From contig NZ_CP114901.1 of the NCBI RefSeq assembly GCF_027497175.1, positions 2,852,001 through 2,916,000 of the forward strand: a DNA stretch of 64,000 nucleotides, read 5' to 3'. Source of the DNA: Verrucosispora sp. WMMD573. GTDB lineage: Bacteria; Actinomycetota; Actinomycetes; Mycobacteriales; Micromonosporaceae. The number at the start of each line of letters is the position of its first letter. Position 1 is the first letter of the stretch. The notes beneath the pieces are model-generated. The model ran no database searches. It was given only the letters and a program-made list of their open reading frames with translations, and was not told the DNA's origin. Positions 1-64,000 of this stretch are shown here, piece after piece. Made by a program: the position numbers and the translations under genes.

Positions 1-1799
1 TCCGGCCTGCGGTGTACCGGGCGCTGCGGGACGTGGTGCTGGTGGCGGACCTGTCCGCCGCCACCGAGGTGGTAAGCGCGAATCCTGAACTGCGGGCGGT
101 CACCCGCGAGGGCGACGTGGTGGGCGCGTACGCGGCGGCCGGCGGGTCGGCGAAGGCACCGAGTTACATCGAGGTGCAGGCGGCTGTCGAGGAGGCCCGG
201 GCCAATCGGCTGGCTGCCGAGCGGACCAGCGCCGAACTGCGGGATCAGCTGGTCGAGGCGCGTGCCGAGGTGGCCACGGCCAAGGAGGCGGTGCAGCACG
301 CCGCGGCGGCCAAGCGGGAGGCGGAGAGCCACCGCAACGCCGCGGCACGGCGGCTCGCCGAGCTGGGTGCCGCCGCCCGATCGGCGAAGGCGGAGACCGA
401 CCGCCTCGGTGAGTCCCGATCGCGCGCCGAGGCGGCCCGGGAACGGGACCTGACCAGCCTGGCCGAACTGGAGGAGCGACTGCGGTTGGCCGAGGCCACC
501 CCGCTCGACGCGGAACCCTCCACTGAGGAACGTGACCAGTTCGCCGCCATGGTGCCGCAGGCCCGACAGAACGAGATGGAGGTCCGGCTCGCGGTGCGTA
601 CCGCCGAGGAGCGGGTCGCCTCGATCGCCGGACGGGCCGACTCGCTGCGCCGGCAGGCCGGTGCCGAGCGGGCGGCCCGGGAACGGGCGGCGGCCCGGCG
701 CGCGGCGCGCACCCGGGGCGCCGCCATCGCCCGCGCGGTGGCCGGTGGCGCGCGGACGGCGTTGACCCAGCTGACCAGCAGCATCGCGCGGGCCGAGGAG
801 CACCGCGACGCGGTGGCGCGGGAACGGGCCACCCGCGAGGCGGAGCTACAGGAGGTGCGGGCCGCCGCGAAGAGGTTCGGTGCGGAGCTGGAGCGGCTCA
901 CCAGCCAGGTGCACCGGGACGAGGTCGCCCGGGCCGAGCAGCGGTTGCGCATCGAGCAGTTGGAGGCCAAGGCCGCCGAGGACTTCGGCCTGACGGTCGA
1001 GGCCCTGGTCGCCGAGTACGGCCCGAGTCAGCTGGTGCCGCCCACCGAGGCCGAGGTGGCCGCCGCCGAGCGGGACGACCTGCCGGTGCCCGAGCCGGTC
1101 CGCTACGAACGCCCGGTGCAGGAGAAGCGGGCCGCCAAGGCCGAACGGGAACTGGCCCTGCTGGGCAAGGTCAACCCGCTCGCCCTGGAGGAGTTCGCGG
1201 CGCTGGAGGAGCGGTACAAGTTCCTCTCCGAGCAGTTGGAGGACCTCAAGGCGACCCGCCGGGACCTGCTCACCGTGGTCAAGGACGTCGACGAGCGGAT
1301 TCTGGAGGTCTTCGCCAGCGCCTTCGCCGACACCGCCCGGGAGTTCGAGCAGGTCTTCACCGTGCTGTTCCCCGGTGGCGAGGGCCGGCTGATCCTCACC
1401 GACCCGGACGACCTGCTGACCACCGGCGTCGAGGTCGAGGCCCGCCCGCCGGGCAAGAAGATCAAACGGCTGTCGTTGCTCTCCGGCGGCGAGCGGTCGC
1501 TGACCGCCGTGGCGATGCTGGTGGCGATCTTCCGCGCCCGGCCGAGCCCGTTCTACATCATGGATGAGGTGGAGGCGGCCCTCGACGACGTGAACCTGGG
1601 CCGGCTGATCACCCTGCTGGCTCAGCTGCGGGAGAAGAGCCAGCTGATCGTCATCACGCACCAGAAGCGGACGATGGAGATCGCTGACGCGCTCTACGGT
1701 GTGACCATGCGCGGCGGAGTGACCCAGGTGATCAGTCAACGGCTCAACCGGGCCGACGGGGATGACGAGCGGCAGGGCCGCGGCGAGGAGAACGGGTAG
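1..1799 (+). CDS. smc: Chromosome partition protein SMC, C-terminal half (5' truncated by window edge)
   Basis: The reading frame is open from the first bases, so the start lies upstream. The visible ~599 residues begin in the end of the SMC hinge (about residues 1-50), continue through a long Ala/Arg/Glu-rich coiled coil (about 55-420) and finish in the C-terminal ABC-type head. The head shows the signature LSGGE (around nt 1478-1495), the Walker B stretch FYIMDEVEAALDD (around 1551-1590) and an H-loop ITHQKRTME. With the N-terminal head this would form the ATPase that organises chromosomes with ScpA/ScpB. The stop codon overlaps the next start by one base, implying co-translation with the HAD gene. 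Confidence 0.97.
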   Translation, partial: RPAVYRALRDVVLVADLSAATEVVSANPELRAVTREGDVVGAYAAAGGSAKAPSYIEVQAAVEEARANRLAAERTSAELRDQLVEARAEVATAKEAVQHAAAAKREAESHRNAAARRLAELGAAARSAKAETDRLGESRSRAEAARERDLTSLAELEERLRLAEATPLDAEPSTEERDQFAAMVPQARQNEMEVRLAVRTAEERVASIAGRADSLRRQAGAERAARERAAARRAARTRGAAIARAVAGGARTALTQLTSSIARAEEHRDAVARERATREAELQEVRAAAKRFGAELERLTSQVHRDEVARAEQRLRIEQLEAKAAEDFGLTVEALVAEYGPSQLVPPTEAEVAAAERDDLPVPEPVRYERPVQEKRAAKAERELALLGKVNPLALEEFAALEERYKFLSEQLEDLKATRRDLLTVVKDVDERILEVFASAFADTAREFEQVFTVLFPGGEGRLILTDPDDLLTTGVEVEARPPGKKIKRLSLLSGGERSLTAVAMLVAIFRARPSPFYIMDEVEAALDDVNLGRLITLLAQLREKSQLIVITHQKRTMEIADALYGVTMRGGVTQVISQRLNRADGDDERQGRGEENG

Positions 1800-2419
1800 T
1801 GGCTCGGGAACGCGCGACGGCGCTCCTGGTGGACTTCGACGGTGTGCTTCGGCGCTGGGACCCGGCGGTCGCCGCCGCCGTCGAGCGGGAGTACGGCCTT
1901 TCCGCCGGTGTGCTCGGCGAGATCGCCATGCAGTGGGGGCGGTTGCAACCGGTGCTGACCGGCCAGGTCAGCCACGCCGACTGGATGACAAGCGTGGCCG
2001 ACGCGCTCACGCCGTCCGTGGGTGACCCCGAGCGGGCGCGGGCGGCGGTGGCGCAGTGGCAGCGTTATCGCGGTGAGGTCGACCCGGAGGTGCTGGCGTT
2101 CGTCCGTGCGGCGAGGGCCGCCGGCATCCGGGTCGGGCTCGGCACCAACGCCACCGACCTGCTCGACGCCGACCTGGCCGCGTTGGGCCTCACCGGCGAG
2201 CTGGACGTGGTGGTCAACTCCTCGGCCATCGGGGTGCACAAGCCGGCACCCGAGTATTTCCAGGCCGCCTGCGCGGCGCTGGACACGCCGCCGGCCCGGG
2301 TGCTCTTCGTCGACGACGAGGACCGGGCGATCAGTGGGGCCCGGGCCGCCGGGCTGTCGGCGTACCGCTGGAATGGTCCGGCCGACCTGCGCTACCTGCG
2401 CGCCGCCCTGGCCGGCTGA
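1799..2419 (+). CDS. HAD-superfamily hydrolase
   Basis: This 206-residue protein is a haloacid dehalogenase-like phosphatase. Motif I is DFDGVLRRWDP (nucleophile Asp12 and Asp14), motif II is the Thr/Asn in GTNATD, the motif III Lys lies in HKPAPEYF, and motif IV is VDDED. The helical segment between motifs I and II is a small C1-type cap. The GTG start shares its first base with the smc stop codon. The substrate cannot be read from sequence; related proteins hydrolyse small phosphorylated metabolites. It probably rides on the smc transcript. Confidence 0.85.
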   Translation: MARERATALLVDFDGVLRRWDPAVAAAVEREYGLSAGVLGEIAMQWGRLQPVLTGQVSHADWMTSVADALTPSVGDPERARAAVAQWQRYRGEVDPEVLAFVRAARAAGIRVGLGTNATDLLDADLAALGLTGELDVVVNSSAIGVHKPAPEYFQAACAALDTPPARVLFVDDEDRAISGARAAGLSAYRWNGPADLRYLRAALAG

Positions 2420-2431
2420 GCCAACACCGAC

Positions 2432-2457
2432 CCCGGGCGCTCCTTTGCGCGCCCGGG
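2432..2457 (+). terminator. GC-rich hairpin after smc/HAD
   Basis: Arms CCCGGGCGC (2432-2440) and GCGCCCGGG (2449-2457) are perfect complements around an 8-base loop. There is no clear U tract, as is common in actinobacteria. It sits 12 bases after the HAD stop and before the convergent DinB gene, so it may serve both strands. Confidence 0.6.
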
Positions 2458-2533
2458 TCGCGGCAAGCCGGGGTGCCCCGCCGACGGGTTACCGCGACGT
2501 GCCGCCACCGGTGCCGACCAGTCACGCTCTCCG

Positions 2534-3055
2534 TCACTCGCCGACGACGCCGTCGATGCGCTCGCGAATCAGGTCGGCGTGCCCGTTGTGCCGGGCGTAC
2601 TCCTCGATCATGTGGACGTAGACCCAGCGCAGGTTGAACGTGCGCTGTTTCGGACCCACCTCGGTGAACGTCTCGTCCAGCGACCGTCCGATGACGGCGG
2701 CGCGGGCCAGCGCCACCTCGCGGTGGAAGGTGGCGAAGTCCGCCTCGGCGTCGGCGGCACTGACGTCGAGGTCGGCGTCCGGATCGTCGGGCGTGTAGTA
2801 GGGGTAGTCCACCTGCTCACCGGCGACGTTCTCCCGGAACCACCAGGCCTCCACCTCGGCCAGATGCCGGACCAGCCCGAGCAGGGTGAGGCCGGACGGT
2901 GCCACGCTGGCCGTGCGCAACTGCTCGGCGGTGAGGTTGGCACACTTGAGCAGGAGGGTCTGCCGGTGCCAGTCCAGCCAGCCCGCCAGCATGGTGCGCT
3001 CGTCGCCGACGTAGGGCTCGGGGGTGCGGTCGATCGCCGGTGCTGTCCAAGTCAT
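2534..3055 (-). CDS. DinB/DUF664-family protein
   Basis: This 173-residue protein is of the four-helix-bundle DinB-like type (DUF664). Candidate metal ligands are spaced His residues in HRQTLLL, RHLAEVEAWW and EEYARHNGHAD. In actinobacteria some members of this superfamily are mycothiol-dependent transferases or hydrolases; the specific activity here is unknown. The frame extends upstream, but the start is placed at the ATG giving MTWTAPAIDRTPEP, because the upstream extension is low-complexity and family homology begins here. It is convergent with the HAD gene and followed upstream by the PhoD-like gene. Confidence 0.8.
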   Translation of the reverse strand: MTWTAPAIDRTPEPYVGDERTMLAGWLDWHRQTLLLKCANLTAEQLRTASVAPSGLTLLGLVRHLAEVEAWWFRENVAGEQVDYPYYTPDDPDADLDVSAADAEADFATFHREVALARAAVIGRSLDETFTEVGPKQRTFNLRWVYVHMIEEYARHNGHADLIRERIDGVVGE

Positions 3056-3107
3056 CCGGAGATTCTGGCCCGGATGTCTGACAACCTGCGACAGGTTTGT
3101 GGTGCGC

Positions 3108-4817
3108 TCAGCGGCCGTCGGTGAGCCGCTGCCGGGCGACCTCGTGCAGGTGACCGTCGCCGGTGGTGCCCTCGATGACCACCTCGGCCCCACGGCCGGC
3201 GTGGGTGAGCGTCGCCACCGCGTTGCCGAAATACGGCCCGGCCAGCCTGCGCCACTTGACCAGCGGGCGGCGGACCCCGGCGGTGCGGGCCAGGGCACGG
3301 GCCGCCCCGGCCGGCCCCCGCGCCCAGCCGAGCCGCATCAGCGGTCGCATCCCGGCCGGCACCTGGTTGTGGATCGGCGAGCAGGTGAGCTGGTGCACCG
3401 GTGTACGCACACCAGGGTCGGTGAACCTGACTCTCGCCACGTACGAGTGGTGCACGTCGCCGGAGAGCACGCTTATCGACGCCGGTGGCGGGTACGCCGG
3501 CCCGGCGCCCTTGCGGTCGTCGGGCGCGCCGGGTGCGCCGGCGCCGATGCGGGCGAACAGCTCCGCCAGCGCGTCGAACGAGCGGCGGAACGCGGCCCAG
3601 TGCTCCAGATCCAGCGCGCGGCGCAACCGTTCGCCCAGCCCGGCCACCCAGCGCCGGGGCGAGTCGGCAAGCTTCTCGTTCCATGTCTCGACGTGATGGA
3701 TGCCGGGCGGCAACAGCCAGGGCAGCGACGAGCCGACCACGAGGTGGTCGTAGCCACCGTGGGCCCGGTCGACGAACCACGACCACTCCCCGGGCGGCAG
3801 CATCGCCCGCCGACCGGGTAGCAGCACCCGGCTGCACCGGTTGTCCAACATCACCAGCCGGGTGCGCCCCAGGTCGAGCGCGTAGCTCCACTGGTACTGC
3901 ACCGCCCGCCAGCGCTCGGTGTCGTGGGCCAGGTCGGCCTCGGTGTCGACCCGCGCGCCGAACTCCCGCAGCACGCCGGTGGCGTCCTCCGCCGCGCTCA
4001 CCTTGGCGAAGACCGGGTCCGCGGCGATCTCGTCCGGCGAGAGGTTGCCCAGGTGCTGGTAGACCCAGTAGGAAGCCAACCCACTGGCGATCCGCTCGGC
4101 CCACCACGGCTCTTCGCGCATCTCGGCGCGCCAGGAGGCCGAGGTGTTCCAGTCGTCGATGATCTCGTGATCGTCGAAGATCATCACGCTCGGCACGGTG
4201 GAGAGCAGCCAGCGGATCTCCGGGTCGCGCCACGACTCCAGGTAGAGCTTGGTGTACTCGTCGAAGCTGACCACCTGGTCCTTAGGCGCACCCTCCGGAC
4301 GTCGCCGGCGGCGGCGCAGCAGGCGCTTCACAGTCGGCGAGGTCTCGTCGGCGTAGACCTGGTCACCGAGCAGCAGCAGCAGGTCGGGCAGGGCGGCCGG
4401 GTCCGGATCGGCCATCACCCGCCGGGCGTACGCGTCGAGCGCGTCCGGCGGCAACTTCCGGGTGGTCGCGTGCTGGGTGGTCTCCCGGCAGGAACCGAAG
4501 AGCAGCCGGACCGGCTGGTCCCGGTCGTCGTCGGCCCGGGTGCGGATGACGCTGGGCGGGAAACGACTATCCGGCTGCGGCCAGGCCACCTCGTCGTCGA
4601 TCAACACCTCGTACGGCGTCGTGCTGTCCGGGGTGAGCCCGTCGACCACCACCAGCGCGTAGTGGTGGTCGTACGCGCTGAAGGTGGGGGCGGTGCCGGT
4701 GCCGCCGGCGGCCGTGCGGACGGTGACCACCGCCGGCGTCGTGGTCTCCACCCAGACGGTGGCCCGAGTGCCGACGACCCGGCGCAGCAGGGGGCCGATG
4801 AGCAGCTCGGCGGGCAT
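3108..4817 (-). CDS. PhoD-like metallophosphoesterase
   Basis: At 569 residues this matches PhoD-type alkaline phosphatases/phosphodiesterases. An N-terminal beta domain (about 1-100) precedes the catalytic core with metal-binding motifs LLFGSCRE, LLGDQVYADE, FDDHEIIDDWN and SGDVHHSYVA. Unlike classical secreted PhoD there is no Tat or Sec signal at the N-terminus (it starts MPAELLIGPLLRR), so it is predicted to be cytoplasmic. A GGAGGT ribosome site precedes the ATG. It is divergent from ftsY across about 185 bp. The natural substrate is not evident. Confidence 0.88.
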   Translation of the reverse strand: MPAELLIGPLLRRVVGTRATVWVETTTPAVVTVRTAAGGTGTAPTFSAYDHHYALVVVDGLTPDSTTPYEVLIDDEVAWPQPDSRFPPSVIRTRADDDRDQPVRLLFGSCRETTQHATTRKLPPDALDAYARRVMADPDPAALPDLLLLLGDQVYADETSPTVKRLLRRRRRRPEGAPKDQVVSFDEYTKLYLESWRDPEIRWLLSTVPSVMIFDDHEIIDDWNTSASWRAEMREEPWWAERIASGLASYWVYQHLGNLSPDEIAADPVFAKVSAAEDATGVLREFGARVDTEADLAHDTERWRAVQYQWSYALDLGRTRLVMLDNRCSRVLLPGRRAMLPPGEWSWFVDRAHGGYDHLVVGSSLPWLLPPGIHHVETWNEKLADSPRRWVAGLGERLRRALDLEHWAAFRRSFDALAELFARIGAGAPGAPDDRKGAGPAYPPPASISVLSGDVHHSYVARVRFTDPGVRTPVHQLTCSPIHNQVPAGMRPLMRLGWARGPAGAARALARTAGVRRPLVKWRRLAGPYFGNAVATLTHAGRGAEVVIEGTTGDGHLHEVARQRLTDGR

Positions 4818-5003
4818 ACGGGACCTCCAGACGAGAGAACTTCATCCTTTACTACCCGGCCGGCGGCGCACCACTGCCAACTGTGGCCGAGACTACCGCC
4901 GCTTGCTGGGCCGACGCCGGGAGCGGTCGGGCGCCAGGGAACTGCCGAGCCCGGCGGGAGCGGTGGCTGAGACGTGATCGCCGGCATCTGACAGGATTCC
5001 GGC

Positions 5004-6188
5004 ATGACGGAATACCTCCTCATCGCTCTCGCCCTGCTCGGTCTGCTGATCCTCGGCGGCATCGGGCTGGTCGTGCCGCGGCTGCGTCGACGGCCGCAGC
5101 CGCCGTTGCCGCGTACGGAGGTCGACACCCGGGCGGAGGAGGACCTCGCCGGTCCGCCGGTGCAGGCACCGGAGGCCGATCTGTCCACAGGTGTCCTGGT
5201 CGAGCCGCCGATCGAGGCGCCGGCACCGACCGTCGAGGTGCCCGAGCCGACCGCCGGCCGGCTGGTGCGGCTGCGTTCCCGGCTGTCGCGATCGCAGAAC
5301 GTGTTCGGCAAGGGCCTGCTCGGCCTACTGAGCCGGGACCGGCTCGACGAGGACGTCTGGGAGGAGATCGAGGACAGCCTGATCACCGCCGACGTGGGCG
5401 TCGACGCCACCCGGGAGATCGTCGACCGGCTACGGGAGCGCACCCGGGTGCTGGGTACCCGGTCGGTCGCCGAGCTGCGCGCCCTGCTCGCCGCCGAGCT
5501 GGTCAACGCGCTCGACCCGGGGCTGGACCGGTCGCTGCACACCGCCCCGAAGGAGGGCGTGCCGGCGGTGCTGCTCGTGGTCGGGGTCAACGGCGCGGGC
5601 AAGACCACCACCTGCGGCAAGATCGCCCGGGTGCTCATCGCCGACGGCCGCAGCGTGCTGCTCGGCGCCGCCGACACCTTCCGGGCCGCCGCCGCCGACC
5701 AGTTGCAGACCTGGGCCGGGCGGGTGGGGGCCGAGACCGTCCGGGGTCCGGAGGGTGCCGACCCGGCCAGCGTCGCCTTCGACGCGGTCAAGCGCGGCAT
5801 CGAGACCGGGGTGGACACGGTTCTCGTCGACACCGCCGGCCGGTTGCAGAACAAGATCGGCCTGATGGACGAGCTGGGCAAGGTCAAGCGGGTGGTGGAG
5901 AAGCACGGCCCGATCGACGAGACACTGCTCGTGCTCGACGCCACCACCGGTCAGAACGGGCTGGAGCAGGCGCGCGTCTTCACCGAGGTGGTGAACGTCA
6001 CCGGTGTGGTGCTGACCAAGCTCGACGGCACCGCCAAGGGGGGCATCGTCATCGCCGTGCAGCGCAAGCTCGGCATCCCGGTGAAGCTTGTCGGCCTCGG
6101 CGAGGGCCCGGACGACCTCGCGCCCTTCGACCCGGCGCAGTTCGTCGACGCCCTGCTGGGTACCGAGTCCTCCGGTCAGACCGCGTAA
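5004..6188 (+). CDS. ftsY: Signal recognition particle receptor FtsY
   Basis: This 394-residue SRP receptor GTPase docks ribosome-SRP complexes to SecYEG. The N-terminus carries a membrane segment (about 4-25) followed by a charged, Pro/Glu-rich A domain. The NG domain holds the G1 motif GVNGAGKTTT, the insertion-box segment DTFRAAAADQLQ, DTAGRLQ and the guanine-specificity motif TKLDGTAKGG. An N-terminal transmembrane anchor on FtsY is typical of actinobacteria. Its partner Ffh is encoded 5.4 kb downstream. The ATG at 5004 directly precedes the hydrophobic segment. Confidence 0.97.
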   Translation: MTEYLLIALALLGLLILGGIGLVVPRLRRRPQPPLPRTEVDTRAEEDLAGPPVQAPEADLSTGVLVEPPIEAPAPTVEVPEPTAGRLVRLRSRLSRSQNVFGKGLLGLLSRDRLDEDVWEEIEDSLITADVGVDATREIVDRLRERTRVLGTRSVAELRALLAAELVNALDPGLDRSLHTAPKEGVPAVLLVVGVNGAGKTTTCGKIARVLIADGRSVLLGAADTFRAAAADQLQTWAGRVGAETVRGPEGADPASVAFDAVKRGIETGVDTVLVDTAGRLQNKIGLMDELGKVKRVVEKHGPIDETLLVLDATTGQNGLEQARVFTEVVNVTGVVLTKLDGTAKGGIVIAVQRKLGIPVKLVGLGEGPDDLAPFDPAQFVDALLGTESSGQTA

Positions 6189-6194
6189 CCTCGG

Positions 6195-7058
6195 GTGACC
6201 AGAGACGATCGCGCGTACGCGGGCTGGCGCGACCCGAGCCACCCGTCGCAGCGCCTCGGGAGACCGTACGTGACCTCGCAGGAGATCCCGCTGCACGGCG
6301 GGAACGTGAGCACCGTGGTGCGGGTCGGTGACACGGTGCGGCGCAACGCCGGGCCGTGGACCCCGTCGGTGCACGCCCTGCTGCGTCACCTGGAGTACGT
6401 CGGGTTCACCGGTGCCCCCCGTGCCCTCGGCATGGACGAGCGCAACCGGGAGGTGCTGTCGTACCTGGAGGGGGAGTGCGGGGAGTACCCGCTGGCTCCG
6501 CACTGGGTCACCGACGAGGCCCTGGTCACCGTCGCCACCATGCTGCGGATGTTCCACGACGCGCAGTACGGTTTCGTGCCGCCGCCGCAGGCGGTGTGGC
6601 GCTCGTTCGGTCCGCCGCCGCCGGACACCGAGGTCATCTGCCATCACGACGCGGCACCGCACAACGTGATCTGGCGGCCGGACGGCACCCTCGGGCTGAT
6701 CGATTTCGATCTCGCCTCGCCCGGTGCCCGGATCTACGACGTGGCGTACGCCGCGTGGACCTGGGTGCCGATCTTCTCCGACCGGGACTCCATCACCCTC
6801 GGCTGGAAGCGCCCCGACCGGCCGCGCCGGTTGCGGCTCTTCGCCGACGCGTACGGGCTCATCCCGCGCGACCGGCACCGGCTGATCCGGACCATCCGCA
6901 AGCGGATCGTCGACCACGTCGAGGGCATCCGCCGGATGGCCGCGGCGGGGGAGCCGGCCTTCGTCCGGATCGTGCACAAGGGCCACCTGCGCCGGCCGAT
7001 GCGGGATCTGCGGTTGCTCGACTACGAGCGACACGCCCTCGAACACGCCCTGCGTTGA
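6195..7058 (+). CDS. APH-family phosphotransferase
   Basis: This 287-residue protein has the aminoglycoside phosphotransferase/choline kinase-like fold. The catalytic loop is CHHDAAPHNVIW (HxDxxxxN) and the metal-binding motif is LIDFDLASPG, in the usual order and spacing. It starts with GTG six bases after the ftsY stop; an internal GTG at 6270 is an alternative start. The substrate is unknown, and many actinobacterial members act on small metabolites, so a resistance role should not be assumed. Confidence 0.82.
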   Translation: MTRDDRAYAGWRDPSHPSQRLGRPYVTSQEIPLHGGNVSTVVRVGDTVRRNAGPWTPSVHALLRHLEYVGFTGAPRALGMDERNREVLSYLEGECGEYPLAPHWVTDEALVTVATMLRMFHDAQYGFVPPPQAVWRSFGPPPPDTEVICHHDAAPHNVIWRPDGTLGLIDFDLASPGARIYDVAYAAWTWVPIFSDRDSITLGWKRPDRPRRLRLFADAYGLIPRDRHRLIRTIRKRIVDHVEGIRRMAAAGEPAFVRIVHKGHLRRPMRDLRLLDYERHALEHALR

Positions 7059-7073
7059 GCGGGCGCGCGGGGT

Positions 7074-7100
7074 CTCCCGACGGTCTCTGGGCCGTCGGGG
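7074..7100 (+). terminator. Hairpin after the phosphotransferase gene
   Basis: CCCGACGG (7076-7083) pairs with CCGTCGGG (7092-7099) around an 8-base loop, shortly after the stop at 7058. A run of G follows and no U tract is present. It separates the ftsY unit from the nitrogen operon. Confidence 0.5.
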
Positions 7101-7161
7101 GGATAGACCGGCACCAAACGGCCGATCCGTCCCCGTCGAAGCGCTGACGTGTGCGTCTTTC

Positions 7162-7198
7162 TTCACACGTCCGAAACAAGCCGTCACGGTTCGGAAAC
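7162..7198 (+). promoter_or_regulatory. Tandem GlnR-type operator upstream of amt
   Basis: The order is TTCAC-N6-GAAAC (7162-7177) then GTCAC-N6-GAAAC (7183-7198), with five bases between the pairs. This matches the actinobacterial GlnR consensus of alternating gTnAc and GaAAc half-sites, as known for amtB-glnK promoters in Streptomyces. It lies about 115 bp ahead of amt. The inferred role is nitrogen-dependent activation of amt-glnK-glnD by GlnR. Confidence 0.75.
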
Positions 7199-7311
7199 CA
7201 GCCGGGGACCCTGGGTGAAACAGCGGACTACCAGGCTTCCGCGCAACCGGCGTACGGGCGATGCTGCGCGGTGCCGGGAGGGAGGGAGAAAACAACCCGA
7301 GAGGAGGCAGC

Positions 7312-9001
<1,690 letters not shown>

Positions 9002-9012
9002 GGCGATGATCG

Positions 9013-11391
9013 ATGACCTCGTTGACCAGTAGGACAGCCTCGGAACTCCCCGGTAGCGCTGACCTCCTGGTCAACGAGGTCGTCGGCGCACCGGCCGGGG
9101 TCGGCGCGACGGCGCGTCGGGCCCGGGCCGACGCGTACGACGCCTGGCTGGCCCGGCTGCTGCCGGACCGGCCGGGCGTCGCGCTGCTCGCGGTGGGCGG
9201 GCTGGGCCGGCGGCAGTGTGCTCCCTACGCCGACCTGGACCTGGTGCTGGTGCACGCCGGGGTGCCCGGTATCGACGAACTGGCCGCCGCCCTCTGGTAT
9301 CCGATCTGGGACGCCGGGCTGCGGCTGGACCACTCGGTCCGGACGGTCGCCGAGGCGCTGTCGGTCGCCCAGGACGACGTCAAGGTGGCCCTCGGGCTGC
9401 TCGACGCCCGGCTCGTCGCCGGTGACCCGGACCTCGCGGACACGCTGGCGGGTAGCGCGACCGACCACTGGCGGCGCACCGCGGTCCGCCAACTCGCGCC
9501 GCTGCGGGAGAGCACCGCCGCCCGCTGGCAGGCCCACGGCGAACTGGCCCACCTGTTGGAGGGCGACCTGAAGGAGGCGGCCGGGGGACTGCGTGACGTC
9601 GGCATCCTGCGGGCCATCGCCACCGCCGGGATCACCGACGCGCTACGACCCGCCGTGCACGCCGCACACCTGCGGCTGCTGGACACCCGGGACGCGTTGC
9701 ACCAGCAGGTCGGCCGCCGCGTCGACCGGCTGCTCGCCCAGGAACGCGACGGGGTGGCTGCCCTGCTCGGTCTGCGCCGGACGCCATCCGGCGCCGACGT
9801 CGGCCAGCCGAACGCGGTGCCGCCGCAGCCGGCCGGCACGTCACCGGACCAGCGGTCCGACCCCACGTCGCGGGCCGAGGACGGCGACGGCGACACCCTG
9901 CTGCGTCGGGTCGCCGGTGACGCCCGGACCATCAGTCACGCCCTGGACGACGCCTTCCGCGCCGCCGACCGGCTGCGCTCCGGTCGTCGGCGGGGTGCCG
10001 ACGGCAGGCCGCTGCGCCGCCCGGTCGCCCGGGACGTGGTCGAGCACGACGGCGAACTGGTGCTGGCCCGCACCGCCATCGGTGCCCGCCCCGACGCCAG
10101 CCTGTCGCTGCGGGTGGCCGCCGCCGCGGCGACCACCGGGCTGCCGATCGCCCGGGCCACCTGCGAATGGCTGGCCGCGTACTGCCCACCGCTGCCGACA
10201 CCCTGGCCGGCCGAGGGCCGCGCCGCCCTGACCACGCTGCTCGGTGCCGGGGCCGGCATGATCCCGGCCTGGGAGACCTGCGATCGGTACGGGCTGATCG
10301 ACGGATGGCTGCCGGAGTGGACCCGGCTGCGCAGCCTGCCCCAGCACAACCCGGTGCACCGGTTCACCCTGGACCGGCACCTGGTACAGACGGCCGCCGA
10401 GGCCAGCCGGCACACCCGCGACGTGGATCGTCCCGACCTGCTTCTGCTCGGGGCGCTGCTGCACGACGTCGGCAAGGGGCTCCCCGGTGACCACAGCGTG
10501 GTGGGTGCGCCGATCGCCGCGGGAATCGCGACCCGGATCGGCCTGCCGGCCGCCGAGGCGACGCTGATTGGCACGCTGGTCCGGCTGCACCTGGTACTGC
10601 CCGAGGTGGCCACCCGGCGGGATCTGTCCGACCCGGTCACCATCGCCCGGGTGGCCGAGTCGGTAGGCGACGTCACCACCCTCGACCTGCTGTACGCGCT
10701 GGTGCGCGCCGACGCCGCCGCCACCGGCCCGGCGGCCTGGTCGGACTGGAAGGGCCGGCTGGTCGCCGAGCTGGTCGCCCGGGTCCGCACCACCCTCGAC
10801 ACGGGCGACGTACCCGCTCCGCCGGCACCGGACCCGGCGCTGGTGGCCGGGCCACTGCCGGTCGTACACCTGACCGGAGACCGGGTGGCGGTGGCCGCGG
10901 CCGATCGTCGGGGCCTGCTCGCGACGGTGGCCGGCTGCCTGGCCCTGCACCGGCTGGAAGTGCTCGCCGCGGACGCCTCGACGGTGGACGGGCGGGCTCT
11001 GGTGCAGTGCCGGGTGCAGCCGCGCTACGGACTGGCCCCGGATCCGGTGGCGTTGAGCGCCGACCTGCGCCGTGCGGTGCGCGGTGACGTGTCGGTGACC
11101 CAGCGGCTACGCGGTCGGGCCCTGGCCGCGCGGGGGGCCGGGGCCCAACCGCGGGTGGTGTGGCACCGGGACGCCGCCACCGATGCGGTGCTGCTGGAAC
11201 TGCGGGCCGCCGACGCCGCCGGCCTGCTCTACCGGGTGACAAGTGCGCTCGACGTGGCCGGCGCCCAGGTCCGCGCGGCCCGGATCGCCACGCTCGGCGG
11301 CGACGTGGTCGATGCCTTCTACCTGGTCGGCGGCTGGCCTCCGGAGGAGGAACGGGCCCGCCTGGAGGCGGCCGTCCTCGCCGCCGTGTAA
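9013..11391 (+). CDS. glnD: [Protein-PII] nucleotidyltransferase GlnD
   Basis: This 792-residue bifunctional PII-modifying enzyme starts 11 bases after glnK. Domain order: a nucleotidyltransferase domain with GGLGRRQ and YADLDLVLVH (about 60-80), a helical linker, an HD phosphohydrolase domain with LLHDVGKGLPGDHS (about residue 480), and two C-terminal ACT domains (about 620-690 and 710-790). In actinobacteria the homologue adenylylates GlnK. The segment around residues 255-300 (RRTPSGADVGQPN onward) is a low-complexity insertion. It should be controlled with amt from the GlnR operator. Confidence 0.95.
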   Translation: MTSLTSRTASELPGSADLLVNEVVGAPAGVGATARRARADAYDAWLARLLPDRPGVALLAVGGLGRRQCAPYADLDLVLVHAGVPGIDELAAALWYPIWDAGLRLDHSVRTVAEALSVAQDDVKVALGLLDARLVAGDPDLADTLAGSATDHWRRTAVRQLAPLRESTAARWQAHGELAHLLEGDLKEAAGGLRDVGILRAIATAGITDALRPAVHAAHLRLLDTRDALHQQVGRRVDRLLAQERDGVAALLGLRRTPSGADVGQPNAVPPQPAGTSPDQRSDPTSRAEDGDGDTLLRRVAGDARTISHALDDAFRAADRLRSGRRRGADGRPLRRPVARDVVEHDGELVLARTAIGARPDASLSLRVAAAAATTGLPIARATCEWLAAYCPPLPTPWPAEGRAALTTLLGAGAGMIPAWETCDRYGLIDGWLPEWTRLRSLPQHNPVHRFTLDRHLVQTAAEASRHTRDVDRPDLLLLGALLHDVGKGLPGDHSVVGAPIAAGIATRIGLPAAEATLIGTLVRLHLVLPEVATRRDLSDPVTIARVAESVGDVTTLDLLYALVRADAAATGPAAWSDWKGRLVAELVARVRTTLDTGDVPAPPAPDPALVAGPLPVVHLTGDRVAVAAADRRGLLATVAGCLALHRLEVLAADASTVDGRALVQCRVQPRYGLAPDPVALSADLRRAVRGDVSVTQRLRGRALAARGAGAQPRVVWHRDAATDAVLLELRAADAAGLLYRVTSALDVAGAQVRAARIATLGGDVVDAFYLVGGWPPEEERARLEAAVLAAV

Positions 11392-11400
11392 TCCGCCCGG

Positions 11401-11460
11401 GATCTGTGGCAGTGCAGGGTCAACTGATCGGCGTGTCGGACACCCGAACTGCCACAGATC
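11401..11460 (+). repeat. Inverted repeat between glnD and ffh
   Basis: Perfect 13-bp arms GATCTGTGGCAGT (11401-11413) and ACTGCCACAGATC (11448-11460) enclose 34 bases. It lies 9 bases after the glnD stop, so a terminator role is possible, but the long loop and absence of a T tract are atypical. The arm sequence is unrelated to the TGATCATGA family elsewhere in the window. Confidence 0.6.
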
Positions 11461-11593
11461 GCGGCGCCCGGGCTCCCGCAGGAGCCGGGCGGGCGGGAGC
11501 GGGTATGTGGGTGGCGGGCTACCCTAGCGGTGGTCGGACAGCTCACCCGGCCTCGTTCGTGCTCATCGGAACACTGACAAACGGGATGTTCGC

Positions 11594-13153
11594 GTGTTTG
11601 ACACCTTGAGTGACCGCCTCTCCGGGATCTTCACCAAGCTCCGCGGCAAGGGACGTCTCACCGACGCCGACATCGACGCCACCGCGCGCGAGATCCGTCT
11701 CGCGCTGCTGGAGGCGGACGTCGCGCTGCCGGTGGTCAAGGGCTTCATCGCGAACGTCAAGGAGCGGGCGCGCAGCGCGGAGGTATCCCAGGCGCTCAAC
11801 CCGGCCCAGCAGATCGTCAAGATCGTCAACGAGGAACTGATCGCCGTGCTGGGCGGCGAGGGGCGGCGGCTCCAGTTCGCCAAGCAGCCGCCGACGGTGA
11901 TCATGCTGGCCGGCCTCCAGGGCTCCGGCAAGACCACGCTCGCCGGCAAGCTGGCCCGCTGGCTCAAGGCCCAGGGGCACCAGCCGCTGCTGGTCGCCGC
12001 CGACCTGCAACGTCCCAACGCCGTCGGGCAGCTCCAGGTGCTCGGTGGCCGTGCCGGTGTCGAGGTGTACGCCCCGGAGCCCGGCAACGGCGTCGGTGAC
12101 CCGGTGCAGGTGGCGAAGTCCTCGATCGAGCACGCCCGCCGGGCCGCCCGGGACGTCGTCATCGTCGACACCGCCGGCCGGCTCGGCATCGACGCGGAGA
12201 TGATGCAGCAGGCCGCCGACATCCGTGACGCGGTCAACCCGGACGAGGTCGTCTTCGTCATCGACGCCATGGTCGGTCAGGACGCGGTGCGGACGGCCGA
12301 GGCGTTCCGCGACGGCGTCGGCATCACCGGCGTGGTCCTCTCCAAGCTCGACGGCGACGCCCGTGGTGGTGCCGCGCTGTCGGTCCGCGAGGTGACCGGG
12401 CAGCCGATCCTGTTCGCCTCCACCGGCGAGAAGCTGGAGGACTTCGACGTCTTCCACCCCGACCGGATGGCCAGCCGGATCCTCGGCATGGGCGACGTAC
12501 TCACTCTGATCGAGCAGGCCGAGGCGGCCTTCGACACCGATCAGAAGGAGAAGATGACCGCCAAGCTGATGGGCGGCGAGCAGTTCACCCTGGAGGACTT
12601 CCTCGACCAGCTCATCGCGGTACGCCGGATGGGGCCGATCGCCAACGTGCTGGCCATGATGCCGGGCATGGGGCAGGTCAAGGACCAGCTCGCCGAGCTT
12701 GACGACAAGCACTTCGACCGGATCACCGCGATCATCCGGTCGATGACCCCGGCCGAGCGCACCAATCCGAAGATCATCAATGGCTCCCGGCGGGCCCGGA
12801 TCGCCAACGGCTCCGGCGTCACCGTGATGGACGTCAACCAGCTGCTCAACCGCTTCACCGACGCACAGAAGATGATGAAGCAGATGGGCGGCATGATGGG
12901 CCTGCCCGGTGCCGGGCGGCGTAAGGCGACCAAGTCGCCGAAGAACAAGCGCAAGGGCACCAAGGGTGGCAACCGGCCGCGCAGCGGCGCCGGCACCCGG
13001 GGCGTGCAGGGTGGCTTCCCGGGCGGGATGCCGCAGCTGCCCCCGGGGATGAACCCCGACGACCTGGCCGCCGGTCAGGGCCTGCCGCCCGGATTCAAGC
13101 TGCCGAAGATCGACTTCAACAAGTTCGGCAAGGACGGCAAGCCGCCGCGCTGA
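11594..13153 (+). CDS. ffh: Signal recognition particle protein Ffh
   Basis: This 519-residue SRP54 homologue binds signal peptides and 4.5S RNA. The N domain leads into the GTPase with LQGSGKTTLAGKLA, DLQRPNAVGQL, DTAGRLGID and SKLDGDARGG, followed by a Met-rich M domain (about 330-440) containing MMPGMGQVK and MMKQMGGMMG. The C-terminus is a long basic then Gly/Pro/Met-rich tail (about 440-519), longer than in E. coli. The GTG start gives VFDTLSDRLSG, matching the family N-terminus. No SRP RNA gene was seen nearby. Confidence 0.97.
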   Translation: MFDTLSDRLSGIFTKLRGKGRLTDADIDATAREIRLALLEADVALPVVKGFIANVKERARSAEVSQALNPAQQIVKIVNEELIAVLGGEGRRLQFAKQPPTVIMLAGLQGSGKTTLAGKLARWLKAQGHQPLLVAADLQRPNAVGQLQVLGGRAGVEVYAPEPGNGVGDPVQVAKSSIEHARRAARDVVIVDTAGRLGIDAEMMQQAADIRDAVNPDEVVFVIDAMVGQDAVRTAEAFRDGVGITGVVLSKLDGDARGGAALSVREVTGQPILFASTGEKLEDFDVFHPDRMASRILGMGDVLTLIEQAEAAFDTDQKEKMTAKLMGGEQFTLEDFLDQLIAVRRMGPIANVLAMMPGMGQVKDQLAELDDKHFDRITAIIRSMTPAERTNPKIINGSRRARIANGSGVTVMDVNQLLNRFTDAQKMMKQMGGMMGLPGAGRRKATKSPKNKRKGTKGGNRPRSGAGTRGVQGGFPGGMPQLPPGMNPDDLAAGQGLPPGFKLPKIDFNKFGKDGKPPR

Positions 13154-13340
13154 GCGTGTCGGTGACGCCAGGTGGTCGGGCCCGACGTGGTCGCCATCCG
13201 CCGCGAGCACGCCAACCACTCGCCCCTCCCTTTTCGTCACCGAGCGACTGTGGAAGGTGTCCGTCGACCTGCCCGCGTTGACCGCGCGGCGGGCGGGGCT
13301 TCTCGCACGCGACGGGGAGTGATCGGGTAGGACTGTGCGC

Positions 13341-14420
13341 ATGGCTCTGCATGTGCGCGGTGTGCTCCTGCCCGACGACGAGGTACGCGACCTGTGGCTG
13401 GTCGGCGACCGGGTCACCTTCGAACCGGTGCCCGGCGCGGAGACGGTCGCCGACGGCGGGTTCATCCTGCCCGGCCTCGTGGACGCGCACTGCCACATCG
13501 GCATCGCCCGGGGCGGCGCACCTATCACCTCGCTGGACCAGGCGCGCGCGTTGGCGCGGATCGACCGGGACGCCGGCGTCCTCGCTCTCCGGGACGCGGG
13601 ATCGCCCTTCCCGTACCCGGAACTGGACGACGAACCCGACCTGCCCCGGCTGGTCCGGGCCGGCCGGCACGTGGCACCGCCCAAGCGGTACCTGCGCGAC
13701 ATCGGTGTGGAGGTCGGCGCCGCCGAGGTGGCCGCCACCGTGGCGGAGCAGGCCACCGCCGGCAACGGCTGGGTGAAGCTGGTCGGGGACTGGATCGACC
13801 GGGGCGTCGGTGACCTGGCACCGGCCTGGGACGCCGACACGATGACCGCCGCCGTGGCCGCCGCGCACGCCGCCGGGGCACGCGCCGCCGTGCACACGTT
13901 CAGCGAGTCGGCGGTGGAGATCATGGTGCGGGCCGGGGTGGACTCCGTCGAGCACGGCACCGGGCTCAGCCTCGACCTGATCGACCTGATGGCCCGGCAG
14001 GGCACCGCGCTGATCCCCACGATGATCAACATCCGCACCTTCGGCCACATCGCCGACCAGGCCCGGGCGAAGTTTCCCGGGTACGCCGAGCACATGCTCG
14101 CCCTGCGCGACCGCTTCCCGCAGGTGGTGCGGTCCGCGTACGAGGCCGGTGTGCCGATCTACGTCGGTACCGATGCCGGTGGCGGCATCGACCACGGTCT
14201 CGCCGTCGAGGAGATGCTCCTGCTGCACGAGCAGGCCGGCATGTCCGCCCTGGACGTGCTCGCCGCCGCCTCCTGGGGGGCCCGCGCCTGGCTCGGCCTT
14301 CCCGGCCTGGTCGAAGGCGGCCTGGCCGACCTCGCCATCTACCCCCAGGACCCCCGCCAGGACCTCACCACCCTCCGCACCCCCACCCACCTCATCCTCC
14401 GCGGCCACCCCCTCCCCTGA
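13341..14420 (+). CDS. Amidohydrolase-family protein
   Basis: A protein of about 359 residues with the metal-dependent amidohydrolase (imidazolonepropionase/dipeptidase-like) barrel. Visible motifs are the metal pair VDAHCHIG, a candidate bridging Lys in VKLVGDW, His in AVHTFSES, VEHGTGLS, and the catalytic Asp in GTDAGGGIDHG. The ATG at 13341 has a purine-rich GTAGGA at good spacing; a GTG at 13335 is an alternative. It is a single gene with its own intergenic regions. The substrate is unknown. Confidence 0.85.
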   Translation: MALHVRGVLLPDDEVRDLWLVGDRVTFEPVPGAETVADGGFILPGLVDAHCHIGIARGGAPITSLDQARALARIDRDAGVLALRDAGSPFPYPELDDEPDLPRLVRAGRHVAPPKRYLRDIGVEVGAAEVAATVAEQATAGNGWVKLVGDWIDRGVGDLAPAWDADTMTAAVAAAHAAGARAAVHTFSESAVEIMVRAGVDSVEHGTGLSLDLIDLMARQGTALIPTMINIRTFGHIADQARAKFPGYAEHMLALRDRFPQVVRSAYEAGVPIYVGTDAGGGIDHGLAVEEMLLLHEQAGMSALDVLAAASWGARAWLGLPGLVEGGLADLAIYPQDPRQDLTTLRTPTHLILRGHPLP

Positions 14421-14468
14421 ACCCACGCCCGTTCCGCCGTGCCGCCTGCCCGCCCGCGGTGGCCAAGA

Positions 14469-14507
14469 GGTTTGCGTCGGGTTCCGAGCCATCGGGCGAC
14501 GCAAACC
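14469..14507. repeat. Inverted repeat after the amidohydrolase gene
   Basis: Perfect 11-bp arms GGTTTGCGTCG (14469-14479) and CGACGCAAACC (14497-14507) with a 17-base loop lie between the amidohydrolase stop and proS. This may be a terminator or another member of the intergenic palindrome collection seen in this window. Confidence 0.55.
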
Positions 14508-14592
14508 CCGTGATCAACGCGGAGGTGTGGGCTCGGCGGTGGGGGTGGGTTGGGCGTGGGTGGCGGACGGTGGGCGCATAGGATGTGCGGTC

Positions 14593-15999
14593 ATGGCGCG
14601 CGTGCTTACTCCCCGGGCGGAGGACTTTCCTCGCTGGTACCAGGATCTGATCGCCAAGGCGAAGCTGGCCGACAACGGGCCGGTGCGAGGGACCATGGTG
14701 ATCCGGCCGGCCGGCTATGCCATCTGGGAGCGGATGCAGGCCGAGATGGACGACCGGATCAAGGCAGCCGGTGCGGAGAATGCGTACTTCCCGCTGTTCA
14801 TCCCGGAGAGCTACCTCAAGCGCGAGGCCGAGCACGTCGAGGGTTTCTCGCCGGAGCTGGCGGTGGTCACCCACGGTGGCGGCAAGCAGCTCGCCGAGCC
14901 GGTGGTGGTGCGACCCACCAGCGAGACGGTAATCGGTGAGTTCATGGCCAAGTGGATCGACTCCTACCGGGACCTGCCGCTGCTGCTCAACCAATGGGCC
15001 AACGTGGTCCGCTGGGAGCTGCGCCCCCGGGTGTTCCTGCGGACCAGCGAGTTCCTCTGGCAGGAGGGGCACACCGCGCACGCCACCCGGGCCGACGCCC
15101 GCGCCTACGCCCGCAAGATCCTGCACGAGGCGTACGAGGACCTGATGGTCAGTGTGCTCGGCATCCCGGTGGTGGTCGGGCTCAAGACCGCCCGCGAGCG
15201 TTTCGCCGGGGCGACCGCCACCTACACCTGCGAAGGCATGATGGGCGACGGCAAGGCGCTCCAGCTGGGCACCAGCCACGAGCTGGGCCAGAACTTCGCC
15301 AAGGCGTTCGACATCAGCTACTCCTCGGCCGAGGGCGGCCGGGAGCACGCCTGGACGACATCCTGGGGCACCTCGACCCGGATGCTCGGCGGCCTGATCA
15401 TGTGCCACGGCGACGACAACGGGCTGCGGGTGCCGCCACGGCTGGCACCGACCCAGGCGTATGTCATGGTGGTCAAGGACGGCGACGGTGTCACCGAGGC
15501 GGCGGCCAAGCTGCGCGACGCGCTGCGCGACGCCGGTGTCCGGGTCGCGCTCGACGACCGCACCGACACCCCGTTCGGCCGCCGGGCCGTCGACGCCGAG
15601 CTGCGCGGCTATCCGGTACGCGTCGAGGTCGGCCCCCGCGATCTGGCCGCCGGCAACGCGGTGGTGGTCCGTCGTACCGACGGCTCGAAGGCCCCCACGC
15701 CGGTGGCGGACGTGGTCGGTGCGGTGCTCGCCGCCCTCGACGCCGACCAGCGGGCGCTGCACGACCAGGCGCTCGCTTTCCGTGAGTCGCGCACGGTCGA
15801 CGTGGCGACGCTGGACGAGGCGCTGGAGGCGGCAGCCACCGGCTGGGCCCGCGTCCCGTGGTCGGCGGTCGGCGTCGACGGCGAGGCGAAGGCCAACGCC
15901 CAGGGCGTCACCGTTCGCTGCCTGGTCCGTGCCGACGGCACCGTCCCCGACACCGAGACCGAACCCAACCTCATCACCATCCTCGCCCGCGCCTACTAA
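14593..15999 (+). CDS. proS: Prolyl-tRNA synthetase, short archaeal/eukaryotic type
   Basis: A 468-residue class II synthetase that charges tRNA-Pro. Motif 2 appears as RTSEFLWQEGHTAH and motif 3 as GTSTRMLGGLIMCHGDD; the HGDDNGLRVPP segment and the extreme C-terminal Tyr (ILARAY) are hallmarks of the archaeal/eukaryotic-like ProS class. Its length leaves no room for the bacterial INS editing domain between motifs 2 and 3. The frame is open far upstream, but homology begins at the ATG giving MARVLTPRAEDFPRWY. In many actinobacteria a longer bacterial-type proS follows ispG; here that site is occupied by other genes. Confidence 0.93.
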   Translation: MARVLTPRAEDFPRWYQDLIAKAKLADNGPVRGTMVIRPAGYAIWERMQAEMDDRIKAAGAENAYFPLFIPESYLKREAEHVEGFSPELAVVTHGGGKQLAEPVVVRPTSETVIGEFMAKWIDSYRDLPLLLNQWANVVRWELRPRVFLRTSEFLWQEGHTAHATRADARAYARKILHEAYEDLMVSVLGIPVVVGLKTARERFAGATATYTCEGMMGDGKALQLGTSHELGQNFAKAFDISYSSAEGGREHAWTTSWGTSTRMLGGLIMCHGDDNGLRVPPRLAPTQAYVMVVKDGDGVTEAAAKLRDALRDAGVRVALDDRTDTPFGRRAVDAELRGYPVRVEVGPRDLAAGNAVVVRRTDGSKAPTPVADVVGAVLAALDADQRALHDQALAFRESRTVDVATLDEALEAAATGWARVPWSAVGVDGEAKANAQGVTVRCLVRADGTVPDTETEPNLITILARAY

Positions 16000-16001
16000 C
16001 C

Positions 16002-16037
16002 CCCCCACCCCCACCCCCACCCCCACCCCCACCCCCA
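16002..16037 (+). repeat. Hexanucleotide tandem repeat (CCCCCA)6
   Basis: Adenines occur at exact 6-base intervals from 16007 to 16037 in a C tract immediately after the proS stop. It ends 5 bases before the TGATCATGA palindrome at 16043. Confidence 0.9.
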
Positions 16038-16042
16038 CCTCG

Positions 16043-16103
16043 GTTGATCATGAGGTTATTGGCAGTTTCAGAGATCGAACACGCCGCTAACCTCATGATC
16101 AAC
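16043..16103. repeat. Long-armed palindrome, TGATCATGA family copy 1
   Basis: Arms GTTGATCATGAGGTTA (16043-16058) and its perfect complement (16088-16103) are 16 bp with a 29-base loop. It shares the core TGATCATGARGTT with palindromes at 34325, 42158 and 43554. It lies between proS and the DUF402 gene, which point the same way. Confidence 0.9.
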
Positions 16104-16135
16104 GGTGAGTCTGGGGGTGGGGGTAGGGTCGGGGT

Positions 16136-16783
16136 GTGGGGTTTACGGCGGGGCGGTTGGTCGTGCACCGTAACGTGCGGCGGGGGCGGATCGGCTGGGT
16201 CCGGCCGGCCCGGGTGGTCAGCGACGACGAGCGAGGGCTGCTGCTCTGGGTGGCCGAGGGCACGCCGGTGGCCGGCGAGGTCAACGAGGCCGGGCTGGGC
16301 ATGCGGGCGGTGCCCTTCCGGGAATGGCTGACCCCGACCTACCGGCTGGCGCAGGGCCGCTGGAACGGTCCACCGTTGTTGAAGTTCCTGCCCGTCGGCG
16401 CCTCTCATTCCGTCTGGTGGTTCCGCGACGTGCGGGGCCGCTTCGCTGGCTGGTACGTCAACCTGGAGGAGCCGGGCGTCCGGTGGGACGACGGCGGGCT
16501 GGCCGGCGTGGACATCATTGACCAGGACCTCGATGTGTGGGTCCGTCCGGACCGCAGCTGGGAGTGGAAGGACGAGGACGAGTTCGTCGAGCGGCTGGCC
16601 TTCCCGGAGCACTACTGGGTGACCGACGAGGCGGCGGTGCGGGCCGAGGGCAAACGAGTGATCGCACTGGCCGAGGCGGGGGTCTTTCCGTTCGACGGCA
16701 CCTGGTGTGACTTCACCCCGCCGGCGGGCTGGACCGCTCCCGATCGCCTGCCCGAAGGCTGGGACCGCCCCCCGGCACGTTGA
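16136..16783 (+). CDS. DUF402 domain protein
   Basis: A 215-residue protein with the DUF402 beta-barrel (about 50-190). Landmarks are the WWFRDVRGRFAGWYVNLEEP stretch, the acidic DIIDQDLDVWV strand and WEWKDEDEF, which supply the conserved aromatic and Asp/Glu residues. Characterised DUF402 proteins include nucleoside di/triphosphate phosphatases and FomD, a cytidylyl-fosfomycin hydrolase, so a metal-dependent phosphohydrolase is inferred. The GTG start (VGFTAGRLVVHR) follows a G-rich site. It is monocistronic between proS and rpsP. Confidence 0.75.
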   Translation: MGFTAGRLVVHRNVRRGRIGWVRPARVVSDDERGLLLWVAEGTPVAGEVNEAGLGMRAVPFREWLTPTYRLAQGRWNGPPLLKFLPVGASHSVWWFRDVRGRFAGWYVNLEEPGVRWDDGGLAGVDIIDQDLDVWVRPDRSWEWKDEDEFVERLAFPEHYWVTDEAAVRAEGKRVIALAEAGVFPFDGTWCDFTPPAGWTAPDRLPEGWDRPPAR

Positions 16784-17032
16784 CGAGTTTGGTGTGTCCT
16801 TCGTCACATGAGTGCCGCCTCGGGTGATGCCGGCCGGTGCGGTGTGAGCGTTCCGCTCGGGATCTGGCAGAATGGCTGGCTGGTATCCGGCGCGCGTCCG
16901 GCGCCCTCTAACCCGGGCACGTCGCCAGTCCACCCGAGTAGTCTCCGGCCCAACCCCACTGTGCCGGTTGGCGCTCACCCGTGCACACCACCCGTACCGG
17001 GTCGGTGAGATCGCAACAGGAGCGAAACAACC

Positions 17033-17494
17033 GTGGCCGTAAAGATCCGGCTCCTGCGGATGGGCAAGATCCGCAACCCGCAGTACCGCATCGTCGTCGC
17101 CGACTCGCGTACCAAGCGCGACGGCCGGGCGATCGAGTTCGTCGGCATCTACCAGCCGAAGGAGGACCCTTCGGTCATCGAGGTCAAGTCGGAGCGGGTC
17201 CAGTACTGGCTCTCCGTCGGCGCCCAGCCCAGCGAGGCGGTGCAGCGGCTGCTGGAGCTGACCGGCGACTGGCAGAAGTTCAAGGGCCTGCCGGCCCCGC
17301 CTCCGCTGAAGGTGGCTGCCGAGCGGGCCGACCGCAAGGCGGCCTACGAGGCCGAGGCGAAGGCCGCCGCAGGTGTGGCCGACACCCCTGCCAAGCCGGC
17401 GAAGAAGGCCGCCAAGGCCGCCGAGGCGCCGAAGGCCGAGGAGGCCCCGAAGGCCGAGGAGCAGCCCGCCGCGGACTCCGGCGAGCAGGCCTGA
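17033..17494 (+). CDS. rpsP: 30S ribosomal protein bS16
   Basis: A 153-residue protein: the first ~80 residues are canonical bS16 ([30 protein letters not shown]), followed by an actinobacterial Ala/Lys/Glu/Pro-rich tail with APKAEE repeats. The GTG start has an AGGAG site. A 249-bp leader precedes it (16784-17032) in which no other gene is seen; this probably holds the promoter of the rpsP-khpA-rimM-trmD operon. Confidence 0.97.
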
Positions 17495-17495
17495 C

Positions 17496-17729
17496 ATGGC
17501 GCTGCGGCCGGCGTTGGAGCACCTGGTCAAGGGCATCGTCGACCACCCCGACGATGTACGCGTCCGGATGGTCGATTCCCGTCGAGGGAAGCGGCTGGAG
17601 GTCCGGGTGCATCCCGAGGACCTGGGCACCGTGATCGGGCGGTCCGGCCGGACCGCCAAGGCGCTGCGTCAGGTGATCGGCTCCATCGGTGGGCGCGGCG
17701 TACGCGTCGACATCGTCGACTCGTACTGA
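17496..17729 (+). CDS. khpA: KH-domain RNA-binding protein KhpA
   Basis: A 77-residue single KH domain protein (MALRPALEHLVKGIVDHP, GxxG loop in VIGRSGRTAKAL). KhpA-type proteins bind RNA, often with KhpB/Jag, and the gene lies between rpsP and rimM in most Gram-positive genomes. Its start is one base past the rpsP stop and its stop overlaps the rimM start (ATGA), so translation is coupled. Confidence 0.93.
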   Translation: MALRPALEHLVKGIVDHPDDVRVRMVDSRRGKRLEVRVHPEDLGTVIGRSGRTAKALRQVIGSIGGRGVRVDIVDSY

Positions 17730-18286
17730 TGCTGCTCATCGTCGGCAGGATCGGTAAGCCGCACGGCATCCGTGGTGAGGTAACCGTGGAGGTGCGTACC
17801 GACGAGCCCGAGACGCGCTTCGCCCCCGGCATGGTGTTGAGCACCGTGCCGGGGGTGACAGCCGCCCAGCCCGCACCGGACGCTCCCGGTGTGCTGTTCC
17901 GGACGCCCGACACGTTGACCGTCGAGTCCGCGCGTCGGCACCAGGAGCGACTGCTGGTCGCCTTCGAAGGGGTGCTGGACCGCGACGTCGCCGAGGCGCT
18001 GCGGGGCACCCTGCTCGCGGTGGACAGCGCCGACGTCCCCCCGCCGGAGGATCCGGAGGAGTTCCACGATCATCAGTTGGTCGGGCTGGCGGTGGTCACG
18101 CCGACCGGCGAGCGACTGGGCGAGGTGGCCCGGATCGACCACGCTCCCGCCTCCGATCTGCTGGTGCTGCGGCGTCCCGAGGGGCACACGGCGTTGATCC
18201 CGTTCGTCAAGGCGATCGTTCCCGAGGTCGATCTCGCCGGTGGCCGGGTCGTGGTGAATCCACCCGGCGGCCTGCTCGATCTCTAG
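17729..18286 (+). CDS. rimM: Ribosome maturation factor RimM
   Basis: A 185-residue 16S rRNA processing factor for the 30S head; it binds uS19. The N-terminal RimM barrel starts VGRIGKPHGIRGEVTVEV and the second half is a PRC-barrel (DHQLVGLAVV onward, ending GGRVVVNPPGGLLDL). The ATG overlaps the khpA stop by one base. trmD follows 15 bases later. Confidence 0.96.
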   Translation: MLLIVGRIGKPHGIRGEVTVEVRTDEPETRFAPGMVLSTVPGVTAAQPAPDAPGVLFRTPDTLTVESARRHQERLLVAFEGVLDRDVAEALRGTLLAVDSADVPPPEDPEEFHDHQLVGLAVVTPTGERLGEVARIDHAPASDLLVLRRPEGHTALIPFVKAIVPEVDLAGGRVVVNPPGGLLDL

Positions 18287-18301
18287 CTGGCGGAGCCCCT
18301 G

Positions 18302-19075
18302 ATGCGCGTCGACATCGTGTCGATCTTCCCGGAGTACTTCGCCCCGCTCGACCTGTCGCTGATCGGCAAGGCGCGGGCCAACGGCACCTTGCGGTTGGCC
18401 GTACACGATCTGCGGGGTTGGACCCACGACGTGCATCGCACCGTCGACGACACCCCGTACGGCGGCGGGCCCGGCATGGTGATGCGGCCGGAGCCGTGGG
18501 GTGAGGCGTTGGATGCCCTGGCACCAGCGGAGCTGACCCCGCCGCGGCTGCTGGTGCCGTCGCCGGCCGGCGTGCCCTTCACCCAGGCGATGGCCCACGA
18601 GTTGGCCGACGAGCCGCGCCTGCTGTTCGCCTGCGGCCGGTACGAGGGCATCGACCAGCGGGTCCTCGACCACGCCGCGACGCGGATGCCGGTCACCGAG
18701 GTGAGCCTCGGTGACTACGTGCTCTTCGGCGGCGAGGTGGCGGTGCTGGTGATCCTGGAGGCGGTGACCCGGCTGCTGCCGGGGGTGCTCGGCAACGCCG
18801 GCTCACTGGCCGAGGAGTCCCACGCGCACGGGCTGCTGGAGGCACCGATGTACACGAAGCCGGCGAGCTGGCGCGGACTGCTGGTGCCGGAGGTGCTCCG
18901 CTCCGGCGACCACGGCCGGATCGCCCGCTGGCGTCGCGACGAGGCGCTGGTCCGCACCGGTCGCCGCCGGCCGGACATGCTCACCGGCCTGGACCCGCAG
19001 AGCCTGGACAAACGGGACGCGGCGGCGTTGGACCGGGCCGGATTTCAGGTGCCCGGATCGGATGTGGCAAAGTAG
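18302..19075 (+). CDS. trmD: tRNA (guanine-N1-)-methyltransferase TrmD
   Basis: A 257-residue SPOUT methyltransferase that makes m1G37 in tRNA. Motifs: [23 protein letters not shown], the knot segment [11 protein letters not shown] and [13 protein letters not shown]. It follows rimM closely in the conserved rpsP-rimM-trmD-rplS order. About 145 bp separate it from rplS, allowing separate leader control of rplS. Confidence 0.97.
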
Positions 19076-19220
19076 GGGGGTTGCCGCAGTCGTCTGCGCC
19101 CGTGGGCGGCTGCGAGGATCTTCGACCGGGGTCGGTTCGCACCGGCCACCACCCGGGGATCAGTATCACCCATCCGCGCGCCGAGTGACGGTGCGCCGTG
19201 AGCCTCACGAGGACACAGCG

Positions 19221-19577
19221 ATGAACATCCTGGACGCCCTTGACGCCCAGTCGAAGCGCACCGACCTGCCCGACTTCCGTGCCGGTGACACCGTCAAGGT
19301 GCACGCCCGGGTGGTTGAGGGAGCCCGGTCCCGGGTCCAGATCTTCCAGGGCGTCGTCATCCGTCGCCAGGGCGCCGGGCTGCGCGAGACCTTCACCGTC
19401 CGTAAGCTCAGCTTCGGCGTCGGCGTCGAGCGGACCTACCCGATCAACAGCCCGGCGATCGACCGGATCGAGGTCGTGGTTCGCGGTGACGTCCGCCGGG
19501 CCAAGCTCTACTACCTGCGTGAGCTGCGCGGCAAGAAGGCCAAGATCAAGGAGCTGCGCGAGAAGCAGCCGAGCTGA
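19221..19577 (+). CDS. rplS: 50S ribosomal protein bL19
   Basis: A 118-residue bL19 with family motifs [43 protein letters not shown] and a basic C-terminus [10 protein letters not shown]. The frame is open upstream from 19062, but the conserved N-terminus [10 protein letters not shown] starts at the ATG at 19221, preceded by GAGGA. A strong terminator follows. Confidence 0.97.
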
Positions 19578-19695
19578 CATCGCGCTACGCCACGCCGCCC
19601 GAGCTGCGCGTATGCCGTACTGCCCAGTCCGCACTACCCTGGTCGTACGGGCGCAGCGCGGCGGTGACCCGCCTCCTGTGTGGCGGGTGACCTCC

Positions 19696-19737
19696 ACTAC
19701 CGCCCGGGGAGCCTCGACGAGGTTCCCGGGCGGTAGT
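19696..19737 (+). terminator. Rho-independent terminator after rplS
   Basis: A 13-bp perfect stem ACTACCGCCCGGG (19696-19708) / CCCGGGCGGTAGT (19725-19737) is followed by TGTTTCT. It closes the ribosomal operon ahead of the signal peptidase genes. Confidence 0.85.
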
Positions 19738-19756
19738 TGTTTCTGCGGACCGGGGA

Positions 19757-20644
19757 GTGAGCGTGGTACAGGCGCTTGACGACAGCGGCGCGGCCGATCC
19801 GTGGCGTCGGCGCACCCGGCGCGGTAAGCGGCAGATGCCGCTCTGGCAGGAGTTGCCGCTGCTGCTCATCGTCGCCTTCTGCCTCGCGGTGCTGATCCGT
19901 AGCTTCCTGCTCCAGGCGTTCTACATCCCCTCCGGCTCGATGGAGGACACCCTGCTCGTCGGGGACCGGGTGGTGGTCAACAAGGTCGTCTACGACGTCC
20001 GGAACCCGCAGCGGGGCGAGGTGGTGGTCTTCCGGGGCACCGACCAGTGGGTTCCGCAGGTGGATGCGCAGCCGCCCACCACCTTCGCTGACAAGCTGGG
20101 CCGCACCATCGGTGACCTGATCGGCGTCGGTCGTCCGGGCGAGAAGGACTTCATCAAGCGCGTCATCGCGCTGCCCGGGGACCGGGTGAGCTGCTGTGAC
20201 GACCAGGGGCGGGTGCTGGTCAACGGCACTCCGTTGGACGAGTCGGCGTACGTGCTGCGGGACTCGCCACTGGATCTCGCACCGAATCCGCAGGAGTGTC
20301 GCTCCCGGCGGTTCGAGGAGATCGTCGTGCCGCCCGGTCACATGTTCGTCCTCGGCGACCACCGGCAGGTCTCGCTTGACGCGCGCTGCCAGGGCACCGT
20401 ACCGATCGACAACGTGGTCGGGCGGGCATTCGCGGTGGTCTGGCCGTCCGACAGGTGGCATTCGCTGCCGATCCCGGAGACCTTCGCCACCGTTGCCCCG
20501 CCCCCGACGGCGGGTGGCGCGGCCCCGGTACGCCCCGACCCCGACGGAGGTGTCGTCCTGCTCCTCCCGATTACGGCCGCACTATCCGTTCTCGCGAGTT
20601 CCGGACGGTGGCGCTCGGTCGGGCAACGTAGGCTCCTCCCGTGA
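19757..20644 (+). CDS. lepB: Signal peptidase I (longer paralogue)
   Basis: A 295-residue type I signal peptidase. A transmembrane anchor (about 31-52) is followed by the catalytic Ser in YIPSGSMEDTL, the Lys in FIKRVIALPGDRV and the box FVLGDHRQVSLDAR. Relative to the next gene it has an insert before the Lys box (about 88-130) and a second hydrophobic segment near the C-terminus (VVLLLPITAALSVLA). GTG starts at 19757 or 19763 are possible. Its stop overlaps the next lepB start by four bases. Confidence 0.93.
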   Translation: MSVVQALDDSGAADPWRRRTRRGKRQMPLWQELPLLLIVAFCLAVLIRSFLLQAFYIPSGSMEDTLLVGDRVVVNKVVYDVRNPQRGEVVVFRGTDQWVPQVDAQPPTTFADKLGRTIGDLIGVGRPGEKDFIKRVIALPGDRVSCCDDQGRVLVNGTPLDESAYVLRDSPLDLAPNPQECRSRRFEEIVVPPGHMFVLGDHRQVSLDARCQGTVPIDNVVGRAFAVVWPSDRWHSLPIPETFATVAPPPTAGGAAPVRPDPDGGVVLLLPITAALSVLASSGRWRSVGQRRLLP

Positions 20645-21276
20645 TTGACGAGCAGACCGACAAGCCGCGCCACTCGTTCTGGAAGGAACTGCCCATCCTC
20701 CTCGGGGTGGCGATCCTGGTCGCGGTACTGGTACGTGCCTTCGTACTGCAGACCTTCTTCATCCCCTCGCCGTCCATGGAGAACACTCTGAAGATCGACG
20801 ATCGGGTGCTGGTCAACAAGCTCGTCTACCACACCCGTTCGCCGCACCGCGGCGAGGTGATCGTCTTCAAGGCGCCGCTGGAGTGGAGTGGCAATCCGGC
20901 GGGGGAGGATTTCATCAAGCGGGTGATCGGCGTCGGTGGTGACCGGGTGGTCTGCTGCGACGACCAGGACCGCCTGCTGATCAACGGCGTACCGCTGGAC
21001 GAGCCGTACATCTTCTCCATCGACGGTCAGCGGGACAAGCCGGCGGACCAGGAGTTCGACGTGCAGGTGCCCGAGGGTCGGCTCTGGGTCATGGGCGACC
21101 ACCGGTCCGCCTCCGGGGACTCGCTGGAGCACTACCAGCAGTCGGGGCAGAACATCCAGTCGGCCACCATCCCCGAGGACGACGTGGTGGGACGGGCGTT
21201 CACCATCTTCTGGCCGTTCGACCGCGCCCGGATCCTGACGGTGCCGGACGAGTTCGACGCGATTCCGAAGTCCTGA
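20641..21276 (+). CDS. lepB: Signal peptidase I (shorter paralogue)
   Basis: A 211-residue type I signal peptidase with one N-terminal membrane segment (about 19-38), catalytic Ser in IPSPSMENTL, catalytic Lys in FIKRVIGVGGDRV and WVMGDHRSASGDS. It overlaps the preceding paralogue by GTGA, so both are co-translated. Tandem lep genes between rplS and rnhB are typical in actinobacteria, where they divide the preprotein load. Confidence 0.93.
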   Translation: MIDEQTDKPRHSFWKELPILLGVAILVAVLVRAFVLQTFFIPSPSMENTLKIDDRVLVNKLVYHTRSPHRGEVIVFKAPLEWSGNPAGEDFIKRVIGVGGDRVVCCDDQDRLLINGVPLDEPYIFSIDGQRDKPADQEFDVQVPEGRLWVMGDHRSASGDSLEHYQQSGQNIQSATIPEDDVVGRAFTIFWPFDRARILTVPDEFDAIPKS

Positions 21277-21282
21277 CCAGGG

Positions 21283-21317
21283 CCGGTGCGCTGCCCGTCG
21301 ACGACGGGCAGCACCGG
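21283..21317 (+). terminator. Hairpin after the lepB pair
   Basis: CTGCCCGTC (21291-21299) pairs with GACGGGCAG (21303-21311), extended by CCGGTGC/GCACCGG with one bulged base. It lies 6 bases after the lepB stop, and no T tract follows. Confidence 0.6.
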
Positions 21318-21365
21318 TTGCGCCGGGGCGTGGGCGACGTCGCAGGAGTCTGGCAGTCTGGTGCG

Positions 21366-21854
21366 GTGACCGTCTACACCCCGAGGTGTGCCGCGCGCGT
21401 CCTGCTGGTCGACGCGGCCGGTCGGTTGCTGCTGTTCCGCGGTTCCGACCCGGCCCGCCCGGAGCGCGGCCGGTGGTGGTTCACCCCCGGTGGGGGACTG
21501 GACCCGGGTGAGACGTACGCCGAGGGCGCGGTCCGCGAGTTGGCCGAGGAGACCGGGCTGCGGCTGACCGTGACCGATGTCGGCCAGCCGGTGCACGCCG
21601 ACCTCATCGAGTTCTCCTTCGACGGCGTCTGGTACCGGCAGGAGCAGCAGTTCTTCCTGGTAAGGGTGGCGGCGCACGAGGTCGACACGGCGGGGTTCAG
21701 CGAGCTGGAGCGGGGCAGCGTCGACGGTCACCGATGGTGGTCGGCGGACGAGTTGCGCGGCACCGGGGAGCGCTGCTACCCACTTGACCTTGCAGAGGTG
21801 CTGGCCCGTGTATTGGCCGGTACGACGGCTGTCATCGAGGGACGGGCATGCTGA
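21366..21854 (+). CDS. Nudix hydrolase
   Basis: A protein of about 162 residues with a complete Nudix box (GGGLDPGET ... RELAEETGL). Nudix enzymes cleave nucleoside diphosphates linked to other moieties; the substrate is not deducible. The start is taken at the GTG giving VTVYTPRCAAR, after which family homology begins; upstream in-frame starts exist back to 21318. The 3' end overlaps rnhB by 7 bases, so the pair is co-translated. Confidence 0.85.
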   Translation: MTVYTPRCAARVLLVDAAGRLLLFRGSDPARPERGRWWFTPGGGLDPGETYAEGAVRELAEETGLRLTVTDVGQPVHADLIEFSFDGVWYRQEQQFFLVRVAAHEVDTAGFSELERGSVDGHRWWSADELRGTGERCYPLDLAEVLARVLAGTTAVIEGRAC

Positions 21855-22660
21855 CTCCACCGCGCACTGTGGTACGCCGGGAGGCCGGGCTCTACGCGTT
21901 GGAGCGGGCCCTGCAACGGCGCGGTTTCCGCTACGTCGCCGGTGCCGACGAGGCCGGCCGCGGTGCCTGCGCGGGGCCACTGGTGGCCGCCGCCGTGGTG
22001 CTGCCGGAGGGCCGGCGGGGGGAGATCGACGGGCTGGCCGATTCCAAGCTGCTGACCCCGACCAGCCGGGAGCGGATCCACGACGAGGTCGTCGAGCGCG
22101 CGCTGGCGTACGCGGTGGTGGTCATCCCGGCCGACGAGGTCGACGCCCGAGGGCTGCACGTGTGCAATCTGGCCGCGATGCGCCGGTCGTTGGCCTCGCT
22201 GACGGTCCGGCCGGAGTACGTGTTGACCGACGGGTTCGGCGTCGACGGACTGGGTGTCCCCGGGCTCGCGGTGTGGAAGGGTGACCGGGTGGCCGCCTGC
22301 GTGGCGGCGGCGAGCGTGCTGGCGAAAGTCACCCGGGACAGGATCATGGTCGATCTGGACGCCGAGCATCCCGGCTACGGGTTCGCCGAGCACAAGGGGT
22401 ACATCACCGCCGAGCACACCGCCGCGCTGCGCGAGCGCGGGCCGTGCCGGGAACACCGTTTCTCGTACGTGAACGTGGCCGCCGTCTCCGGGCTCGACGA
22501 CCGGCCACCCCGCTCGCGGCGACCGTTGGGCGCAAGCCGGGAAGAGCCGATGGAGCGCTCGGGCGCGGCAGGGGGTACCGTCGGCGTGGCGTTGGGCGAG
22601 CAGCCTCGGCCTCCGGCGCCGGTGGGGGAAGATGTGGTCATGGAAGGCGGAGTGCGATGA
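21848..22660 (+). CDS. rnhB: Ribonuclease HII
   Basis: A 270-residue type 2 RNase H that removes RNA from RNA-DNA hybrids. Catalytic acidic residues lie in GADEAGRGACAGPL, LADSKLLT, TDGFGVDGLG and ASVLAKVTRDR. The family core ends near HRFSYVNVAAVSG; about 50 further low-complexity residues form an unusual tail. The start overlaps the Nudix gene and the stop overlaps DUF2469 (ATGA). Confidence 0.94.
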   Translation: MLTPPRTVVRREAGLYALERALQRRGFRYVAGADEAGRGACAGPLVAAAVVLPEGRRGEIDGLADSKLLTPTSRERIHDEVVERALAYAVVVIPADEVDARGLHVCNLAAMRRSLASLTVRPEYVLTDGFGVDGLGVPGLAVWKGDRVAACVAAASVLAKVTRDRIMVDLDAEHPGYGFAEHKGYITAEHTAALRERGPCREHRFSYVNVAAVSGLDDRPPRSRRPLGASREEPMERSGAAGGTVGVALGEQPRPPAPVGEDVVMEGGVR

Positions 22661-22980
22661 GCGCGGAAGATCTCGAGAAGTACGAGACCGAGATGGAGCT
22701 CCAGCTCTACCGGGAGTACCGCGACATCGTCCGTCAGTTCTCCTACGTGGTCGAGACAGAGCGCCGGTTCTACCTGGCCAACCAGGTGGACCTGCACGTC
22801 CGCAACTCCGACGGCGAGGTCTACTTCGAGGTCGAGATGCACGATGCCTGGGTCTGGGACATGTACCGGCCCGCCCGGTTCGTGAAGAATGTCCGCGTGA
22901 TGACGTTCAAGGACGTGAACGTCGAGGAGTTGGAGAAGCCGGACATCTCCCTGCCCGCCGACTCCGGCTTCGGCGGCTGA
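22657..22980 (+). CDS. DUF2469 family protein
   Basis: A 107-residue, strongly conserved actinobacterial protein of unknown function (MSAEDLEKYETEMEL, FSYVVETERRFYLAN, WVWDMYRPARFVKNVRV). It follows rnhB in most actinobacteria and here its ATG lies inside the rnhB stop (ATGA). Acidic and aromatic-rich, with no membrane segment. No biochemical role is known to me. Confidence 0.9.
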   Translation: MSAEDLEKYETEMELQLYREYRDIVRQFSYVVETERRFYLANQVDLHVRNSDGEVYFEVEMHDAWVWDMYRPARFVKNVRVMTFKDVNVEELEKPDISLPADSGFGG

Positions 22981-23029
22981 GCCGCGTACCGGCTGAGCGC
23001 GGCGGCTGAGCCGCTTACCGGCTGAGTGC
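22972..23029 (+). repeat. 29-bp direct repeat, two copies
   Basis: The units 22972-23000 and 23001-23029 differ at two positions. The first copy includes the DUF2469 stop codon, so this is a tandem duplication of the gene's last bases and 3' flank. Apart from this repeat, the 242-bp gap to the M23 gene shows no gene. Confidence 0.85.
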
Positions 23030-23222
23030 GGCGACGGCGGACCCCCACCCGCCATGATCGACCGCATTCTCCGTCCATTGTGTTCCTACCGATGGTCGAT
23101 GCCCGACGGCCGCTCATAGCAGATCATCAGCTCGTGCGTGGACTGTCCACAGGATGTCCGGTCATCCACAGGTCTACTGTCTGGGGCGGCAAGGGTCGAA
23201 GGACCCCGCCAGGCTCGACGGT

Positions 23223-23909
23223 ATGCGACCACGGATGCCGATACTTGGCGGACTCACGACGCTTCTGCTGCTGACACCATCCGGATCGGCGGGCGGAGTG
23301 GCCCTGCCGAACGAGAGATCGTTCTTCCCAGCCACACCCCAGGCGGGCACTGGTGCCACCGGGCCGTTCCGCTGGCCGGTCGACGGCGTGCCACGGCCGG
23401 TTCGCCGGTTCGACCCGCCGCCCCGGCCGTGGCTGGCCGGTCATCGGGGAGTCGATCTGCTCGCCCCTTCCGCCAGCACGATCCGGGCGGCCGGCGCCGG
23501 CACGATCCTGTTCGCCGGCATGGTCGCCAACCGGCCGGTGGTCACCGTCGGCCATCCGGACGGCCTACGGACCACCTACGAACCGGTCCAACCGGCCGTC
23601 ACGGCAGGCATGACGGTGCCGGCCGGGGCACCTCTGGGCACGCTGCTGCCCGGGCACGCCGGGTGTCCCGCCGCCGCGTGCCTGCACTGGGGACTGCGCC
23701 AGGGAGACGACTATCTCGACCCGTTGGCCCTGCTCGGCCTCGGGCGAGTCCGACTGCTGCCCGTCGGTGACCTCACTGTCGGCGGGGTGCGTCCGCTCAA
23801 CGCTGGGCGAGCAGACCGGGCAGTCCGACCGCCAGTCGCTCGTACTCCTCGGGCGCGTTGTAGACCTGGCCGCACAGGCGCAGCCAGCCGCGGCCGTTCC
23901 AGGTCGTGA
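23223..23909 (+). CDS. Secreted M23-family (lysostaphin-like) peptidase
   Basis: A protein of about 228 residues with a short N-terminal hydrophobic signal (RMPILGGLTTLLLL) and an M23 domain. The zinc motif HRGVDLLAP and the late motif ACLHWGLRQGDDYLDP are present. The usual HxH is CxH here, a variant seen in actinobacterial M23 proteins. Predicted to act on peptidoglycan outside the membrane, or to be a binding-only homologue. The ATG at 23223 is chosen because it precedes the signal; ATG 23235 is an alternative. The 3' end overlaps the convergent aminotransferase gene by 113 bp, so the last ~35 basic residues may not be conserved. Confidence 0.8.
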   Translation: MRPRMPILGGLTTLLLLTPSGSAGGVALPNERSFFPATPQAGTGATGPFRWPVDGVPRPVRRFDPPPRPWLAGHRGVDLLAPSASTIRAAGAGTILFAGMVANRPVVTVGHPDGLRTTYEPVQPAVTAGMTVPAGAPLGTLLPGHAGCPAAACLHWGLRQGDDYLDPLALLGLGRVRLLPVGDLTVGGVRPLNAGRADRAVRPPVARTPRARCRPGRTGAASRGRSRS

Positions 23910-24978
23910 CCGCGACCTGGGTGGCGAGTCGCTCGGCGATCCGGGTCTGCAACGCCCGGGCACCGTCCAGGGCCGTGGCGAGGCCCGCCGTTAACGGAAC
24001 AAGCCGCATGGCTACCGTCGGTCCACCCGGGTCGGGCAGGTCGGCCGGTGGCACGCCGAGCGCGTCCCCCACCACCCGTTGCCCGTACGCGGCCAGTCCG
24101 GCGTTGTGCGCACGCACCCGGTCGACGCCGAGACTGCGCAGCGTGTAGAGACCCGCCGGCGCGCTCAACCAGGACGTGTAGTCCGAGGTGGCCTGCCACT
24201 CCAGGCGGGCCGGGAACCCCGAGTCCTGTTCCCAGGAGACCACCAGCGGCTCGATCCGGTCCCGCCACGGGGCTGCCACCACGAGCACGGCGGTGCCGCG
24301 CGGCGCGTACCCCCACTTGTGCAGGTTGCCCACCCAGAAATCGGCGCCGATGCTGCTCACCGTCGACGGCAGCATGCCCGGAGCGTGCGCGGCGTCGACA
24401 AGCACCGGCACGCCGTGCTCTCCGGCGACCCCGACGATCGCGGCGGCCGGAAACAGCCGAGCCGTGGCCGAGGTGAGCTGGTCGACCACCAACAGGCGGG
24501 TACGGCCCGGCCGCAGCCCGACCCGCACGATCCGCACCACCTCTTCGTCGGTGGCGGTCAGCGGCACCCGCAGGACCCGGTGCGTGGCCCCGGTGCGACG
24601 GCACTCCCGACGGATGGAGTATTCGACGGCACCGTATCCGTGGTCGGTGGTCAGCACCTCGTCCCCAGGCCGCAGCCCGAGGGACTGGAGCACCACGGCG
24701 GCACCGGTGGTGGCGTTCGTGGTGAGGGCGGTGCCGTCGGGATCGGAGCCGAGGAATCCCGCCAGATGCCGACGGGTGTGCGCGATCCGGTCGACCAGGC
24801 CCTGCGTGAAGAAGCGCAGTGGGTCGGCCTCCATCTCGTCACGCAGCCGTTGCTGGGCCCGCTGCGCCACGATCGGGACCGCCCCGAACGAGCCGTGGTT
24901 GAGATGACTGACCGCCGGGTCGAGGGAGAAGAGCAGACGGGCGCCCGTGATCGGCTCGGGCGGCGGCGGGACGCTCAC
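23797..24978 (-). CDS. Class V aminotransferase (isopenicillin-N-epimerase-like)
   Basis: A 393-residue PLP enzyme. The N-terminal signature is HLNHGSFGAVP, the cofactor Asp lies in VLVDAAHAPGML and the Schiff-base Lys in VGNLHKWGYAPRG. This pattern fits the CefD-like/cysteine-desulfurase-fold group. The actual substrate is unknown and there is no beta-lactam cluster around it. It starts with GTG and ends overlapping the M23 gene. Confidence 0.85.
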   Translation of the reverse strand: MSVPPPPEPITGARLLFSLDPAVSHLNHGSFGAVPIVAQRAQQRLRDEMEADPLRFFTQGLVDRIAHTRRHLAGFLGSDPDGTALTTNATTGAAVVLQSLGLRPGDEVLTTDHGYGAVEYSIRRECRRTGATHRVLRVPLTATDEEVVRIVRVGLRPGRTRLLVVDQLTSATARLFPAAAIVGVAGEHGVPVLVDAAHAPGMLPSTVSSIGADFWVGNLHKWGYAPRGTAVLVVAAPWRDRIEPLVVSWEQDSGFPARLEWQATSDYTSWLSAPAGLYTLRSLGVDRVRAHNAGLAAYGQRVVGDALGVPPADLPDPGGPTVAMRLVPLTAGLATALDGARALQTRIAERLATQVAVTTWNGRGWLRLCGQVYNAPEEYERLAVGLPGLLAQR

Positions 24979-25050
24979 CTGATCATCGTAGCCGTCGGCC
25001 TCGACGCGCCTGGTGAGAGCTTGCGGTGGCGGCGTCGCCGCGGGACGGTG

Positions 25051-25098
25051 TGCCGCTGCCGCTGCCGCTGCCGCTGCCGCTGCCGCTGCCGCTGCCGC
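25051..25098. repeat. Hexanucleotide microsatellite (TGCCGC)8
   Basis: Eight perfect TGCCGC units lie in the 176-bp gap between xerC (stop side) and the aminotransferase start. If read through on the minus strand it would encode Gly-Ser repeats, but xerC ends before it. Perfect repeats of this kind vary by slippage. Confidence 0.92.
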
Positions 25099-25154
25099 TT
25101 GGCGCCCCTCGCTCGGGCGGTCTCGTTCGGTCCGCCTGCGTGCGGGGCGGGCTG

Positions 25155-26156
25155 TCAGGCGCGCGGGTGGGCCTGACGGTAGGCGGCCCGGAGCCGTTCC
25201 ACCGAGACATGTGTGTAGATCTGGGTACTGGCCAGTGAGGAGTGCCCCAGCAGTTCCTGCACCGCCCGAAGGTCTGCCCCGCCTTCGAGCAGATGGGTGG
25301 CGGCCGAGTGGCGCAGCGCGTGCGGACTCGTCCGGGGCAGACCCGCCGCCTCAGCGTGGCCACCGACGATCCGGCGAGCCGTGGTCGGATGCAGCCGGCC
25401 ACCGCGGGCACCGAGCAGCAGCGCATCCCGGGAATCGGGGACCGCCAGCACCGGTCGTCCATGCCGCAGCCAGTCATCGAGAGCGCGTTGCGCTGGCAGC
25501 CCGTACGGCACCGCCCGCTCCCGCCCACCCTTACCGCGTACCCGGACGACCCGTCGATCCTGGTCCACGTCGGCCATGTCGATGCCGCACACCTCGCTGA
25601 CCCGTACCCCGGTGCCATAGAGCAGTTCGAGCAGCATCCGGTCGCGTAGCCGTACCGCCTGAGTGGTGCTGTCGGACGCAGTGGCCGCGGGTGCGCCTTC
25701 GGCGGTCGCCGGATCGCTGGCGGATGCCGGCCCGCTGGGTGGCGGTATGGCCGGATGGTGGGCGGGTTTCTCGACGAGCAGCGCGGCCTGCTCGGGACGA
25801 AGCACCGTGGGCAGCGTCCGGCGCGGTCGAGGGCTGGCCAGCGTGGCGGCGACGTCGTTGGGCAGTAGCCCCTGCCGGTGCGCCCAGGCGCTGAAGGTCC
25901 GGGCGGTGGCGGCCCTGCGGGCCAGCGAGGTGCGGGCGGCGCCGGTCGTGCGTTGCCGGGCCAGCCAGCTGCGTACCGTGTCGAGGCTCAGCTCGGCCAC
26001 CTCGGTGCAGCCCATCCGTGCAGCGTGATCCAACAGCGACACGAGATCGGCGACGTACGCCCGCACGGTGTGTGCCGAGCGGTTGCGAACCGAGGCCAGA
26101 TAGCCCGCGAACTCGTCCACCGCGTCCCGCAGCGGCGCCGGCAGCGCGTCGTGCAT
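25155..26156 (-). CDS. xerC: Tyrosine recombinase XerC
   Basis: A protein of about 333 residues. The SAM-like core-binding domain (NRSAHTVRAYVADL) is followed by the catalytic domain with Arg in GTGVRVSE, Lys in RVRGKGGRER, HALRHSAATH, His in LGHSSLAST and the nucleophile Tyr in QIYTHV. It resolves chromosome dimers with XerD at dif. About 35 Pro/Ala/Ser-rich residues are inserted between the domains. Start chosen at ATG 26156 (MHDALPAPLRDAV); GTG 26204 or TTG 26258 would extend it. It lies downstream of dprA. Confidence 0.92.
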   Translation of the reverse strand: MHDALPAPLRDAVDEFAGYLASVRNRSAHTVRAYVADLVSLLDHAARMGCTEVAELSLDTVRSWLARQRTTGAARTSLARRAATARTFSAWAHRQGLLPNDVAATLASPRPRRTLPTVLRPEQAALLVEKPAHHPAIPPPSGPASASDPATAEGAPAATASDSTTQAVRLRDRMLLELLYGTGVRVSEVCGIDMADVDQDRRVVRVRGKGGRERAVPYGLPAQRALDDWLRHGRPVLAVPDSRDALLLGARGGRLHPTTARRIVGGHAEAAGLPRTSPHALRHSAATHLLEGGADLRAVQELLGHSSLASTQIYTHVSVERLRAAYRQAHPRA

Positions 26157-26269
26157 CGCCCGGGTGCTGCTGGCGACCCGCCGCTGCCCGCTGCTGCTGC
26201 CCACGAGGACCAGCCTACGATCGGGATGCTCGGACGTGCGAACAGGCGGCGCGCTCAACCGAACGGCGA

Positions 26270-27538
26270 TCAGGCGGAAAATGGGGCGTCACCGCCCATC
26301 GGCCCGCTCGGTGGCGCGGCGGGCCCGCCCGGGTGGACCGCCGGCTCGGCGGGGCCGGCCCGGGTGGACCGCTGGCTCGGCGCGACCAGGGCGTATCCGT
26401 CTTCCCGCCGCACCACCAGGGTCAACTCCTCCAACAGCGGCAGTTTGCGCAACACCGTGCGGACGGCAAGGCCCGCCCGGGCGGCGAGGGCGTCCACACC
26501 GATGCGGCCGCGTCGCGGCATCGCCTCCACGATCGAGCGGGCGTCGTCGTCGAGCAGGTCGGTGGGGCGTTCGGGCCCACGCGGCACCGGGGCCAACTCG
26601 CCGATCCGCCCCACCTCCTCCAACACCTGGGCGAGGCCGGTCACCAGCCGGGCCTCCGGATGCTCCCGAAGCACCTCGTGGGCACCCACCGACATCGCCG
26701 AGGTGACCGGGCCCGGCACCACCATCGCCGGTCGCCGCAGGGCGATGGCCCGCCGGGTGGTCTGCGTCGCGCCGCTGCGAGCCGCCGCCTCCACCAGCAC
26801 GGTGCCCCGGGTGCCCGCCGCGATCACCCGGTTACGGATGAGGAAACGGGGGCGCAGCGGCTCAGCGCCCGGCGGCCACTCGCTTACCAGCAGGCCGGTG
26901 TCGGCGATCCGGTCGAACAGCGCCGCGTTGCCCATCGGGTAGGCGCGGTCCACGCCGCAGGCGAGCACCGCGACAGTGCGCCCGCCAGCGTGCAGCGCCC
27001 CACGGTGCGCGGCGGCGTCGATGCCGAACGCGCCGCCGGAGACCACGGTCCAGTCCCGGTCGGCCAGGCCGTAGCCCAGATCCGTGGCGATGTGGGTGCC
27101 GTACGGCGTGGCGGCTCGGGATCCCACCACCGCCACGGACCGGTCCAGCGCCTCGGCCAGTGGCCACGAGCCGCGTACCCAGAAGCAGAGCGGCGGTGCG
27201 GTCTCGACGTCCACCCGGCGACGGGCGTCGGTCAGGCGGAGCGTGCGCAGGTGCTCCACCGTCCCGGGCCACTCGTCGTCGCCGGGGATGACGACCCGGA
27301 CACCGAGCCGGTCGGCACGGTGCAACGCCTCGGCGGCGACCACTCGGGCATCAGCTGCCCGGTTGCGCGCCGCCACGGACTCGCGTAGGGCCTGCTGCGG
27401 TGCTCCGCCGTCCAGCAACAGGTCCAGTGCGCCCACCGGCCCGTACTCGTCGACCAGCCCGTGCACCGACCGTGTACCCGGTTCGGCCAGCCAGGTCAAC
27501 GCCACCCGCGCCAGGGTCAACTCCTCGTGGGTGCTCAT
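26270..27538 (-). CDS. dprA: DNA-processing protein DprA
   Basis: A 422-residue protein that loads RecA on single-stranded DNA in transformation. The Rossmann-like core has SVAVVGSRAATPYG, VVSGGAFGIDAAAH and GVDRAYP, followed by a C-terminal winged-helix domain (RGRIGVDALAARAGL) and a Pro-rich tail. The ATG at 27538 lies inside the comM stop (ATGA), coupling translation. The frame continues upstream through comM but is not coding there. Confidence 0.93.
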   Translation of the reverse strand: MSTHEELTLARVALTWLAEPGTRSVHGLVDEYGPVGALDLLLDGGAPQQALRESVAARNRAADARVVAAEALHRADRLGVRVVIPGDDEWPGTVEHLRTLRLTDARRRVDVETAPPLCFWVRGSWPLAEALDRSVAVVGSRAATPYGTHIATDLGYGLADRDWTVVSGGAFGIDAAAHRGALHAGGRTVAVLACGVDRAYPMGNAALFDRIADTGLLVSEWPPGAEPLRPRFLIRNRVIAAGTRGTVLVEAAARSGATQTTRRAIALRRPAMVVPGPVTSAMSVGAHEVLREHPEARLVTGLAQVLEEVGRIGELAPVPRGPERPTDLLDDDARSIVEAMPRRGRIGVDALAARAGLAVRTVLRKLPLLEELTLVVRREDGYALVAPSQRSTRAGPAEPAVHPGGPAAPPSGPMGGDAPFSA

Positions 27539-29052
27539 GTGCTCTCTCCCGTCCTGAGCGCGATGGCCTCGCCGACGTCTCCCGCGTTCGGCCGTGCCCG
27601 CCCGTCGAGGTCGGCGATCGTCCAGGCGAGTCGGACGACCCGGTCGAAGCCGCGGGCGGACAGCGACCCGGAATCGAGCCGGGACCGCAGCTCGGCGGTG
27701 ACCGGGCCGGGCAGCCGCCACGGGGCCCGACGCAGGTCCGGTCCCGGTATCTCGGCGTTGAGCCGCCGACCCAGCGGTGCCCAGCGCCCGGCCGCCGCTG
27801 CCCGTGCCGCCGCCACCCGCCCGGCGACCACCGCTGACGACTCGTGACTGGTCGTCTCCATCAGCTCGGCGGCGCGCATCGGTGGCAGCCGCACCTGGAG
27901 ATCGATCCGGTCGAGCAGCGGACCAGAGAGCCGGCCCAGGTAACGGCGGCGGGCCAGCGGGGGACATTCGCAGCGGTCGTCGCCGGCCGGGTTCGCGCAC
28001 GGGCAGGGGTTGGCCGCGATGACCAGCTGGGCGCGGGCCGGGAACTCGGCGCTGCCCCGACTGCGGGCCAGCAGCACCCGGCCGTGCTCCAACGGCTGAC
28101 GCAGCGCCTCCAGCGCCGCCTTGCTGAACTCGGGTGCCTCGTCCATGAGCAGCACCCCGCGGTGGGCGAGCGAGATCGCACCGGGCCGGGCGAGCCCTGA
28201 ACCGCCACCGACGATCGAGGGAACGGTCGCGGTGTGATGAGGCGCCTGAAACGGTGGGCGCCGGATCAGACGGCCACCCGCCGGCAACAGACCGGCGATC
28301 GAGTGCAGCGCGGTGACCTCCAGTGCGGCCTCGTCGTCCAGTTCCGGCAGAATCGACGGCAGGCGCTCGGCCAGCATCGTCTTGCCCGCTCCCGGCGGCC
28401 CGATCAGTGCCAGGTGGTGGCCGCCAGCGGCGGCGACCTCCAGCGCGCGGCGGCCCAGACCCTGCCCGGCGACCTCGGCCAGGTCGGGACCGGGCGCGGC
28501 CGGCGGTGGAGCGTCGACCGGCGGCTCGATCAGCGGCGTGCCGTCGCGAACGAAGGCGACCAGCCGGTGCAGGGTGTCCACGCCGCGTACCAGCAGCCCG
28601 GGGACGACCGCCGCCTCGGCGGTGTTGTCCACCGGGACGATCACCCGTCGGACGCCGGCCTTCGCCGCCGCGGCGACCATCGGCAGTACGCCCCGGACCG
28701 GCCGCACGGTGCCGTCCAGGCCCAATTCCCCGAGGACCGCCACGCCGTCCAGCGGTAACAGCGGAAGCTCGCCGGAGCCACCGAGCAGCGCCACCGCGAT
28801 CGCCAGGTCGAACGTCGAACCGAATTTGGGCAGGGTGGCCGGCAGCAGGTTGAGCGTGATCCGGCGGTTCGGCCATCGTTGGCCGGAGTTGACCACCGCT
28901 GCTCGAACCCGGTCGCGCGCCTCGTGCAGGGCGGTGTCGGGTAGCCCGGAGATCACCACTCCCGGCAGGCCGGCAGCGAGATCCACCTCCACCTCCACCA
29001 ACTGCCCGGTCACCCCGACCAGACCGACGCAGAGCACCCGGGCGTAGCTCAT
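27535..29052 (-). CDS. comM: Mg-chelatase-like AAA+ ATPase ComM/YifB
   Basis: A 505-residue ComM helicase that drives branch migration in natural transformation. The N-terminal LonC-like domain has GLPDTALHEARDRVRAA and LNLLPATLPKFGS; the AAA+ part has Walker A GPPGAGKTMLAERLP and Walker B GVLLMDEAPEFS; a zinc-knuckle-like CPCANPAGDDRCECPP follows. It lies between yraN and dprA as in other actinobacteria, but a 54-codon repeat ORF is wedged upstream with overlapping stop/start. Confidence 0.94.
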   Translation of the reverse strand: MSYARVLCVGLVGVTGQLVEVEVDLAAGLPGVVISGLPDTALHEARDRVRAAVVNSGQRWPNRRITLNLLPATLPKFGSTFDLAIAVALLGGSGELPLLPLDGVAVLGELGLDGTVRPVRGVLPMVAAAAKAGVRRVIVPVDNTAEAAVVPGLLVRGVDTLHRLVAFVRDGTPLIEPPVDAPPPAAPGPDLAEVAGQGLGRRALEVAAAGGHHLALIGPPGAGKTMLAERLPSILPELDDEAALEVTALHSIAGLLPAGGRLIRRPPFQAPHHTATVPSIVGGGSGLARPGAISLAHRGVLLMDEAPEFSKAALEALRQPLEHGRVLLARSRGSAEFPARAQLVIAANPCPCANPAGDDRCECPPLARRRYLGRLSGPLLDRIDLQVRLPPMRAAELMETTSHESSAVVAGRVAAARAAAAGRWAPLGRRLNAEIPGPDLRRAPWRLPGPVTAELRSRLDSGSLSARGFDRVVRLAWTIADLDGRARPNAGDVGEAIALRTGEST

Positions 29053-29213
29053 CGCGCCACCTCGCTTCGCTCGGCGTCCCGATGAGGCACCACCGCCCTG
29101 CGTCGAATGATTCGCTCGCTGCGCTCACTCATCCGCGCCACCTCGCTTCGCTCGGCGTCCCGATGAGGCTCCAACACGCTGTGCCGGCTGATTCGCTCGC
29201 TGCGCTCGCTCAT
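29049..29213 (-). repeat. Two-copy translatable 27-residue repeat between yraN and comM
   Basis: On the minus strand an ATG at 29213 opens a 54-codon frame made of two 27-residue units. Each starts MSERSERI, continues with a variable middle and ends PHRDAERSEVAR; at DNA level the ends are near identical (29053-29088 versus 29137-29172, and the SERSERI-coding parts). Its ATG overlaps the yraN stop and its stop overlaps the comM ATG, so it is an in-frame bridge that keeps translational coupling. No domain is recognisable. It looks like a repetitive element inserted at a start codon rather than an ordinary gene. Confidence 0.8.
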
Positions 29214-29572
29214 CGGAAGGCGTCCTTGACGTGCTCGACGTGTGCCCGGCCGAGGCGGGGCAGCAGCACCGAGATGACGTCGAAACGGACCTCGTCGGCG
29301 GTGGTGCCGGTGGCGGCGAGCCAGGCGGCCGCGAGCCCCCGCAGTCGGCGGGCCTTGCGGGGCACCACCGCCTCGGCGGGGCTGCCAAAGGTGGCGGTGC
29401 GTCGGGTCTTCACCTCGCAGAAGGCGAGCACCGGCCCGTCCCAGGCGATGATGTCGATCTCTCCGGCGCGGCAGCGCCAGTTGCGGGCAACCGGGCGTAG
29501 TCCCGCTTCGATCAGGTGCCGGACGGCGCAGCGTTCCCCGTACCCGCCGATCGCCTGATTCCGCTTGGTCAT
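29210..29572 (-). CDS. yraN: YraN family (UPF0102) endonuclease-like protein
   Basis: A 120-residue restriction-endonuclease-fold protein with the PD-(D/E)xK-like core GEIDIIAWDGPVLAFCEVKTRR and the preceding conserved GYGERCAVRHL. The UPF0102 family is linked to DNA uptake genes by neighbourhood, as here with comM and dprA; its function is not settled. Start taken at the ATG giving MTKRNQAIGGYGE; the longer frame to 29665 is unconserved-looking. Confidence 0.88.
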   Translation of the reverse strand: MTKRNQAIGGYGERCAVRHLIEAGLRPVARNWRCRAGEIDIIAWDGPVLAFCEVKTRRTATFGSPAEAVVPRKARRLRGLAAAWLAATGTTADEVRFDVISVLLPRLGRAHVEHVKDAFR

Positions 29573-29753
29573 GAGCGGCACCCTGCTCCCGTACCGGGTC
29601 TCGCAGCGACCCCGCCGCGCTGGCCTGTGGACAGCCGAGGGTGGTGTGGACGAACGGACGATCATGTCCTAGATGTGCTATAGCGGCCTTTGTGTGCTGG
29701 TCAGCCGCCGGGTCGAATGGCGCACGAACCGCTGGTCGAATACGGTGCCCGGC

Positions 29754-30686
29754 GTGGACGGACGACGCAGTTTCGACGACCAGGAGTCGCGCTGGTATCC
29801 AGGCGATCATGACCGTGGCTACGCCGACCCGCAGTGGCGTCCGGCGGGAGAGGGGCACTATCCCGGCGACGAGTCGCGCGCGGTGCCCGAGCAGCGCGGT
29901 GACGACGACGACCGGTACGGCTCTCCGCGACGTGGTGCCCTGACGGACCCGCTCGGTGATGTGGTGGCGGAGACTGAGCGCTACCGGGCGTCGCGTTCCC
30001 GCCGGGCGGAACCGATGGAACCGGACGTCTCCGGTGAACTGCCGGTCGATCGCTCCGGCCGGCGTGCCGCCCGCGAGGTGGTCCCGACCAGCGGCGGGGC
30101 ACCGGTGTCGACGGAGCCGACCCGCGCCGCGCTGGCCGGATACCCGATCGTCGAGGCCAAGCGCGGGCCCGAGGTGACCAACCCGTTGGAGCAGCCGACC
30201 GGGCCGGTGCCGTCGGTGGCACCCCGGACGGAGCCGCCGTCGGGCGAGGCTCCGTCCGGCCCCGCCGACGCCGTGACCGGTCACCCGACGGCCGGTCACC
30301 CGATGATGGGCCACCCGGCGGCGGGGCACCCGACACCTGGTCACCCGGTGGGTGGCGTCCAGCCGGGGGCACCGGCCGGGGACGGCGTCTACCGGACACG
30401 ACGTCCGGTGCTCGCGGTGCTCTTCGCCGTGCTGGTCGTGATCTTCGAGCTGCCCGCGCTGCGGGTGCTGCTGCACGGCGCGACCGTGGACCCGGTTGCC
30501 GCCGGGGACGTGCTGGCGGGGACGTTCCTGGTCTGCGGGCTGCCGATCTTCGCGGCCGGTCTTTACGGGCTGCGGACCACCGGGTTCTCGTTGAGCGACG
30601 GCGCGCGAGGGTGGCTGCGACCGCCGACCGCATACCTGACGGTTGGCCTGGCGCTCTTCCTGGTGGCCGCGATCGCCGCTGGTTGA
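29754..30686 (+). CDS. Conserved membrane protein with long hydrophilic N-terminus
   Basis: A protein of about 310 residues. The first ~210 are charged, Arg/Asp/Pro-rich and disordered-looking, with a tract of GHP repeats (about 180-205). The C-terminus has three hydrophobic segments ([57 protein letters not shown]). I do not recognise a family function. It is divergent from yraN. The GTG at 29754 is chosen; GTG 29745 is also possible. A TATAGC hexamer upstream (about 29690) may be its -10. Confidence 0.7.
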
Positions 30687-30731
30687 CCGGCGCCTCGCCG
30701 CACCCGGAGGTGGAGCGGTCGGGAGGGCGCG

Positions 30732-30737
30732 TACACT
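30732..30737 (+). promoter_or_regulatory. Candidate -10 (TACACT) of the rpsB-tsf operon
   Basis: TACACT lies in the 228-bp leader between the membrane-protein gene and rpsB. No convincing -35 is visible at the usual spacing. The remainder of 30687-30914 holds no gene. Confidence 0.3.
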
Positions 30738-30914
30738 GGTCAACCGGCGACCGCCTCGTGCGGTCGACCTCGCGTGCCCTCCTCACGAGTCGTCGTGTGG
30801 CGGCGGCCTCCCTGGTCCCGACCTCGGTCGGGCCCACCATGGTCGACGACCGGGCACCAGGACGCCCGGCCGCCGGCCGGGCGAGACAACCAGGGATCGC
30901 TAGGAGTACGAATC

Positions 30915-31787
30915 ATGGCCGTCGTGACGATGCGTCAGCTGCTGGAAAGTGGTGTTCACTTCGGGCACCAGACCCGGCGCTGGAACCCGAAGATGAAGCG
31001 CTTCATCTTCACCGAGCGTAACGGCATCTACATCATCGACCTGCGTCAGACCCTCGACTACATCGAGAAGGCGTACGACTTCGTGCGCAACACGGTGGCT
31101 GAGGGCGGCAGCATTCTCTTCGTCGGCACGAAGAAGCAGGCGCAGGAGGCGATCGCCGAGCAGGCGACCCGCGTCGGCCAGCCGTACGTCAACCACCGCT
31201 GGCTCGGCGGCATGCTGACCAACTTCCAGACGGTGTACAAGCGGCTGCAGCGGATGAAGGAGCTGGAGGCCCTCGGTGACCTCAGCGGCACCGCCGCCGG
31301 CTACACCAAGAAGGAGACCCTGCAGCTCTCCCGCGAGAAGATCAAGCTGACCCGCACCCTGGGCGGTCTGCGGGACATGCAGAAACTCCCGGCCGCGGTC
31401 TGGGTGGTCGACACCAAGAAGGAGCACATCGCCGTCGACGAGGCCCGCAAGCTGGGCATCCCGGTGATCGCCGTGCTCGACACCAACTGCGACCCGGACG
31501 AGGTCGACTTCCCGATCCCGGGTAACGACGACGCGATCCGCTCGGCCGAGCTGCTGACCAAGGTCGTCGCCGCCGCCGTGGCCGATGGCCTGATCGCCCG
31601 CTCCGGTCGTCGCCGGGGCGGCGACGAGAAGCCGGAGGCGGGTGTCGCCACCGACGAGCCGCTCGCCGAGTGGGAGCGCGAGCTGCTTGAGGAGCCGAAG
31701 AAGGCCGACGAGCAGCAGCCGGCCGCTGAGCAGCCGGCCGCCGAGCAGCCCGCGGCCGAGCAGCCGGCCGCCGTCTCCGGCCAGTGA
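30915..31787 (+). CDS. rpsB: 30S ribosomal protein uS2
   Basis: A 290-residue uS2 with [38 protein letters not shown] and the C-terminal core [21 protein letters not shown]. An actinobacterial tail (about 245-290) ends in repeated AAEQP units. The ATG at 30915 has a TAGGAG site. It is followed by tsf with an intervening hairpin. Confidence 0.97.
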
Positions 31788-31799
31788 CCGTACCGCCGT

Positions 31800-31832
31800 C
31801 CGGTCACCGTCCGTTCCACCGGCGGTGACCGG
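31800..31832 (+). promoter_or_regulatory. rpsB-tsf intergenic hairpin (attenuator or processing site)
   Basis: A perfect 10-bp stem CCGGTCACCG (31800-31809) / CGGTGACCGG (31823-31832) with a 13-base loop lies 12 bases after the rpsB stop and 88 before tsf. It could set the rpsB:tsf transcript ratio; no T tract is present. Confidence 0.5.
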
Positions 31833-31920
31833 CGGCGGGTAGACCGGGCACGAACCTCTCGGAACCGGGTAATTGTCACCTCAGACCATTCCACGCAGTC
31901 TCAACACCGAAGAGAGAGCC

Positions 31921-32748
31921 ATGTCCCAGATCACCGCCGCGGACGTCAAGAAGCTCCGCGACCTGACCGGCGCCGGCATGATGGACAGCAAGAAGGCCCT
32001 GACCGAGGCCGAGGGCGACTTCGACAAGGCCGTCGAGATCCTGCGCGTCAAGGGCGCCAAGGACGTCGGCAAGCGGGCCGGCCGGACCGCCGCGAACGGT
32101 CTGGTCGCGCACTCCGGCAAGGCGCTGCTCGAACTCAACTGCGAGACCGACTTCGTCGCCAAGAACGACAGCTTCATCGCCCTGGCGCAGCAGCTCGTGG
32201 AGCACGGCGAGCGCGCCGGCGTCAGCAACGCCGAGGAGCTGCTCGCCACCGAGATCGACGGCCGTACGGTCGCCGACCTGGTCCAGGAGCAGTCCGCCAA
32301 GATCGGCGAGAAGTTGGTGCTCAACCGCTTCGCCAAGCTCGACGGCACCGTCGCGGTCTACCTGCACCGTAAGGCGCAGGACCTGCCGCCGGCGGTGGGC
32401 GTGCTGGTGCAGTACACCGGCAAGGCCGACGAGGCGGGCGACGCCGACGCGCGCGGTGCGGCGATGCAGATCGCCGCGATGCGGCCGCAGTACCTCACCC
32501 GGGACGAGGTGCCGGCCGAGGTCGTCGAGTCCGAGCGGCGCATCGCCGAGCAGACCGCGCGCGAGGAGAACAAGCCCGAGGCCGCGCTGCCGAAGATCGT
32601 CGAGGGTCGGGTCAACTCCTTCTTCAAGGACTTCGTCCTGCTGGAGCAGTCCTCGGTGACCGACAACAAGAAGACGGTGAAGCAGGTGCTGGCCGAGGCC
32701 GGCATCGAGGTCACCGGCTTCGTGCGGTTCGAGGTCGGCCAGGCCTGA
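31921..32748 (+). CDS. tsf: Elongation factor Ts
   Basis: A 275-residue EF-Tu guanine-nucleotide exchange factor. The N-terminal UBA-like domain has [18 protein letters not shown], and later family blocks include [12 protein letters not shown] and [16 protein letters not shown]. The ATG at 31921 is preceded by GAGAGAG. It belongs to the rpsB-tsf operon, which ends at the hairpin at 32794. Confidence 0.97.
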
Positions 32749-32793
32749 GCCGGCTCGGGGCGCACCGCGCCCGTGGGCTGGGAGCAACGACAA

Positions 32794-32841
32794 GACGAGG
32801 AGGCCGCCGGTGTATGCGATACACACCGCGGCCTCCTCGTC
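32794..32841 (+). terminator. Strong terminator after tsf
   Basis: Arms GACGAGGAGGCCGC (32794-32807) and GCGGCCTCCTCGTC (32828-32841) pair, and the stem extends imperfectly through GGTGTA/TACACACC to a short loop. It separates rpsB-tsf from pyrH. Confidence 0.85.
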
Positions 32842-32903
32842 CCATAAGGTCGGCAGCGGCAGGTACGCGCACCTGAGCGCGCCAGTGGGGGAAGGACGGG
32901 CGG

Positions 32904-33671
32904 ATGACGCAGGTTGTGAGTGACCGGACGTTGGCGGCGGACGATCCGACGGCACCACCGCCCGGCCGGGCCCGGCGGGTGGTGCTCAAGCTGTCCGGTG
33001 AGGTGTTCGGTGGGGGCGCCATCGGCGTCGACCCGGATGTCGTGCAGGCCATCGCGCGGCAGATCGCCACCGTGGTACGCCGAGGTGTGCAGGTCTCCGT
33101 GGTGGTCGGCGGCGGCAACTTCTTCCGGGGCGCCGAGTTGCAGAAGCGGGGCATGGACCGCGCCCGGGCGGACTACATGGGCATGCTCGGCACGGTGATG
33201 AACTGCCTGGCCCTCCAGGACTTCCTGGAGAAGGAGGGCATCGAGACCCGGGTGCAGAGCGCCATCACGATGGCCCAGGTGGCCGAGCCGTACATCCCGC
33301 TGCGGGCGATCCGGCACCTGGAGAAGGGCCGCGTGGTCATCTTCGGCGCCGGTGCGGGCATGCCGTACTTCTCCACCGACACGGTGGCCGCCCAGCGCGC
33401 GCTGGAGATCCACGCGGACGTCGTGCTGATGAGCAAGAACGGCGTGGACGGCGTATACACGGCCGATCCCCGGATCGATCCGACCGCCAGCAAGTTCGAC
33501 TCGATCACCTTCTCCGAGGTGCTGCGTCGCAACCTCCGGGTCGCCGACGCGGCCGCCTTCAGCCTCTGCATGGAGAACGGCCTGCCGATGCTGGTCTTCG
33601 GCGCGCAGGGCGACGACACCATCGTCCGGGCCGTGGGTGGCGACAAGATCGGCACGCTGATCACCACCTGA
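32904..33671 (+). CDS. pyrH: UMP kinase
   Basis: A 255-residue hexameric UMP kinase of the amino-acid-kinase fold, making UDP for nucleotide and cell-wall synthesis. Motifs: [44 protein letters not shown] and [13 protein letters not shown]. About 20 residues precede the core. A GGGGAAGGA site lies before the ATG. frr follows 81 bases later. Confidence 0.96.
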
Positions 33672-33752
33672 GCCGACCGCCGACGGCGATTGCGGCGGTC
33701 CCCGGTGACCCGACAAGCCCACGACGAGCACAAGAAGGAGGCGAGGAGACCG

Positions 33753-34310
33753 GTGATCGACGACACCCTCCTCGAGGCCGAGGAGAAGATGGAGCGTGCG
33801 GTCGAGCACGCCAAGGAGGAGTTCGGCGCCATCCGCACCGGTCGCGCGACTCCAGCCATGTTCTCCAAGGTCATCATCGACTACTACGGCAGCCCGACCC
33901 CGCTGACGCAGATGGCGTCGGTGGCCGTCCCCGAGCCGCGGATGGCCATCATCAAGCCGTACGACAACTCGCAGATCAATGCGATGGAGAAGGCGATCCG
34001 CGACTCGGACCTCGGGGTCAACCCGAACAACGAGGGCAACCAGCTGCGCATCCTGCTCCCGCAGATGACCGAGGAACGCCGTCGCGACATGATCAAGGTG
34101 GCCCGGCACAAGGGTGAGGAGGCGAAGGTCGCCATCCGCAACATCCGCCGCAAGGGCAAGGAAGAACTGGACCGGCTCGTCAAGGACGGCGAGGTCGGCG
34201 AGGACGAGGGCCGTCGCGCGGAGAAGGAACTGGACGACCTGACCCAGCGCTACGTGTCGCACGTCGACGAGTTGGTCAAGCACAAGGAGTCCGAACTCCT
34301 GGAAGTCTGA
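33753..34310 (+). CDS. frr: Ribosome recycling factor
   Basis: A 185-residue RRF, the family's usual length. Landmarks: [19 protein letters not shown], the linker ATPLTQ equivalent SPTPLTQMA, and the helical [22 protein letters not shown] region. The GTG at 33753 ([13 protein letters not shown]) has GGAGGCGAGGAG upstream, better than the earlier in-frame start at 33690. It acts after termination with EF-G. Confidence 0.96.
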
Positions 34311-34324
34311 CGCCGAGGTCACCC

Positions 34325-34393
34325 CCTCCTTGATCATGAAGTTGTTGTCCTCGTCACCGGCGTGGCGTGGTGACAACTTCATGATCAAGGAGG
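34325..34393. repeat. Long-armed palindrome, TGATCATGA family copy 2
   Basis: Perfect 21-bp arms (34325-34345 and 34373-34393) contain CCTTGATCATGAAGTTGT, with a 27-base loop that itself holds GTCACC/GGTGAC. It starts 15 bases after the frr stop. It is the longest member of the family with copies at 16043, 42158 and 43554, and here it could double as the frr terminator. Confidence 0.92.
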
Positions 34394-34589
34394 TGGGGAC
34401 GGACACCGGTACGTCCTGTCGGGCGGGCGGGTGCAGTAGGCTCGGCACGATTCCCGGTGACCCGACGGTGAACGGTGGGGATCGGCCAGCCGACAGGCCG
34501 GCACATAGACGGAGCGTCTCGCGCGGGTAGGGGATGGTAGTGGCTGTGCGTCAAGTGGTGGATCTCGTACCGCTCGCCCCTGGTGCGTG

Positions 34590-35984
34590 ATGTCCCACCT
34601 CGACCCCTACGGCGGCGCCGAGGCCCGTGACTGGGATCGCCCGGACCGACCCACCTCGCTGCCCTGGCCGGATCCGGACGTGGAACCCGGTCCGTGGGGC
34701 CGCGGCCCGCAGCCCGCAGCCGAGCTGTACGCCAACCCGCGCACCCGACCCGGCCCGCAGTCCGAGCAGCCATACGCCCATCGCCCCGACGACCGGGGTG
34801 GCCCGGTCGGCGCGGAGTTCGGCGAGCCGTACGACGCTGACCCGGATCGACGCGGTCGGTACGTCGGCGACCGGCCGACCCAGGAGAGCCGCAACGGGCG
34901 CGGACCCGCCAGCTGGGACCAGCCACCGCACGGGCGCAACGGAGTCCGCGACCTGGACCACGGCGACGCGCCCACCGCGCAGATCGCTCCGGTACGGGTG
35001 GGCGCCGGTCGGGACCATGACGACGCGCCCACCACCCAGCTCGCGGCCGTGCCGCCCGGTGCCGCGGACCCCGAGGCACCACAGCCTGACGGGGCGGACG
35101 CCCCGGGCCGGCGTCACCGGGGCCGGCGTCGGGCCGGTGCCGGCCGGCCGGCCACGCAGCCGGGCGCGAGCCGGGCCGGGCGGAACCTGCCGGCGGCCAT
35201 CTCGGTCGGCGTGGGCCTGGGCGCGGCGGTCCTGCTGCCCCTGTTCCTCTATACCCCGGCGTTCCTGCTGGTGCTGGCCGCCGCGTTCGGCGTCGGCATC
35301 TGGGAAATGTCCCGCGCGGTGCGTCGTGGCGGCGCCGAGGTGCCGCTGGTGCCGCTGGTCGCCGGTGGGGTGCTCACCGTCACCCTGGCCTGGTTCGCCG
35401 GGCTGGACGCGCTCCTGCTGGGCCTCCTGGTCACCGTGGCGGGCACCTTGGTCTGGCGGCTCGGCGACGGTACGGCCAACCTTCGGCGGGACATGACCGC
35501 CGCGACCCTGATCTCGGTGTACGTACCGTTTCTCGGCGGCTTCGCCGCTCTGCTCGCCTCGTCTCCCGGTGACGGTGCGCTGCGGGTGCTGGTGACGTTG
35601 GTCGCGGTGGTGCTTTCCGACACCGGTGGATACGCGGCCGGTGCCAACTTCGGCAAGCGGCCGATGGCCCCGACGATCAGCCCGAAGAAGTCCTGGGAAG
35701 GTTTTGCCGGCTCGGTCGGCGCGGCGGCGTTGGGCAGCGCCGTACTGCTCTGGCTGCTGTTCGACGTGGCGCCCTGGTGGGGTGCGGTGTTCGGGATGGC
35801 GGTCTCCGGCGCCGCGGTCCTCGGTGACCTCGCCGAGTCGATGATCAAGCGGGATCTCGGCGTGAAGGACATGAGCAACCTGCTGCCCGGCCACGGCGGC
35901 CTGATGGACCGGCTCGACTCCGTGCTGTTCGCGGTGCCGACGGCGTACCTGCTGCTCGTGGTGTTCGTTCCGGCGGTGAGCTGA
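34590..35984 (+). CDS. cdsA: Phosphatidate cytidylyltransferase
   Basis: CdsA makes CDP-diacylglycerol for phospholipid synthesis. The C-terminal ~270 residues hold about eight membrane segments and end with the family signature [20 protein letters not shown] plus MDRLDS. The N-terminal ~190 residues are a hydrophilic, Pro/Asp/Arg-rich extension absent from E. coli CdsA; such extensions occur in actinobacteria. Start at ATG 34590 (GTG 34587 immediately precedes it). Confidence 0.93.
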
Positions 35985-36088
35985 GGCATGGCCCACGCCG
36001 ACGGGATCGGGGCACGGACGAGGCGGCAGCGGATCCGGCACCTCCGCAGGGGTGCGTTTCGAGCCGGGCGTGCCAGACTGGACGTGCC

Positions 36089-37240
36089 ATGACGAGTCTT
36101 CCCCTGATGCCTGTCGACCCGGACGCGCCTGGCGCGCGCCGGGCGGCGATGCCACCGCAACACCTCGCCGACCTCGACCTCGCCGGCCGGAAGGACCTGG
36201 TCACGGAGCTGGGCGAGTCGGCGTTCCGGGCCCGGCAGGTCTCCACCCACTACTTCGGCCGGCTGGTCCGCGATCCCGCCCAGATGACCGACCTGCCGGC
36301 GTCGTCCCGCGACCGCCTGGCCGACCAGCTGCTCCCCCGGCTGCTCACCCCGGTCCGCGAGCTGGCCTGCGACGACGGCGCGACCCGCAAGGCGTTGTGG
36401 CGGTTGCACGACGGATCGCTGGTGGAGAGCGTGCTGATGGGCTACCCGGACCGGGTCACCGTCTGCATCTCCAGCCAGGCCGGATGCGGCATGGCGTGCC
36501 CGTTCTGTGCGACGGGTCAGGCCGGCCTGACCCGTAACCTCTCCACTGCCGAGATCGTCGACCAGGCGGTCTACCTGGCGGGCGTGGCCGCCTCCGGCAA
36601 GGTCGCGGGGTCACCGCCGAGGCTGTCGCACGTGGTCTTCATGGGCATGGGGGAGCCGCTGGCGAACTACAACCGGGTGATCGCCGCGATCCGCCGCCTG
36701 GTCGCGCCGCCGCCCGAGGGGCTCGGCCTGTCGCAGCGGCACATCACCGTTTCCACGGTCGGGCTGGTGCCGGCCATCCACCGACTGGCCAGCGAAGACC
36801 TCTCCGTGACTCTTGCGCTGTCGCTGCATGCCCCCGATGATGAGCTGCGCGACGAACTCGTGCCGGTCAACCAGCGCTGGAAGGTGTCCGAGGTGCTGGA
36901 CGCCGCCTGGGCCTACGCGGCCCGCACGGGCCGTCGTGTGTCGATCGAGTACGCGATGATCAAGGACGTGAACGACCAGCCGTGGCGAGCTGACCTGCTC
37001 GGCCGGCTGCTGGCCGGCAAGTTGGCCCACGTGAACCTGATCCCGCTCAACCCGACTCCGGGCAGCCGCTGGGACGCCAGCCCGAAGCCGGTCGAGCGGG
37101 AGTTCGTCCGGCGGTTGCGCGACGCCGGGGTGCCCACCACGGTGCGGGACACCAGGGGTCGCGAGATCGACGGAGCATGTGGGCAACTGGCCGCCGCGGA
37201 GGACAGTGGCACCGACCCGGCCGGGGAGATGACGGCGTGA
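36089..37240 (+). CDS. rlmN: Dual-specificity RNA methyltransferase RlmN
   Basis: A 383-residue radical SAM enzyme that makes m2A2503 in 23S rRNA and m2A37 in some tRNAs. The cluster motif CGMACPFC (CxxxCxxC) is present, as are [24 protein letters not shown] and the C-terminal methyl-carrying Cys region [11 protein letters not shown]. The ATG at 36089 gives [13 protein letters not shown]. Located after cdsA as in other actinobacteria. Confidence 0.96.
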
Positions 37241-37271
37241 CCGGGCGTGGCGAACGAGACCAGGAGACATA

Positions 37272-38369
37272 GTGGCGAGTCAGGGTCAGCGTTTCCGGCG
37301 TAAGGCGCTCCGCCGGGGATACAAGGTTGACGAGGTGGACGCCTTCCTGGACCGGGTCGAGGCGACACTCGCCGGGCAGCCGGTAGGGGCGCCGGTGGCC
37401 TCGCAGGAGGTCCATGACGTCGTCTTCCGGGTTCGCTTCAACGGCTATGACGAGTGGCAGGTCGACCTGCACCTCGACCGGGTCGAACGGCAGCTGGCGG
37501 AGCTGGAGGAGCGCGGCGGGGTGTCCGCTCGCGGCGACGGCCGGATGGGCCCGATGGAGCGGATGGGCCCCGGCATGCGCGAGGACCGCGGCATGTCCCC
37601 GGTGCCGCAGCCACCGATGCCGCCCCGGACGATGCCGGCACAGGCCGGCCCGCCCTATGGCCGCTACGACGAGCCGACGGGCGCCTTCGCCGGCGGGTAC
37701 GACAACGCTCCCCGGGGTGGTTACGACGGCCCGCGCGGTGCCGCCGCGCCGATGGGCCCGGGCGCGCCGATGGGTCCTCCTCCCGGCGGCATGGGTCACG
37801 GCGGGCCTCCGCCGCGCGGACTGCCCGCCGGCCCCGGCGGCTACGGTCCACCGGACGCGCCGGGTGGCTACGGTCCGCCGGACGGTCCCGGCGGCTACGG
37901 TCCCCCGGACGAGCAGCGCTTCGACGGGTTCGAGGCGGGTCGGCACGGCCGTACGGACATGACCGCCGAGATCAGGCTGCCGGACCGCGATCCCCGGCGT
38001 GGCCCGGCGGGCCCTCCCGGCCTGCCGCAGCAGGCGCTGGGCGGCCCTCCGATGGGCGGCCCTCCGGCGATGGGCGGTCCGCCCGCGATGGGTGGGCCTC
38101 CGATGGCCGGCCCGCCCGGCAGCGACCTCTACCGGGTGGACCAGATCCGGCGCAGCTTCCAGGTCCGTCGCTTCGGCAGCGGATACGACCCGGACCAGGT
38201 GGACCGGTTCTTCGAGTCACTGCTCGGCGGGATGGCCGGGCGCAACCAGATGCCGGTGAACCCGAAGGACCTGGACACGCTGCGCTTCGGGCTGGTGCAG
38301 GGCGGCTACTTCGAGGCCGAGGTCGACGCCGCGCTGAAGAACGTGCAGGACATCCTCTTCGGCCGCTGA
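37272..38369 (+). CDS. DivIVA-motif protein with Pro/Gly/Met-rich spacer
   Basis: A 365-residue protein with two short DivIVA-like motifs, one at each end: RRGYKVDEVDAFLDRV (about 14-29) and GSGYDPDQVDRFFESL (about 300-315). Each is followed by a strand-rich FRVRFNGYDEWQVDLHLD- or LRFGLVQGGYFEAEVDAAL-like segment. The 180-residue middle is low complexity with GGYGPPD and GGPPMGGPP repeats. No long coiled coil is visible, so it is not a typical Wag31/DivIVA polar scaffold. GTG start with GGAGA upstream. Function unknown. Confidence 0.8.
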   Translation: MASQGQRFRRKALRRGYKVDEVDAFLDRVEATLAGQPVGAPVASQEVHDVVFRVRFNGYDEWQVDLHLDRVERQLAELEERGGVSARGDGRMGPMERMGPGMREDRGMSPVPQPPMPPRTMPAQAGPPYGRYDEPTGAFAGGYDNAPRGGYDGPRGAAAPMGPGAPMGPPPGGMGHGGPPPRGLPAGPGGYGPPDAPGGYGPPDGPGGYGPPDEQRFDGFEAGRHGRTDMTAEIRLPDRDPRRGPAGPPGLPQQALGGPPMGGPPAMGGPPAMGGPPMAGPPGSDLYRVDQIRRSFQVRRFGSGYDPDQVDRFFESLLGGMAGRNQMPVNPKDLDTLRFGLVQGGYFEAEVDAALKNVQDILFGR

Positions 38370-38380
38370 CAGACAGCGAT

Positions 38381-38423
38381 GCGCGAGGGCCCGCCTCCGG
38401 GAACGGAGAGCGGGCCCTCGCGC
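38381..38423. terminator. Bidirectional terminator
   Basis: A 14-bp perfect stem GCGCGAGGGCCCGC (38381-38394) / GCGGGCCCTCGCGC (38410-38423) lies between the DivIVA-motif gene and the convergent small membrane-protein gene. TTG follows on the plus strand. Confidence 0.8.
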
Positions 38424-38516
38424 TTGCCTACCCAGGTGCGTGCGCCGGCCGGCCGTCAGGTCGTCGCGCCGGGTCCGGTCGCTCAGCAGCGCGGGCCGTT
38501 GCGGCTGAACAGGTCG

Positions 38517-38738
38517 TCAGGAGCGCAGGCCGTTGCGGCGCAGCACCACGTCACCGATCACGATGAGCAGCAGGAGCGCGGCCAAGCCGATCAGCCAGAG
38601 GTTTTCGACCCTGCCCTCGTGGTTGCCGCAGAGCATGGCCAGCAGCGCGAACGCGGTGACCACCGCGCCGATCCGCCCGGCCTTACGATGCCCGGGCTTG
38701 TGCTGGTCTGGCGACGTTACCGGCTCGCTGCCTGCCAC
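38517..38738 (-). CDS. Small two-helix membrane protein
   Basis: A 73-residue protein starting at GTG 38738 with a strong GAGGAAGGA site. A hydrophilic N-terminus (VAGSEPVTSPDQHKPGHRKAG) precedes two hydrophobic segments (IGAVVTAFALLAMLCGNH and LWLIGLAALLLLIVIGDVVL) and a basic end RRNGLRS. No family recognised. It is divergent from the MBL/Rieske gene. Confidence 0.72.
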   Translation of the reverse strand: MAGSEPVTSPDQHKPGHRKAGRIGAVVTAFALLAMLCGNHEGRVENLWLIGLAALLLLIVIGDVVLRRNGLRS

Positions 38739-38928
38739 TGTCGGTCCTTCCTCGCGAACGGATCTGCGGCTAGTCTGGCACGTCCCCCGTGAAGGTTCCC
38801 GGCCAGGGCCGATGGGCCCCGCTCTGGTGGGTGGCAGGGCACTACCGGCGTCGCGGGGCGAGGACCAGACTGCCTCCGGTAGCGTTCTGGGGCGTACACC
38901 TTGATTGTCTTTTTGAGGGGGAACTGCG

Positions 38929-40512
38929 GTGCGAGTGACCGGTACGGGGCACGCGAGCATGCGGATCGACACGGCCGCGGGCAGCATCCTGTGCGACCCG
39001 TGGGTCAATCCGGCCTACTTCGCCTCCTGGTTCCCGTTCCCCGACAACTCCCAGCTCGACTGGGAGGCCCTCGGCGACGTCGACTACCTCTACGTCTCCC
39101 ACCTGCACCGGGACCACTTCGACGCGGCGCACCTGAGGCGGTACGTGTCGAAGAAGGCGACCGTGCTGCTGCCCGAGTTCCCCACCTCCGAGATGGAGGA
39201 CGAGTTCCGCGAGCTGGGCTTCACGAAGTTCCTGAAGACCCGCAACGAGGAGGTCGTCGAGCTGGACGGCGGCCTGAAGATCATGATTCAGGCGTTGACC
39301 AGCCCGACCGACGGTCCGATCGGTGACTCCTCGCTCTGGGTCGAGTACGACGGCGTCCGGTTGCTCAACCAGAACGACGCCCGCCCCACCGACCTGAGCA
39401 CCTTCGCCGAGCTGGGCCACGTGCACGCGCACCTGCTCCAGTTCTCCGGCGCGATCTGGTATCCGATGGTCTACGAGCTGCCGAACGCGGCAAAGACCGC
39501 CTTCGGCAAGCAGAAGCGGGATCGGCAGTTCGACCGTACCTGGCGTTACATCGACGACCTGAAGGCCGACCACGTCTTCCCGATCGCCGGCCCGCCGTGC
39601 TTCCTCGACGACGAGCTGTGGCAGTTCAACGACATCTTCGGCGACGAGGGGAACATCTTTCCCGACCAGTCGGTCTTCCTGTCCGAGTACGCCAAGGTCG
39701 GCGGCACCAACGGCATCGTGCTGCTGCCCGGCAGCGTCACCGAGGTCACCACCACCGGGGCCACGACCACCCACCCGGTGCCGGTGGCGGAGTTCTTCGC
39801 CAACAAGGTCGCCCACCTGGAGGAGATGCGCGAGCGTAAGCGGCCCGTCATCGAGGCGGAGAAGGCGTCCTGGCGGCACCCCGAGGTCGATGTGCTCAAG
39901 GAGCTGAAGCGGCGTGTCGAACCGCTGCTCGACGAGTCGATCTACCTGGCCAAGGGGGTCGGCGGTCCGGTCCGTTTCGATTTGGTCGGCTACGACGGCG
40001 AGAGCGTCGAGTCGATCGTGGTCGACTTCCCCGGCAAGCAGGTGCGGCCGTACGCCGACGAGAAGGTGCGCTACCGGTTCCGTACCGAGCGGGCGCTGGT
40101 GGAGCACCTGCTGCACATCGGCGAGGTGGACTGGGTCAACTCGCTCTTCCTGTCCTGCCGCTTCTCCGCCGCCCGGATCGGGCAGTACAACGAGTTCGTT
40201 TACGCCTTCTTCAAGTGCCTGTCCAGCGAGCGACTCCAGTACGCCGAGGGCTGGTACGACGAGCACGAGCGGGCGGTCGACGCCGAGGACATCACCATCG
40301 GTGACTGGGTGGTGCAGCGGCGTTGCCCGCACCTGAAGGCGGACCTGAGCCGGTTCGGCATCGTCGACGGCGACCAGCTCACCTGCCAGCTGCACGGCTG
40401 GCGGTTCGACCTACCCAGCGGGCGCTGCCTGACCAGCGTCGGTCACAAGGTCCGCGCCCACCGGGTCGGCGAGGAGGCTCCCGCCACGGAGGTCACCCAG
40501 CCGACGAGCTGA
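38929..40512 (+). CDS. Metallo-beta-lactamase-fold / Rieske [2Fe-2S] fusion protein
   Basis: A 527-residue protein. The N-terminal ~250 residues are a metallo-beta-lactamase fold with SHLHRDHFD and further His/Asp positions (LLNQNDARP, VHAHLLQFSG). A long helical segment (about 285-340) and an SCP2-like alpha/beta part follow. The C-terminus has a Rieske cluster motif: CPHLKADL then CQLHGWRFD. The combination resembles CMP-sialic acid hydroxylase (CMAH) with the order reversed, so an oxygenase/hydroxylase role is inferred; no reductase is adjacent. GTG start (VRVTGTGHASM). Confidence 0.82.
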   Translation: MRVTGTGHASMRIDTAAGSILCDPWVNPAYFASWFPFPDNSQLDWEALGDVDYLYVSHLHRDHFDAAHLRRYVSKKATVLLPEFPTSEMEDEFRELGFTKFLKTRNEEVVELDGGLKIMIQALTSPTDGPIGDSSLWVEYDGVRLLNQNDARPTDLSTFAELGHVHAHLLQFSGAIWYPMVYELPNAAKTAFGKQKRDRQFDRTWRYIDDLKADHVFPIAGPPCFLDDELWQFNDIFGDEGNIFPDQSVFLSEYAKVGGTNGIVLLPGSVTEVTTTGATTTHPVPVAEFFANKVAHLEEMRERKRPVIEAEKASWRHPEVDVLKELKRRVEPLLDESIYLAKGVGGPVRFDLVGYDGESVESIVVDFPGKQVRPYADEKVRYRFRTERALVEHLLHIGEVDWVNSLFLSCRFSAARIGQYNEFVYAFFKCLSSERLQYAEGWYDEHERAVDAEDITIGDWVVQRRCPHLKADLSRFGIVDGDQLTCQLHGWRFDLPSGRCLTSVGHKVRAHRVGEEAPATEVTQPTS

Positions 40513-40520
40513 GGCGTCGC

Positions 40521-42119
40521 CTACCGACCGAGGTCGGCGAGGATGCGTTGGGCGGCGTTGTGGCCGGCGGCACCGATGACGCTGCCGGCCGGGTGACAGC
40601 CGGCGCTGCCCGCGTACACCCCGTCCACGCCGGTGGCATAGGGCATCCGGTCGGCGAACGAGACGGTGTTGTCGACGTGGTGGATGTGCCCACCGGTGAT
40701 GCCGAAATGCGCCTCGATGCCGGGCGGCGGCAGCGGCACCGCGTCGGCGATCAGGTCGCCGGTGCCGGGTGCATAGCGCTCGCAGATTCCGACCAGCCGG
40801 TCGACGTAGCCGGGCAGCTCCGCGTCCCAGGTGGTGCCGGCCAACTCGTACGGCACGGACTGCACGAACAGTGCCGATGAGTGGTGCCCGGCCGGGTCGG
40901 CCAGCGACGGGTCGACGGTGGTGTGCAGGTACCACTCGATGGTCGGCTCCGCCGGCAGTCGCCCGGCCCGCACGTCGGCCCACATGGCGCGCAGCGCCGC
41001 CATCGGTGACTCGCCGGTGCCGCCGGCCAGCGTCGCCGAGCCGGGCAGCAGGTGGATGGTGGAACCGAACGGGCTCGGCGCGCCGTCTGGCAGGCACGAG
41101 AAGCGGGGCAGGTCACGCAGCGCCAGGTTCAGCTTGAGGGTGCTGCCGGTGCGCCGGACCGCCGCCATCCGTCCGCTGAGCGTGGTCGGCAGCGCGCCGT
41201 CGGGCAGCAGCTCCATCAGCCGGTACGGGTCGCAGGCGCCGAGCACCACCTCCGCGTCGATCTGGCGGCCGTCGGCGAGCACCACGCCACTGGCGGCGCC
41301 GCGGTCGAGGGTGATCGCGGTGACCGGGGCACCGGTGACGATCCGGGCGCCGGAGGCTCGGGCCGCGTCGGCGAAGATCCGCGAGACGGTGCCCATGCCG
41401 CCCTCGGCGATCATCCAGGTGCCGCCGGAGCCGGGCAGCCGGCACATGTTGTGCACCAGGAAGTTGTGCCCGGTGCCGGGGTCGTCGGGGCCGGCGTTGA
41501 GCCCGGACAGGCCGTCGGTGACCGCGTACATGCTGACCAGCAGCTCGGAGCGGAAGTCGAAGCGGGCCAGGTAGTCGGCGACGGAGCCGCGTACCAGGTC
41601 GATGAAGACCTGGCGCAGCGCGGGGCGGACGTAGCGTTCGGCGGTCTCCTCGACGCTGAACGGCTCGGCCAGCCAGGCCGGGGCGAGGTCCTCGCGCAAC
41701 GCGGCCAGCTCGGCCTGCAACGCCTCGTCGGCGCCGGCGTCGGCGGGGGAGAAGAACTCGGTGAGCTGCGCCCGGGTGGCCTGTGTGTCGGTGCCGAAGA
41801 GCAGGTACGGCGAGCCGACCCCGCCGGGGGTGGGCAGGAAGTAGTGCGGGTCGCGGCGCAGCACCGGGATCCGGACGTCGAGCGCGGCCAGCAGCTCCGG
41901 CGGCATCAACCCGAGCAGGTACGACCCGGTGGAGTGACGCAGCCCCGGCACCTTGGGGAACGGGTTCTCGGTGCGCGTCGCCCCACCGATCACCTCGGCG
42001 GCCTCCAGCACCAGCACGTCCAGCCCGGCCCGAGCCAGCAGGATCGCCGACACCAACCCGTTGTGCCCCGCCCCCACGACCACGACGTCCGCTCGCCCCG
42101 GCACCTCACCACCCACCAT
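40521..42119 (-). CDS. FAD-dependent phytoene-desaturase-family oxidoreductase (PYROXD2-like)
   Basis: A 532-residue flavoprotein. The dinucleotide-binding motif VVVVGAGHNGLVSAILLARA and GGATRTE are at the N-terminus; the C-terminal FAD block is YAGSAGCHPAGSVIGAAGHN. It fits COG1233, close to PYROXD2-type proteins rather than carotenoid desaturases, and no carotenoid genes are nearby. It converges with the MBL/Rieske gene (8-bp gap), which may be only positional. Confidence 0.85.
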   Translation of the reverse strand: MVGGEVPGRADVVVVGAGHNGLVSAILLARAGLDVLVLEAAEVIGGATRTENPFPKVPGLRHSTGSYLLGLMPPELLAALDVRIPVLRRDPHYFLPTPGGVGSPYLLFGTDTQATRAQLTEFFSPADAGADEALQAELAALREDLAPAWLAEPFSVEETAERYVRPALRQVFIDLVRGSVADYLARFDFRSELLVSMYAVTDGLSGLNAGPDDPGTGHNFLVHNMCRLPGSGGTWMIAEGGMGTVSRIFADAARASGARIVTGAPVTAITLDRGAASGVVLADGRQIDAEVVLGACDPYRLMELLPDGALPTTLSGRMAAVRRTGSTLKLNLALRDLPRFSCLPDGAPSPFGSTIHLLPGSATLAGGTGESPMAALRAMWADVRAGRLPAEPTIEWYLHTTVDPSLADPAGHHSSALFVQSVPYELAGTTWDAELPGYVDRLVGICERYAPGTGDLIADAVPLPPPGIEAHFGITGGHIHHVDNTVSFADRMPYATGVDGVYAGSAGCHPAGSVIGAAGHNAAQRILADLGR

Positions 42120-42157
42120 CCCCGCACCCTAACCCGTTCCCGCCCCGCCGCACGCTT

Positions 42158-42218
42158 GTTGATCATGAGGTTGGCGGCACTCTTGATCTCCATTCGTGCG
42201 GCTAACCTCATGATCAAC
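42158..42218. repeat. Long-armed palindrome, TGATCATGA family copy 3
   Basis: Perfect 15-bp arms GTTGATCATGAGGTT (42158-42172) and the complement (42204-42218) enclose a 31-base loop. It lies between divergent gene starts (the oxidoreductase and the PhoX-like gene), so it is not acting as a terminator here. A C-rich tract precedes it. Confidence 0.9.
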
Positions 42219-42322
42219 AGGGTGGAGGGTTCGATTGGTGTTCATGGGGGAGTGGGTTTTGTCGATGGGGTGGGGGGCTTAGCGTCGTGAGGCCCGCCCC
42301 CGTCACCCCTGGGAGGTTCTCC

Positions 42323-43489
42323 GTGGACCGTCGTACCGTGCTGCGTGCCACCGTCGTCGGCGGTGCCGCCGCCTTCTCCGGAAGTCTCTGGGCCGGCGCC
42401 GCCCTGGCCGCGCCCGCCCAACCCGGCCCCGGCCCGTACGGCGGCCTGCTCGCCGCCGACGCCAACGGCATCCAGCTGCCGGCCGGCTTCACCAGCCGGG
42501 TCATTGCCCGCTCGGGTCAGCGGGTCGCCGGCACCTCGTACGTCTGGCACTGGGCACCGGACGGCGGTGCCTGTTTCCCGGCAGGCGACGGCTGGATCTA
42601 CGTCTCGAACTCGGAGGTGCCGCTGATCGGCGGGGCCTCCGCGGTGCGGTTCCGCGCCGACGGGTCGATCGCCACCTCGTACCGGATCCTCGGCGGCACC
42701 AACGTCAACTGCGCCGGTGGGGCTACCCCGTGGGGCACCTGGCTGTCCTGCGAGGAGGTGCCGCTGGGGCGGGTCTTCGAGACCTGGCCGGACGGCAGCC
42801 GTAGCGCCGAGGAGCGGACCCGGATGGGCCGGTTCACCCACGAGGCGGCGGCCTGCGACCCGGACCGTCGGGTGATCTACCTGACCGAGGACGAGAGCGA
42901 CGGCTGCTTCTACCGCTTCGTCCCCGACACCTGGGGCGATCTGCGCACCGGCCAGGTGCAGGTGCTGTGCGCCCCGGCCAACGCCACCGCCGGCCCGGTG
43001 ACCTGGCAGGACATTCCGGACCGGGACGGCTTCCCGATCCCGACCCGGTGGCAGGTCGGCGCGGCCAAGCACTTCGACGGTGGCGAAGGCTGCTGGTACG
43101 ACCGGGGCACCTGCTGGTTCACCACCAAGGGCGACAACCGGGTGTGGGCGTACGACGCGGTCAACCAGCGCATCGACCTGGCGTACGACGACTCGCTGGT
43201 GCCGGCAGGCACCGCGCCGTTGACCGGTGTCGACAACATCACCGGCACCTCGGGCGGGGACCTCTACGTGGCCGAGGACGGCGGCAACATGGAGATCTGC
43301 GTGATCACTCCGGCCGGGGTGGTGGCGCCGTTCCTGCGCCTGCTCGGCCAGTCCTCCTCGGAGATCACCGGCCCCGCGTTCAGCCCCGACGGCTCCCGCC
43401 TCTACTTCTCCTCCCAGCGCGGCACCAGCGGCAACTCGGTCGGCTCCGGCGGCATCACCTACGAGGTCACCGGCCCCTTCCGCCGCTGA
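42323..43489 (+). CDS. Tat-exported PhoX-like (DUF839) protein
   Basis: A 388-residue predicted exported protein. The twin-arginine signal VDRRTVLRATVVGGAAAF and an ALAAPA cleavage site are clear. The body is a DUF839/PhoX-type beta-propeller (NSEVPLIGGASAVRF, GTWLSCEEVP, FTHEAAACDPD, YLTEDESDGCFYRF, DNITGTSGGDLYVAEDGGN). PhoX enzymes are Ca/Fe phosphatases; smaller DUF839 proteins such as this one are less well characterised. The GTG at 42323 follows GGGAGG; the frame opens 12 codons earlier without a site. Confidence 0.88.
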   Translation: MDRRTVLRATVVGGAAAFSGSLWAGAALAAPAQPGPGPYGGLLAADANGIQLPAGFTSRVIARSGQRVAGTSYVWHWAPDGGACFPAGDGWIYVSNSEVPLIGGASAVRFRADGSIATSYRILGGTNVNCAGGATPWGTWLSCEEVPLGRVFETWPDGSRSAEERTRMGRFTHEAAACDPDRRVIYLTEDESDGCFYRFVPDTWGDLRTGQVQVLCAPANATAGPVTWQDIPDRDGFPIPTRWQVGAAKHFDGGEGCWYDRGTCWFTTKGDNRVWAYDAVNQRIDLAYDDSLVPAGTAPLTGVDNITGTSGGDLYVAEDGGNMEICVITPAGVVAPFLRLLGQSSSEITGPAFSPDGSRLYFSSQRGTSGNSVGSGGITYEVTGPFRR

Positions 43490-43490
43490 C

Positions 43491-43556
43491 CCCAGCTCCG
43501 TCCCTGCCCCCAGCTCCGTCCCTGCCCCCAGCTCCGTCCCTGCCCCCAGCTCCGTC
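43491..43556. repeat. 18-bp tandem repeat, 3.7 copies
   Basis: The unit CCCAGCTCCGTCCCTGCC occurs at 43491, 43509 and 43527, plus a 12-base partial copy at 43545. It starts one base after the PhoX-like stop and runs into the palindrome at 43554. Confidence 0.95.
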
Positions 43557-43614
43557 GATCATGAAGTTGTTGTCTCGGAGAGCGTTTGCTCAGGGCAACA
43601 ACTTCATGATCGAC
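43554..43614. repeat. Long-armed palindrome, TGATCATGA family copy 4
   Basis: Perfect 19-bp arms GTCGATCATGAAGTTGTTG (43554-43572) and the complement (43596-43614) enclose a 23-base loop. It lies between convergent genes. The first three stem pairs differ from other copies on both arms, i.e. they covary. Confidence 0.92.
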
Positions 43615-43642
43615 GCTGTCACCGACGCTGTCATCCGCGCTG

Positions 43643-44479
43643 TCATCCGCGCTGTCGGCGGCGGGTGCGCCAGGCGGAGAGGGCCAGGGTGGCGGAGTAG
43701 CCGGCCAGCACGATCACGTGGAACAGGTAGAGCCAGAGCAGGATCGCCACGGCGGAACCCACCTCGTCGAGGCCGCCGAAGGGCACGCCCAGGTCGAGTG
43801 GCAACGAGGCGAAGAGCACGAAACCGTGCAGGAAGCCGGACAGGTTCGCCGCGGTGAACGAGCCCATTCCCAGCGTGGAGAGCCAGTCCGGCGAGGCCGG
43901 GCCGACCACCCGGAACACCCACATCAGCACCGGCGTGAGGACCAGCCACACCGCCAGGAACGACAGCACCACCCCGAGCGCGCCGGCCCAACCGCCGCGC
44001 CGGACCAGCCCGGTGGTGGTCGGCAGGGCCAGCAGGATCGACAGCAGCAGCGCCGGGGCCGGTGCCAGCAGCGGCAGCAGCAACAGCCGGCCACGCCAGC
44101 CGATCAGGTGTTCGTCGGAGCGGGGCGCGGCGACCGAGACGAACGCCCGGCGCAGCCCTTCGCCGTACAGCGACGCCGGCAACAGCGCGGCCAGCGCCAG
44201 CCACGGCGTCAGGCCGACCCCCGCCTCGACCAGTGCGGCCACCGCGTGCGGCGCACCGATCGCGTCCGGCAGGGCCTCCACGGCGTACCCGGTGAGCCGC
44301 CGAACCTGGGACGCTCCCGCCAGCAGCGAGGTGAGCCAGATCGCCAGCAGGGCCACCGGCACCACGGCGATCGCACCGTAGAACGTGATCGAGGCGGCGT
44401 GCAGTGACAGATCCCGGCCTCGGACCGGGCGGAAAGCCCCATTGGTGATCCGCCTCGTCCGCTCCCACGCACCGCCCAT
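43643..44479 (-). CDS. YihY/UPF0761 family membrane protein
   Basis: A protein of about 278 residues with six or so membrane helices (ITFYGAIAVVPVALLAIWL; LLPLLAPAPALLLSILLAL; VLSFLAVWLVLTPVLMWV; AVAILLWLYLFHVIVLAGY), matching the YihY (formerly RNase BN-annotated) family. Function is unresolved; no nuclease motif is present. Start at ATG 44479 with GGAG upstream; ATG 44500 and a GTG at 44536 are alternatives. Confidence 0.82.
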   Translation of the reverse strand: MGGAWERTRRITNGAFRPVRGRDLSLHAASITFYGAIAVVPVALLAIWLTSLLAGASQVRRLTGYAVEALPDAIGAPHAVAALVEAGVGLTPWLALAALLPASLYGEGLRRAFVSVAAPRSDEHLIGWRGRLLLLPLLAPAPALLLSILLALPTTTGLVRRGGWAGALGVVLSFLAVWLVLTPVLMWVFRVVGPASPDWLSTLGMGSFTAANLSGFLHGFVLFASLPLDLGVPFGGLDEVGSAVAILLWLYLFHVIVLAGYSATLALSAWRTRRRQRG

Positions 44480-44601
44480 CGCGCTCCATTTCCCCGTCAT
44501 TCCCGCTGGCAACCATCCCCGTTGCGCGGGTCGCACCCGGCCGACGGATCAGCGGCCGGGTCTGTTCGGTGGACCGGGTCGTGAGGTAGTGAGAAGGCGC
44601 C

Positions 44602-44646
44602 CGGCGACGGGCCTGGCAGGGATGCGGCTGCTCAGGCCCGTCGCCG
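44602..44646 (-). terminator. Terminator hairpin of the broken FG-GAP gene
   Basis: A perfect 14-bp stem (44602-44615 / 44633-44646, CGGCGACGGGCCTG and complement) lies just past the 3' end of the minus-strand FG-GAP remnant. It is the kind of hairpin expected after its original stop. Confidence 0.6.
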
Positions 44647-44679
44647 TTCGGTTCGGTCAGCCGAATGCCCGGTACAGTC

Positions 44680-44940
44680 GCCAGTCGGCGGAGAGAACAA
44701 CGCCAGAGCAGGTCGGGTGTCCCGTCGATGTCGATGTCGATGATTGACGACATCGCGGCGCGCCCAGGCGTCGTGGTTCATCAGGGTCGCCTCCGCAAAG
44801 GCGGCCCCGGTGTACCGGACAGCACCCAGAACTCCGCGCCGGAGCGTAGCGCCAGGTCGGGCCGTTTGTCGCCGGTGATGTCGCCGACCGCCTTGATCTG
44901 GGTCCAGGTCGACGGGTTCGGCGCGTTGGCCGGGAGCGGA
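44680..44940 (-). pseudogene. FG-GAP/VCBS repeat protein fragment, frameshifted
   Basis: On the minus strand the translation reads TWTQIKAVGDITGDKRPD and ALRSGAEFWVLSG in one frame, then YTGAAFAEATLMNHDAWARR in a second, then IIDIDIDGTPDLLWR in a third. This is the C-terminal part of an FG-GAP (integrin-like propeller) protein with two frameshifts and no start. It abuts plus-strand RHS remnants head to head. Confidence 0.75.
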
Positions 44941-44944
44941 CGGC

Positions 44945-45292
44945 TGGGACTACGCGGCCGGCGCGATCACCCGCACCTACGACCTACGTCAACTGTCGGC
45001 AGGGCTCCAAGAAGCCCGGCTCGAACAACAGCGAGCACCGGACCGCGGACCTCTGCTGGGGGTCGAAGAACGCCACTCTCTCCCTCGGCGGGATGACCAC
45101 CGAGCTGGTCCGGGACGACACCACCGGGACCTGGACCACCGCCAACGGTGACGGGTCCACGGTGCAGATGCTCAAGGACACCAGCCTGGACAACGCTTCT
45201 ACAACTCGGCCGGCGAGGTCTGGTAGACCAACAACGTCTACTTCGCCGAAGGCTCGCCGATCGGCCGGCTGTTCACCCCCGAGTCGGACACG
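44945..45292 (+). pseudogene. Degenerate N-terminal remnants of the RHS gene
   Basis: Three pieces of RHS-like coding sequence follow each other in different frames: WDYAAGAITRTYD (frame of 44945), YVNCRQGSKKPGSNN to DGSTVQMLKDTSLDN (frame of 44985, to 45194), and FYNSAGEVW-stop-TNNVYFAEGSP (frame of 45197). The last is in frame with the large RHS ORF but interrupted by TAG at 45224, where TGG TAG replaces an expected Trp-Trp. Internal deletions and a nonsense mutation thus removed the N-terminus. Confidence 0.8.
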
Positions 45293-48200
45293 GTGGTGCC
45301 CAACGCCACCCGCTACACCTACGACGGCCTCGGTCGGGTGGTCGAGGAACTGCCACTGCTCAACGGCACGGAGTACCCGAGCCGCGCCACCAAGTACAGC
45401 TACGGGCTCGACCACTCCACAGTCATCAACCCGGCGGGCGCGGCCTCGTACCGCCTCTACACCGACGGCCTGGGCCGCACCACGCGGGTCGATACCTTCC
45501 GCGACGCCGCCCGCACCGACTTCACCTCCATGCGCTACGAGTACGACACGCGCGGGCAACTCGCCGAGGCCACCCACTCGGCCAACCCGGTCCCGTGGAC
45601 CTGGACGTACGACCAGCGCGGCCGGCTGACCCGGACCACCGACCCGGACACCGGTGCCACCACCATGACGTACGACCACCGGGACCGGCCGCTGACCAGC
45701 ACCAACGCCCGTGGCATCACGGTCTGGAACGGGTACGACGAGCTGTCCCGCCCCACCCAGCAGCGGCTCGGTGGCAGCGGCGGTGAACTGCTGGCCGAGT
45801 ACACCTACGACACGGTGGCCGGCGGTAAGGGCCTGCCGGCGACGTCGACCCGGTACACCGACGGCCTGCCGTACACCCAGTCGGTCGGCGGCTACACCGA
45901 GGACTACCAGCCGACCTCGACCACGTTGACGCTGCCGGAGTCGATCGCCACCACCTGGGGTCTGAACCGGGACTACCGCTACGACCACACGTACACCGAC
46001 ACCGGACTGACCGAGTCGGCGACGCTGCCGGCGGTCGGCTCGCTGCCCAGCGAGAAGCTGCTGGTCCGGTACACCAGGGACGGCCTGCCGCTGTCGGTGT
46101 CCGGCAAGGACTGGTACGGCTCCGAGACGGTCTACTCGCCGTACGGGCAGGTGTTGCGCTCGACGCTGGGCGCGCACCCGTACCGGGTGTGGACCATGGC
46201 CTCGTACGACGACGCCAGCGGCGCCCTCACCCGGCAGCAGGTGTTCCGCGAGATCGAGGGCAACCACCTGGTCTCGAACCGTGGTTACTGGTACGACGCC
46301 GCCGGCAACGTGACCGCGATCCGTGAGTATGCGGCCGGAATCGCCGAGCGGCAGTGCTTCACCTACGACCCGCTCGGCCAGCTCCGCAACGCCTGGACCT
46401 CCCAGGACCAGGCGTCGTGCAGCGCCGGTCCGGGCACCGCGACGGCACCGAACGCGGCGGCGGGCGTCGACGGCACCGGCTACTGGCAGGAGTACGAGTA
46501 CGACCTGCTCGGCAACCGGACCAAGCTGGTCGAGCGGGACCTGACCGGCCGCACCTCCACCGGCCCGATCGAGACCACCTACGGGTACGGCTACGGCACC
46601 GAGGAGGGCGACCAGCCGCGCACCCTCGACGCCGTCACCAAGACCTACACCACGCCGCAGGGCGCGGCCATCGTCTCCGAGGCGAAGCGGCTGTACGAGC
46701 TGACCGGCGAGACGAAGTCGGTCACCTCCACCCGCAACGGGGACCAGCAGGAGTTGTCCTGGACGTACGACGGCCAGGTCGAGCGGATCACCGGCTCCGG
46801 CACCAAGGGCCGCACCGCGTACCTGGGTCTGGCGAGCAAGTGCATAGACCTGAGTTCCAGCCTGGCCGAGCCGAATCGACCCATCCAGCTGTACACGTGC
46901 AACGCGACAATCGCGCAGAAGTGGGCCTTCGTCCCGGCACCGGAGCAGACCAACGCGAACCTGGGCACCCTGTCGATATTCGACTCCTGGTGCGCCCAGC
47001 CGGCCGGCACCACCGCCGGGTCGGCGCTGCGCCTGCAACGGTGTGACGGCACGGCGGCGCAGCAGCTGGAGCGGCTGTCGACGGGGCAGTTGAAGCATCC
47101 CACCTCCGGCCTGTGCCTGGCGGTGCAGGACGCAGCCATCGCCGACTCCACGCCGATCGTGCTCGCGGCCTGCGCCGGTGGTGCTCCCGAGCAGCTGTGG
47201 GAGGCGCAGGACGAGACGCGGCACATCTACGGGCCGGGCGGCACCCGCCTGCTGAAGATCCAGGGTCAGCAGGCCACCCTCGACCTCGGCGAGGCCCAGG
47301 TTTCCGTGCAGAGCGGCGGGATGCTGCTCAACACCCAGCGCAGCTACGCCACGCCGGGCGGGATGGTGACGCGGTACGCCTACGGCACCAGCACCGGATC
47401 CAACCTGGTGGCCGTCGCCAGCGACCACCAGGGCAGCCCGTCCGCCGAGGTGGCCCTCGCCAACGGGATGCAGATCCGGATCCGTAAGCAGGATCCGTTC
47501 GGCAACCAGCGGATCGCCGACACACCGGCCAATCTCCAGACCAACCGGGGCTTCCTCGGCGCGGTCCGCGACGACACGTCGGGCTTCGTACCGTTGGGTG
47601 CCCGGCTGTACGACCCGGAGGTGGGTCGGTTCCTCTCCGCGGACCCGGTGCTGGACCTGACCGACCCGGTGCAGAACAACGGCTTCACGTACGCCCACAA
47701 CAACCCGGTCACCCACTCCGACCCGTCGGGCCTGTCGGTGGCGTTGACCGCGTCGGAGACGGCGGCGGCGCTGGCTGGTGCAGGCTTGTCGTCGGCGATG
47801 ATCGCTCAGGCGCAGGCCAACATGGGCCGCTCGCTGATCTCGGTCATCCTGGATTCGGCGTGGTACATCCTCAAGGAGTTCATCGGCATCAACGACGCCC
47901 TGAACTGCTTCGGCGGTGACATGTGGGCGTGCGGCAGCCTCATCCTCAACGCCATCCCCTGGACAAAGGTCGCCAAGATTCCGGCGGTGATCCGGGCGGT
48001 CAACCGTACGATCAACGCGATCCAGGCATGGCAGGCGGCGAAACGGGCCGCCGAGGCGGTGCTGGCGGCGGCACGAGCTGCCGAGGCCGCCGCGTTGCAG
48101 GCCAAGAAGCTCGCCATCGAACGGGCCAAGAAGGCTGCCCAGGCGGCGAAGAAGAAGGCCGCCGACAAGGTCAACTCGACAAGCAACAAGGCGACCCAGT

Positions 48201-49210
48201 CGGCGAAGAAGACGGGTAACGGCCCGCAGAAGGAAGCCCAGGCCAAGTCCAACCCGAAGGGCTCGTCGGCGGCGTCCGGCGGCGCCGGCGGCAAGGGCGG
48301 CGGCGGTAGCGGTGGCGGTGGCAAGGGCGACTCAAAGCCGGGCGGTTCCTCCGGTGCCTCCAACCGCAGTAACGGCGGCTCCAGCGGCAACAATGGCGGT
48401 TCGTCGGGTGGTGGATCCTGTGAGCGCCCCGGCAACAGCTTCGTGCCGGGCACCAGGGTGCTCATGGCCGACGGCTCAACCAAGGCGATCGAGGACGTCG
48501 AGCCCGGCGACAAGGTGGTGGTCACCGATCCGGAGACCGGCCGTACCGAGGTGGACACGGTTACCGCCACGATCACCGGCGACGGCGTCAAGGACCTGGT
48601 GAAGGTCGTCATCGACACCGACGGCGATCACGGCAGCGAGACCGCCGAGGTCACCGCCACCGACGGTCACCCGTTCTGGGTACCCGAACTGGGCGAGTGG
48701 ATCGACGCCACCGACCTCCAGCCCGGCCAGTGGCTTCGAACCAGCGCCGGCACCTACGTCCAGATCACCGCGATCGACCGCTGGAGCGTCCCCCGCGCCA
48801 CCGTCCACAACCTAACCGTCGCCAACACCCACACGTACCATGTGGTAGCGGACAGAACTTCGATCCTCGTCCATAACTGTGGGGGTTCGCTTGCGGGGCA
48901 TTCTGACGATTGCCAGTGCGACAAAGCCCCTCGCTTTGAGGTGGATGGGGACGGGGTCACGGTTGATCGGCAGAAGACCGACTACGACGAGCCCAACCAA
49001 CGTCGGCGCGATGGTGTCGAAAAGAAGGTCGACAGCATTCAGGAAGGTGCCGAGTTCTTTGCGCAAGTATATGAGAACACCGGAGCTCCGCCAGTGGCCG
49101 ATGTGGCCGTCGGGGACGCTGTCGGAAATATCGGTATCGTATTGTACGCAATTGGTTTGGGGGTAAAGCGCATCCTTCAGGGTGGCTACAAGGGAAAGCA
49201 TCGAAGATGA
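45293..49210 (+). CDS. RHS/YD-repeat polymorphic toxin with ricin-type lectin and Hint domains (5' truncated gene)
   Basis: An open frame of 1305 residues. Order: YD repeats (about 1-505, e.g. RYTYDGLGRVVEE, MRYEYDTRGQL); an inserted ricin-B-type lectin with CIDLSSS and CLAVQDAA (about 508-640); the RHS core end GARLYDPEVGRFLSADPV ... NPVTHSDPSG (about 770-815); Ala/Lys helices and a Gly/Ser linker; a Hint self-cleavage domain from Cys1043 (CERPGNSFVPGTRVLM) to VHN1195; and a 110-residue tip from Cys1196. The signal peptide and N-terminal shell are missing (see 44945-45292), so export and expression are doubtful although the rest is intact. The first possible start is GTG 45293. Confidence 0.85.
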   Translation: MVPNATRYTYDGLGRVVEELPLLNGTEYPSRATKYSYGLDHSTVINPAGAASYRLYTDGLGRTTRVDTFRDAARTDFTSMRYEYDTRGQLAEATHSANPVPWTWTYDQRGRLTRTTDPDTGATTMTYDHRDRPLTSTNARGITVWNGYDELSRPTQQRLGGSGGELLAEYTYDTVAGGKGLPATSTRYTDGLPYTQSVGGYTEDYQPTSTTLTLPESIATTWGLNRDYRYDHTYTDTGLTESATLPAVGSLPSEKLLVRYTRDGLPLSVSGKDWYGSETVYSPYGQVLRSTLGAHPYRVWTMASYDDASGALTRQQVFREIEGNHLVSNRGYWYDAAGNVTAIREYAAGIAERQCFTYDPLGQLRNAWTSQDQASCSAGPGTATAPNAAAGVDGTGYWQEYEYDLLGNRTKLVERDLTGRTSTGPIETTYGYGYGTEEGDQPRTLDAVTKTYTTPQGAAIVSEAKRLYELTGETKSVTSTRNGDQQELSWTYDGQVERITGSGTKGRTAYLGLASKCIDLSSSLAEPNRPIQLYTCNATIAQKWAFVPAPEQTNANLGTLSIFDSWCAQPAGTTAGSALRLQRCDGTAAQQLERLSTGQLKHPTSGLCLAVQDAAIADSTPIVLAACAGGAPEQLWEAQDETRHIYGPGGTRLLKIQGQQATLDLGEAQVSVQSGGMLLNTQRSYATPGGMVTRYAYGTSTGSNLVAVASDHQGSPSAEVALANGMQIRIRKQDPFGNQRIADTPANLQTNRGFLGAVRDDTSGFVPLGARLYDPEVGRFLSADPVLDLTDPVQNNGFTYAHNNPVTHSDPSGLSVALTASETAAALAGAGLSSAMIAQAQANMGRSLISVILDSAWYILKEFIGINDALNCFGGDMWACGSLILNAIPWTKVAKIPAVIRAVNRTINAIQAWQAAKRAAEAVLAAARAAEAAALQAKKLAIERAKKAAQAAKKKAADKVNSTSNKATQSAKKTGNGPQKEAQAKSNPKGSSAASGGAGGKGGGGSGGGGKGDSKPGGSSGASNRSNGGSSGNNGGSSGGGSCERPGNSFVPGTRVLMADGSTKAIEDVEPGDKVVVTDPETGRTEVDTVTATITGDGVKDLVKVVIDTDGDHGSETAEVTATDGHPFWVPELGEWIDATDLQPGQWLRTSAGTYVQITAIDRWSVPRATVHNLTVANTHTYHVVADRTSILVHNCGGSLAGHSDDCQCDKAPRFEVDGDGVTVDRQKTDYDEPNQRRRDGVEKKVDSIQEGAEFFAQVYENTGAPPVADVAVGDAVGNIGIVLYAIGLGVKRILQGGYKGKHRR

Positions 49211-49686
49211 GTGACGTTTTTGGTCCCAGGTCGCTGATGGCGCAATTTATGATGGCCACGATCCTTCGTGACAATGAGTCCCGGGATAGGGTCAAAGCGA
49301 AGTTGGTATCGACGGGCTGGCGGGACGCGGATGGCTTGGTTGACGGCGCGCTGGCTGTGGCGCTAGCTGGGCATTTCGCGACTCCCCCGAAGTTGTCTGA
49401 CGTTAAGAAGCTGTCCCGAAAAATTGTCAAAAAGTTCCCGGATCCTCGAATGAAAGAAGGGGAGGTGGAGCTAGTCGTTCGTTCCGCGCTGGGGGAAAGC
49501 GCAGACTTGTCCGCCATTCCAAGTGGAAGGGTGGAAGGACTTAAGATGCTTATTTTTGCCGGAATGGCAAGCGTGAGAGGTCTTTCGAAAGTTGAGGTAA
49601 GCCAGCTCCTAATCGAGGCTGAACGATGGGCCTCGGAGCGTGGATACCGGCCGACGCTGATGACGGAGTCGCAGACGGACAGGTAA
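49207..49686 (+). CDS. Candidate immunity protein to the RHS tip
   Basis: A 159-residue cytoplasmic protein without signal or membrane segment, Lys/Glu-rich and helical (VKKLSRKIVKKF, EVSQLLIEAERWASERG). The ATG lies within the RHS stop (ATGA), so it is translated with the toxin tip. Its base composition is visibly less GC-rich than flanking genes, as is the tip coding region from about 48890. Position and coupling are those of polymorphic-toxin immunity genes; no family was recognised. Confidence 0.65.
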   Translation: MSDVFGPRSLMAQFMMATILRDNESRDRVKAKLVSTGWRDADGLVDGALAVALAGHFATPPKLSDVKKLSRKIVKKFPDPRMKEGEVELVVRSALGESADLSAIPSGRVEGLKMLIFAGMASVRGLSKVEVSQLLIEAERWASERGYRPTLMTESQTDR

Positions 49687-49732
49687 TCCTGATGGCCGCC
49701 CGGTGCGGGTGCCTGCTCCTAATTGTGAAGGA

Positions 49733-49790
49733 CGGATTGGCTGACACGCCGGCCAATCTCCAGACCAACAGGGCTCCTCGGAGTGGTCCG
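49733..49790 (+). repeat. Duplicated scrap of RHS core
   Basis: This ~58-bp stretch matches the RHS core at about 47509-47568 (shared 21-base run CCGGCCAATCTCCAGACCAA plus C), with scattered differences and one deletion. It encodes ADTPANLQTNR as in the intact gene. It lies just downstream of the immunity gene. Confidence 0.85.
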
Positions 49791-50102
49791 GTGCTCGTCG
49801 CCAACGCCACGGAGCCGTTGCCGGCCCTGACCGGCCGGATCTGCGTTGCGGGCATCCTCGCTGGGGCGATGGTGCCACTGCCGTTGCTGCTGCGTTTGCT
49901 GACCGGTTGGCCTCCGCAACGTGTAGCGGTAATCGTTGTGCCGATCGTCGCGGTGGTCGTGATGTTTGGCGGCATCCCGTGGGCCATCCGCTACGCCGTA
50001 CGCCGGGTGCCGAGGCGAGGCTCCTCATCGGCAGGCACACCGCCGTGGACACCACCCGACCCACCGTGGCCGCAAACCAATGACGAGCCACGCACCGCCT
50101 GA
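49791..50102 (+). CDS. Small membrane protein (hypothetical)
   Basis: About 103 residues from GTG 49791, which has GGAG at good spacing inside the duplicated RHS scrap. Two hydrophobic segments (ICVAGILAGAMVPLPLLL and VAVIVVPIVAVVVMFGGIPWAI) are followed by a basic then Pro/Trp-rich tail. The frame opens earlier (ATG 49626 or 49692) through RHS-derived sequence, so the true start is uncertain. No family recognised. Confidence 0.45.
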   Translation: MLVANATEPLPALTGRICVAGILAGAMVPLPLLLRLLTGWPPQRVAVIVVPIVAVVVMFGGIPWAIRYAVRRVPRRGSSSAGTPPWTPPDPPWPQTNDEPRTA

Positions 50103-50104
50103 TC

Positions 50105-50200
50105 GGGTGGTGCCCAACGGCCAGGCAGGTGCCCGGGTGGTCGCCGGGGCGGGGCAGCGTCGCCAGCGGGTGTCGAAGGTGGCGGCGGGGCATGTGGGGG
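50105..50200 (-). pseudogene. Deletion scar of a second copy of the 51.0-51.5 kb cassette
   Basis: Read on the minus strand, 50160-50200 matches the DivIVA-like gene (coding TFDTRWR) and 50125-50160 matches the 3' part of the 86-residue gene (coding DHPGTC). The two are fused by an internal deletion. Both matches are near identical to the intact cassette about 0.7-1 kb away. Confidence 0.7.
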
Positions 50201-50210
50201 CGTCGGAATG

Positions 50211-50234
50211 GTACCGCGTGGTACGGTGCGGTAC
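50211..50234 (+). promoter_or_regulatory. Phased GTAC repeats: putative toxin-antitoxin operator
   Basis: GTAC occurs at 50211, 50221 and 50231, exactly 10 bp apart, ending at the antitoxin ATG. GTACC/GGTAC (50211-50215 / 50220-50224) also forms an inverted repeat. One-helical-turn spacing suggests cooperative binding of the antitoxin on one DNA face. Confidence 0.55.
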
Positions 50235-50534
50235 ATGGCGAAGATTACGCTGCGGGAGTTTCGCGATGGCGTGGGTCGGGTGCTGGAGGGGATCGAGCGC
50301 ACCGGTGATCCGGTGATCATCACCAAGTACGAGCGACCCGTGGCTGTCCTGATCGGCATCGACGAGTGGGAGGAGATCGAGGCGTTCCGGGACCGCCGGG
50401 ATTCGGCGGTGATCGCTCGTTCCCGTGCCGAGGGTCAGTTCGTGCCGCTGTCGGCGGCTCTGGAGTCGCTAGGGGTCGATCCTCGCGAGGTGGAGGCGCT
50501 GCTGGCTGACCGGCCCGGCGGTGCGGCGGCGTGA
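50235..50534 (+). CDS. Type II antitoxin, Phd/YefM family
   Basis: A 99-residue protein with the Phd/YefM N-terminal DNA-binding/dimerisation fold (MAKITLREFRDGVGRVLEG, DPVIITKYERPVAVLIGIDEW) and a C-terminal segment that should wrap the toxin. No Shine-Dalgarno precedes ATG 50235 and the operator repeats abut it, so a leaderless transcript is possible. The stop overlaps the toxin start (GTGA). Confidence 0.85.
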   Translation: MAKITLREFRDGVGRVLEGIERTGDPVIITKYERPVAVLIGIDEWEEIEAFRDRRDSAVIARSRAEGQFVPLSAALESLGVDPREVEALLADRPGGAAA

Positions 50535-50773
50535 AGGTTCAGATCGACCGGAACGTGCTGGTCTGGCTGCACAAGCAACCTCGCCACGTTTTTCTGACCG
50601 TCCTGAGTGCGATCCTCGGCTTGGTCGCCGATCCTTCGCCGCAGAACTCAACCGAGATGCGCGATGGATCTGGGCGTCGTCTGCGCGTCGGCGACTACCG
50701 GGTCCTCTACCGGCTCGACGACGACGAACTCACCATCCACGATGTCGGGCATCGCAAGGACGTTTACTCGTAG
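50531..50773 (+). CDS. Type II toxin, RelE/ParE family
   Basis: An 80-residue protein ending with the family pattern RVGDYRVLYRLDDDELTIHDVGHRKDVY, in which basic residues and the terminal Tyr resemble RelE mRNA-interferase positions. Co-translated with the Phd-type antitoxin by a GTGA overlap. It converges with and overlaps the cassette gene on the minus strand by 10 bp. Confidence 0.85.
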   Translation: MKVQIDRNVLVWLHKQPRHVFLTVLSAILGLVADPSPQNSTEMRDGSGRRLRVGDYRVLYRLDDDELTIHDVGHRKDVYS

Positions 50774-51024
50774 GCCGTCGGAGCTGGCGCGCAGGTGCCC
50801 GGGTGGTCGTTGGGGCGGGGGCAGCGTCCGGGGCCGTCGAGTGGGGTGTCGCACCAGACTCGGGTACGCCGGCTTTGGTGGTCTTCCTCGCTGAGGGTGG
50901 TTTCGCCGAAGTCGATGACCGTCAGGTGGCCGAGGGAATCTCGGAGGGCCACGGCGAGTGCGGTCGCCTCGTCGGAGCGGATCAGTGTGGTGGGTAGGTG
51001 GATGACCCACCGAGGCGGGTTCAT
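50764..51024 (-). CDS. 86-residue hypothetical protein, third gene of a coupled cassette
   Basis: Starts MNPPRWVIHLPTTLIRSDEA and ends with a Cys/His pattern (WCDTPLDGPGRC, NDHPGTC), possibly a metal site. The ATG lies in the stop of the DivIVA-like gene (ATGA). No function recognised. A partial copy of its 3' end is found at about 50125-50160. Confidence 0.65.
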   Translation of the reverse strand: MNPPRWVIHLPTTLIRSDEATALAVALRDSLGHLTVIDFGETTLSEEDHQSRRTRVWCDTPLDGPGRCPRPNDHPGTCAPAPTAYE

Positions 51025-51266
51025 CGGGAGTCGCGACTGTGGTGGCGGTGGGCGGCCTGGCGGGACTGCCATTGGCGCAGCGCCTGGCGGATGCGTTCGG
51101 CTTCGGTGTTGGCGGTGGTCAGTTCGCGGTGTAGGCGTTCCAGCTCGTCGGCGAGCCGGTTGAGGTAGGCGTACACCTGGGTTGGGTCGAGGCCGCGCCA
51201 ACGGGTGTCGAAGGTGGTAGCGCGGGCGTGCTGGGGAAGTGGGCGCTCCCCGGACAGGTAGATCAT
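51021..51266 (-). CDS. Small DivIVA-domain protein, second gene of the cassette
   Basis: An 81-residue protein with TTFDTRWRGLDPTQVYAYLN, the DivIVA N-terminal motif, followed by a coiled coil (ADELERLHRELTTANTEAER). Far shorter than polar DivIVA/Wag31. It is coupled by ATGA to genes on both sides. A membrane or septum adaptor role is speculative. Confidence 0.72.
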   Translation of the reverse strand: MIYLSGERPLPQHARATTFDTRWRGLDPTQVYAYLNRLADELERLHRELTTANTEAERIRQALRQWQSRQAAHRHHSRDSR

Positions 51267-51517
51267 GGGCGGGAGGCTTCCTGCTCGGCGAGCATCGTCT
51301 GGATTTCCTGATCGGTGAGGCCGCGCATGGTGAGGATGCGGCGGCCCCAGCGGTGCAGGCGGCAGGGGTGGGTTGCCCGGTCGTTGCGGCAGCGTTGGCC
51401 GTCGGGCCATTGTTCTGCGGCGTGCACGCTTATCGCCCGGAGCGCGAATGTGACATCTTCGGCGGTGATGTAGGGAGGCAGCGGAATCTCGCCGAAGGCT
51501 TCGTCGATCGAATCCAT
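51263..51517 (-). CDS. 84-residue hypothetical protein, first gene of the cassette
   Basis: Starts MDSIDEAFGEIPLPPYITAE after a strong GAGGAGG site and contains a Cys/His pair (CRNDRATHPCRLHRWG). The stop overlaps the next ATG. The family is unknown to me. Divergent from the XRE regulator across 204 bp, which likely holds both promoters. Confidence 0.68.
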   Translation of the reverse strand: MDSIDEAFGEIPLPPYITAEDVTFALRAISVHAAEQWPDGQRCRNDRATHPCRLHRWGRRILTMRGLTDQEIQTMLAEQEASRP

Positions 51518-51650
51518 GGTCCTCCTCTGTGGAATGGTCGCGGGGCCGGAGCGGATGCCGGGATGAGGTTCGTGGGAGGCGTCCGCTCCGGCCCTGACCT
51601 GCCAGGGGGATTGGCTGGTCATCCACGATGGTCATTTCACTACTGGCCTG

Positions 51651-51666
51651 GCGCAATGTTTTGCGC
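51651..51666. promoter_or_regulatory. Candidate operator between cassette and XRE gene
   Basis: GCGCAA-TGTT-TTGCGC is a perfect palindrome in the divergent intergenic region, 56 bp before the XRE start. It could be the XRE binding site. Confidence 0.4.
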
Positions 51667-51721
51667 GAGAATGCGAATCAAGGGATGAGGTGCCTTACGC
51701 GACAACAGCAGAGGAGATGAC

Positions 51722-52603
51722 GTGGACGACCCGGGAAGCACCGTCCCGCGTAGGCAACTCGGCAGGTATTTGAGAGAACTTCGCGAAAACGCGCACGTAA
51801 CTGTGGTCGCGGCCGCGAAGGAACTGGAATGGTCGACGCCGCGAATCTGGCGGTACGAAACCGGCCAGGTCCCCATGCACCCGAACGACGTGGAGGCCAT
51901 GTGCCGGGTGTACGGTGCGACCCCCGAGACCATCCAGACCATGCGGTCGCTGGCCCGGGAAACCAAGGCGCACGGCTGGTGGCACAGCTACGGCGAGGCG
52001 ATCGAGGACTGGTTCAAGCTGTACGTCGGCTTGGAGGCCGCCGCGACAAAGATCCGAAAGTACGAGGCCGACCTGGTACCCGGCCTGTTGCAGACGGTCG
52101 AGTACATGACTGAGGTCATCGCGACGAACCATCCGGATCTGTCCCAGGCCGAACAGCAGGTCAAGGTAGATGTTCGACTGCGCAGACAACGTCTGCTGGC
52201 TCGGGCGGTACCCCGCGCGCCCTACTACGACGTGATTCTCAGCGAGGCGGTGCTACGTCGGCCGCTGCGTGACCGGGCGGCGATGGCCCGGCAACTCGAC
52301 GCGCTGGTGGTGGCGGGTCGCCAGCACAACATCAAGATCCGGGTACTTCCGTTGGCCGCCGGGCTGTTCCGCTCGGCCGATACGGGCACCTTCACCATGC
52401 TCGACTTCCCCGCCGACGTGCGGGAACCGGAGCCGACCACGATCTACATGGACGGTCCGTGCGGCGCGGTCTACCTTGACAAGCCGCACGAGATCCGGAC
52501 CTACGAGGAAGTTTGGCGCTCGCTCGGCGAGCGGGCGCTCGACGTCGATGACTCCCGTGAGTTGATCACGGCAATCGCGAAGGAGATGACCCATGAGACG
52601 TGA
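51722..52603 (+). CDS. XRE-family regulator with DUF5753 (HTH_31)
   Basis: A 293-residue protein. The N-terminal helix-turn-helix (RYLRELRENAHVTVVAAAKEL, RIWRYETGQVPMHPNDVEAM) is followed by the DUF5753 domain (YEADLVPGLLQTVEYM, RLRRQRLLAR, IRVLPLAAGLFRSADTGTFTMLDF). In actinobacteria this type pairs with a DUF397 partner, as here, in many copies per genome; some pairs control morphology or secondary metabolism. GTG start; the 3' end overlaps DUF397 by 11 bp. Confidence 0.92.
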   Translation: MDDPGSTVPRRQLGRYLRELRENAHVTVVAAAKELEWSTPRIWRYETGQVPMHPNDVEAMCRVYGATPETIQTMRSLARETKAHGWWHSYGEAIEDWFKLYVGLEAAATKIRKYEADLVPGLLQTVEYMTEVIATNHPDLSQAEQQVKVDVRLRRQRLLARAVPRAPYYDVILSEAVLRRPLRDRAAMARQLDALVVAGRQHNIKIRVLPLAAGLFRSADTGTFTMLDFPADVREPEPTTIYMDGPCGAVYLDKPHEIRTYEEVWRSLGERALDVDDSRELITAIAKEMTHET

Positions 52604-52787
52604 CGGAGCGTGGCGCACGTCGTCCCGGTCCGGCAGCGGTGAATGCGTCGAGGTGGCCGGCTTTGTCGACGCGGTCGGCGTACGCGACAGCAAGGACCGG
52701 CAGGGCGCGGAGCTGAGCTTCGCCGCGACAAGCTGGACCCGGTTCGTCGCCGCCACCCGCGCAGGCCGCTTCGCCCCCCGCACCTGA
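52593..52787 (+). CDS. DUF397 protein
   Basis: A 64-residue protein with the family pattern WRTSSRSGSGECVEVA, VGVRDSKDRQGAELSF and SWTRFVAATRAGRF. It is the usual small partner of DUF5753 regulators (BldB/WhiJ-type system) and overlaps the regulator gene. Likely an antagonist or co-factor of the regulator. Confidence 0.92.
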   Translation: MRRDGAWRTSSRSGSGECVEVAGFVDAVGVRDSKDRQGAELSFAATSWTRFVAATRAGRFAPRT

Positions 52788-52801
52788 ACCTGGCATGACC
52801 C

Positions 52802-52835
52802 GCCCGGTGCCGACCGAACCCGGTCGGCACCGGGC
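52802..52835 (+). terminator. Terminator after XRE-DUF397
   Basis: A perfect 15-bp stem GCCCGGTGCCGACCG (52802-52816) / CGGTCGGCACCGGGC (52821-52835) with loop AACC lies 14 bases after the DUF397 stop. The remaining 250 bp up to the IS110 gene shows no gene. Confidence 0.8.
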
Positions 52836-53085
52836 CGTGTCTTCGCGGTGCCGGGCCGGTCGGAGCATGATCAGGAAACCGGTTCGGTGGAATTGTGGTC
52901 TCCACGGCGCCGGGAGGCTGCCGGATGGCCGCAACGGTGTCGATCACAACCTGAATCGGGCTATGCGCGGTGCCAAGGCGGGACATGGATGTGAGATCTG
53001 ACCGGTAAATGACCTGTACCGCGGCGGGTTTGGGGCGTGCGGGACTGGCCTTGTGTCGATTGGCTGGGGTTGGGGTGGGTGTGGG

Positions 53086-54396
53086 TCAGGTGGTTGGTTG
53101 CAGGGTGATGGTGTGGCCGAGGGCTTCGAGTTGCCGGATCAGGCTGTTGATCTTGCGGGTGGTGTTGACGCGGCGGTCGTGGTAGTCCGCGCCGAGGTCG
53201 TGGAAACGGGTGGTGGGGTTGGCCAGCAGGTGCCAGATGGTCACGAGTATGGATCGGGCGACGGCGACGAGGGCTTTGCCTTTGCCTCGGCGTTTGACCA
53301 CGCGTCGGTAGCGTTCGGACAGGAACGTTGTCTTGCCGCGGGCGGCGCTGGCGGCGGCGATACCGAGTGCGCCTTTGAGGTAGGGGTTGCCTTTGCCGGT
53401 CTTGCCCGGGGTGTGGGTGGTGCCGGACTGGATGGTGCGTGGGCATAGTTTCGCCCAGGACACCAGGTGTCCGGCGGTGGGGAACCGTGTCATGTCCAGG
53501 CCGATCTCGGCGATGATCAGTTGTGCGGACTCGGTGCTGATTCCCGGGATCTCGGCCAGCCGTGTGCGGGCGTCTGGCCGCGGGATGTCCCCGTCGGGGG
53601 AGGGTGGATCGATGTCGTCGAGCAACTGCCCGATCCGTGTGGTGAGCTTCGCGATCTCGGCGTCGAGGCGGTCGATCTGGTCGAGCAGGATCCGGGCCAG
53701 CTCACCGTGATGGGCGTCGAACCGGCCGGTGAGTGCCTCGATCAGGGCGGTGTGTTTGCCGCGCATCCGGCCACGGGCCAGGCCGGCGAGGGCCTGCGGA
53801 TCACGTTGGCCGGCGATCAACGCCTCGACCATGTCCCGCGTCGAGACCGTCTTCAGGGTCGACGCCACCGACGAGACCTTGATCAGGGCATCTTCGAGGA
53901 GTTTCTCCAACCTCGACCAGTAACGGGTGCGGTCCCGGACCAGATCCACCCGCATCCGGGTGTAATCGCGTAACACCCGCACCGGCGCCGGGGGCACGAA
54001 CGACGGCCGTAACAGGCCCTTCTCGGTGAGTTTGGCCAACCACACCGCGTCCAGCTTGTCGGTCTTCGCCCGCCCGGGCACGTTCTTGACGTCACGGGCG
54101 TTGACCAGTTGCACATCCAACCCGGCAGCTTCGAACAGGTAAAACCAGATCCGCCAGTAGTCCGACGTGCTCTCCACAGTGACCTTCTCCACCCCCGCCG
54201 CCACCAGATTCCCCGCAAGGTCACTGACCGCCTTCGTGGTCGCCGCCACCTGCCACACCCGGCTGACACGCCGCCCGCTCGGACCAGACCCGCGGGTGCA
54301 CACCATCCCCGACTCCTTGGCCACGTCGACCGCGCACACCCGCGCCAGGACCTGCTCAGACTCCGCGTCCGCAATCTCCTCGGGCACTCCACGCAT
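53086..54396 (-). mobile_element. IS110-family transposase
   Basis: A protein of about 436 residues. The N-terminal RuvC-like DEDD domain has VCAVDVAKESGMV, KVTVESTSDYW and KTDKLDAVWLAKL; a helical middle (residues ~200-290) follows; the C-terminal Transposase_20 domain has IPGISTESAQLIIAEIG and TAGHLVSWAKLCP with the catalytic Ser. The frame is undamaged. Start at ATG 54396 (GTG at 54402/54408 possible). IS110 elements lack terminal inverted repeats, so the ends are not defined here. Confidence 0.9.
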
Positions 54397-54632
54397 CCTC
54401 ACCCACACCCCCTCACTCACCGCGCAATCGATATGAAAGGCGGTCGCCCGGGGGCCTCGGTCGGGAACCGAAAATCTGACCGGCGTGCTCGAAGCAACAG
54501 TGCGTGACCCTTCAGGTCCGGGCCCCGGCGTCAGACTTGGACACGGCCTCAAACAGGCCAAGATCTCACGACGTCGGCGGGCGACCTACCCACCATTTTC
54601 ACGCCTGCGAGGCGTCCCGAAAGACCGGGTGA
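54397..54632 (-). ncRNA. Putative bridge-RNA region of the IS110 element
   Basis: IS110-group elements express a structured bridge RNA from the non-coding end next to the transposase. This ~235-bp stretch upstream of the transposase has no supported gene and is the expected place for it. The structure was not verified; the call rests on family knowledge and position only. Confidence 0.3.
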
Positions 54633-54673
54633 CTTGGACAGTTTCCGTTAGGCGCTAACGGAAACTGTCCAAG
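54633..54673. repeat. 19-bp-arm perfect palindrome
   Basis: CTTGGACAGTTTCCGTTAG (54633-54651) and its complement (54655-54673) are separated by only GCG. Much AT-richer than other hairpins here. It may be a terminator or a binding/recombination site between the IS110 element and dxr. Confidence 0.85.
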
Positions 54674-54826
54674 ATTTGCTGGCGAGTCCTCAGTTTGACC
54701 CGTTGACGCTGTGAAAGGTTGACGGCGTGCAGCGAGCGAGGATCGCATCTGCCTTTTTGAGGTGGTGCCGTCCGGGACTCGCGGTGGAGAGCGAGCGCTG
54801 CGTCGGGCGTGCTGCTGGAGAGCAAC

Positions 54827-54875
54827 GGACCGAGGATCGGGGTCTCGCGTGGGACCGAGGGTCGGGGTCTCGCGT
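54827..54875. repeat. 25-bp-period tandem repeat, two copies
   Basis: GGACCGAGGATCGGGGTCTC (54827-54846) plus GCGT recurs at 54852-54875 with one substitution, separated by one base. It lies in the otherwise unexplained 0.7-kb stretch between IS110 and dxr. Confidence 0.85.
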
Positions 54876-54927
54876 GGTTGTCTCGTGGTCACCGCTGGCG
54901 GCAGCCGCCGCTGGCACCACCTTCGCG

Positions 54928-55047
54928 ATGAATCGGCCCTTCGACTTCTCGGTCGACCCGGCAGACCTGCTCGACGACGAGGCACCGCAGGATGCTGACT
55001 CGACGGAAGGCCCGGTCCCGCCGGAGGCGGACCGGGAAGGGAAGTAG
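54928..55047 (+). CDS. Possible 39-residue acidic protein
   Basis: ATG 54928 opens [20 protein letters not shown] and ends DREGK at 55047. No ribosome site is visible and the sequence is low complexity and acidic. It could be real or a chance frame; a longer frame from 54727 crosses the tandem repeat. Confidence 0.25.
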
Positions 55048-55129
55048 CTTTCCTTCCTTCAGAGACGCCCTTGCGCGACCTCAGGCGCAACAAGGTGCCC
55101 TGCCTTGCGCTCAGCGGCGGTGCGTAACA

Positions 55130-56350
55130 ATGGGCGGCGTGACGTCCCCCCGTGATCTTGTGCTGCTGGGTTGTACCGGGTCGATCGGTACGCAGGCCAT
55201 CGACATCGTGCGGCGCAACCCGGAGCGATTCCGGGTGGTGGCGCTGGGTGCCGGTGGCGGCAACATCGGGCTGCTCGCCGCCCAGGCGCTCGAACTCGGT
55301 GTCGACGTGGTCGGGGTGGCCAAGGCGTCCGCCGCGCAGGACCTTCAGCTGGCGTTCTACGCCGAGGCGAGCCGGCGGGGCTGGGCGAGCGGCGAGTTCA
55401 AGCTGCCCAAGATCGTGGCCGGGCCGGAGGCGATGACCGAGCTGGCCCAGTGGCCGTGTGACGTCGTGCTCAACGGGGTGGTGGGGTCGCTCGGGTTGGC
55501 GCCGACCCTGGCGGCGCTCCGCGCCGGGCGTACGCTCGCGCTGGCCAACAAGGAGTCGCTGGTGGCCGGCGGCTCGCTGGTCAAGGGCGCGGTGACGCGG
55601 CCGGAGCAGATCGTCCCTGTCGATTCGGAGCACTCGGCGTTGGCCCAGTGCCTGCGCGGCGGCACCCGGGGTGAGGTCCGCCGGCTGGTGGTGACCGCCA
55701 GCGGTGGGCCGTTCCGGGGTAGGCGGCGCGACGAGCTGACGGCGGTGACCCCGGAGCAGGCGCTGGCCCACCCGACCTGGACCATGGGGCCGGTCGTCAC
55801 GATCAACTCGGCGACCATGGTCAACAAGGCGCTTGAGGTGATCGAGGCGCACGAGCTGTTCGACGTGCCGTACGCCGACATCACCGTGATGGTGCACCCC
55901 CAGTCGGTGATCCACTCGATGGTCGAGTTCGTCGACGGGTCGACGTTGGCGCAGGCCAGCCCGCCGGACATGCGGCTGCCGATCGCCCTGGGCCTCGGCT
56001 GGCCGGACCGGGTGCCGGAGGCCGCCGCCGCCGTCGACTGGACCACGGCGCACACCTGGGAGTTCGCGCCGCTTGACGACGAGGCGTTCCCGGCGGTGGC
56101 GCTGGCCAAGGCGGCCGGGGAGGGCGGTCGATGCCGGCCGGCGATCTACAACGCGGCGAACGAGGAGTGCGTGGCGGCGTTCGTCGCCGGGCGGCTGCCG
56201 TTCCTCGGCATCGTCGACACGTTGCAGCGCGTGTTGGAGGAGGCTCCCGATTTCGGCGAACCGGGTACCGTCGAGGACGTACTCGAAGCCGAGTCGTGGG
56301 CGCGCGCACACGCGCAGGAGATCATCGCTGCTGCGGTGGAAGGAGCTTGA
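55130..56350 (+). CDS. dxr: 1-deoxy-D-xylulose 5-phosphate reductoisomerase
   Basis: A protein of about 406 residues, the second step of the MEP isoprenoid pathway. NADPH motif [23 protein letters not shown], metal-binding [11 protein letters not shown] and [14 protein letters not shown] are present in order. Start at ATG 55130 or GTG 55139 ([11 protein letters not shown]). The stop overlaps the rseP start by one base, and ispG of the same pathway follows, as in Mycobacterium. Confidence 0.96.
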
Positions 56351-57600
56351 TGTCGTTCGCGTTCGGGGTGGTGCTGTTCGCCCTCGGCATTCTCATCTCG
56401 GTGAGCCTGCACGAGGCCGGGCACATGCTCACCGCCAAGGCCTTCGGCATGAAGGTCACCCGCTACTTCGTCGGCTTCGGCCCCACCCTCTGGTCGTTCA
56501 AGCGCGGCGAGACCGAGTACGGGATCAAGGGCATCCCGCTCGGTGGCTTCTGCAAGATCGTTGGGATGACGCCGCAGGACGACGACGTCGAGCCCGGTGA
56601 CGAGAAGCGGGCCATGTGGCGCTACCCGGTGTGGAAGCGCACCATCGTGATGTCCGCCGGGTCGGTCACCCACTTCGGGTTGGCGATCTTCGCCGCCTGG
56701 CTGGCCGCGATGACCTTCGGCCTGCCCAACCCGGACCGCCCGACCACCGAGGAGCAGATCCGCAGCGAGCCGGCGGTGATCGCCCTCCAGGACTGCGTCC
56801 TGCCGGACACCACCTACCGCGAGTGCACCCCGAGCGACGCCGCCAGCCCGGCCGCCGCGGCCGGGCTCCGGAACGGCGACCGGATCACCTCGTTCAACGG
56901 CACCCCGGTCACCAACTACGGCGACCTGCTCACCGCCCTACGGACCGCCAGCCCGGGTGCCACCGCCACCCTCGGCTACGAGCGCGACGGCCAGGCCGGC
57001 ACCGTCGACACCGTGCTGGGCACCACCAAGCGCCCCCCGATCGACAACCCGGACGGGCCGGTCACCGACGTTCCCGCGCTCGGCATCGGCCTGATCATCA
57101 GTACCCCCGGCCTGGTCAGCTACGGCCCGGTGGAGGCGGTCGGCGCGACCAGCACCTTCATCGGCGACATGGCGGTGGCCACCGCGCAGGCGTTGCAGCG
57201 GCTGCCGGAGAAGATCCCCGCGCTGTGGACCGCCATCACCGGCGGCGAGCGGGACATCGACACCCCGATCAGCGTGGTCGGCGCGAGCGTCCTCGGTGGC
57301 GAGGCGGTCGCCAACAACGCCTGGGAAATCTTCGTCATGCTGTTCATCTCGCTGAACTTCTTCATCGGGGTGTTCAACCTGCTGCCGCTGCTGCCACTGG
57401 ACGGCGGCCACATCGCCATCGCCTGGTTCGAACGGGCCCGTTCCTGGCTGTACGCGCGGCTGCGCAAGCCCGACCCGGGTCGGGTGGACTACTTCAAGCT
57501 GATGCCCTTCACGTACGTGGTGATCCTGATCGGTGGGGTGTTCACCCTGCTCACCATCACCGCGGACGTGGTCAACCCGATCACCCTCTTCCCAAAGTGA
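56350..57600 (+). CDS. rseP: Site-2 protease RseP/Rip1 (M50)
   Basis: A 416-residue intramembrane zinc metalloprotease. The first helix carries the active-site motif SLHEAGHML; a PDZ domain follows (SPAAAAGLRNGDRITSFNG, about 165-240); the third zinc ligand lies in LLPLLPLDGGHIA. Homologue of Rip1, which cleaves anti-sigma factors and other membrane proteins. The ATG at 56350 has AAGGAG upstream. The next gene starts directly after its stop. Confidence 0.95.
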   Translation: MSFAFGVVLFALGILISVSLHEAGHMLTAKAFGMKVTRYFVGFGPTLWSFKRGETEYGIKGIPLGGFCKIVGMTPQDDDVEPGDEKRAMWRYPVWKRTIVMSAGSVTHFGLAIFAAWLAAMTFGLPNPDRPTTEEQIRSEPAVIALQDCVLPDTTYRECTPSDAASPAAAAGLRNGDRITSFNGTPVTNYGDLLTALRTASPGATATLGYERDGQAGTVDTVLGTTKRPPIDNPDGPVTDVPALGIGLIISTPGLVSYGPVEAVGATSTFIGDMAVATAQALQRLPEKIPALWTAITGGERDIDTPISVVGASVLGGEAVANNAWEIFVMLFISLNFFIGVFNLLPLLPLDGGHIAIAWFERARSWLYARLRKPDPGRVDYFKLMPFTYVVILIGGVFTLLTITADVVNPITLFPK

Positions 57601-58782
57601 GTGCCTGAAGTGACCGCTGTCAGTCTCGGTATGCCGCCCGTACCGCCGCCGCCGCTCGCGCCCCGCCGGGCCAGCCGCCAGATCATGGTCGGGTCCGTGC
57701 CGGTCGGCGGCGGCGCGCCGGTGTCCGTCCAGTCGATGACCACCACGTTGACCGCTGACGTGAACGCCACCCTTCAGCAGATCGCGGAGCTGACGGCGTC
57801 CGGGTGCCAGATCGTCCGGGTCGCGGTGCCCAGCCAGGACGACGTCGAGGCGCTGCCGGCGATCGCCAAGAAGTCGCAGATCCCGGTGATCGCGGACATT
57901 CACTTCCAGCCGAAGTACGTCTTCGCCGCGATCGACGCCGGGTGCGCGGCGGTCCGGGTCAACCCGGGCAACATCCGCCAGTTCGACGACAAGGTCAAGG
58001 AAATCGCGGCAGCGGCCTCCGCCGCCGGTACGCCGATCCGGATCGGGGTCAACGCCGGCTCGCTGGACAAGCGGCTGCTGGCCAAGTACGGCAGGGCCAC
58101 GGCGGAGGCGCTCGTCGAGTCGGCGCTGTGGGAGTGCTCGCTGTTCGAGGAGCACGGCTTCCGGGACATCAAGATCTCGGTGAAGCACAACGACCCGGTG
58201 GTGATGATCCGGGCGTACCGGCAGCTCGCCGAGCAGTGCGATTACCCGCTGCACCTCGGCGTGACCGAGGCCGGGCCGGCGTTCCAGGGCACCATCAAGT
58301 CCGCGGTCGCCTTCGGGGCGCTGCTGGCCGAGGGGATCGGCGACACCATCCGGGTGTCGCTGTCCGCGCCGCCGGTCGAGGAGATCAAGGTCGGCAACCA
58401 GATCCTGGAGTCGCTCGGCCTGCGTGAGCGCGGCCTGGAGATCGTCTCCTGCCCGTCCTGCGGGCGGGCCCAGGTGGACGTCTACAAGCTGGCCGAGGAG
58501 GTCACCGCCGGCCTGGAAGGGCTGCCGGTGCCGCTGCGGGTCGCCGTGATGGGCTGCGTGGTCAACGGTCCCGGTGAGGCCCGCGAGGCCGACCTGGGGG
58601 TGGCCTCCGGCAACGGCAAGGGGCAGATCTTCGTCAAGGGCCAGGTCATCAAGACGGTGCCCGAGGGGCAGATCGTGGAGACCCTCATCGAGGAGGCGCT
58701 GCGGCTGGCCGACGAGATGGGCGCCGAACTGCCCGAGGAACTGCGCGACCTGATCCCCGGCGCCACCGTCACCGTGCACTGA
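57601..58782 (+). CDS. ispG: 4-hydroxy-3-methylbut-2-en-1-yl diphosphate synthase
   Basis: A 393-residue [4Fe-4S] enzyme late in the MEP pathway. TIM-barrel part: [26 protein letters not shown]; cluster Cys residues in SCPSCGRAQ and [17 protein letters not shown] 57601 follows the rseP stop without a gap; GTG 57610 is also in frame. A hairpin follows the gene. Confidence 0.96.
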
Positions 58783-58862
58783 CGACGCGACAGGCGGGCG
58801 AGGGCGACCGGCCCGAGCGCGATCGGCAGGGTCGTGGGCGGCGCGGGCGCGGCCGGACGTAC

Positions 58863-58893
58863 GAGGGCGGCCATCCACTGGGTGGCCGCCCTC
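58863..58893. terminator. Bidirectional terminator between ispG and padR
   Basis: An 11-bp perfect stem GAGGGCGGCCA (58863-58873) / TGGCCGCCCTC (58883-58893) lies between convergent ispG and the PadR gene. Confidence 0.75.
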
Positions 58894-58906
58894 GGCGCGT
58901 ACCGGG

Positions 58907-59491
58907 TCACTCGGATTCGGCGAGGATCGCGTACAGCTTGCGGCGGGTCTCGTCGAGCACCTGGGCGGCGCGTTCCCGCTGATCGTCGGTGCCCGTCATC
59001 ATCACCTGGCGCAGCGCCTGCATCGCCTGCATGCCGGCGTGACGAATGTCGTGCCAGCTGTTGATGGTGTCCTCCGCGACCTCCGCCCAGGGCGGCGTCT
59101 GGGCCGCCTCGTCGGCCTCGGCGCGGCCCTGCTCGGTGAGGGTGAACCGCTTCCGGCCACCGCCGGACTCCTCGGTGGCGACGACGACGCCCTCGTCTTC
59201 CAGCAACTGGAGCGTTGGGTAGATCGAACCGGGGCTCGGCCGCCAGCTTCCGCCGGTGCGCGAGTCGATTTCCTGGATCATCTCGTAGCCGTGCATCGGC
59301 CGCTCGGTGAGCAAAGCCAGTACGGCGTTGCGGACGTTGGGCCGGCGTCCCCGGCCCCGTCCGCGACCGCCCCGACCGTGCCCGAACCCGTGCCCGCCCG
59401 GCGGAAACGGCGGCCCCGGCGGGAAGGGCGGAAAACCGAACCCCCGCATCCGCCCTTCGTGCAGCCCATGCCCACGTCGATGGAACTTCAT
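58907..59491 (-). CDS. PadR-family transcriptional regulator
   Basis: A 194-residue protein. After a Gly/Pro/Arg-rich leader (about 1-50) comes the PadR winged helix (AVLALLTERPMHGYEMIQEI, PSPGSIYPTLQLLEDEG, RKRFTLTEQGRAE) and a C-terminal dimerisation helix. The ATG has GGAG upstream. PadR repressors typically autoregulate and control a neighbouring transporter or enzyme; no obvious target is adjacent on this strand. Confidence 0.9.
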   Translation of the reverse strand: MKFHRRGHGLHEGRMRGFGFPPFPPGPPFPPGGHGFGHGRGGRGRGRGRRPNVRNAVLALLTERPMHGYEMIQEIDSRTGGSWRPSPGSIYPTLQLLEDEGVVVATEESGGGRKRFTLTEQGRAEADEAAQTPPWAEVAEDTINSWHDIRHAGMQAMQALRQVMMTGTDDQRERAAQVLDETRRKLYAILAESE

Positions 59492-59520
59492 CAGACTGTT
59501 CTCCTTCGCGACACTATCAC

Positions 59521-59541
59521 TGATGCATCAACGATATATCG
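59521..59541. promoter_or_regulatory. Twin palindromes upstream of padR
   Basis: TGATGCATCA (59521-59530) and CGATATATCG (59532-59541) are perfect 10-bp palindromes one base apart, 30 bp before the padR start. They are AT-rich compared with the region and likely overlap the promoter, fitting an autoregulatory operator. Confidence 0.55.
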
Positions 59542-59719
59542 CCAACACAACGCCGACAACTCACTGCCGCCCGCCCCGCCTTGTTGACCAAAAGTTTGGG
59601 TCGAGATGGAGGCCCGCGGACGGCGAAAGCTCCTTGATCAAGGGGGTGGGAGGGGGAGCGGGTGGGGTGGGGTTGCGGTCTGCCGACAGAAAGTGAACGA
59701 ATCTGGCAGGCTGGTAACC

Positions 59720-60559
59720 GTGCTGACGGCGCCGGTGCGGCAAATCGGGGAATCGGAACGGCGTGCGGTCGAGCGGCTGCTCGATCTCGACCCGTTCGCT
59801 AGCGCGCAGGTCGCGGAGCGGGTCGCCGCGCGTGGGCTGGCCTGGTGGCGGGCCGAGGGCCGGGTCCTGGGGTACGGTTCCCGCCGCCACCTCGAATCCG
59901 TCTGTTGGCTCGGCGGCAACCTCACCCCGGTGCTGGCCGGCCCACAGGCCATTGCCGCCTTCGCCGACCTGCTGGCCGGCGAGGAACGGCTCTGCTCCTC
60001 GATCGTCGGGCGCGCCGACGCCGTGCTGCAACTGTGGGAGCGGCTCTCCGACACCTGGGGACCGGCCCGCGACGTACGCCCGAACCAGCCGTTGCTGGTC
60101 ACCGACGCGCTGCCCTCGATCCCCGTCGACCCGCAGGTACGCCGGGTGCACAGCGGCGAACTCGACAGGCTCTTCCCGGCGGCCGTGGCGATGTACACCG
60201 AGGAGGTCGGCATCTCACCGTTGGTCGACGACGGCGGGCGCGGGTACCGGCGCCGGGTCACCGAGATGATCCGCTCGGGTCGGGCGTACGCCCGCTTCGT
60301 CGACGGCCGGGTGGTGTTCAAGGCCGAACTGGCGGTCGTCACCCGGCGCACCGCGCAGGTCCAGGGGGTGTGGGTGGCACCCGAGTGGCGCGGGCGGGGC
60401 ATCGCCACCGCCGCGATGGCGGCGGTGGTCCGTGACGCGCTGGCCCGGGTCGCCCCGACGGTCAGCCTGTACGTCAACGACTTCAACCTGCCCGCCCGGC
60501 GGGTCTACCAGCGCTGCGGCTTCCGCCCGGTCGGCGCGCTGGCGACCGTGCTGTTCTGA
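59720..60559 (+). CDS. DUF4081-GNAT acetyltransferase (Rv2867c-like)
   Basis: A 279-residue protein: an N-terminal DUF4081 half (LDLDPFASAQVAERVAAR, about 10-130) and a C-terminal GNAT domain with the acetyl-CoA loop VAPEWRGRGIATAAMAA and YVNDFNLPARRVYQRCGF. In Mycobacterium the homologue Rv2867c likewise follows ispG. The acceptor is unknown. GTG 59720 is used; the region upstream to 59606 is G-rich non-coding sequence. Possibly leaderless. Confidence 0.88.
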   Translation: MLTAPVRQIGESERRAVERLLDLDPFASAQVAERVAARGLAWWRAEGRVLGYGSRRHLESVCWLGGNLTPVLAGPQAIAAFADLLAGEERLCSSIVGRADAVLQLWERLSDTWGPARDVRPNQPLLVTDALPSIPVDPQVRRVHSGELDRLFPAAVAMYTEEVGISPLVDDGGRGYRRRVTEMIRSGRAYARFVDGRVVFKAELAVVTRRTAQVQGVWVAPEWRGRGIATAAMAAVVRDALARVAPTVSLYVNDFNLPARRVYQRCGFRPVGALATVLF

Positions 60560-60679
60560 GCCGGCCCGCCGGTCGGCGGAGATCCTCGTCACGCCCCGCC
60601 ACCGGCGAAAATGCGTTGAGTCAGGCGGCCGGGCGAAGCAGGCTGGAAACTCCGCCACCAGACCGGAGGAAACCGACGC

Positions 60680-63600
60680 ATGCGCCTGCTCCGTGATCTG
60701 TGGGTCACCTCCTCGCGTCGGATGACCCTGGTGGTCGTCCTGATCCTGCTCGGCGGCATCGGCCAGGCGGCCACCGCCGCGCTCGCCGGGCCGGTGCTGC
60801 TGAATCGCTCCGTCGGGTTCTTCCTGCTGCTGTCGGTGGCGTTGGTCGCGGCGGTCGTCAGCGACCTGGTGGTCAGCCTGGTGATGGCCGGCGTGACCGC
60901 CGACTGGTCCGCCGACCTGCGTCGCCGACTGTGCCGGGTGGCGCTGGGGCAGCCCGTACCCACCCTGGAGACGACCCCGGTGGGGGAGATGCTCGACCGC
61001 ATCGACGGCGACGTCTACGACGTCGCCTCCGGGGTGCGCGGTCCCGGCGTACGGCTGGCCCAGGCGCTGGCCGTCGGCCTGCTGTCCACGCTCGTCGCGC
61101 TCACCGTCTGGTGGCCGGCCGGGATCGGCATGCTGCTGCTCTGCGTCCTGCTCGCGGTCACCCTGCGCCGTCCAGCCGCCCGGATCGCCCCGGCCCGGAT
61201 GCACGAGGAGGCGGCCTGGTCGGATCTCGCGGCGGTGATGGAGGAGGCGATCCACGGCCAGGACGACGTACGCACGAGTCTGGCCCGGCCGTACGTGCTT
61301 CGCCTGTACGCCCGCCGGGCAGCCGAGGTGCTGCGCCGGGGCCTGCGGGTGTGGCAGATGTCGGCGCAGGTCAACACCGTCGCCGCCGGGGTGACCCGGG
61401 CCGGGGTGGCGGTGGTCGTGCTCGGCGGGGTGTGGGCGTTGACCACCGGCCGGGTCGACGCCGCCCGGATGACCGCGATCTGGCTGCTCGCGCTCTCCCT
61501 CGGCATGACCGTCGAGCACGTCAGCCGGATGGTGCCGGAGGTGCAGTACGCCCTCGGCGCGTGGGGGCGGGTCCAACTGCTCTCGGCGGCGCCGCAGGAA
61601 CCCATCGGCGGTGCCGCCCCCAGCGACGGCGACCTGGTCATCCGCGACCTCACCTACCGGTACCCGAGCACCGGCCCGGACGCCGATCGCGGGCCGGCGC
61701 TGCGTGACATCGACCTGACCTTCGTGCGGGGCCGCTCGTACGCACTGGTCGGCCGGACCGGGTCGGGCAAGTCGACGCTGGCCAAGTTGCTCACCCGGGC
61801 GGTCGACGTGCCACCGGGGACGGTCCTGCTGGGCGGGCGTGACGTGCTCGACCTCGACGTGGAGCAGCTGCGCCGGTGGATCGCCGTGGTGCCGCAGCGT
61901 ACCGAGATCCTCGCCGGCACCCTCGCCGAGAATGTGGCGCTGTTCGATCCCGAACTGCTCGACGCCGCCGCGCGGGCCCTGGACGAGCTGGGGCTGGCCA
62001 ACTGGATCGCGGAGCTGCCGGCCGGCCTGAACACCCGCCTCGGCGAGGGCGGCCACGTGCTCTCGGCCGGTCAGGAGCAGCTGGTCGCCTTCGCCCGGAT
62101 CCTGGTCCGGGATCCGCACGTGGTGATCCTCGACGAGGCCACCGCCCGGCTCGACCCGGTCACCGAGACCCGGGTGCAGCAGGCCACCGAGCGCCTGCTG
62201 CACGACCGGATCGGCATCGTCATCGCCCACCGGCTGTCGTCGGTGAGCCGCTGCGACGAGGTGGTGGTGCTGGCCGACGGCGCGGTGGTCGAGGCCGCAC
62301 CGCTGGCCGAGTCGCGGCGCTTCGCCGAACTCCTCGCCGCCGGTCACGCGGGTGGTGTCGCGGGAGATGCTGCCGGTCATGCGGGTGGTGCTGCCGGCGA
62401 CGTCGAGGTCGACCTGCTGGCCGGGTCGGGCTGGTCGCGGCCGGAACCGGTGCTGGTCGGTGCCCATCCGGCGGACGCGGCGATCGCAGCCGACTCGGGC
62501 GACCCGAGAGGGCTGCTGATCGCGGACATCCGGCCCCCCGGTCTGCCGGAGGCGAGCGATCCGCTGGCCGACGCCGTGCGGACGGACCCGCCGACCGGAG
62601 CCGTCGTACCTGCCACACCCGTGGTCGGACCCGAGCCGGTCGAGCCGGCGGAGGGCCGGGAGACCGGGGGACACGAGGTGGGCGGACGTGAGCTCGGCGG
62701 ACCGCCACTCGACCAGAGGACGGGCGGCACTGGCGACCAGCGACCCGCCTCCCGGGCACGGACCCTGCGGGAGATCGGTCGGCTCTGCCTCAACGATCCC
62801 CGGTACGGCGCGGCGGCGGTGGGCATCTTCGCCGTGCTGGCGATCCTCGGCCTGGACGGGCCGGTGCTCGCCTGGTTGTGGGCCGACGTGGTCGACGGCA
62901 CCGGCGACCCCTGGCTGCCCGCCCTGGGCATCGCGGCTGGGCTGATCATCGCCATCCCGGCGCACTACTGGACCCACCTGTGGTTCCCGGCCTGGTGGGT
63001 ACGGCAGATGCTGCGGATAAGCGCGCGCCTGGTGCACGGCCAGACCGGCCCGCGCCGGGTCAGCCGGCACACCCCCGCCGAGGTGGTGGCCCAGGGCGGC
63101 GACACCGAGCGGGTCGTCCAACTCGCCGACAACGTGCTCGACCAGACCGTCGGCCTGATCCTGCTGGTCGCCATGACGTTGATCACCGACAGCGTGGTGC
63201 CGGGACTGTTCTTCCTCGGCACCATGGTGCTCTCCGGGCTGGCCGCCACGGCGTTCGGGCCGAGGCTGGAACGGGCGGCACGGGACACCGTCGCGGCGCG
63301 GGCGGCCTTCGCCACCGCCCTGGTCTCGACCCTGTCGGCGGCGCGCACGGTGAAGCTGGCCGGGGCCACCCGACCGGTGCTGACCCACCTCGCCAACCTC
63401 GACACCGTGCGCAGCGAACGGCAGCGCCGGGAGATCGCCGTGCAGGTCTGGGCGCGCTCCACGCCGGCAGTGGCCAGCGGGCTGTTCCCGATCGGCGTGT
63501 GGGCGTTGTTCCTGGCCGGCGGGCTCTCCGCCGGGGCGGCTCTGGTCTCGGTCGCCACGTTGGGCGCGGCCCGCTGGTTCGCCTGGACCACCGCCTCGTT

Positions 63601-64000
63601 GATCTCCCAGGTGCCGTCGGCGCGGGTATGGACCCGGCGGACGGCGGAGATGACCGGGATCGAGGCGTACTCGGCCCGGGTGCCCGGGGTAGACCTGGCG
63701 GCCGGCACGGCTCCGGCCCCGACGGCGCCACCGCGTAACCCGCTGCGGCGGCTGGAACTGGTCGGTTTCGGCGTCCGGCACACCGACGGCACCGTCGCCG
63801 TACGCGACGTGGACCTCACCGTGGCACGCGGTCAACTGGTCCTCGTGGTCGGACCGGTCGGCTCGGGCAAGTCGTCGCTGCTGCGGGCCCTCGCCGGCAT
63901 CGCCCCGCACACCGGGCTGCTGAGCTGGAACGACGAGCCGGTGACCGAGCCGGAGCTGTTCCTGCGTCCCAACCAGGTCGGCTACGTCGGTCAGTTGCCC
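60680..64000 (+). CDS. Fused double ABC exporter (TMD-NBD-TMD-NBD), 3' truncated by window edge
   Basis: One uninterrupted frame of 1107 codons from ATG 60680 (GGAGGA upstream). First half: six-helix membrane domain, then an NBD with Walker A GRTGSGKST, signature LSAGQEQ, Walker B VVILDEATARLD and IAHRLSSV. A ~140-residue Gly/Pro/Asp-rich linker leads to a second membrane domain and a second NBD with GPVGSGKSS before the window ends. Bacterial exporters of this type are usually two separate half-transporter genes; here they are one polypeptide. The first signature is LSAGQ rather than LSGGQ. Substrate unknown. Confidence 0.9.
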   Translation, partial: MRLLRDLWVTSSRRMTLVVVLILLGGIGQAATAALAGPVLLNRSVGFFLLLSVALVAAVVSDLVVSLVMAGVTADWSADLRRRLCRVALGQPVPTLETTPVGEMLDRIDGDVYDVASGVRGPGVRLAQALAVGLLSTLVALTVWWPAGIGMLLLCVLLAVTLRRPAARIAPARMHEEAAWSDLAAVMEEAIHGQDDVRTSLARPYVLRLYARRAAEVLRRGLRVWQMSAQVNTVAAGVTRAGVAVVVLGGVWALTTGRVDAARMTAIWLLALSLGMTVEHVSRMVPEVQYALGAWGRVQLLSAAPQEPIGGAAPSDGDLVIRDLTYRYPSTGPDADRGPALRDIDLTFVRGRSYALVGRTGSGKSTLAKLLTRAVDVPPGTVLLGGRDVLDLDVEQLRRWIAVVPQRTEILAGTLAENVALFDPELLDAAARALDELGLANWIAELPAGLNTRLGEGGHVLSAGQEQLVAFARILVRDPHVVILDEATARLDPVTETRVQQATERLLHDRIGIVIAHRLSSVSRCDEVVVLADGAVVEAAPLAESRRFAELLAAGHAGGVAGDAAGHAGGAAGDVEVDLLAGSGWSRPEPVLVGAHPADAAIAADSGDPRGLLIADIRPPGLPEASDPLADAVRTDPPTGAVVPATPVVGPEPVEPAEGRETGGHEVGGRELGGPPLDQRTGGTGDQRPASRARTLREIGRLCLNDPRYGAAAVGIFAVLAILGLDGPVLAWLWADVVDGTGDPWLPALGIAAGLIIAIPAHYWTHLWFPAWWVRQMLRISARLVHGQTGPRRVSRHTPAEVVAQGGDTERVVQLADNVLDQTVGLILLVAMTLITDSVVPGLFFLGTMVLSGLAATAFGPRLERAARDTVAARAAFATALVSTLSAARTVKLAGATRPVLTHLANLDTVRSERQRREIAVQVWARSTPAVASGLFPIGVWALFLAGGLSAGAALVSVATLGAARWFAWTTASLISQVPSARVWTRRTAEMTGIEAYSARVPGVDLAAGTAPAPTAPPRNPLRRLELVGFGVRHTDGTVAVRDVDLTVARGQLVLVVGPVGSGKSSLLRALAGIAPHTGLLSWNDEPVTEPELFLRPNQVGYVGQLP

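Follow-up and report, generated by a model that had tools for sequence, protein, structure and literature searches.

Positions 48878-49686 of the DNA examined here, a window of 64,000 nucleotides from Verrucosispora sp. WMMD573, have been exchanged as one block in a slot that is used elsewhere by a recognised toxin/immunity pair. This stretch probably represents an undescribed type of exchangeable RHS toxin/immunity module, in which a putative membrane-acting tip would have its helix masked by a soluble immunity protein. Both the tip and the superfamily of the candidate immunity protein are undescribed, and the exchangeable-module architecture of RHS-Hint proteins is already known. A preliminary description of the same letters had reported a Hint domain terminating at VHN/C, a tip of 110 residues and a stop codon overlapping the ATG of a gene for a 159-residue protein, and all of its coordinates proved to be exact (Table 1).

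Table 1. Features of the rhs locus and its surroundings, in window positions
Feature	Position	Strand	Basis or remark
Remnant left of the RHS open frame	44701-44937	+	Collinear in genome G093 with an FG-GAP-repeat ORF next to rhs (blastn; FG-GAP match)
Remnant of the RHS N-terminal region	44939-45195	+	blastn to G093 locus L166
RHS shell remnant	45293-48877	+	Open frame from GTG 45293; YD repeats, ricin-B lectin insert, RHS core, PT-HINT (Pfam, NCBIfam)
RHS core in shell (residues 734-814)		+	Pfam/NCBIfam matches
PT-HINT, PF07591 (residues 1057-1195)	48461-48877	+	E 2.3e-17
RHS tip, predicted toxin, 110 aa (residues 1196-1305)	48878-49210	+	Begins at Cys after VHN; AAC/TGT (VHN/C) at 48875-48880
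Predicted first (charged) helix of the tip	48989-49081	+	AF2 residues 40-70 of a 112-aa query, low confidence
Predicted C-terminal hydrophobic helix running into basic tail	49109-49186	+	AF2 residues 80-105, best 10-residue block pLDDT 78
Candidate immunity gene, 159 aa, predicted all-alpha	49207-49686	+	Superfamily membership by profile search; AF2
Exchanged block relative to G093 (tip, immunity gene, RHS-core fragment)	48883-49790	.	Nucleotide homology limits
RHS-core fragment, 51 nt	49740-49790	+	Matches the rhs core of G093 at 85% identity (53 columns)
C-terminal gene fragment	49791-50102	+	Full gene is a 645-codon stop-to-stop frame in G093, 587 codons in G073

The tip closes an open frame (45293-49210) in which RHS repeats (PF05593, E 1.1e-9) and an RHS core (TIGR03696, E 1.2e-16) were found, and the PT-HINT domain reaches residue 1195, immediately N-terminal to the variable tip. 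No LXG domain was matched at the N-terminus in Pfam or NCBIfam, the carrier being an RHS protein. A ricin-B-type lectin domain (PF00652, E 8.4e-24) also lies within the shell (residues 514-636, window 46832-47200). The tip stop, TGA 49208-49210, overlaps the ATG at 49207. As had been noticed at the outset, tip and downstream gene are less GC-rich than their carrier, with GC and third-position GC values of 0.571/0.604 and 0.558/0.625, respectively, against 0.691/0.921 in the shell, the GC of the whole window being 0.708.

The evidence for exchange came from G093, a close relative in the same genus. Much of the window has a collinear counterpart there, 93-97% identical in nucleotides, and the G093 rhs shell aligns with window 45251-48882. 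Of the 15 steps of 200 nt up to 48250, 14 show a shell identity of 96.5-99% and one of 87%; in the three steps covering 48251-48850 it falls to 83-90.5%. Homology stops five bases inside the tip, at 48882, and restarts at 49791. Within these limits the G093 slot (L165 9591-10378, minus strand) holds a PF14427 Pput_2613-like deaminase tip (E 2.8e-22) and Imm10 (PF15588, E 2.6e-11). Since the shell is the same, the homology is broken at 48882 and 49791, and a deaminase with Imm10 fills the slot, tip and gene have been exchanged as one block, which bears out the horizontally exchanged module proposed in the preliminary description. Shell, slot and order are common to the two alleles, whereas tip and immunity gene are unrelated; the window genome (G000) and G093 therefore form a clean natural tip swap, useful for specificity. 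In genome G073 the flanking genes are present with no rhs between them.

Between the immunity gene and the point at which homology resumes lies the RHS-core fragment, the first 34 nt of which are 91% identical to window 47516-47549. By its sequence, it is a recombination scar, of the type expected after recombination with another rhs cassette. Such a scar, together with the RHS repeats, the PT-HINT domain, the swap of the tip at the Hint boundary and the gene in the immunity position, is shared with the RHS-PT-HINT polymorphic toxins, as presented in the available parts of their descriptions (PMC2935791, PMC3482391). The window differs from these in that neither its tip nor its immunity protein has a match among described families and in that the N-terminal part of its rhs copy is deleted.

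Indeed, the window lacks the rhs start and most of the N-terminal region, and the frame is broken. When a full-length RHS protein (L034) was aligned by tblastn, only its residues 333-349, 366-409, 1195-1645 and 1738-1854 found a counterpart, in changing frames, and stops occur in all three frames across the 5' remnants. For comparison, the stop-to-stop frame of the G093 rhs is open and continuous for about 2,629 codons, and the G093 sequence absent from the window amounts to about 4.2 kb at the junction near 44938 and about 2.4 kb near 45194, with a further ~0.27 kb missing at 44701 (blastn). Because the 5' end is deleted, this strain has probably lost export of the tip, even though both reading frames of the module are open, and what may still matter is the immunity function alone. 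To the right of the module, the truncated gene appears, by eye, to encode a membrane protein. Further on, window 50208-50773 holds a small two-gene pair resembling, also by eye, a toxin-antitoxin system of the Phd/YefM-RelE type.

The tip itself matched nothing in Pfam, NCBIfam or PADLOC and gave no convincing match to PDB profiles (best E 0.039). Among 5.8 billion proteins, none of 141 candidates was a homologue of the tip, the window's own protein being likewise absent from the matches. For the 159-residue protein, Pfam, NCBIfam and PADLOC yielded nothing but two matches at E 0.14-0.17, far below curated cut-offs. As neither protein matches these collections beyond such weak hits, the initial judgement that both folds are unrecognised still stands. 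The AF2 model of the tip, built from 6 sequences and of low confidence (pLDDT 52), consists of a disordered start and two helices, with about 57 residues structured. The second helix contains a stretch with a 19-residue Kyte-Doolittle mean of 1.76 (the usual cut-off for this span being 1.6), which is followed by GVKRILQGGYKGKHRR. A layout of this kind, as modelled, with a disordered start, a charged helix and then a hydrophobic helix with a basic tail, would be unlike that of an enzyme. Layout and genomic context (see below) together lend weight to the earlier suggestion that this may be a membrane-acting toxin.

In an alternative and rather unlikely reading, the tip would be a small enzymatic toxin, either a nuclease or a modifier, whose helix aids membrane crossing or docking, and its neighbour an immunity protein that blocks the active site. 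Most known RHS tips are enzymes, the sister allele in G093 is a deaminase paired with Imm10, and solubility of the immunity protein would fit a target in the cytosol; the tip, however, has neither a family match nor a convincing PDB profile, its poor model structures two helices only, and a hydrophobic tail with a basic end recurs in otherwise different proteins encoded upstream of related genes. The putative membrane-acting tip is also distinct from the Tox-WTIP pore formers, a candidate that was rejected: these are defined, in the available part of PMC3482391, by a Wx[ST]IP motif and two membrane helices, and the 110-residue tip contains no Trp.

The downstream protein was modelled by AF2 as seven helices with no sheet (pLDDT 93.1, pTM 0.87). 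Its search among the 5.8 billion proteins returned two matches in 185 candidates, namely the gene's own product and a single relative with 69% identity, and a profile of eleven relatives gave, in the same search, 16 matches among 5022, the named ones all being annotated as 'hypothetical protein' of Micromonospora. In contrast to what would follow from a housekeeping role, considered in the preliminary description, no housekeeping family was matched by this gene in Pfam or NCBIfam, where superfamily members were also checked. A profile search of the family's genomes detected the superfamily in 135 of 354 (about 38%) and in 20 of 44 genera. Two sets of members, one linked to RHS and another, gene C, from an operon described below, align in hhalign at 99.4% / 5e-21. 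None of 63 superfamily members matches the curated Pfam and NCBIfam immunity families at E 0.01, and five unrelated families each match a single one of the 63 weakly. In a tree of these 63 domains, the details of which are unsure owing to long branches, the RHS-linked members are not clustered (9 changes against a shuffled mean of 9.5) and the gene-B-linked ones are (6 against 19.3). Two superfamily domains occur, adjacent or fused, in 16 of the 56 gene clusters sampled for context. The superfamily appears to be large, unnamed and undescribed, and it is predicted to be all-alpha; among the top-ranked open-licence literature on RHS proteins in Micromonospora or actinobacteria, membrane-toxin immunity and orphan Rhs, no description of it was found in titles and the starts of abstracts.

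What precedes these genes was examined in 56 gene clusters from 53 loci (13 + 40), a sample picked by the authors that includes G106. Superfamily genes are enriched immediately downstream of proteins whose C-terminus is a hydrophobic segment with a basic tail: an ORF with these features lies directly upstream in 31 of the 56 clusters and, by the same rule, at 13 of 199 control gene starts (29 and 11, respectively, once a coding filter is applied). Three of the 31 look doubtful (L037, L040, L090), and the tail proteins are not independent, because many are related to each other. The hydrophobicity of these tails is moderate, the 19-residue Kyte-Doolittle mean being at least 1.6 in 20 of the 26 measured and lower in six. 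The reverse link is looser: in 25 clusters no tail ORF precedes the superfamily genes, among them a tandem in G039 that has no rhs before it and the five loci L084-L088 described below; this is the pattern that would be expected of orphan immunity genes.

Two kinds of carrier were recognised among the upstream proteins. The first comprises RHS proteins in G102 (2109 aa) and G584, with a remnant in G033 (the last two called RHS by eye), and RHS-Hint proteins in G061 and G099 (G099 being RHS by eye), with open frames of 2382 and 2394 codons and tips that start, like that of the window, with CGG....H...C.C. The second, gene B, encodes an unnamed helical protein of about 205-236 aa (five examples) with a hydrophobic C-terminus. 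In the loci inspected, a small gene A stands before it. Among 160 genomes of this genus, 36 contain gene B (51 matches listed), with two matches in the window's own genome. A superfamily gene follows gene B directly in all 30 loci read, one per genome from 30 genomes, of the 51 matches listed. Gene A (86 aa in the two measured), gene B and the superfamily gene, gene C, make up an unnamed operon at L036, L041, L114 and L129-L158. Comparison of the tip with gene-B C-termini gave no supported homology (hhalign probability 42% over 15 columns), only layout and neighbour being common to both.

Within the genus, the association of tip and gene could be followed directly. A search of the 160 genomes with the tip found only the window and G106, where the tip follows a Hint end and lies in pieces in two different frames, at 43% and 52% identity. 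Directly after this broken tip, in an identical overlap, comes an intact gene for a protein of 160 aa, 48% identical to that of the window; a tip homologue lacking its neighbour, a case raised in the preliminary description, was therefore not encountered, the sole homologue having the gene. The G106 locus (L003 1498-3025, minus strand) is a stack of cassette remnants, in the order Hint-like end, 186-aa ORF with no Pfam match, second Hint-like fragment, broken tip and intact immunity gene. The G099-type tip, for its part, is present in two of the 160 genomes (G099 and G061), with a superfamily gene behind both. The module can be considered more than a chance arrangement, because tip pieces and an intact gene persist together in G106 and because another pair replaces the block in the collinear G093.

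It might still be argued that the downstream protein serves the C-terminal helix as a dedicated chaperone or targeting factor, the helix then being an anchor or export signal instead of a toxin. The tight coupling to gene B, the paired or fused copies and the fit of a soluble helical protein beside a hydrophobic helix with a holdase would all agree with this; nevertheless, in the window the gene takes the place of a toxin/immunity pair position for position, and it persists beside the broken tip of G106 and at loci where no tail ORF was found (such as L032, L038 and L039), which would be unexpected for a private chaperone, so that this explanation is considered improbable, slightly more so than an enzymatic tip. 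Finally, that the locus is a functionless relic, a decaying rhs fragment with a hitch-hiking tip and gene, is very improbable: the 5' deletions, frame breaks, RHS-core scar and truncated gene on the right would suit it, as would the broken tip of G106, but tip and gene are fully open with their overlap kept, the state of the shell is irrelevant to what the module encodes, and related modules are found on the long RHS and RHS-Hint frames of G102, G061 and G099.

For the toxin/immunity module, we infer from the arrangement described above that the tip is toxic, acts on membranes and binds its partner. The Hint domain would release the tip, which would insert its C-terminal helix into the cytoplasmic membrane of the target and disturb it; in the cytoplasm of the producer and its kin, the soluble helical protein would bind this helix and so spare them. 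The closest published mechanism found appears to be that of EsxX and ExiAB in the Staphylococcus T7SS. According to the available excerpts of PMC12744356, which place TelE and EsxX among the glycine-zipper LXG toxins, EsxX depolarises membranes, and its glycine-zipper helix is masked in the cytoplasm of the producer by ExiAB, a soluble heterodimer. The masking logic proposed here would be functionally alike, with a different fold. The two systems resemble each other in having a C-terminal hydrophobic helix beside one or more soluble partners, ExiAB being made of two paralogues, comparable to the paired domains seen here. They differ in that the platform is RHS or helical and not LXG, and in that the helix of the window tip has no strict glycine zipper ((G/A/S)xxxGxxxG or GxxxGxxx(G/S/T)), containing only GDAVG. 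An ExiAB-type fold was rejected for the 159-residue protein, the same excerpts describing an alpha/beta DUF5085 fold with two four-stranded sheets. Tse5, a T6SS RHS pore-former paired with Tsi5 (PMC10684867, PMC9637101, each in the part available), is likewise an RHS carrier with a membrane-acting C-terminus, as proposed here; Tsi5, however, is membrane-bound in the excerpts of PMC12744356, whereas the candidate immunity protein of the window is soluble.

A broader and more tentative proposal, given somewhat less than an even chance, is that single-helix membrane toxins form a large undescribed class in Micromonospora and its family, where two or more platforms (RHS or RHS-Hint, and the short helical A-B operon) would bear them as exchangeable C-termini. 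A single new all-alpha superfamily of antitoxins, commonly present as paired paralogues, would hold all of them in check by sequestering the toxin helix, as an independent counterpart of EsxX/ExiAB. If this were true, a toxin/immunity class missed by Pfam and NCBIfam would be added, with its immunity side in 135 of the 354 genomes searched, as would a second, structurally unrelated example of a soluble protein disarming a membrane-helix toxin.

Two further observations concern superfamily genes in multiple copies. Fused two-domain frames were found at L075, L077, L079, L083 and L095, and in four of the five (not clearly in L095) the two halves fall into two well-supported separate clades, as in a fused heterodimer. 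At five similar loci, L084-L088, tandem superfamily genes stand behind an unrelated frame of 318-331 codons with no hydrophobic tail.
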